A stretch of 20,696 bases of DNA from positions 1 through 20,696 of the IMG/VR virus record IMGVR_UViG_3300037993_000064; one strand, 5' to 3'. The position numbers and the translations under genes were made by a program. The stretch comes from a virus. The notes under the pieces are model-generated. The model was not told where the DNA came from. It saw nothing but the letters and a program-made list of their open reading frames with translations, and made no database searches. Positions 1 through 20,696 of this stretch are shown here, in pieces. Within the stretch, counting starts at the first letter, position 1. The number at the start of each line of letters is the position of its first letter.

Positions 1-204
1 GGATGTGACCAAAGTAAATTTGATCCGATGACTAAAACTTATACCGGATGTAAATACTTTTCAAATACCGATCCAAGTAAAATAGTTGCCAAACTAGAGG
101 AATTAGGTTATAAGCCACAAATTAAGATAGTTGCACCGCCAGCACAAACCGTTCAGAGTGCTCCCGAGATAGACGTTGATCCGATAGATGAATGGCAAGC
201 CTAA
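1..204 (+). CDS. C-terminal end of an unidentified protein (5' truncated)
   Basis: Frame 1 is open from the first base to a TAA at 202-204, giving 67 residues that enter from outside the window. Two cysteines sit near the left edge (GCD and GCK, 14 residues apart), which could be half of a metal site. The tail is proline- and acid-rich (APPAQ..., then DVDPIDEWQA), typical of a flexible C-terminus on phage DNA-metabolism proteins. The family cannot be recognised from this fragment. The next gene starts at or just before its stop, so it is the upstream member of the same operon. Confidence 0.6.
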   Translation, partial: GCDQSKFDPMTKTYTGCKYFSNTDPSKIVAKLEELGYKPQIKIVAPPAQTVQSAPEIDVDPIDEWQA

Positions 205-205
205 T

Positions 206-373
206 ATGAAAATAAATAAACATATAGAGAGAGCCATTAAAGAAATAAACTTTGCTATTGAGTGGGAAACCAAAGAAAAACAAGATTTAGAGATAGATTT
301 CTGGTTACAACAAATGTATCTACAAGGAAGAATAGACGCATTTAAGGAGTCAATAGAAATACACAACAAATGA
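206..373 (+). CDS. Small hypothetical helical protein
   Basis: A 55-residue charged protein starting two bases after the upstream stop (TAATATG). The same frame also offers an ATG at 188 (61 residues), which would overlap the previous gene by 17 bases. Neither start has a clear Shine-Dalgarno sequence, and the tight spacing favours coupled re-initiation at 206. It is rich in Lys, Glu and Ile (helical: IERAIKEINFAIEW, then QLQ/MYLQGRIDAF-like heptads), with no cysteines, signal peptide or membrane segment. Its stop overlaps the next start as ATGA. No family is recognised; the gene is supported by operon packing rather than similarity. Confidence 0.55.
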   Translation: MKINKHIERAIKEINFAIEWETKEKQDLEIDFWLQQMYLQGRIDAFKESIEIHNK

Positions 374-543
374 CAGACTATTTCAAAGATAACCCAAGGG
401 TTCTGTGTCCCGTTTGCAAGGAGCATACTTTTAGGAGAAAAGCATTTAATAGAAACGGAGAAGAAAGAGTTTATTCGCAATGCCAAGAGTGTTTCCTTAA
501 AAGTAAAGGATTTGATTCTAAAGGTTTACCGATTAAAAAATAA
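370..543 (+). CDS. Zinc-ribbon mini-protein (57 aa)
   Basis: A 57-residue protein whose ATG overlaps the preceding TGA (ATGA at 370-373). It carries two cysteine pairs, CPVC at residues 13-16 and CQEC at residues 38-41, separated by about 21 residues rich in Arg and Lys. This is the layout of a small zinc ribbon that binds nucleic acid or mediates protein contacts. Such mini zinc ribbons are common in phage early operons, and their targets are usually unknown. It is the last gene before a 97-base intergenic gap, so it may close the first operon of the window. The Cys layout is seen directly; zinc binding is inferred. Confidence 0.65.
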   Translation: MTDYFKDNPRVLCPVCKEHTFRRKAFNRNGEERVYSQCQECFLKSKGFDSKGLPIKK

Positions 544-548
544 TTTTT

Positions 549-627
549 CTTGGAGCTAAGCTTGCACCTGCTCGCTAGTATCTGAGTCGAGGAGAACTTC
601 TAAAAACTAAAGTACTCCGGCTCCAAG
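549..627 (+). ncRNA. Candidate structured RNA / structured leader
   Basis: The gap before the lysozyme-like gene folds on paper into a closed multi-branch structure. An 8-bp perfect outer stem (549-556 with 620-627) encloses a 4-bp hairpin (571-574 with 588-591) and a longer hairpin (591-599 with 610-618) of eight pairs with a single A.A mismatch. The two hairpin loops contain TAGT (576-579) and ACTA (606-609), which could pair with each other. The 3' strand of the outer stem abuts the likely ribosome binding site AGAGGAA of the next gene (628-633). No known riboswitch, ribozyme or tRNA is recognised. It could be a cis-regulatory leader, a small phage RNA, or chance pairing. Confidence 0.35.
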
Positions 628-640
628 AGGAATTACTAAC

Positions 641-1120
641 ATGAAACCTAACACAATTTTCGCTACCATAATTCTTGTAACCGCCATAGTCGGCTGGGAT
701 ATTCAGCACAGCCCCAAACAAACTGTGATGGCCCAAGAAGCCCCCAAGATAGATGAAACGACTCATATTACCTCTAGTGTTGTAACAATAGGTTTACCAA
801 CTATTCCGGAAGATATAAAAGGTTATATTCATTATCGTTTTGGGGACAACGCTGACAAGGCTTTATTGGTATTACAAGGTAATGGTCCGGGTAGTTGTGC
901 TGAAAATAGAAACCTAGATCCGACACAAGATAACAACAATATGACATGGGGAGGATATGGAATTGACAGGGGCTACTGGCAAATAAATTCTTACTTTCAT
1001 CCTAAAATAAGTGAATGGTGTACAAGAGATGTTAAGTGTTCTACTGACTATGCCTATAAATTAAGTAAGGGTGGAACGAATTTTTCCGCTTGGACGTGCG
1101 GTAGAGTTTACGGAATATGA
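641..1120 (+). CDS. Lysozyme / lytic transglycosylase-like lysis protein with N-terminal membrane anchor
   Basis: A 159-residue protein, probably the phage muralytic enzyme. Residues about 6-19 form a hydrophobic segment after MKPN (IFATIILVTAIVGW), a signal or signal-anchor sequence that would take the domain across the membrane. The folded part resembles the lysozyme/SLT superfamily: the AENRNLDP stretch (Glu88 as the likely catalytic acid) corresponds to the family's ESxxxP motif, followed by GIDRGYWQIN (107-116), the counterpart of the GxxQIN motif, and a C-terminal SAWTCG. Four cysteines after residue 80 (C86, C127, C133, C153) could form disulfides, which suits an exported enzyme. The start has a fair AGAGGAA site nine bases upstream. 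The lysozyme-like call is good; lysozyme versus transglycosylase chemistry is undecided. It sits among accessory genes and no holin is recognised next to it. Confidence 0.7.
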   Translation: MKPNTIFATIILVTAIVGWDIQHSPKQTVMAQEAPKIDETTHITSSVVTIGLPTIPEDIKGYIHYRFGDNADKALLVLQGNGPGSCAENRNLDPTQDNNNMTWGGYGIDRGYWQINSYFHPKISEWCTRDVKCSTDYAYKLSKGGTNFSAWTCGRVYGI

Positions 1121-1440
1121 TTTTTCCTGTACCAAAACCAGTTAAACGCAAAAAAGAATCCAAGATTAGTGAATGGAATAGGGTACGGAAAGAATTGATT
1201 AAAGATTTTGACAAAGCTGGTATAACAAGTTGTGAGATTAAACTACCACTTTGCTTAAAAAGATACATGTTAGGATTTGCACATACGAAGAAACGCAGAA
1301 ATGTAACGGACTTAAAAAGAGCTGTACTCGCCTGTGAGAATTGCCACACAATAGTTGAATACTCTTGTAAAGCAAATACCGGCAAGACAATGGAAGAGTT
1401 TTTAGAACTAATAATAAATGCAAGAAAAATACAGCCTTAA
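1117..1440 (+). CDS. HNH-nuclease-like zinc protein
   Basis: A 107-residue basic protein that starts inside the stop of the lysozyme-like gene (ATGA). Its core reads C39-x6-C46, then GFAHTKKRRN (H56, N62), then ACENCH (C73, C76, H77). Paired cysteines framing an H...N...H series is the layout of HNH endonucleases, where the histidines bind the metal and activate water. The N-terminus is strongly basic (KPVKRKKESK), as for DNA contact. The domain is short, so it may be a minimal HNH enzyme or a degenerate DNA-binding relative. Its 3' end overlaps the next zinc-ribbon gene by 23 bases. The Cys/His pattern is seen directly; nuclease activity is inferred. Confidence 0.5.
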   Translation: MIFPVPKPVKRKKESKISEWNRVRKELIKDFDKAGITSCEIKLPLCLKRYMLGFAHTKKRRNVTDLKRAVLACENCHTIVEYSCKANTGKTMEEFLELIINARKIQP

Positions 1441-1564
1441 GTGCAAAAAGTGTAAAAGACACGTACCAGAGTTGGTTGACAGCCTTTGTAGAAAATGCCG
1501 TGGAATTGAGGAGAATGATACTTTTGAAATTCATGATCTGAGTGTTGCAAATGAGAAAGGATGA
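1418..1564 (+). CDS. Four-cysteine zinc-knuckle mini-protein (48 aa)
   Basis: A 48-residue protein starting at ATG 1418 inside the end of the HNH-like gene and ending at TGA 1562-1564. It contains CKKC (residues 9-12) and CRKC (24-27), a tight C-x2-C-x11-C-x2-C arrangement typical of a single zinc knuckle, with a basic first half and an acidic tail (EENDTFEIHD). The spacing of the cysteines and its position in the operon support a real gene despite its size. No named family is recognised. A role in nucleic-acid binding or in modulating a host protein is inference only. Confidence 0.55.
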   Translation: MQEKYSLKCKKCKRHVPELVDSLCRKCRGIEENDTFEIHDLSVANEKG

Positions 1565-1581
1565 TTTGAGTAATAAATAAA

Positions 1582-1785
1582 ATGACTGAACACACATCTT
1601 TATCAGGAGGGGGAAGGAAGAAGAGATACCATAAACATATCTGGAAATATGACAGCAGTAATGTAAGAGTTTGCGAAGCACCGTTTCCATTTATTAAGAG
1701 TTGTGGCAAAGAAGAATGGATGACAATAAACGGTTGGGCAGACGCTAAAGATGTAATTAAGGCAAGAAGCGAAATGAATAATTAA
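1582..1785 (+). CDS. Small hypothetical protein (67 aa)
   Basis: A 67-residue protein with a basic, Gly-rich N-terminus (SGGGRKKRYHKH) followed by a WKYDSSNVRVCE...SCGKEEW core with two cysteines and two nearby histidines, a possible Cys2His2-type metal site. No Shine-Dalgarno sequence precedes the ATG, but there is an AGGAGGGGG inside the reading frame at codons 8-11. This resembles the internal leader of the genes at 1790 and 2239, and no usable start follows it here. The family is not recognised. Existence is likely from frame length and packing; function is unknown. Confidence 0.5.
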   Translation: MTEHTSLSGGGRKKRYHKHIWKYDSSNVRVCEAPFPFIKSCGKEEWMTINGWADAKDVIKARSEMNN

Positions 1786-1789
1786 AACA

Positions 1790-1817
1790 ATGAAATCAGG
1801 AGGGAAGAAAATAGAAA
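1790..1817 (+). repeat. 5' cassette edge, copy 1 (second copy 2239-2266)
   Basis: A 28-base sequence beginning ATGAAATCAGGAGGG is present at 1790-1817 and 2239-2266 with a single A/G difference, which changes ATA to ATG at the likely real start codon of the second copy. It contains a strong Shine-Dalgarno core. Similar but shorter AGGAGG-rich sequence occurs at 1602-1618. Confidence 0.7.
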
Positions 1818-1924
1818 AGATAGAAATTACAAAGTATGAAGGAGAATGGGCATTTAGGGGCGATATTAGAACTATAGTTGAAAAGATAAACGAAATAATT
1901 GAATCATTAGAAAAGGAGAGATAA
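1790..1924 (+). CDS. Small hypothetical protein or cassette remnant (44 aa)
   Basis: A 44-residue charged ORF (starts MKSGGKKIEK, ends IIESLEKER). Its first 28 bases match the start of the gene at 2239 with one difference, and its last 26 bases (1899-1924) are identical to 2437-2462, which forms the ribosome binding region of a later gene. Its C-terminus is therefore written in the leader of the next gene. At the position where the 2239 copy has an ATG with perfect Shine-Dalgarno spacing (2260), this copy has ATA. It may be a genuine mini-gene starting at 1790, or the leftover of a replaced cassette. Confidence 0.4.
   Translation: MKSGGKKIEKIEITKYEGEWAFRGDIRTIVEKINEIIESLEKER
1899..1924 (+). 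repeat. 3' cassette edge / ribosome-binding leader, copy 1 (copies 2437-2462 and partly 2626-2639)
   Basis: A 26-base sequence is identical at 1899-1924 and 2437-2462. Its last 14 bases (AAAAGGAGAGATAA) recur a third time at 2626-2639. In each case an ATG follows within two to four bases, so it is the ribosome binding region of the genes at 1928, 2466 and 2643. Confidence 0.75.
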
Positions 1925-1927
1925 ACA

Positions 1928-2242
1928 ATGAAAAAGAAAGAATTAAGATTTGCCTTAATGTTAGACGAGAAACGAGACGAAGTGTTTATAATGGTTGATT
2001 ATGACGTTATTTCGGAGGGTTTATGGGAAAAGAATGGAAAATGGGAGGATTGTTATAGATTGGAATTAGGTAATTTTCAACCCCAACTTATAAGTAAGTT
2101 TGAAGATTGGTCAAAGGGTAAAAGTTTTGAATTAACTGGAATTGGCAAGTTTAAGGGAAAGAAACATACTTATAATGAAATTGCTGTTTTTAAGATGAAA
2201 CAAGCGGTTATGGAAAGAGATAAAAGAATTAAACTTAAATGA
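1928..2242 (+). CDS. Hypothetical protein (104 aa)
   Basis: A 104-residue soluble protein of mixed alpha/beta character: the N-terminal half alternates charged and hydrophobic residues (KKELRFALMLDEKRDEVFIMVDYDV), the middle is Trp- and Glu-rich (GLWEKNGKWEDCYRLELGNF), and the end is basic. It is preceded by AAAAGGAGAG four to ten bases from the ATG, a good ribosome binding site that recurs twice more in this block. Its stop overlaps the ATG at 2239. No known family is recognised; no membrane segment or metal site is visible. Confidence 0.6.
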   Translation: MKKKELRFALMLDEKRDEVFIMVDYDVISEGLWEKNGKWEDCYRLELGNFQPQLISKFEDWSKGKSFELTGIGKFKGKKHTYNEIAVFKMKQAVMERDKRIKLK

Positions 2243-2259
2243 AATCAGGAGGGAAGAAA

Positions 2260-2448
2260 ATGGAAACGGCAGAAGAAATGATTAGAGAACACGAAGAGTT
2301 TAACAAGAAAAGAGAGGCTATTCGTAAACTAAATGAAAGTTTGATTAAAAAGTGGGACTCAATACCTTGGTGGAAGTTTTGGGAAATGCCATCATTTGAA
2401 GAGAGAAGAGATATTATTATATCGAATTGGGATAGATTGAATCATTAG
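2260..2448 (+). CDS. Small hypothetical Trp-rich protein (62 aa)
   Basis: A 62-residue helical, charged protein with a conspicuous aromatic patch (IPWWKFWEMPSFEER). I place the start at 2260 because it is preceded by AGGAGGG with a six-base spacer, the best Shine-Dalgarno in the block. The same frame also opens at 2239, adding MKSGGKK, but that ATG lies upstream of the strong site and has none of its own. The 3' end merges into the repeated AAAAGGAGAGATAA leader of the next gene. WWKFW next to amphipathic helices may be a membrane-surface or protein-docking patch, but this is inference. Family unknown. Confidence 0.55.
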   Translation: METAEEMIREHEEFNKKREAIRKLNESLIKKWDSIPWWKFWEMPSFEERRDIIISNWDRLNH

Positions 2449-2465
2449 AAAAGGAGAGATAATAA

Positions 2466-2627
2466 ATGAAGAAAAAAATATTAAGTTTTCCAAAGAATTT
2501 TGAAGAAGTCAAAGGGGTTATTAAACTTGGAGGTTATAATTATTGGGACTGGAAGTTCCCATTTAGACATTTTAAGAAAGAAGAGGTTAGGATTTTTACA
2601 AACGGTGGCATTTGGTCGGTAAAATAA
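2466..2627 (+). CDS. Small hypothetical aromatic-rich protein (53 aa)
   Basis: A 53-residue protein starting at ATG 2466, right after the repeated AAAAGGAGAGATAA leader. It is basic and aromatic-rich (GGYNYWDWKFPFRHF), with likely short beta strands (VKGVIKL and VRIFTNGGIWSV). No cysteines or membrane helix. Its 3' end runs directly into the third copy of the leader that serves the gene at 2643. The gene is supported by its ribosome binding site and by tight spacing. No family recognised. Confidence 0.5.
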   Translation: MKKKILSFPKNFEEVKGVIKLGGYNYWDWKFPFRHFKKEEVRIFTNGGIWSVK

Positions 2628-2642
2628 AAGGAGAGATAACAA

Positions 2643-2978
2643 ATGAAAGATACAATTTTAGAAGAAATAGACAAATTAAAGTTAATGGTGATGTTGGATA
2701 TGGGTACGCCAGAGAAAACCGACCTTGAAAAATATGAAGAGTTTGTTGACAAAATGATGGGTCGACACGTCAATTGTCGCCATTATCCTTTTGAAAGTTG
2801 CACTTTATGTGACCCAACAGAATACGCCAGTTATAGAAGTCTAAAATGTTTAGTCGAAGATTTATTTTACAGAAAACACGGTGATAAGCGAGAATATCAA
2901 AAACATAGAGATGAAATAAGGAAAATGACGGCTGAAATTATAGCAATGACATTATTTGTACAAAAGGAAATTAAATGA
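2643..2978 (+). CDS. Hypothetical cysteine-containing protein (111 aa)
   Basis: A 111-residue protein with an amphipathic N-terminal half (EEIDKLKLMVMLDMG, then EKYEEFVDKMMG), a central NCRHYPFESCTLCDP segment with three cysteines (C45, C53, C56) and a histidine that could bind a metal, and a charged C-terminal helix. It is translated from the third copy of the AAAAGGAGAGATAA leader. Last gene before the two repeat-protein genes. No named family is recognised. The Cys/His cluster is visible; a structural zinc site is an inference. Confidence 0.55.
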   Translation: MKDTILEEIDKLKLMVMLDMGTPEKTDLEKYEEFVDKMMGRHVNCRHYPFESCTLCDPTEYASYRSLKCLVEDLFYRKHGDKREYQKHRDEIRKMTAEIIAMTLFVQKEIK

Positions 2979-2987
2979 TTTATATTA

Positions 2988-3020
2988 TCTTTAGGTGAGT
3001 AGGAAGGGAGGTGAAAATAT
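2988..3020 (+). repeat. Shared leader of the repeat-protein genes, copy A (copy B 3652-3684)
   Basis: The bases immediately before the genes at 3021 and 3685 are nearly the same: both contain TTTAGGTGAGTAGG, then GGAGGTGAA and an AT-rich spacer to the ATG, differing at only a few positions. The GGAGGTGA is a near-perfect Shine-Dalgarno sequence. The upstream TTTAGGTGAGTAGG half is longer than a ribosome binding site needs, so it may bind a regulator or fold. A degenerate relative (TTTAAGTGAG) occurs near 4260. Confidence 0.75.
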
Positions 3021-3626
3021 ATGACAAAAAAATTTAGACTAACCAGTGAAACTAAAGAATGGTGCGGAATTACTCTACACAGAATAGAATACTTAAAAGA
3101 TTTTGCTGATGTAGAAAAAGGAGAAAAGGGTGGTTGGATAGAGAAGGAAGATAATCTATCACAAGAAGACGACGCTCAGGTTTATGGAGACGCTCAGGTT
3201 TATGGAGACGCTCGGGTTTATGGAGACGCTTGGGTTTCTGGAGACGCTCAGGTTTATGGAAACGCTCGGGTTTATGGAGACGCTTGGGTTTCTGGAAACG
3301 CTCGGGTTTATGGAGACGCTCGGGTTTATGGAGACGCTCAGGTTTATGGAGACGCTCGGATTTCTGGAGACGCTCAGGTTTATGGAGACGCTTGGGTTTC
3401 TGGAAACGCTCGGGTTTATGGAAGTCTCAAACTCATTGAGGGTTATTTCTATCACACAAAACAAAAGTCGGAAGAAATCGAAAAGATAGAACCAGACGAA
3501 GATTATGAGATTCTCTGTTCAGACCCAGAACTAGCAGACGAGGAAAAAGAAACGGATGACAAAACAGAAGAAGCAATGGCTCTTTTGAAAGAGAAAGGTT
3601 ACAAAATAGTTAAACAAGAGGACTGA
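3021..3626 (+). CDS. Hexapeptide-repeat beta-helix protein (DAxVYG/DARVYG family)
   Basis: A 201-residue protein. The N-terminal domain (residues 1-50: KFRLTSETKEW, HRIEYLKDFADVEKGEKGGWIEKEDNLSQ) and the following repeats match a layout I know from many phage and prophage hypothetical proteins, whose function is not established. Residues 51-134 are 14 hexapeptides of type [DN]A[QRW]V[YS]G, which should stack as a left-handed parallel beta helix. The C-terminal tail (135-201) is acidic and probably helical. The start has GGAGG at nine bases. The tandem DNA repeats (18 bp) keep the frame, so copy number could change without breaking the gene. Possible roles include a binding or decoy surface, but no partner can be named. 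Confidence 0.75.
   Translation: MTKKFRLTSETKEWCGITLHRIEYLKDFADVEKGEKGGWIEKEDNLSQEDDAQVYGDAQVYGDARVYGDAWVSGDAQVYGNARVYGDAWVSGNARVYGDARVYGDAQVYGDARISGDAQVYGDAWVSGNARVYGSLKLIEGYFYHTKQKSEEIEKIEPDEDYEILCSDPELADEEKETDDKTEEAMALLKEKGYKIVKQED
3171..3422 (+). repeat. 14 x 18-bp tandem repeat inside the hexapeptide gene
   Basis: Fourteen head-to-tail units of consensus GACGCTCGGGTTTATGGA. Differences between units fall only at positions that change the amino acid (GAC/AAC, CAG/CGG/TGG, GTT/ATT, TAT/TCT). The GCT and GGA codons never vary. Because the unit is a multiple of three and has no stop, other frames are open too, producing shadow reading frames that are not genes. Confidence 0.95.
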
Positions 3627-3651
3627 GAAAGCTCGGCCCTCTCCATTTAAT

Positions 3652-3684
3652 TATTTAGGTGAGTAGGGATGGAGGTGAATATTT
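3652..3684 (+). repeat. Shared leader of the repeat-protein genes, copy B (copy A 2988-3020)
   Basis: Second copy of the TTTAGGTGAGTAGG...GGAGGTGAA leader, ending at the ATG of the pentapeptide-repeat gene. It begins only about 25 bases after the stop of the hexapeptide gene, so each repeat gene carries its own leader. Confidence 0.75.
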
Positions 3685-4221
3685 ATGAAAACAATAAACT
3701 TAACAGACGATCAATTCGAACAAGTTCAAAGCGTGCTTAAAAAAGCAGTTAAAGAAGAAAAAGTAGAAGGAGTGAAAATATATAGTCGATACGATAGTGA
3801 AAAAGTATTATTCGCTTCTACCAAAACGACAATCAAAGAGGCTGTAGTAGAGGCGGTGACGAGTCGTGCCAACTTGATTAGTGCCAACTTGAGTGATGCC
3901 GACTTGAGTTATGCCAACTTGAGTGATGCCAACTTGATTAGTGCCAACTTGAGTGGTGCCAACTTGAGTTATGCCGACTTGATTAGTGCCAACTTGAGTG
4001 ATGCCGACTTGAGTGATGCCAACTTGATTAGTGCCAACTTGAGTTATGCCAACTTGAGTTATGCCAACTTGAGTGATGCCAACTTGATTAGTGCCAACTT
4101 GAGTTATGCCAACTTGAGTTATGCCGACTTGAGTGGTGCCAAAACCGAATACTGCAAAGTTAATTTCTTAAGGTCAGAAAAGAAACAAGCAGAACAGTTT
4201 ATTAAAGGGTTGGATAAGTAA
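3685..4221 (+). CDS. Pentapeptide-repeat protein
   Basis: A 178-residue protein. Residues 1-61 are a charged N-terminal domain ([15 protein letters not shown]..., [13 protein letters not shown]). Residues 62-151 are 18 uninterrupted pentapeptides of the A[ND]L[SI]x type, the hallmark of pentapeptide-repeat proteins that form a right-handed quadrilateral beta helix. The tail (152-178) is basic. In this superfamily some members mimic DNA and protect or inhibit gyrase (Qnr, MfpA), but most have no known role, and nothing here assigns one. It shares its leader with the neighbouring hexapeptide-repeat gene, so two unrelated solenoid proteins are produced from matching translation signals. Confidence 0.85.
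3868..4137 (+). repeat. 18 x 15-bp tandem repeat inside the pentapeptide gene
   Basis: Eighteen units built on GCCAACTTGAGTTAT. GCC and TTG are invariant; AAC/GAC and the last two codons vary, always changing the amino acid. A higher-order 60-bp period is visible: units 11-14 and 15-18 are nearly the same, showing recent block duplication. Confidence 0.95.
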
Positions 4222-4226
4222 TTACA

Positions 4227-4249
4227 CCGCTTCTCAATTCGGGAGGCGG
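4227..4249 (+). terminator. Weak hairpin after the pentapeptide gene, possible terminator
   Basis: CCGCTTCT (4227-4234) can pair with GGGAGGCGG (4242-4249) as an 8-pair stem with two G.T wobbles and a 7-base loop. No U-run follows directly; the nearest T-run is at about 4272-4277. It separates the repeat-protein genes from the groES promoter. Poor as an intrinsic terminator; may be a mere hairpin. Confidence 0.3.
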
Positions 4250-4286
4250 AAGTAAATACTTTAAGTGAGTTATTTTTTGCTTTCTC

Positions 4287-4317
4287 TTGACAACCAAAGA
4301 ATACATAGTGATATACT
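4287..4317 (+). promoter_or_regulatory. Promoter of the groES-groEL operon
   Basis: A perfect -35 TTGACA (4287-4292) and a -10 TATACT (4312-4317) preceded by TG one base away (extended -10, TGATATACT). The spacer is 19 bases, longer than the ideal 17, which the extended -10 can compensate. The predicted start is near 4324, only about 14 bases before the groES ATG, with a small TCTG/CAGA stem-loop between them (4324-4336). Confidence 0.6.
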
Positions 4318-4337
4318 TAATCATCTGACACACAGAA

Positions 4338-4643
4338 ATGACCAAACTTAACTTCACTGCTACCCCCGGGATAATCATAGTAACTCCGATAGAAGAAAAA
4401 GCCTCAACCTTTGTTGTTACCGGCCAAAAACAAGGGAGAATAATTCAAGGCAAAGTTATCTCGGTAGGCGATTACGATACCACAATGAATGGGGAGAAAG
4501 TTGATCCGGCAAGATTTTGCAAAGTTGGGGATATAATCTGGTTTCTTCATTATTATGACGAAGGTGGGGTTGATGTAATGGAAGTCGAAGGCAAGAAATA
4601 TTATTGTGTCAAACTCGGAGATATTAGAGCAAGAATAAAATGA
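4338..4643 (+). CDS. groES: Phage GroES-like co-chaperonin
   Basis: A 101-residue GroES homologue, the heptameric lid that closes the GroEL cage during ATP-driven folding in the cytoplasm. It is recognised from IIIVTPIEEK (like the bacterial VIVKR start of the beta barrel), FVVTG in place of the mobile-loop IVLTG, QGKVISVG matching RGEVLAVG, and CKVGDIIWF matching KVGDIVIF. The segment before FVVTG is about four residues shorter than in E. coli GroES, so the mobile loop that docks on GroEL is reduced. The later loop (HYYDEGGVDVMEVEG) is longer. The stop overlaps the groEL start by four bases, so the two are translationally coupled. No good Shine-Dalgarno is present on the short leader. Confidence 0.85.
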   Translation: MTKLNFTATPGIIIVTPIEEKASTFVVTGQKQGRIIQGKVISVGDYDTTMNGEKVDPARFCKVGDIIWFLHYYDEGGVDVMEVEGKKYYCVKLGDIRARIK

Positions 4644-6253
4644 TAGCTCCTAAAATACAAATTGTTAGTGGAAAAGAAGCACGCCAAAAATTACTAATAG
4701 GCGTGAATAAGATAGCAGATGTGGTGTCTTCGACTTTGGGGCCAATGGGTCGTAATGTAGCCATAGAACAGTTTGTGCCAACTGGAGAATTATTTGCTGA
4801 GCCTAAAGTCGTACATGACGGAGTTACGGTTTCTAAAGGTGTTGATTTAACGGATTTTGTTGAGAATGTGGGAGCTACCCTCGTTCGTCAGGCTTCAGAA
4901 AAACAAGTCGAAACTTGTGGAGACGGCACAACTTTGGTTATGGTTCTTGCTCAAGCAATCATTCAGGAGTGTATGCAGTTGGTTGATGCCGGAGTCAATC
5001 CAATGAGCCTTAGAAAAGGCTTAGAAGAAGGTACGGAGCGTTTAGTAGAAGAGTTAAAGAAATTAGCCATTCCGATTAAAGGCTTAAAGGATATGGAGTT
5101 TGTTGCCACGGTGTCAGCAGGTGATGCCGAGATAGGTAAGCTTATAGCCGAAACGTATCAGAAAGTCGGCAAGGATGGAGTAATCACGGTTGAAGAAAGT
5201 AAAGCCCCGGAAAGAATAACGGTTGAAATCCAAGAGGGAATGCAAATTGATAAAGGCTACCTTAGTCCTTATTTCGTAACCAATCCCGAAAGAATGGAAG
5301 CGGTACTCGAAAATGCTTACTTCTTAATAACGGATAAATCTATAACAAACTTTACCGAGCTTATTCCTTTTCTTGAAGAGTTTGTTAAGTTAAGCAAAAA
5401 CTTAGTAGTTATTTCCCCGGAGATTGGGGGAGAGGCATTCCCGTCATTTGTGCAAAATAAACTCCAGGGTAAAATCTTCTCTTTGTGTATTCAAGCTCCC
5501 TCATTCGGTGAAGACCAAAAGAATATTTTACAGGATATTGCAGTTTTAACTGACGGCAAGTTTATCAGTAAAGATGCCGGATTTGACTTGGCTAAACTTA
5601 CCACCGATGACTTGGGGTTTGCCGAAAGTATCACGGCTACCAAGAATGCTTCAATTATAGTCGGAGGCAGAGGCACAAAGAAAGCGGTCAGTTTAAGAGT
5701 GGCGGAGATTAAAAAGTCAATGGAAGACGTTGATTTAAGCGACTTTGACAAAGAAAGAATGAGGGCAAGAATAGGCAAATTGACTAACGGGGTTGCTGTC
5801 ATTCGAGGAGGAGGACAAACCGAAGTCGAGATGAAAGAGAGGAGGGAAAGAATTTTAGATAGCAAGGAAGCAACTAAGGCCGCAATGCAAGGAGGGATAG
5901 TCCCCGGAGGAGAGATAGTATTTTTACATATTAGAAAGATATTAAATGGATTCAAGGATGCGGAGTCTATTTTATATCGGGCTTTGTATAAACCGTTCCA
6001 AAAGTTAATTACCAATGCAGGACTATCCGAAGTAGATATGGCTCTAGCTTTAAATGGTAAAGGTAAAGACTTTGGAGTAGATGTAATCACTGGTGAGGTT
6101 AAAGACATGGTTAAATCCGGGATTGTAGACCCCGCACTTGTTGCCATAAATGCTTTAAAGAATGCGGTTTCGGTAGCGATTCAGATTATAACCACTGATA
6201 ATGTGATAATCCGGGATGAGGAAGAAATGAAATCCCGGCCTAAAGATAAGTGA
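4640..6253 (+). CDS. groEL: Phage GroEL chaperonin
   Basis: A 537-residue, full-length group I chaperonin. The equatorial ATP site is intact: STLGPMGRNV (31-40), HDG with Asp60, GDGTT (94-98), and Asp407 in the ILDSKEATKAA segment, equivalent to the catalytic Asp398 of E. coli. The apical and intermediate parts are visible as GYLSPYF (206-212), LITDKSITNFTELIPFLEEF, and APSFGEDQKNILQDIAVLT. The C-terminus is RDEEEMKSRPKDK: the Gly-Gly-Met tail that projects into the cavity of bacterial GroEL is absent. The otherwise constant TLGPKG reads TLGPMG, and GDGTTTAT reads GDGTTLVM. These differences mark a divergent viral lineage rather than a recent host copy. Phage GroELs are known to help fold phage virion proteins; pairing with a GroES in one operon suggests an independent folding machine. 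Confidence 0.95.
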   Translation: MIAPKIQIVSGKEARQKLLIGVNKIADVVSSTLGPMGRNVAIEQFVPTGELFAEPKVVHDGVTVSKGVDLTDFVENVGATLVRQASEKQVETCGDGTTLVMVLAQAIIQECMQLVDAGVNPMSLRKGLEEGTERLVEELKKLAIPIKGLKDMEFVATVSAGDAEIGKLIAETYQKVGKDGVITVEESKAPERITVEIQEGMQIDKGYLSPYFVTNPERMEAVLENAYFLITDKSITNFTELIPFLEEFVKLSKNLVVISPEIGGEAFPSFVQNKLQGKIFSLCIQAPSFGEDQKNILQDIAVLTDGKFISKDAGFDLAKLTTDDLGFAESITATKNASIIVGGRGTKKAVSLRVAEIKKSMEDVDLSDFDKERMRARIGKLTNGVAVIRGGGQTEVEMKERRERILDSKEATKAAMQGGIVPGGEIVFLHIRKILNGFKDAESILYRALYKPFQKLITNAGLSEVDMALALNGKGKDFGVDVITGEVKDMVKSGIVDPALVAINALKNAVSVAIQIITTDNVIIRDEEEMKSRPKDK

Positions 6254-6576
6254 AATGCAATGTTTGCAAAATAAATGACGCTGTTTTTGACCCTTATTGG
6301 GGTTATTTGCCTTGTCTTGATTGTCAACGCAAACAAGCTGGATTAGCTCACCCGGGGGGACAAATTGAGTTTGTAGGCGAGGATATTAAATTACAGCGAC
6401 AGAAATATCACAATCATATAATTCAGCCTCACAGGAAAGGTGAGTTGAATAAAGAATATGTAGATATTTACGGAGCGGATAGAGCTAGAAAAGAAGGATA
6501 TTCCGAAAAAGAAATTAAGAATGCAAGATATGTCTATGAAGAAGAAGCGGATAGTTTTCACAAACACTTAAAATGA
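6250..6576 (+). CDS. Zinc-ribbon protein, unknown function
   Basis: A 108-residue protein whose GTG start overlaps the groEL TGA (GTGA). CNVC (residues 3-6) and CLDC (22-25) form a compact N-terminal zinc ribbon with WGYLP between. The rest is a charged helical region with several His and Tyr residues (KYHNHIIQPHRKGELNKEY) and EGYSEKEIKNARYVYEEE. It resembles small phage zinc-ribbon proteins without assigned function. Translational coupling to groEL places it in the chaperonin operon but does not prove a shared role. Confidence 0.65.
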   Translation: MKCNVCKINDAVFDPYWGYLPCLDCQRKQAGLAHPGGQIEFVGEDIKLQRQKYHNHIIQPHRKGELNKEYVDIYGADRARKEGYSEKEIKNARYVYEEEADSFHKHLK

Positions 6577-6845
6577 ATGACCCTGCACCCAAGATTAAAT
6601 GGAAAACTAATGAGGTGATTAGACATTTGGAAACCGGACACCCATATCTTGTTCTCCATACCTCCAATTTCTATACAAGCATAGTTGACCTAATGGCAAC
6701 CGATCCGCTTGTTCAAATGCTCACACTTCTTCCCCGGCATTATGACGAGTATGCCCTTGATAGTGATATTAGATTAAAAAAAAATGAGAAGAAAGAACTC
6801 GAAGGAATGAGAATGGTGTTCCAATTCAAGAGGGCGTTTATATGA
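6573..6845 (+). CDS. Hypothetical protein (90 aa)
   Basis: A 90-residue protein overlapping both neighbours by four bases (ATGA at each end). It has a mixed sequence with hydrophobic stretches (HPYLVLHTSNFYTSIVDLM, PLVQMLTLLP) and a basic C-terminal half, no cysteines and no clear membrane helix. Unrecognised. Four-base overlaps on both sides make it a real operon member. Confidence 0.6.
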   Translation: MNDPAPKIKWKTNEVIRHLETGHPYLVLHTSNFYTSIVDLMATDPLVQMLTLLPRHYDEYALDSDIRLKKNEKKELEGMRMVFQFKRAFI

Positions 6846-7132
6846 TTTACTTTTTAATTACAATTATTAGTCTTTTGATAGGATATTGGCTTGGAACTAA
6901 ATCCAACCCTAGTTTTACAATAGGCAATGACATTAAAACATTTGCGGAAGGTGTCAAAAGGACAATCACTCCCTCCATCCCCACAGGTATAATCAAACCC
7001 AAAACCGCACAAGAGATATACGAAAGGAATAGACCGCAAAAAGAGAGAGAGGGATTAGAGGAAATGAAGAAGACGCTTGACAACTCTGAATTGAAACAAG
7101 TCAAGGAACTAAAAGAAAAATATGGAGTATAA
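6842..7132 (+). CDS. Single-pass membrane protein (96 aa)
   Basis: A 96-residue protein with an N-terminal transmembrane helix (residues 2-17, IYFLITIISLLIGYWLG) followed by a linker with prolines (ITPSIPTGIIKPKTAQ) and a strongly charged C-terminal helix (KEREGLEEMKKTLDNSELKQVKELKEKYG), probably a coiled coil in the cytoplasm. The layout suits a membrane-tethered adaptor or a spanin/holin accessory, but no lysis family can be claimed. It begins inside the stop of the preceding gene and overlaps the HNH gene by 11 bases. Confidence 0.6.
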   Translation: MIYFLITIISLLIGYWLGTKSNPSFTIGNDIKTFAEGVKRTITPSIPTGIIKPKTAQEIYERNRPQKEREGLEEMKKTLDNSELKQVKELKEKYGV

Positions 7133-7532
7133 ATTTTGTCCTAAATGTAAAAATACTCGGTCGACAATCAATTTTTCAAAAGATAAGTATCATAAAGACG
7201 GCCTTCAATCTTATTGCAAGTTATGTAAGAGTATTGAAGCGAAAAAATATAAATCGACACCGGAGTTTAAAAAACATGTTAAAGATTATCAACAGACCGA
7301 AAAATATAGAAAAACTCACATTATAAGTTCTAGAAACTATATTAAAAATAATCCTGAAAAACAAAGGGCTCGGGAGGTTGCAAGAAGACACATTAAAAAA
7401 TTCGATCATTGTGAATTGTGTAATAGTAAAATAAATCTTGAGAAACATCATCCAAATTATAATTTTCCATTAAAAATTGTAACTCTTTGTAAATTGTGCC
7501 ACGAAGAAATACACCATGCAAAAAGAATTTGA
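7122..7532 (+). CDS. HNH endonuclease with N-terminal zinc ribbon
   Basis: A 136-residue protein of two parts. The N-terminal ribbon FCPKC (C6, C9) ... YCKLC (C32, C35) with the intervening NFSKDKYHKDGLQ matches the common front end of phage HNH enzymes. The C-terminal part is a classical HNH fold: CELC (97-100), EKHHPNY (H109, H110, N112), and LCKLCHEEIHH (C123, C126, H127, H131). Such enzymes nick or cut DNA as free-standing homing endonucleases or as packaging partners. Its codon use is more AT-rich than that of its neighbours, and it overlaps genes on both sides (11 and 17 bases), which suggests it was inserted and then trimmed into the operon. It lies about 900 bases upstream of the terminase genes. 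Confidence 0.8.
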   Translation: MEYKFCPKCKNTRSTINFSKDKYHKDGLQSYCKLCKSIEAKKYKSTPEFKKHVKDYQQTEKYRKTHIISSRNYIKNNPEKQRAREVARRHIKKFDHCELCNSKINLEKHHPNYNFPLKIVTLCKLCHEEIHHAKRI

Positions 7533-7932
7533 AACTAGATTAGAATACTTTAGAGATCTATTCGGTCTTGAAAACTGGAAGATAGGACTTATCTGGCAGG
7601 AGAATAATGTTGAGGGTGAAAAGCTAACCGGACTTGATACTTACCGCTCCGCTAAAACTTTAGCCAATCCCACATACAATCAAGCGACTATAACAATCTA
7701 TCCGCAACTCCTTGAGAAAAAAGAATTGTGGGATGAAACCATCATTCACGAGCTTGTGCATATAGTTATGGCCGGACTTGATTTTTACACGGATAATGTA
7801 GTTCAAGATAAAGATCAACAAGTATTATTTGTGAATAGGGAAAACGCAGTTAGTCAGTTAACGAGTATAATATGTAGGATGCTTAAGAAGGGGACAAATG
7901 TACCCAAAGGTTTTTTGAAAGGAAGTGATTGA
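7516..7932 (+). CDS. HExxH metallopeptidase-like protein
   Basis: A 138-residue protein with HELVH at residues 78-82 (catalytic HExxH) in a helix preceded by WDETII, and a candidate third ligand Glu109 in the following helix (NRENAVSQLTS). The N-terminal half (TRLEYFRDLFGLENWKIGLIWQ and ATITIYPQLL) fits the beta sheet and helix of the small phage zincin families similar to SprT-like and ImmA-like domains. Whether it is an active protease, and on what substrate, cannot be read from the sequence. Prohead maturation is a speculative option because no other protease is recognised near the capsid genes. It overlaps the HNH gene by 17 bases. Confidence 0.65.
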   Translation: MQKEFETRLEYFRDLFGLENWKIGLIWQENNVEGEKLTGLDTYRSAKTLANPTYNQATITIYPQLLEKKELWDETIIHELVHIVMAGLDFYTDNVVQDKDQQVLFVNRENAVSQLTSIICRMLKKGTNVPKGFLKGSD

Positions 7933-7933
7933 T

Positions 7934-8020
7934 ATGTTTAAGAAAATGAAAAAAGAAGAATTAAAAGAAAAGAAACACGGCAAACGTGAAGAGAAGAAAG
8001 AAAGGAAACATAAGAAATAA
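7934..8020 (+). CDS. Tiny Lys/Glu-rich protein (28 aa)
   Basis: A 28-residue ORF (MFKKMKKEELKEKKHGKREE..., stop 8018-8020) composed almost wholly of Lys, Glu, Arg and His. A GGAAG lies about ten bases upstream, and its stop overlaps the next ATG as TAATG. The base is low complexity, so it could be spacer sequence, but the start signal and the tight junction on both sides favour a translated peptide, perhaps acting through translational coupling. No function known. Confidence 0.4.
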   Translation: MFKKMKKEELKEKKHGKREEKKERKHKK

Positions 8021-8142
8021 TGCCAAAAGCTCTTGAAAGAAAACTAAAGCGTGAGGCTTCCAAAAAAGGTATTAAGAATAAAGGAGCGTATGTATATGGT
8101 ACGCTTAGAAAGACTGGATGGAAACCAAAGAGCAAAAAGTAG
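8020..8142 (+). CDS. Small basic protein upstream of terminase (40 aa)
   Basis: A 40-residue, highly basic protein starting MPKALERKLKREASKKG and containing GAYVYGTLRKTGWKPK, stop TAG 8140-8142. The motif AYVYGTLRKTGWKP is one I have seen in short proteins located near terminase genes of many phages, whose role is unknown. The ATG shares its A with the stop of the preceding mini-gene, and its end overlaps the start of terS by 25 bases. Nucleic-acid binding is plausible from the charge only. Confidence 0.65.
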   Translation: MPKALERKLKREASKKGIKNKGAYVYGTLRKTGWKPKSKK

Positions 8143-8498
8143 ATAGACAGAAAGCGGATGTTATTAAATACTTAACACACTTTCCGTTTTATAAATGGGC
8201 CGCTAAAGCTGCTGGAATATCAGTGTCTACATTAGAGAGAATGAGAAAGGATGATAGTGTTTTTGACGAGGGGTGTGAACTTGCAAGATCGGCAGCGGTT
8301 GGTGCATGGGGTGCTTATGCCTCACCCGAGTTTATGTTAAAAGCCACTGATCCAGAAACATTCGCACAACCTGATAAATTAGAACTAAGTGGAGATGTTA
8401 AAATAGATATAGATGGAATCCTTGGACTTAAGCAAATGGGTGACACTTCAGACAAAACAACAGACGGCGATACAAACGCTTCTAAGTCCCCAGTGTAA
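8118..8498 (+). CDS. terS: Terminase small subunit
   Basis: A 126-residue protein in the standard position before the large terminase. Residues about 11-45 (KADVIKYLTHFPFYKWAAKAAGISVSTLERMRKDD) form a helix-turn-helix of the kind that recognises the packaging site. The next part (FDEGCELARSAAVGAWGAYASPEFMLKATDPETF) would be the oligomerisation helices, and the tail (GLKQMGDTSDKTTDGDTNASKSPV) is flexible. TerS rings bind phage DNA and load TerL. The gene overlaps terL by 86 bases in another frame, so its disordered tail is coded by the same DNA as the TerL N-terminus. The assignment rests on the HTH and on context. Confidence 0.75.
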   Translation: METKEQKVDRQKADVIKYLTHFPFYKWAAKAAGISVSTLERMRKDDSVFDEGCELARSAAVGAWGAYASPEFMLKATDPETFAQPDKLELSGDVKIDIDGILGLKQMGDTSDKTTDGDTNASKSPV

Positions 8499-9921
8499 AT
8501 ATCTTCTGTACGGAGGGGCAATGGGAGGCGGCAAGAGTCATACACTTAGGTGGGCCGCACTCCTTTACCTTATTTATCTATGGAAGACTACCAAGATTAA
8601 AGATATACCAGTAGGACTATTTAGTGAGGACTACCCGACATTAAAAGACAGGCAGATAAGCAGAATCGAAAGAGAGTTCCCCGCTTGGCTTGGACAGCTT
8701 AAAGACGACAATATATTCGGTTTATCGTTTCATGTAAGAGATGATATAGGTGGGGGAAAGATACTTCTCAGGAACTTGGACGATCCGAGCAAGTATATGA
8801 GTACCGAGTTTGCCGGGGAGTTTGTTGATGAGCTTACCCGTGATGCATTGCAAACTTTCGAGGATTTGCGCAACCGCTTGCGTTACCCCGGCATTGACCA
8901 AGTTAAGTTCATGGGGGCAACCAACCCCGGTGGTATTGGTCATGGGTGGGTTAAAAAATACTTCATTGACAAAAACTCGGGGGACAGTGAGCAAGACCGC
9001 TTCTTCTATGTCCATGCCAATGCCTATGACAATAAATACATTTCACCCGAGTATATTAAGCAGCTTGAGTCCTTACCCTCTCAACAGCGCAAAGCGTACT
9101 TAGAAGGTTCATGGGATATATTTGCCGGACAATACTTTACCGAGATAACCGACAAACACCGCATCCAACCATTCGTTCCGAGTTATGCACCGATTGTAGG
9201 AGGAATGGATTGGGGCAGGGCTAACCCGTTTTCGTTTCACTTGGCTACATTACAAAAGATTGAGTGGCGTGATGACAAGAATGAAACCGCACCATTTTAC
9301 AGAGTCAAAACTTTCTTTGAGGTGTACGGTAAGGAGAAGAACCCCGATGAATGGAGTGAGATTATTAAAGACCAAATGCTCAAAAGGTTTAACTTAACTC
9401 TAAGCGATTTAGTGGATATGGGAGCATGGGTAAGGTGCGACTCAATGATATTTGCCAAAGGAGACGACAACAGCAAAAGTATATTCGACCAATTCAAGGA
9501 TGCGGATAGCCGTTGGGGTTTCATATTAAAGCCCGCAATTAAAGGGCCGGATAGTAGGATTAGGGGCTGGCAGAATATGCACACTTGGCTTTCTTTAGCC
9601 CCTGACGGCTTGCCTTACTGGCAATGGACTACAAACTGCGAGGCATTGGATAGAACCTTACCACAGCTTATACATGACGAGAATAATATCGAGGATGTGG
9701 AAAGTTCAAGAAAAGGCGGAATTGATGACGATTGCGGGGACGACCAACGATATATGCTCCAGCATATTACATTCATGGACGGATTTACCGGACAGATTAA
9801 AAGCAAACGTGATGCAATACCTTTGACAAGAGAACAGAGATTGGCTCATGTTTGGAATGAAGAAGCAATTAAGGGGATTGATGTGGATAAGTTCGTCCCC
9901 AAAAAGAATAGGTTGCTATAA
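8413..9921 (+). CDS. terL: Terminase large subunit (ATPase-nuclease)
   Basis: A 502-residue packaging motor. Residues 15-42 show the adenine-binding Gln motif and Walker A (GGAMGGGKS, 34-42). Walker B is FAGEFVDE with Asp139-Glu140, and the coupling motif is GATNPGG (168-174). The C-terminal RNase H-like nuclease has Asp267 in GGMDWGRANPF, Asp344 in VRCDSMIF and the acidic GGIDDDCGDDQRYML (436-450). All residues expected for cleavage and ATP hydrolysis appear present. It pumps DNA through the portal into the prohead and cuts the concatemer. The start at 8413 leaves a usual length of sequence before Walker A (33 residues). There is no later in-frame Met before the motor, so the 86-base overlap with terS is genuine. 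Confidence 0.95.
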   Translation: MESLDLSKWVTLQTKQQTAIQTLLSPQCKYLLYGGAMGGGKSHTLRWAALLYLIYLWKTTKIKDIPVGLFSEDYPTLKDRQISRIEREFPAWLGQLKDDNIFGLSFHVRDDIGGGKILLRNLDDPSKYMSTEFAGEFVDELTRDALQTFEDLRNRLRYPGIDQVKFMGATNPGGIGHGWVKKYFIDKNSGDSEQDRFFYVHANAYDNKYISPEYIKQLESLPSQQRKAYLEGSWDIFAGQYFTEITDKHRIQPFVPSYAPIVGGMDWGRANPFSFHLATLQKIEWRDDKNETAPFYRVKTFFEVYGKEKNPDEWSEIIKDQMLKRFNLTLSDLVDMGAWVRCDSMIFAKGDDNSKSIFDQFKDADSRWGFILKPAIKGPDSRIRGWQNMHTWLSLAPDGLPYWQWTTNCEALDRTLPQLIHDENNIEDVESSRKGGIDDDCGDDQRYMLQHITFMDGFTGQIKSKRDAIPLTREQRLAHVWNEEAIKGIDVDKFVPKKNRLL

Positions 9922-9927
9922 TTAAAT

Positions 9928-10380
9928 GTGAGGATAATCATTCATTCTGTCCCAACCGAGTTATTAGTCCAAACCGTTTCATTAACCACTGATAAGGATA
10001 ATCCCGATAATTCATACTTATTTAGATGTTTCAGATGCGGTACACCGGTTTGTAGGGTTCAAGGGTTAGTAGTAAGTATTGTCCCCGGACTTGTGCCAAC
10101 TTATGATGTTCCCGTTATTCACGCCTGTTATCAGTGCCATGAGGCATATACGTTTCAGACTATTCTTAGTAATAGGAAGAGGACAAGTTTAATTCTTTCA
10201 CCCCAGCCCAATACGGATAGTTCTATATTCAGGTGTTTTATTTGCCGAAGGCCTTTAATTAAATATACGCCCAACTTGGTTGTTTCACTTCCCGATGAGA
10301 TACCAATTAAGATTCCCAAGAACTTTGATTGTATGGAGTGCGGAAAGGATTATTTATTGTCGGATGTCGTCAGCCTTTAG
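9928..10380 (+). CDS. Tandem-duplicated zinc-ribbon protein between TerL and portal
   Basis: A 150-residue protein with a GTG start (9928; the overlapping ATG at 9926 hits a stop at once). It contains two copies of one module: FRCFRCGTPVCRVQGLVVS...HACYQC (C34, C37, C67, C70) and FRCFICRRPLIKYTPNLVVS...FDCMEC (C103, C106, C135, C138). Both copies share FRCFxC, LVVSxxP and a CxxC followed by Tyr, with nearly the same internal spacing, so the gene arose by internal duplication of a zinc ribbon. No family is recognised. Its position suggests a packaging or portal accessory role, an inference only. The stop (TAG, 10378-10380) lies directly against the promoter element for the portal gene. Confidence 0.75.
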   Translation: MRIIIHSVPTELLVQTVSLTTDKDNPDNSYLFRCFRCGTPVCRVQGLVVSIVPGLVPTYDVPVIHACYQCHEAYTFQTILSNRKRTSLILSPQPNTDSSIFRCFICRRPLIKYTPNLVVSLPDEIPIKIPKNFDCMECGKDYLLSDVVSL

Positions 10381-10389
10381 TGGTATAAT
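10381..10389 (+). promoter_or_regulatory. Extended -10 promoter TGGTATAAT before the portal gene
   Basis: TGGTATAAT sits immediately after the stop of the zinc-ribbon gene. It is a full extended -10 (TG-N-TATAAT). No good -35 is present at the normal distance (TTGTCG lies 21 bases away). Predicted start is near 10396, so the transcript would begin four bases before the terminator-like hairpin at 10400. Confidence 0.65.
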
Positions 10390-10399
10390 AAGGGCATTG

Positions 10400-10430
10400 G
10401 ACACACCGACTTAGGCGTGTCTATTTTTTT
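10400..10430 (+). terminator. Terminator-like hairpin in the portal gene leader
   Basis: GACACACC (10400-10407) pairs with GGCGTGTC (10414-10421), with one A.C mismatch and loop GACTTA, followed by TATTTTTTT. The form is that of an intrinsic terminator, but it lies between the promoter at 10381 and the start codon at 10433. It would terminate transcripts from both TerL and the local promoter unless anti-termination or read-through occurs. It could instead act as a 5' stabilising hairpin. Confidence 0.75.
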
Positions 10431-10432
10431 AT

Positions 10433-12484
10433 ATGGAAGGAAACCAGAAAATGCAGGGTAGTTTTAATGAGACTATTCCTGACGTGAATTATCCCCAAGA
10501 GGGACAGATGACGCCTCCGTTAGACCCGTTGCAGCTCGATATAGAGGATGAAGAGCTAGTTAAGATAATTGACCAATATGAGGACGGATACAATAACTTC
10601 TACGAGGATAAATATAACTTATTTGAAAGGCGTAAAAAGAATGAGGTTTACTACTTCGGTAGACAAGTTCAACAAGCCGAGGACGAGAAGAGATTAAAGA
10701 GTTACGAATCAAGGTATCAGGATAATGTCCTCTATGAAATTATGGGAACGGTTAAACCTTTGGCAATGAGCCGAGTGCCGGATATGATGGCTCTCCCCGG
10801 ATTTGACTCTGATGAGGCAACGGAGATTGCCGACCAGATAGGTAAGGTTATTGATACCCAGATTAAAGAGCAGGATACAAGATTTGTTTTGGGTTTGGCA
10901 TACAAGCATTTACCCGTTTATTTCACTTCATGTATTAAGACGTGGTGGGACAATGAAGCCGATGATTACGATTTCGGAGTGGTTCACCCCGACCTTATTA
11001 AATTCGATTGGACTTGCCCCACGACTGATGCCGACAGAATGAAATGGGTAATGCAGAAAGTTCCGGCAACGGTACAGCGGATAGCCCTCAAGTTCCCAAG
11101 TAAAAAGAAAGAGTTTTATGCAGAGCTTAAAAAAGACGGACTCTCAATAAGCGAGGATAAAGAACCTTGGAGAGTCCTTGCCACGGAGATTAAATATAGC
11201 GAGATTTGGTTTACCGAATACAAACGCCATGCCACGGACGAAGTTGAGAGGATTGATGCGGTTGTTTGGAAGTATGGGGATGTAATACTCGGCAAGATGA
11301 AGAACCCCAACTTCGATTACGAGGGTGAGAAAAGATATTTCGCATATGACGATATAAGTGATGAGAACACTAAACGGGCAATAAACGAGTCAGAATTGGC
11401 CCAGCTTCTATTTACGGGACAAATGCCCCCCAATGTTAAAGAACAGCAGGTTTACCATAATTACTTCCGTTTTCCACGAAAGCCATACTTCTTTATGGGT
11501 TACGACCAATGGGGCAAGACCCCGATGGACGAGACAAGCTGGATTGAACAGAATATCCAAAACCAGAAGTCCCTTGATAAGCGTGGCAAGCAAATAGAAG
11601 AGACGTTAGACTCCCGTGGACACCACATATTTAGCAAAGGTGCTTTAACCCCTGCCGATGTAGAAGAGATGGACTTGGATGCTCCGAATCTTGATTTGTC
11701 GGTTGAGGGTAACGTAAACGAAGTTCATGCATATATAGCTCCCGAAAGACCCACTCCTCCAGAGTTTCAGGAAATAGAAAACCTCAGAAACAGGATGTAT
11801 GCGGTTGCCCATTCGCAGGCGGTTAGAGGTGAGATTAAAGCCGAGGCTCCCGCAACCAGTAACCAGATAGCCCGTGAAGGAGACTTCACCGCAGCCGATG
11901 ATATTGTCGAGGATACGATTAACCCAGCAGGACAATGGATGGGGGATTGGTCAATGCAGTGGATTAAACTTCGTTATACCAAAGACCACTTCAGGTGGAT
12001 TATGGGAGTAGCCGGAGACCCCATTTATCAGAAACTTAATAGAAATATGATTATGGATGGAATGATTATTAAGATTAAATCCTCAGGAAGCGACAAGATA
12101 CGGGCACAGAATAATGCTTTAGAGATGGCTAAGATGGAAATGACCGACCCTTATACATTCTTTAAGGATATGGGACTTTCCGACCCTGAAGGCCGCACAG
12201 AAAAGCTGATTCTTGCCAAGATTGATCCGCAAGCCTACTTGCAGAAAGTCGTCAAGAATCTCAATAGTTCTCAGGCACTTGCCCAAGCCCTGGAGAATGC
12301 TGAATTACAAGAGACGTCAAACTCTCCTGCGTCACCTCCAGTGGCTGGGCCAGTTAACCCAGTAATGCCTCAGGGTGCACCTGTGCCACAAGCACCCGCA
12401 GTGACCCCCAGTCCCATGAATACCGCTAATGTGCCTATTGCACCTCCTACACAGCCCCCTGCGGGTTCACCGAGGGTTTTATGA
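10433..12484 (+). CDS. Portal protein
   Basis: A 683-residue protein in the canonical position after TerL, forming the ring at the capsid vertex through which DNA passes. The N-terminal section (YEDGYNNFYEDKYNLFERRKKNEVYYFGRQ) and the long mixed alpha/beta central part with a late helical region (ETSWIEQNIQNQKSLDKRGKQIEET...SRGHHIFSKGALTP) fit the large portals of phages without a fused protease. The C-terminal 80 residues are rich in Pro, Ala and Gln (VAGPVNPVMPQGAPVPQAPAV), a flexible tail. Two starts compete: ATG 10433 touches the U-run of the hairpin, as in the capsid gene, while ATG 10451 is preceded by GGAAGG at ten bases. The family call rests on length, sequence character and synteny. 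Confidence 0.8.
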   Translation: MEGNQKMQGSFNETIPDVNYPQEGQMTPPLDPLQLDIEDEELVKIIDQYEDGYNNFYEDKYNLFERRKKNEVYYFGRQVQQAEDEKRLKSYESRYQDNVLYEIMGTVKPLAMSRVPDMMALPGFDSDEATEIADQIGKVIDTQIKEQDTRFVLGLAYKHLPVYFTSCIKTWWDNEADDYDFGVVHPDLIKFDWTCPTTDADRMKWVMQKVPATVQRIALKFPSKKKEFYAELKKDGLSISEDKEPWRVLATEIKYSEIWFTEYKRHATDEVERIDAVVWKYGDVILGKMKNPNFDYEGEKRYFAYDDISDENTKRAINESELAQLLFTGQMPPNVKEQQVYHNYFRFPRKPYFFMGYDQWGKTPMDETSWIEQNIQNQKSLDKRGKQIEETLDSRGHHIFSKGALTPADVEEMDLDAPNLDLSVEGNVNEVHAYIAPERPTPPEFQEIENLRNRMYAVAHSQAVRGEIKAEAPATSNQIAREGDFTAADDIVEDTINPAGQWMGDWSMQWIKLRYTKDHFRWIMGVAGDPIYQKLNRNMIMDGMIIKIKSSGSDKIRAQNNALEMAKMEMTDPYTFFKDMGLSDPEGRTEKLILAKIDPQAYLQKVVKNLNSSQALAQALENAELQETSNSPASPPVAGPVNPVMPQGAPVPQAPAVTPSPMNTANVPIAPPTQPPAGSPRVL

Positions 12485-12489
12485 GGTAG

Positions 12490-12498
12490 TGGTATAAT
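12490..12498 (+). promoter_or_regulatory. Extended -10 promoter giving a leaderless transcript (12505)
   Basis: TGGTATAAT ends seven bases before the ATG at 12505, so the usual start of transcription would be the A of the start codon. The region between has no room for a ribosome binding site, so the acidic-protein gene appears to be leaderless. Confidence 0.6.
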
Positions 12499-12504
12499 AA
12501 TGAT

Positions 12505-12861
12505 ATGAGCGACAACAAAGTCTGGAATGAAAAGATGGGATATATGATGAATCCCGAGGTAAATAAAAAATTGGACGAGGAAGTGCGTGAGTATCAAAAG
12601 GGCAACAAATTGGCGGATGAAATGGATGAAGAGGATGAAGAAGATGACAGGTATGCCATATTTGATAGTGCAGTATTTGACGCTGTAACCAAAGCCCAAG
12701 ATTTATATTGTGAGGACGGGGCAAGCTTGAGAACTACTATTGAGGCATTGATTGACTGGCTTGAAGAGTGCAAGGATAAAGGACCGGAACTTAAAAAGAA
12801 GTTGGAAGAAATAGAGGATGATGATGATGAGGAAGACGAAGAAGAAGAGAGCACCAAATAA
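12505..12861 (+). CDS. Acidic hypothetical protein between portal and scaffold
   Basis: A 118-residue protein with two strong acidic blocks (ADEMDEEDEEDD near residues 37-48 and a C-terminal EIEDDDDEEDEEEES). The central part is a helical domain (FDSAVFDAVTKAQDLYCEDGASLRTTIEALIDWLEECKDKGPELKKKLEE). The acidic clusters could mimic DNA or bind the basic surfaces of capsid proteins. Its start lies at a predicted leaderless promoter. The following scaffold-like gene begins 11 bases after the stop, so both probably form one transcription unit. Family not recognised. Confidence 0.65.
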   Translation: MSDNKVWNEKMGYMMNPEVNKKLDEEVREYQKGNKLADEMDEEDEEDDRYAIFDSAVFDAVTKAQDLYCEDGASLRTTIEALIDWLEECKDKGPELKKKLEEIEDDDDEEDEEEESTK

Positions 12862-12872
12862 AAAACCACGAA

Positions 12873-13850
12873 ATGGACACAAATAAACCTGACACACAGG
12901 AACCCCCCAAAAAAACTGTAACGGAGCAAATTAAGCCCAAATCTATTCGCCAGATTGTGGAAGAAGCCCATAAACCCGTTGAGGTTAAACCTGAAGTAAA
13001 AGAAGAAGTTAAACCCGACAAACTTGAGGAAGATGTAGTTGAGAAGAAAAAGGAACGGGCTAAGCAAAAAGAGGAAGAGCGTACCAAGCAGGTTGAGGAC
13101 ATTGCCAAAAAGACTTCAGAGGAAACCGCAACCAAAGTGGCGGAGGAAATGAAGAAAGAGTTTCAGGCTGAGATAGATAAAATACTCCAAAAACCCATTG
13201 ATGACCAAGCCAAGCAAAAAGAAGCGGACGAACTTGTTGCTTCATGGGAGAAAGAGAAACGCTTGCCCAAGGATTACCCGGAACTTATTAAAGAAACTCA
13301 ACGAATAGCCGAAGTTAAGGCCAAAAGGACTATGGAGGAAATGTTAGCCAAACGTGACGAAGAAGTTAAAGCTCAAAGAGAAAAAGAAGAAACCGAGAAG
13401 AAAACTGCCGAGGAAGCCAAAACCAAACAAGTCGAGGATTTCAATAAAAAGATTAAAGATGAGTTGGAAGAACTCCATGCCGCTAAAATTCTTGAAAGGC
13501 CTTCCAAACCCGAAGAGATAGACAATCCCAATACCACAGATAAAGCCGCCAAAGAGGTACAAAAGTTCTTTGAATACGGAATTAAATATAATAAAGAACA
13601 GGTTTCTAAAGGATTACAGCCCGAAACTTCCTTAACCAAACTTTACTTCTTGCACTATAAGCCCGAAGTTGATGCACACCCCGAAGTTAAAGAGGACAAA
13701 CAACCGGCCGGAGCCAACGCACCGATTGCAGGAAATCCAAGTGTGCCGTTAAATGAAGCACCACCCGATAGATACATTTATGCCAGGGATCATAATAAAT
13801 CATGGGACCAGTTAAAGGACGAAATAAGTAAAGTATTTCATAGGAGTTAA
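12873..13850 (+). CDS. Capsid scaffold-like coiled-coil protein
   Basis: A 325-residue protein immediately before the major capsid gene. It is extremely rich in Lys, Glu and Ala. Residues about 45-220 form long alpha-helical coiled coils (KKKERAKQKEEERTKQVEDIAKK..., TAEEAKTKQVEDFNKKIKDELEELHAA), and the C-terminus is a compact proline-containing segment ending DRYIYARDHNKSWDQLKDEISKVFHRS. This sequence style and gene order match scaffolding proteins, which fill the prohead and leave or are degraded before packaging. The coiled coil is seen; the scaffold role comes from synteny, and no protease domain is recognised in it. The start has no obvious ribosome binding site and depends on the preceding gene. 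Confidence 0.7.
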   Translation: MDTNKPDTQEPPKKTVTEQIKPKSIRQIVEEAHKPVEVKPEVKEEVKPDKLEEDVVEKKKERAKQKEEERTKQVEDIAKKTSEETATKVAEEMKKEFQAEIDKILQKPIDDQAKQKEADELVASWEKEKRLPKDYPELIKETQRIAEVKAKRTMEEMLAKRDEEVKAQREKEETEKKTAEEAKTKQVEDFNKKIKDELEELHAAKILERPSKPEEIDNPNTTDKAAKEVQKFFEYGIKYNKEQVSKGLQPETSLTKLYFLHYKPEVDAHPEVKEDKQPAGANAPIAGNPSVPLNEAPPDRYIYARDHNKSWDQLKDEISKVFHRS

Positions 13851-13860
13851 AAGAGGGGGC

Positions 13861-13888
13861 TTGACAGATTTTCTAAACTCGCTATAAT
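13861..13888 (+). promoter_or_regulatory. Consensus promoter before the major capsid gene
   Basis: TTGACA (13861-13866), 16-base spacer, TATAAT (13883-13888): both hexamers are perfect. It is the strongest conventional promoter in the window, which suits the most abundant virion protein. Predicted start is near 13895. Confidence 0.85.
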
Positions 13889-13909
13889 ATAGATTAGTTA
13901 ACGAGACAC

Positions 13910-13935
13910 ACTCGGCCAAGGAGCCGAGTTTTTTT
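13910..13935 (+). terminator. Terminator-like hairpin with a ribosome-binding loop upstream of the capsid gene
   Basis: ACTCGGC (13910-13916) pairs perfectly with GCCGAGT (13923-13929), loop CAAGGA, followed by a run of seven Ts ending at 13935. The ATG of the capsid gene begins at the next base. The loop and first stem base hold AAGGAG, the only Shine-Dalgarno-like sequence for this gene, 12-13 bases from the ATG. Confidence 0.8.
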
Positions 13936-15075
13936 ATGTTAAAATTTCTTAAACTTTCAATTAAATTTGCACCAGACGGAATAGCAACTCCGACTCGTGT
14001 AGATGTTCTTGGTAACCGCCAACTCTATAACAAGGTGGTTGACCAAATTCTTAATTTCCCCTCCCTTTATGCACGTTTCGTATCGCAAGGGGCCAAGTTT
14101 GAGGGCAAGACGGAAGATGTAACTTACGATATAACAGCAGACACGCAAGGTCAGTTCTTTACATCTCTTGAAACTTTGAACTCTTCGGCAGTCAGCACGG
14201 CAGTTACAGGAAGCTTTGCCCATACCGCTTACACCCAACCAGTTGTTAGCATAATGCTCGAATCTTTCGCTAATGTGGGAAGTTTGGGAAGTATCAATCT
14301 TGATACTTATAAATACGAGAAAGCGGCTGCACAAGCCATGAATACTCTCGGAGCGTCAATCTACGGACTCGGAACAGCCAATCAGCCCTTGGGACTTGGA
14401 GCAATAGTTGACGATACGACAAACGTTTCGACAATCGGAGGTCTTTCTAAGTCCACTTATTCGGCACTTAACTCGACATTAACAGCCTTTAGCGGTGGCA
14501 AGCTAACCCTCGCTACAATGGCAACCGAGTATGATTCAGCATTGGCTCCGGGTGCGGCAGATGAAATGCCAAATGTAGGTTTTTGTACCGCAGCAATCTT
14601 CAGCGATTACGAACAACTCTTGACCCCATTTGTCAGACAGAGCTATTCAGAGGTTGGTTATGACAGACTCAAAGTCAGAGGCAAATATGCGGTCAGGAAT
14701 AACAGCGAAATGAGAAGTGCCGTAGGATTTGACGCACTTAGCTATCGTGGTACTTATATCGTCAGGGATTACTTCAGCACAGCCCAGATGCTTTGGTTCT
14801 TGAATGAAAAGTATATCGTCTGGAAAGGACGCTATGAAATTTCCGAAGAATATAAAGATGTTTTGGAGAAAGTGGATTTCGGCACAATGGAAGCATACGA
14901 AGGCACAGGAGCGATTGCCTTGGAAGCTCCCTCGGAATGGAACGGTTGGTTCTATCAGAAACCCCTGACCATTCCCGATCAGGCAGGCAGAATTGCAAGA
15001 TTCTATTGTATAGGCCAGACAATCCCGCTTTCTTTCAGGCGTCATGCAAAGGGAACCGGAATAACAGGAGTTTAA
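13936..15075 (+). CDS. Major capsid protein (candidate)
   Basis: A 379-residue protein following the scaffold-like gene, driven by the best promoter in the window. The sequence is alpha/beta with features expected for an HK97-type coat protein: a long N-terminal arm (MLKFLKLSIKF...), repeated small residues through the middle (TAVTGSFAHTAYTQPVVS), a long helical segment in the centre, and a late WKGRYEISEEYKDVLEKVDFG beta/alpha part. No signs of a processed delta-domain are visible. The N-terminus shares the KLSxKF motif with the next three virion-region proteins. I cannot verify the fold from sequence alone, but no other gene in the window is a better coat protein. The following gene starts two bases after its stop with AGGAG at six bases. 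Confidence 0.75.
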   Translation: MLKFLKLSIKFAPDGIATPTRVDVLGNRQLYNKVVDQILNFPSLYARFVSQGAKFEGKTEDVTYDITADTQGQFFTSLETLNSSAVSTAVTGSFAHTAYTQPVVSIMLESFANVGSLGSINLDTYKYEKAAAQAMNTLGASIYGLGTANQPLGLGAIVDDTTNVSTIGGLSKSTYSALNSTLTAFSGGKLTLATMATEYDSALAPGAADEMPNVGFCTAAIFSDYEQLLTPFVRQSYSEVGYDRLKVRGKYAVRNNSEMRSAVGFDALSYRGTYIVRDYFSTAQMLWFLNEKYIVWKGRYEISEEYKDVLEKVDFGTMEAYEGTGAIALEAPSEWNGWFYQKPLTIPDQAGRIARFYCIGQTIPLSFRRHAKGTGITGV

Positions 15076-15076
15076 T

Positions 15077-15868
15077 ATGAAATACTTAAAACTATCAGCT
15101 AAATACGACTTAATGGCAAGAATGCTCGTGTTGGAGGGCCAAGACCTCTACACTGTAGATACGACCAAAAATCATCTACTCGGAACTCAAGCATGGGGTG
15201 TTGGAGGCAGAATCTACAGGTATGCCCTAGTCGGAACATCAGCCCTTGTCAAAGGCAATCTTTTACAGGAAGCTGTCAATGATACGCAGTTTAACGGACT
15301 GGCAGTTCAAACAGCCGGAGTTGTTAATGATACAAGCCTTACTCTTACCAACGGAACCACAACAATAGTTCCTCAGTTATTCCAAGACGGCTCGGTATTC
15401 AGCTACACAGCAGGTTCTGGTATCGCAATCGGTGACCATTACAATATTGTAGGCAATATCACAGGCACCTTGACAACGGGAGGCACAATTAAGGTTCCTC
15501 TTGATAGACCGCTTAGATATGCTTATCCGACCTCAACAACAGCAGTCAATCTTGCCAAGAGTCCGTACGGAGGGGTTATACAATTCCCGGCCAGTACTCA
15601 AACAGGTATTCCGGTTGGAGTAGCGATTTACGAACTTGCAGCCTCGACCTCGACAGTATGGCAATATGGTTGGATTCAGAGCCACGGAGAATGTGCGGTG
15701 TTAAGTGACGGATCAGTTTTTGCAATCGGGAGTGATGTTGGAACTCCGTCAGGAACAGCAGGTTGCGTAACGGTATTTGCGGCAGGGTCAACTCACAACA
15801 GAGTCGGTATGGCTAGACAGGCGGCAGCGACAGGACACACGATTAGCGTATTCCTCCAGATAGACTAA
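15077..15868 (+). CDS. Beta-rich virion protein, probable decoration protein
   Basis: A 263-residue Gly/Thr/Val-rich protein with alternating beta strands and few charged residues. Its start MKYLKLSAKY resembles the capsid N-terminus. The C-terminal half has WQYGWIQSHGECAVLSDGSVFAIGSDVGTPSGTAG and ends TISVFLQID, resembling capsid-stabilising proteins found right after the coat gene of many phages (ending in a beta strand, with an IQ-hydrophilic-GP-like turn). It starts two bases after the coat gene with AGGAG in the last codons as its ribosome binding site. The function as a head decoration or stabilisation protein is inferred from position and composition. Confidence 0.65.
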   Translation: MKYLKLSAKYDLMARMLVLEGQDLYTVDTTKNHLLGTQAWGVGGRIYRYALVGTSALVKGNLLQEAVNDTQFNGLAVQTAGVVNDTSLTLTNGTTTIVPQLFQDGSVFSYTAGSGIAIGDHYNIVGNITGTLTTGGTIKVPLDRPLRYAYPTSTTAVNLAKSPYGGVIQFPASTQTGIPVGVAIYELAASTSTVWQYGWIQSHGECAVLSDGSVFAIGSDVGTPSGTAGCVTVFAAGSTHNRVGMARQAAATGHTISVFLQID

Positions 15869-15914
15869 CCCTCTATCTACATAGATGTGAAGTTTGCGGA
15901 GGCACAGGAAAGAA

Positions 15915-16646
15915 ATGAAATACTTAAAACTTAACGGCAGATTTACTTATACAGGACAGTTCTTGCTAGAGAACCTCCTACCTATTCCCCGTGGAGTAAC
16001 AGTCGGTTCTAACTTAACATGGGACTTTAGCGGTGGCTCTATCACTTGGGGAGCATTGACTGCAACAAGCACATTAACCGCTTCTGCAGCTTTTGTCGGT
16101 TCCTCGACAGGTTCTTTTGCCGGAGCATTAACTCCCACAGGCGGAGTTGTTGCGGCAGGCGGAAGCACAGCACCTACAGTATTCCATTCAGGTGGGGTGG
16201 GGCATGAAGCGACAAGCCCTCTTACTCAAACTCAGATTGTTACCACGGACTCATATCTCTGTGAAATCTTTATCCCCATGAATTCGGTAATTACCGGAAT
16301 TTCTTTGATGAATGGTCACACAACCAATGGTTCGGTAAACCTCTCGGTAGGACTTGCAAACTCGGCAGGAACCATAGTTGCCAAAAGTGCCACGACAGTA
16401 GCCCAATCAACTGCAGACACATATCAGCAAATTCCTTTCACTGCTACTTACTCGGCAGTAGGCCCCGCCAAGTATTATGTGGTAGTTCAAGGTTCAACCA
16501 CGACAGGCTATCTTGCCACTCATACTATCGGAAACTTCGGAGCGACCTTAATCACTTCCGAAACATACGGAACATTCTTAACAACCGCCTCATATTCAAA
16601 CACAACCTTCACCACGGCCCGTGGGCCTGTGGCTGATACCTATTAG
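15915..16646 (+). CDS. Beta-rich virion protein, second of the decoration type
   Basis: A 243-residue protein dominated by Ser, Thr, Gly and Ala (TSTLTASAAFVGSSTGSFAGALTPTGGV), typical of phage surface beta-sandwich or fibre-like proteins. An upstream in-frame ATG at 15894 exists, but AGGAAAG just before 15915 and the shared N-terminus MKYLKLNGRF, whose first 17 coding bases equal those of the preceding gene, favour the 15915 start. It ends TARGPVADTY. It may be a head fibre or a capsid-bound adhesive. The large repetitive low-charge region is consistent with a virion surface, but no known domain is recognised. Confidence 0.65.
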   Translation: MKYLKLNGRFTYTGQFLLENLLPIPRGVTVGSNLTWDFSGGSITWGALTATSTLTASAAFVGSSTGSFAGALTPTGGVVAAGGSTAPTVFHSGGVGHEATSPLTQTQIVTTDSYLCEIFIPMNSVITGISLMNGHTTNGSVNLSVGLANSAGTIVAKSATTVAQSTADTYQQIPFTATYSAVGPAKYYVVVQGSTTTGYLATHTIGNFGATLITSETYGTFLTTASYSNTTFTTARGPVADTY

Positions 16647-16655
16647 AGTCCTCTT

Positions 16656-16664
16656 TGGTATAAT
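16656..16664 (+). promoter_or_regulatory. Extended -10 promoter giving a leaderless transcript (16671)
   Basis: TGGTATAAT ends seven bases before the ATG at 16671, exactly as at 12490 and 17857. Predicted transcription begins at the A of the start codon; no -35 hexamer is visible. Confidence 0.6.
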
Positions 16665-16670
16665 TAGTTA

Positions 16671-17291
16671 ATGGAGTCACCGTGTAATATCACTATTGGA
16701 ATGGCAACGGGTGGAACTATCCGTTCCGAAACCTTTACTTCAGTGGTTGGGGCCATGGATGTTCTTAAATCTCATGGAATCGGGGTCGCCCTATCGGTTC
16801 AAATCGGAGGCTATGTAGCCCACAACCGGAACGCCTTAGTAGATATAGCTCAAAAGAACCAATCAACTCACCTCATGTTTATTGACAATGATATGGTATT
16901 CCAACCCTCGGCAATACAGAGGCTCATAGACCACGACAAGGATATCGTGGGGGCCAACTACAATGCTAGGGGAGTACCGGATAAACCCATTGTTTCTACA
17001 GTTAAGATGATTAACCCCGAAACCGATCCGAATGGAGGTAAAGACAAAGTTTATTCAACCACAATGCCCGCACAACTATTTAAGTGCTATGGACTAGGGA
17101 CCGGAATGCTTTTGGTTAAAATGAAAGTATTTAACGAACTTGAGAAACCTTACTTTGTCGCTTGGGAAGATGCTAACGGGGAACACCATACGGAAGACAT
17201 TGACTTCTGTAGAAAAGCTGGAGAAGCCGGATTTGACGTATGGTGCAGTCCCACAATTAAAGTGGAGCATATAGGAACATATTTTTATTAA
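16671..17291 (+). CDS. Glycosyltransferase, GT-A type
   Basis: A 206-residue enzyme of the nucleotide-sugar-using GT-A class. LMFIDNDMVFQP (68-79) carries the D-x-D metal/sugar-nucleotide motif (Asp72-Asn73-Asp74). VGANYNARG follows, and HHTEDIDFCRKAGEAGFDV (172-190) has the ED pair that serves as catalytic-base region in GT2-like enzymes, then a late VEHIGTY with His200. The enzyme would transfer a sugar to an acceptor that the sequence does not identify. Because it lies inside the virion gene block with a methyltransferase, modification of capsid or fibre proteins is a reasonable option; host-surface modification is another. It is about half the size of large glycosyltransferases and has no membrane segment. 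Confidence 0.8.
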   Translation: MESPCNITIGMATGGTIRSETFTSVVGAMDVLKSHGIGVALSVQIGGYVAHNRNALVDIAQKNQSTHLMFIDNDMVFQPSAIQRLIDHDKDIVGANYNARGVPDKPIVSTVKMINPETDPNGGKDKVYSTTMPAQLFKCYGLGTGMLLVKMKVFNELEKPYFVAWEDANGEHHTEDIDFCRKAGEAGFDVWCSPTIKVEHIGTYFY

Positions 17292-17864
17292 ATGAAAGGC
17301 TATTACTCGGAAAATTGGTTCAATAATAATATTACGATTTGGAGCAATATGCTCGGTTACTTAAAAGGAAGCAAACTTGAAGCTATCGAGATAGGCTCGT
17401 TTGAGGGAATGTCGGCAGTTTGGACTCTTGAGAACATTTTAACTAACCCTGAAAGCCATTTAACTTGTATTGACAATTTCAAGGGGGGTTGGGAACAGGA
17501 CAAGAACATAGATTGGGCCGATATTAAAAGACGCTTCTTAAAGAATACCGAGCCTTACAAGGACAAGGTTGAACTTATAGAGAGCAACTCGGCAACTTAC
17601 TTAAAGAAACGCACCAAGAAAGCCGACCTTATTTATATTGACGGCTCACACACAACAAGTGATGCTTTAACGGATGCGGTGCTTTGTCACCTTCTCTTAA
17701 ACCCTGCAGGTGTAATCATATTCGATGACTATTTGTGGACTGGAACGGTGAAAACTCCCAATCTTCCTAAAGGGGCAATAGACTCATTTTTGGATTGCTT
17801 CCCTACACAATACGAGCTTCTCTATCTCGGCTACCAAGTAATAGTCCGCAAAAAAGTGGTATAA
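17292..17864 (+). CDS. SAM-dependent methyltransferase (class I)
   Basis: A 190-residue Rossmann-fold methyltransferase. Motif I is EIGSFEGMSAVW (33-44), the acidic end of beta 2 is Asp61 in LTCIDNFKGG, and the active-site region holds LIYIDGSHTTSDALTDA (113-129) with PAGVIIFDDYLW (138-149). This IDGSH...FDDY pairing is typical of the Methyltransf_24 type found in sugar and small-molecule biosynthesis clusters. Start ATG follows directly after the glycosyltransferase stop (no gap), so they are co-translated. The natural partner of the glycosyltransferase is methylation of the same sugar or glycoprotein; the substrate is unknown. Confidence 0.8.
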   Translation: MKGYYSENWFNNNITIWSNMLGYLKGSKLEAIEIGSFEGMSAVWTLENILTNPESHLTCIDNFKGGWEQDKNIDWADIKRRFLKNTEPYKDKVELIESNSATYLKKRTKKADLIYIDGSHTTSDALTDAVLCHLLLNPAGVIIFDDYLWTGTVKTPNLPKGAIDSFLDCFPTQYELLYLGYQVIVRKKVV

Positions 17865-17865
17865 T
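17857..17865 (+). promoter_or_regulatory. Extended -10 promoter giving a leaderless transcript (17872)
   Basis: TGGTATAAT overlaps the last codons of the methyltransferase and ends seven bases before ATG 17872. Third instance of the exact TGGTATAAT-to-ATG spacing. Confidence 0.6.
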
Positions 17866-17871
17866 ATACTC

Positions 17872-18426
17872 ATGAAATTAAACCCTCGTTTTAATGTTGT
17901 AAGTGCCTCATATTGGCGAGACCAAAATAGAGTCCCGATTACAACGGACGGCATTATCTCTACCGATACCCAAACGTTTACTGGAAGCAACGCAACGGTT
18001 AATGTACCCATATTCAGTTTTATAGGAATTATTGAAATTAGGGGACTTTGGGGGGTTGTTACAACTACCCTTGGAGCAAATCATACCGCAGCCTCTTGGA
18101 GAATAAACGATCAGACAGCCCAAGTTTATTTGACAGCAATCGGAGGGGTGGACATTTCAAATGCCTCAGTTGGCTCAATGATTTACAAAATGGGACTTGT
18201 GGCTACAGCGGCAACTTATAAATCGGCAGCCGCAGGATATATTTCGGAACCAGCAGCAACTCAAATGATTGACCTAACTCCGGTAATTATTGGAGACAAA
18301 ACCGCACTTAATACGACTACCATAGAATATCATTATGCAACCACCGACCAACCCACAAGCGGTTCAATGACATTCTTCCTCAGGTGGTTGCCGATGAGCA
18401 ATGACGCAAGTATAACTTCGTTATAA
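17872..18426 (+). CDS. Virion-region beta-rich protein
   Basis: A 184-residue protein rich in Thr, Ala and Ile with alternating beta segments (VNVPIFSFIGIIEIRGLWGVVTTTLGANHTAASWRI) and few charges. It ends LRWLPMSNDASITSL. Its first residues, MKLNPRF, fit the KL[SN]x[KR][FY] motif present on the capsid and decoration-like proteins. It has its own leaderless promoter. A structural role on the head or at the head-tail joint is inferred from composition and location; no known domain is recognised. Confidence 0.6.
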   Translation: MKLNPRFNVVSASYWRDQNRVPITTDGIISTDTQTFTGSNATVNVPIFSFIGIIEIRGLWGVVTTTLGANHTAASWRINDQTAQVYLTAIGGVDISNASVGSMIYKMGLVATAATYKSAAAGYISEPAATQMIDLTPVIIGDKTALNTTTIEYHYATTDQPTSGSMTFFLRWLPMSNDASITSL

Positions 18427-18441
18427 AAAAAGCCATTGTGT

Positions 18442-18447
18442 TAAAAT
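18442..18447 (+). promoter_or_regulatory. Weak -10-like element before the gene at 18453
   Basis: TAAAAT ends six bases before ATG 18453. It resembles the leaderless arrangement but lacks TGG and has one mismatch to TATAAT, so it may only be AT-rich spacer. Confidence 0.3.
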
Positions 18448-18452
18448 AAGAT

Positions 18453-18629
18453 ATGGACTCAGCAGTTAAGTTATTTCAAAAAGTAATGGCCGACAATAAT
18501 CTTACGGCTACTTGGTCAAAACCCCAAATCAGATTTATTGAGAATGGGGGAGTAATTGTCGAACAACCGCAACTTTTAGTTACTTTTACAACACCGCCCG
18601 CAGAACCGCCAAAGGAGTCAACACCATGA
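18453..18629 (+). CDS. Small hypothetical protein (58 aa)
   Basis: A 58-residue protein that starts 27 bases after the previous stop and ends in TGA overlapping the ATG of the next gene. It has a short helical N-terminus (MDSAVKLFQKVMADNNLTATW), two beta strands (IRFIENGGVIVEQPQLLVTF) and a Pro-rich tail (TTPPAEPPKESTP). It may be a small virion or tail-joining protein. Unknown family. Its coding reality is supported by the tight ATGA coupling to the next gene and by AAGGAG in its tail acting as that gene's ribosome binding site. Confidence 0.5.
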   Translation: MDSAVKLFQKVMADNNLTATWSKPQIRFIENGGVIVEQPQLLVTFTTPPAEPPKESTP

Positions 18630-18931
18630 ACCCCAATAACCCATACGCAGGAAGACAACCCACTCCAGAAGAGGTTAAGGCAGATATGATGTTTCAAAAG
18701 CAACTTGACGAAACCGAAGTGGCCATTAAGCTCTCCATGCGTCAATGGCTAATCCTCTTCAAGATTTTAACCAATACCAGTTTTACCTATGGGGATTTTG
18801 ACGGCATTTCAAAGATAGTTAAAAAGATACAACCCACAGTAGACTCAATAAGACTCCAGGCCCCGGGGAGCAATCCTTCGCCAAATCATGTAGTTGAACC
18901 GACAATTTTAGGAAGCAAACGTAAAAACTAA
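18626..18931 (+). CDS. Hypothetical protein (101 aa)
   Basis: A 101-residue protein with AAGGAG eight bases before its ATG. The front half is a charged/amphipathic helix (PEEVKADMMFQKQLDETEVAIKLSMRQWLILFKILTN) and the rest is polar (SKIVKKIQPTVDSIRLQAPGSNPSPNHVVEPT). The Trp-Leu-Ile-Leu-Phe segment is too short and flanked by too many charges for a membrane span. No family is recognised. Its last base overlaps the next start (TAATG), so it is in one operon with 18453-20620. Confidence 0.6.
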   Translation: MNPNNPYAGRQPTPEEVKADMMFQKQLDETEVAIKLSMRQWLILFKILTNTSFTYGDFDGISKIVKKIQPTVDSIRLQAPGSNPSPNHVVEPTILGSKRKN

Positions 18932-19590
18932 TGGCACCATTCGCACCCACAGAAGAAGATTTAAGAAAACAAGCCCAAAATGAGGCTAATATCAGGGAAC
19001 TTGAAAGACTAAAGATGGACACTTTCGAAGTCTATAACCCAATGGATACAGACTTTAAGTTCATGCAGGATAGATATTGGCACGTTGTTAAAGCCCACGA
19101 AACCAAAGAGATGCCACGCTATCTCGCCAAGCACTATGCCAAAAAGATTGTTGAGTTCATGATTAACCAGCAAATTCAAAAAGAGGGAGAAGAACTTAAA
19201 GCTCTTAGGGAAAAACAAATGGGAACGGAGTTCAGGGACGCATACGTTGAGAATGTAGAAGTCTGGGATAAAGTACCAAGAGCCAATGATCCCGAACTTG
19301 TGGCGGAACATATGAAAATGCTCAGAATTAGAAAAGTAATGGATTATGGTATGGAACCCGAAGCTCAACAGGAAACCCCGGCTCCTCTTGAGACGTTAGA
19401 CAATAGAAGCAGTTATGAAAGAGCCTTTGATGATATATCCGAAGCTCCGCAAGCCCAACAATCGAGGCCACAAGCCCCTGTAATGCCCTCAGAGGCCTCT
19501 CCAACGATAAAAGATACATCCATACCTCCTTTATACAAGTCTAAGAAAGATTTAGCCCGTGAAGCAGCAGAAGCAACCAAAAATGGATGA
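18931..19590 (+). CDS. VYNP/YLAKH-domain protein (219 aa)
   Basis: A 219-residue protein with a charged N-terminal helix (EEDLRKQAQNEANIRELERLK) then a short domain at residues 31-71: TFEVYNP, DF, and a distal PRYLAKHYAKK. After it come more coiled helix (QIQKEGEELKALREKQMG) and a disordered Pro/Gln-rich tail (PQAQQSRPQAPVMPSEA). The VYNP...P[RK]YLAxHxAK domain recurs, with the same 24-residue spacing, in the protein at 19749, so the two are paralogues. I recall this domain as recurring in metagenomic phage proteins, but its function is not established. Adaptor or head-tail junction use is plausible from location only. Confidence 0.65.
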   Translation: MAPFAPTEEDLRKQAQNEANIRELERLKMDTFEVYNPMDTDFKFMQDRYWHVVKAHETKEMPRYLAKHYAKKIVEFMINQQIQKEGEELKALREKQMGTEFRDAYVENVEVWDKVPRANDPELVAEHMKMLRIRKVMDYGMEPEAQQETPAPLETLDNRSSYERAFDDISEAPQAQQSRPQAPVMPSEASPTIKDTSIPPLYKSKKDLAREAAEATKNG

Positions 19591-19828
19591 AGGAATTAGA
19601 GCTAAGGTATCAAGGTTTTTGGATATTTTAATCCCCGAGGGAAAATGGGAGGAATATCTTGAACTTTTGGATAGAAACGGAATACCGAATAGAAAACAAA
19701 CCATAGGACTATTACTTATAATCTGCCAGCAAATAGAAAAATTAGAAAATGATTACAAACAGCTTAAACAACCTCCCAACGGAACCAGACCAGACAAAAA
19801 CGTACGTCTACAACCCGACAAAGGATGA
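19583..19828 (+). CDS. Small hypothetical helical protein (81 aa)
   Basis: An 81-residue protein starting at ATG 19583, which overlaps the end of the preceding gene by eight bases (an upstream ATG at 19559 would add eight residues). It is helical and charged (DEGIRAKVSRFLDILIPEGKWEEYLELLDRNGI, then a second helix QTIGLLLIICQQIEKLENDYKQLK). The C-terminus (QPPNGTRPDKNVRLQPDKG) overlaps the N-terminus of the next gene in another frame by 80 bases. No family known. Confidence 0.55.
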   Translation: MDEGIRAKVSRFLDILIPEGKWEEYLELLDRNGIPNRKQTIGLLLIICQQIEKLENDYKQLKQPPNGTRPDKNVRLQPDKG

Positions 19829-20018
19829 TTTCACTTGGCCGTATGCCGGACAGGATTATACTTTACCCTCACGCAAGATTGTTGATTTTCCCAAGTATCT
19901 CGCACTTCATTTAGCCAAACATCTGGCAGCAAAACTAGCTGCGGAAGATGGTGGTGTTGGATCTAAATATGATGCAGACTACAAAAGGCATATGGAAGAA
20001 GTAATGGTCAAAATCTAA
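19749..20018 (+). CDS. VYNP/YLAKH-domain protein, small paralogue (89 aa)
   Basis: An 89-residue protein consisting almost wholly of the VYNP domain: TYVYNP (18-23), DDF (26-28), DYTLPSRKIVDF, then PKYLALHLAKHLA (48-60). The 24-residue spacing between VYNP and the YLA motif is identical to that in the 219-residue protein two genes upstream. The first 15 residues overlap the previous gene, and no ribosome binding site precedes the ATG, so translation may be coupled or start elsewhere. It ends at 20018 with TAATG coupling to the coiled-coil gene. Paralogy is seen directly; the role is not known. Confidence 0.65.
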   Translation: MITNSLNNLPTEPDQTKTYVYNPTKDDFTWPYAGQDYTLPSRKIVDFPKYLALHLAKHLAAKLAAEDGGVGSKYDADYKRHMEEVMVKI

Positions 20019-20620
20019 TGGAAGAACAAACTGTCGGTCAAACACGAGCACTAGACTTATCAGAGTTTCCCAAAATTACACCTCCAACCGAGGAAGAGAG
20101 ATTGGAAATTGAAAAAAGGTCTAAAGCCATCCGAAACATCAAAGATATAGTTGAAAATCTATTTAAGGCCATAACTGCCTATGTGGACGACCTTCAGACG
20201 TTTGACTTAAAGATTAAATTATTAAGTCAAAAAGAGGCTAATATCCGAGCCGATGAGGCAGAGTTTACAATTAAACAGGCAGAGTTTTACAAAGAAAAAG
20301 AAGAGTTACAAGGACAAAAGGAGTATTTAGTTAACGCCACACTTGATCTTAAAAGAAAAGAAACCGAACTTAACGACAACAAAAAGATACTTCAGGGTAT
20401 AGAAGATGCTAAGGAACAATATGAAGTTATCAAAGCCGGGGCAATTAAAGAACAAGAAAAGGTCAAAGAATTAAATAAAAGAGAAGACGATATAAAAGAA
20501 CGTGAGGCTTTAATCACCGAATCCGAGAGAGTAGATGCAGAACGAAAACACTTACTTGATATCAGACAAGAGAAAATAACTAATCGTGAGAGGCAACTTC
20601 AAATTCAGGCAGAAGAGTGA
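20018..20620 (+). CDS. Coiled-coil protein (200 aa)
   Basis: A 200-residue protein that is almost continuous alpha-helical coiled coil from about residue 25 onward (EEERLEIEKRSKAIRNIKDIVENLF, LKIKLLSQKEANIRADEAEFTIKQAEFY, LDLKRKETELNDNKKILQGIEDA), rich in Glu, Lys, Leu and Ile, without cysteine or membrane segments. The N-terminus contains Pro-rich LSEFPKITPPTEEE. It could be a head-tail or tail assembly protein or a minor scaffold, but the sequence alone does not decide. It begins in the stop of the VYNP paralogue and is the last full gene before the next TGGTATAAT promoter. Confidence 0.6.
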   Translation: MEEQTVGQTRALDLSEFPKITPPTEEERLEIEKRSKAIRNIKDIVENLFKAITAYVDDLQTFDLKIKLLSQKEANIRADEAEFTIKQAEFYKEKEELQGQKEYLVNATLDLKRKETELNDNKKILQGIEDAKEQYEVIKAGAIKEQEKVKELNKREDDIKEREALITESERVDAERKHLLDIRQEKITNRERQLQIQAEE

Positions 20621-20622
20621 GG

Positions 20623-20631
20623 TGGTATAAT
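20623..20631 (+). promoter_or_regulatory. Extended -10 promoter TGGTATAAT before the last gene
   Basis: TGGTATAAT directly follows the coiled-coil stop codon. The predicted start is near 20638, three bases before the hairpin at 20641. Same layout as the portal site. Confidence 0.65.
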
Positions 20632-20640
20632 TAGGGTATA

Positions 20641-20669
20641 GGAACACATCCATTTGTGTTCCTTTTTTT
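20641..20669 (+). terminator. Terminator-like hairpin in the leader of the last gene
   Basis: GGAACACA (20641-20648) pairs perfectly with TGTGTTCC (20655-20662), loop TCCATT, followed by seven Ts. An ATG begins two bases after the T-run (20672). Third example of promoter, hairpin, U-run and start codon in that order. Confidence 0.8.
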
Positions 20670-20671
20670 GT

Positions 20672-20696
20672 ATGAACGCTAAAATAGACCAAAACC
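20672..20696 (+). CDS. Start of an unidentified gene (3' truncated)
   Basis: The ATG at 20672 opens a frame (MNAKIDQN...) that runs off the right edge. There is no Shine-Dalgarno sequence in front of it; only the U-run and hairpin. The shared leader architecture with the portal and capsid genes predicts an important late gene, but eight residues cannot identify it. Confidence 0.45.

Follow-up and report, generated by a model that had tools for sequence, protein, structure and literature searches.

The window analyzed here is the complete 20,696-base record of an uncultivated tailed bacteriophage, a metagenome contig that represents a partial genome. Several of its small genes share almost identical borders and have different interiors, and this raises the question whether the borders are places at which genes are exchanged, or whether they have been conserved or multiplied for other reasons. 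An initial reading of the sequence alone had proposed that they are recombination handles, which allow small genes to be exchanged together with their translation signals. The borders (edges A, B, and C and leader D) and the genes (X and 1-5) are arranged as follows; G001 denotes a second phage with the same edges:

Edge A, 1582-1615, + strand: 32/34 identical to G001, with 27 exact bases at 1589-1615
Gene X, ORF 1582-1785, interior 1616-1785, + strand: 67 aa
Edge B copy 1, 1789-1817, + strand: AGGAGG, then ATA at the usual start codon distance; in-frame ATG at 1790
Gene 1, ORF 1790-1924, interior 1818-1897, + strand: 44 aa, no family
Edge C copy 1, 1898-1951, + strand: 3' end of gene 1, Shine-Dalgarno stretch, start and first codons of gene 2
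Gene 2, 1928-2242, + strand: 104 aa, no family
Edge B copy 2, 2238-2266, + strand: AGGAGG, seven bases, ATG; overlaps the stop codon of gene 2 (ATGA)
Gene 3, 2239-2448, + strand: 69 aa from 2239, no family; stop codon inside edge C copy 2
Edge C copy 2, 2436-2489, + strand: the same 27 bases as in copy 1; leader and first codons of gene 4
Gene 4, 2466-2627, + strand: 53 aa, no family
Edge C short copy, 2626-2648, + strand: Shine-Dalgarno leader and start of gene 5
Gene 5, 2643-2978, + strand: 111 aa, no family
Leader D copy 1, 2990-3024, + strand: precedes a beta-solenoid repeat gene (3021-3626)
Leader D copy 2, 3654-3688, + strand: precedes a pentapeptide-repeat gene (3685-4221)

After masking of two tandem arrays, edges B and C are the two longest non-tandem repeats of the window, and repeats of 27 and 24 bases top the repeat list. 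The longest repeat of 27 bases compares with 13-19 bases in 200 dinucleotide shuffles of the window; in 500 shuffles of the AT-rich part from 1101 to 3000 it was 10-18 bases. The sequence-only reading had noticed that two stretches start alike with one difference, and indeed 27 of 28 bases are identical (1790-1817 versus 2239-2266). The 26 identical bases that it had described at their ends are in fact 27 exact bases (1898-1924 and 2436-2462), and the short third copy of the end sequence is present as 14 exact bases at 2626-2639. To delimit the edges, we applied a simple match/mismatch score, counting outward from each start codon. The B copies match at 28 of 29 positions, from -1 to +27 relative to the start codons, and the two long C copies are alike from -30 to +23 (47/54, the first 27 exact), reaching past the next start codon. 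The short C copy extends from -17 to +4 or +5 and is identical at 21 of 22-23 positions, including the start codon. The repeat periods are 449 bp for edge B and 538 bp for edge C. The shared segments are 87-97% identical, in contrast to only 7-19 matches in the adjacent 40 bases. This abrupt drop of identity at the segment ends resembles a junction, unlike a gradual divergence, and such sharp drop-offs would fit crossover points.

Edge C has the arrangement GGAG, nine bases, ATG in all of its four copies. The first 27 bases of copy 1 encode IESLEKER and the stop codon, in frame with the rest of gene 1; in copy 2 a TAG immediately before the edge (2433-2435) closes this frame. Edge A holds an AGGAGG core, and an in-frame MxxHTSLSGGG is encoded in the window and in G001 alike; it has a single copy in the window, is recognizable only by comparison with G001, and had been overlooked at first. 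In four of five instances of edges A and B no ATG, GTG, or TTG follows the AGGAGG at normal spacing, and a usable start codon after the Shine-Dalgarno stretch is missing in edge A and in two of three instances of edge B. Therefore, the translational rationale is incomplete for these two edges, and the proposal that genes travel together with their translation signals stands for edge C, with its constant spacing, but is weak for A and B. The start position of edge B is ATA in window copy 1 and in G001, and ATG in copy 2. The ATA in copy 1 is thus real, as had been reported, but its interpretation as a former ATG is unsupported: because G001 also has ATA there, the direction is not obvious, and it may be the reverse of the true one. 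Gene 3 has an alternative start, an internal ATG, which gives a shorter product and has a better Shine-Dalgarno spacing.

The two copies of leader D, which had also been overlooked, are identical at 31 of 35 positions, and the genes behind them are unrelated (YdcK-type beta-solenoid versus pentapeptide). Seventeen bases of leader D (GGAGGTGAAAATATATG) are also present in the contig of a relative, L025, ahead of a different gene. No stable stem-loop or terminator was detected in the edges, which fold no better than shuffles. The promoter-like count between 1000 and 4700 was 11 versus 10.0 in shuffles, and terminator-like sites were absent there. A 22-mer of edge C had no match in bacterial and archaeal genomes. 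A 20-mer of edge B had three matches in bacterial contigs, one of them an ordinary gene leader; part of this sequence can therefore come from Shine-Dalgarno composition, and we judged the three matches to be near the level of chance and of that composition.

The coding parts between the edges had been described as unrelated, and our comparisons, made after removal of the residues encoded by the edges, agree with this: none of nine protein pairs and eight DNA pairs was notably above residue or base shuffles. The best scores were obtained for genes 1 and 3 at the protein level (181 of 1000 shuffles as high) and for genes 2 and 4 at the DNA level (88 of 500). A blastp match between genes 1 and 3 (E 4e-4) was rejected as homology, because it is due to the MKSGGKK tip common to both; without the tip, 181 of 1000 shuffles reach the score. 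Shuffle tests revealed no relationship between the interior of gene X and the gene that follows edge A in G001. Pfam and PHROGs gave no convincing match for genes X and 1-5. Relatives of gene 2 were found neither in viral contigs (peptide patterns) nor in phage records, and tblastn revealed none of gene 5 in phage records.

Exact scans with 18-27-mers of edges A, B, and C against 2.9 million viral contigs led to one other record each, and it was always G001 (IMGVR_UViG_3300025476_000067, 17,053 bases; loci L002 and L018). The 24-base form of edge B had no match in these contigs, because G001 differs at one base. G001 contains the three edges in the order of the window, each once, with different genes between them, and the check proposed in the sequence-only reading thus turned out in its favor. 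The layout is A-x-B-y-C-z in G001 and A-x-B-1-C-2-B-3-C-4 in the window, and the window thus exceeds G001 by one 449-bp unit, whose connectors are the same. The longest piece common to both comprises 29 bases, compared to 13-17 in 100 shuffled pairs. Outside of the edges, only one 18-base match and weaker pieces were found, and the large terminases of the two phages fall in different PHROG families. In edge C of G001 a short MKNKVI frame opens and leads into the start codon (ATG) of the following gene, and IESLEKER persists as the tail of a 16-codon ORF.

An alignment of related phages had been suggested, and it revealed that relatives carry other genes at the locus and no edges. A terminase query retrieved 48 loci in viral contigs, six of which (L020-L025) match the terminase at 71-100%; in aligned stretches, the DNA of the true relatives is about 66-80% identical to that of the window phage. 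One of the six, L020 (G002), is a 99% relative, which is silent on the locus because its contig begins only at window 3184, and among the other five only L024 and L025 span it. In L025 the lysozyme-like gene before and the GroES/GroEL genes after the locus are kept, and a different gene set lies between them, which includes a NinG gene and a TnpB-like gene. The latter (TnpB/Cas12f-like, IS605 OrfB) is located at 3079-4149 of L025. The GroES and GroEL genes of the window phage itself are at 4338-6253. L024 contains yet other genes at the locus.

The edges were found neither in L024 or L025 nor, apart from G001 and G002, in the ten records that were searched over their full length; matches in two of the records (G007 and G011) were 17-20-base pieces from other parts of the query and were discarded. 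They were also not found in the five terminase relatives of G001, only two of which (L069 and L071) include about 7 kb of sequence before the terminase gene. L069 has a leader ending in AAATAATAT at three gene junctions (2790-3297, 80-100% over 20 bases). A phage collection of 50,697 records contained no near match for window 1-8000. A distant search with 1580-3000 yielded small pieces from five records, the best of which, 49 bases inside a long gene of an Altiarchaeum virus, was judged to be chance. With the edges alone, none of the matches listed in this collection was better than E 0.1, and plasmids gave no match.

The window phage and its 99% relative G002 differ far from this locus. The 1.9 kb at 16003-17899 are replaced by about 0.74 kb in G002; the window version contains a glycosyltransferase-like gene (16671-17291, weak Anp1 match) and a methyltransferase gene (17292-17864). 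Seventeen common bases from an ATG (MKYLKL) at window 15077-15093 and 15915-15931 and at G002 28309 open different genes in the structural region, the same gene start thus preceding different proteins. A promoter-like repeat of 16-17 bases holding TGGTATAATAT is present at window 17855-17870 and at G002 16252 and 22450.

The locus is probably a variable small-gene region, whose genes phages would gain, lose, and exchange with each other by recombination at boundary sequences. From the sequences we infer that crossovers at the edges may be the source of the pattern. Conserved boundary sequences of about 25-50 bases would sit at gene junctions and host the crossovers. Each edge includes one or more of three elements, namely a gene's end, a Shine-Dalgarno stretch, and the beginning of the following gene, and a swap at these sites would therefore tend to leave a translatable operon. 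A crossover between the two B copies would delete the 449-bp unit and leave the layout of G001, and an intermolecular crossover, the reverse, could add such a unit. Copy 1 of edge C, which keeps the in-frame gene end, would be the older form, and copy 2 and the copy in G001 would be products of cutting and joining. Possible scars are the stop codon of gene 3 inside edge C and, in G001, the MKNKVI frame and the IESLEKER tail. The interpretation of the edges as recombination handles is partly supported, by the same-order edges in G001, the other genes at the locus in relatives, and the sharp drop-offs. We saw no crossover and found no parent genome, and A, B, and C have turned up in only two contigs.

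A gene for a NinG/Rap junction endonuclease adjoins the region in G001 (phrog_5034, E 7.5e-20; Pfam NinG 6.7e-06), and the NinG gene that L025 has in its variable region (Pfam NinG 6.9e-07) is 78% identical to it at the DNA level. At the matching place the window has a gene (1117-1440) with no convincing family match. Rap cuts recombination intermediates in lambda; the adjacency of NinG to the region is a correlation. No annealing recombinase was identified among ten ORFs upstream in the L025 contig and one ORF of L024 (partial sequence).

Alternatively, the edges could be conserved regulatory leaders, maintained or re-created by selection on translation control; the genes would turn over by non-homologous routes, with no crossovers at the edges. 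Every edge sits on a gene start, and the Shine-Dalgarno spacing of edge C is constant in 4/4 copies. In a survey of 52 loci (502,372 bases, repeats of at least 16 bases) 11 of 65 repeat pairs had both copies at the start of an ORF, versus 0.0089 expected per pair at random places, a rough value because the pairs were taken on both strands (about half are independent) and some loci are related. This excess indicates that repeated leaders are a common phage habit, and L025 and L069 have repeated leaders of their own; what is distinctive here is that three edges, in order, are common to a phage with another terminase. However, about 15 bases upstream of the Shine-Dalgarno stretch are identical in A and C although that stretch does not require them, A and most B copies are not followed by a start codon at normal spacing, stable stem-loops and terminators are absent from the edges, and closer relatives manage without them. 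Conserved leaders are, in our view, a rather unlikely explanation of the locus. It is very unlikely that a B-gene-C-gene unit was duplicated in tandem and that its coding parts then diverged rapidly. The order B-1-C-2-B-3-C-4 and the periods of 449 and 538 bp are as expected for a duplication, but genes 1/3 and 2/4 are not above shuffles in protein or DNA and differ in length, and the edge cores are 97-100% identical; so complete a divergence would not halt at the edge.

It is highly improbable that a site-specific cassette system, integron-like or att-like and with a dedicated recombinase, operates here. Repeated connectors do flank exchangeable small genes, but attC-type hairpins are absent, as the edges fold no better than shuffles, there are several different connectors instead of one, and no integrase was among the families found in the scanned proteins of this incomplete genome. 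A misjoining of contigs at short repeats is highly improbable, too. All sequences are metagenome contigs, and the 99% relative G002, which starts at 3184, gives no independent cover of the locus; nevertheless, the reading frames run through, and the edges recur, once each and in this order, in G001, which is an IMG/VR contig of its own. Moreover, repeats of 27 bases are short for assemblers to misjoin on.

With recombination at boundary sequences as the preferred explanation, the case belongs with the conserved boundary sequences for module exchange, a process already proposed for other phages. For lambdoid phages, it has been proposed that homologous crossovers take place at short conserved gene-border sequences (Clark et al. 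2001; Susskind and Botstein 1978, cited in PMC3029335). The edges are likewise short conserved borders, a NinG/Rap gene adjoins the region (G001) or lies within it (L025), and A, B, and C are conserved at the borders in the window and G001 around unrelated interiors, as is characteristic of boundary sequences. In contrast to the lambdoid boundaries, the edges were found in two contigs only, and the same edge types are repeated within one genome. At the gene 67-68 junction of the Cluster I mycobacteriophages Island3 and Brujita, the 3' end of an extra gene repeats the end of its neighbor over about 50 bp, and the authors infer recombination between the repeats (PMC3029335). The repeated gene end and the ambiguity between insertion and deletion are common to both cases, whereas the window phage has two repeated edge types, which a phage with a different terminase also carries.

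The SAS and ESAS elements of Cluster K mycobacteriophages are repeats directly before the starts of different gene families; SAS has one 13-bp asymmetric consensus in many copies, ESAS has 17-bp inverted repeats, and homologous recombination is mentioned by the authors as a possible role (PMC3203893). The edges resemble SAS in being repeated directly ahead of the starts of unrelated genes, but they are four distinct longer sequences, each present one to three times, and a comparison by eye revealed no match to GGGATAGGAGCCC. They were rejected as SAS/ESAS, as they differ from the published consensus by eye and fold no better than shuffles. The PeSL of T4-type phages (Arbiol 2010; Comeau 2014) are mobile regulatory cassettes with an early promoter and a terminator stem-loop (PMC4503421). 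They are, like the edges, conserved intergenic elements tied to gene shuffling between phages; the edges were rejected as PeSL, having neither a promoter nor a stem-loop above chance.

The trade of small genes between phages is often ascribed to illegitimate recombination, because most mosaic borders show no boundary sequences (PMC3029335). Here, a single genome displays such boundaries, a second phage whose terminase is different displays them as well, and their end points are clear. A far-reaching idea, which we regard as improbable, is that A, B, and C are standard connectors, habitat- or host-wide, by which any small gene between them would pass among phages with unrelated heads; A and B would also graft a movable N-terminal tag (HTSLSGGG, MKSGGKK) onto unrelated small proteins, because each includes a start codon and always encodes the same peptide at the N-terminus. 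Boundaries that are visible and have clear end points make the connector idea testable on real sequences.
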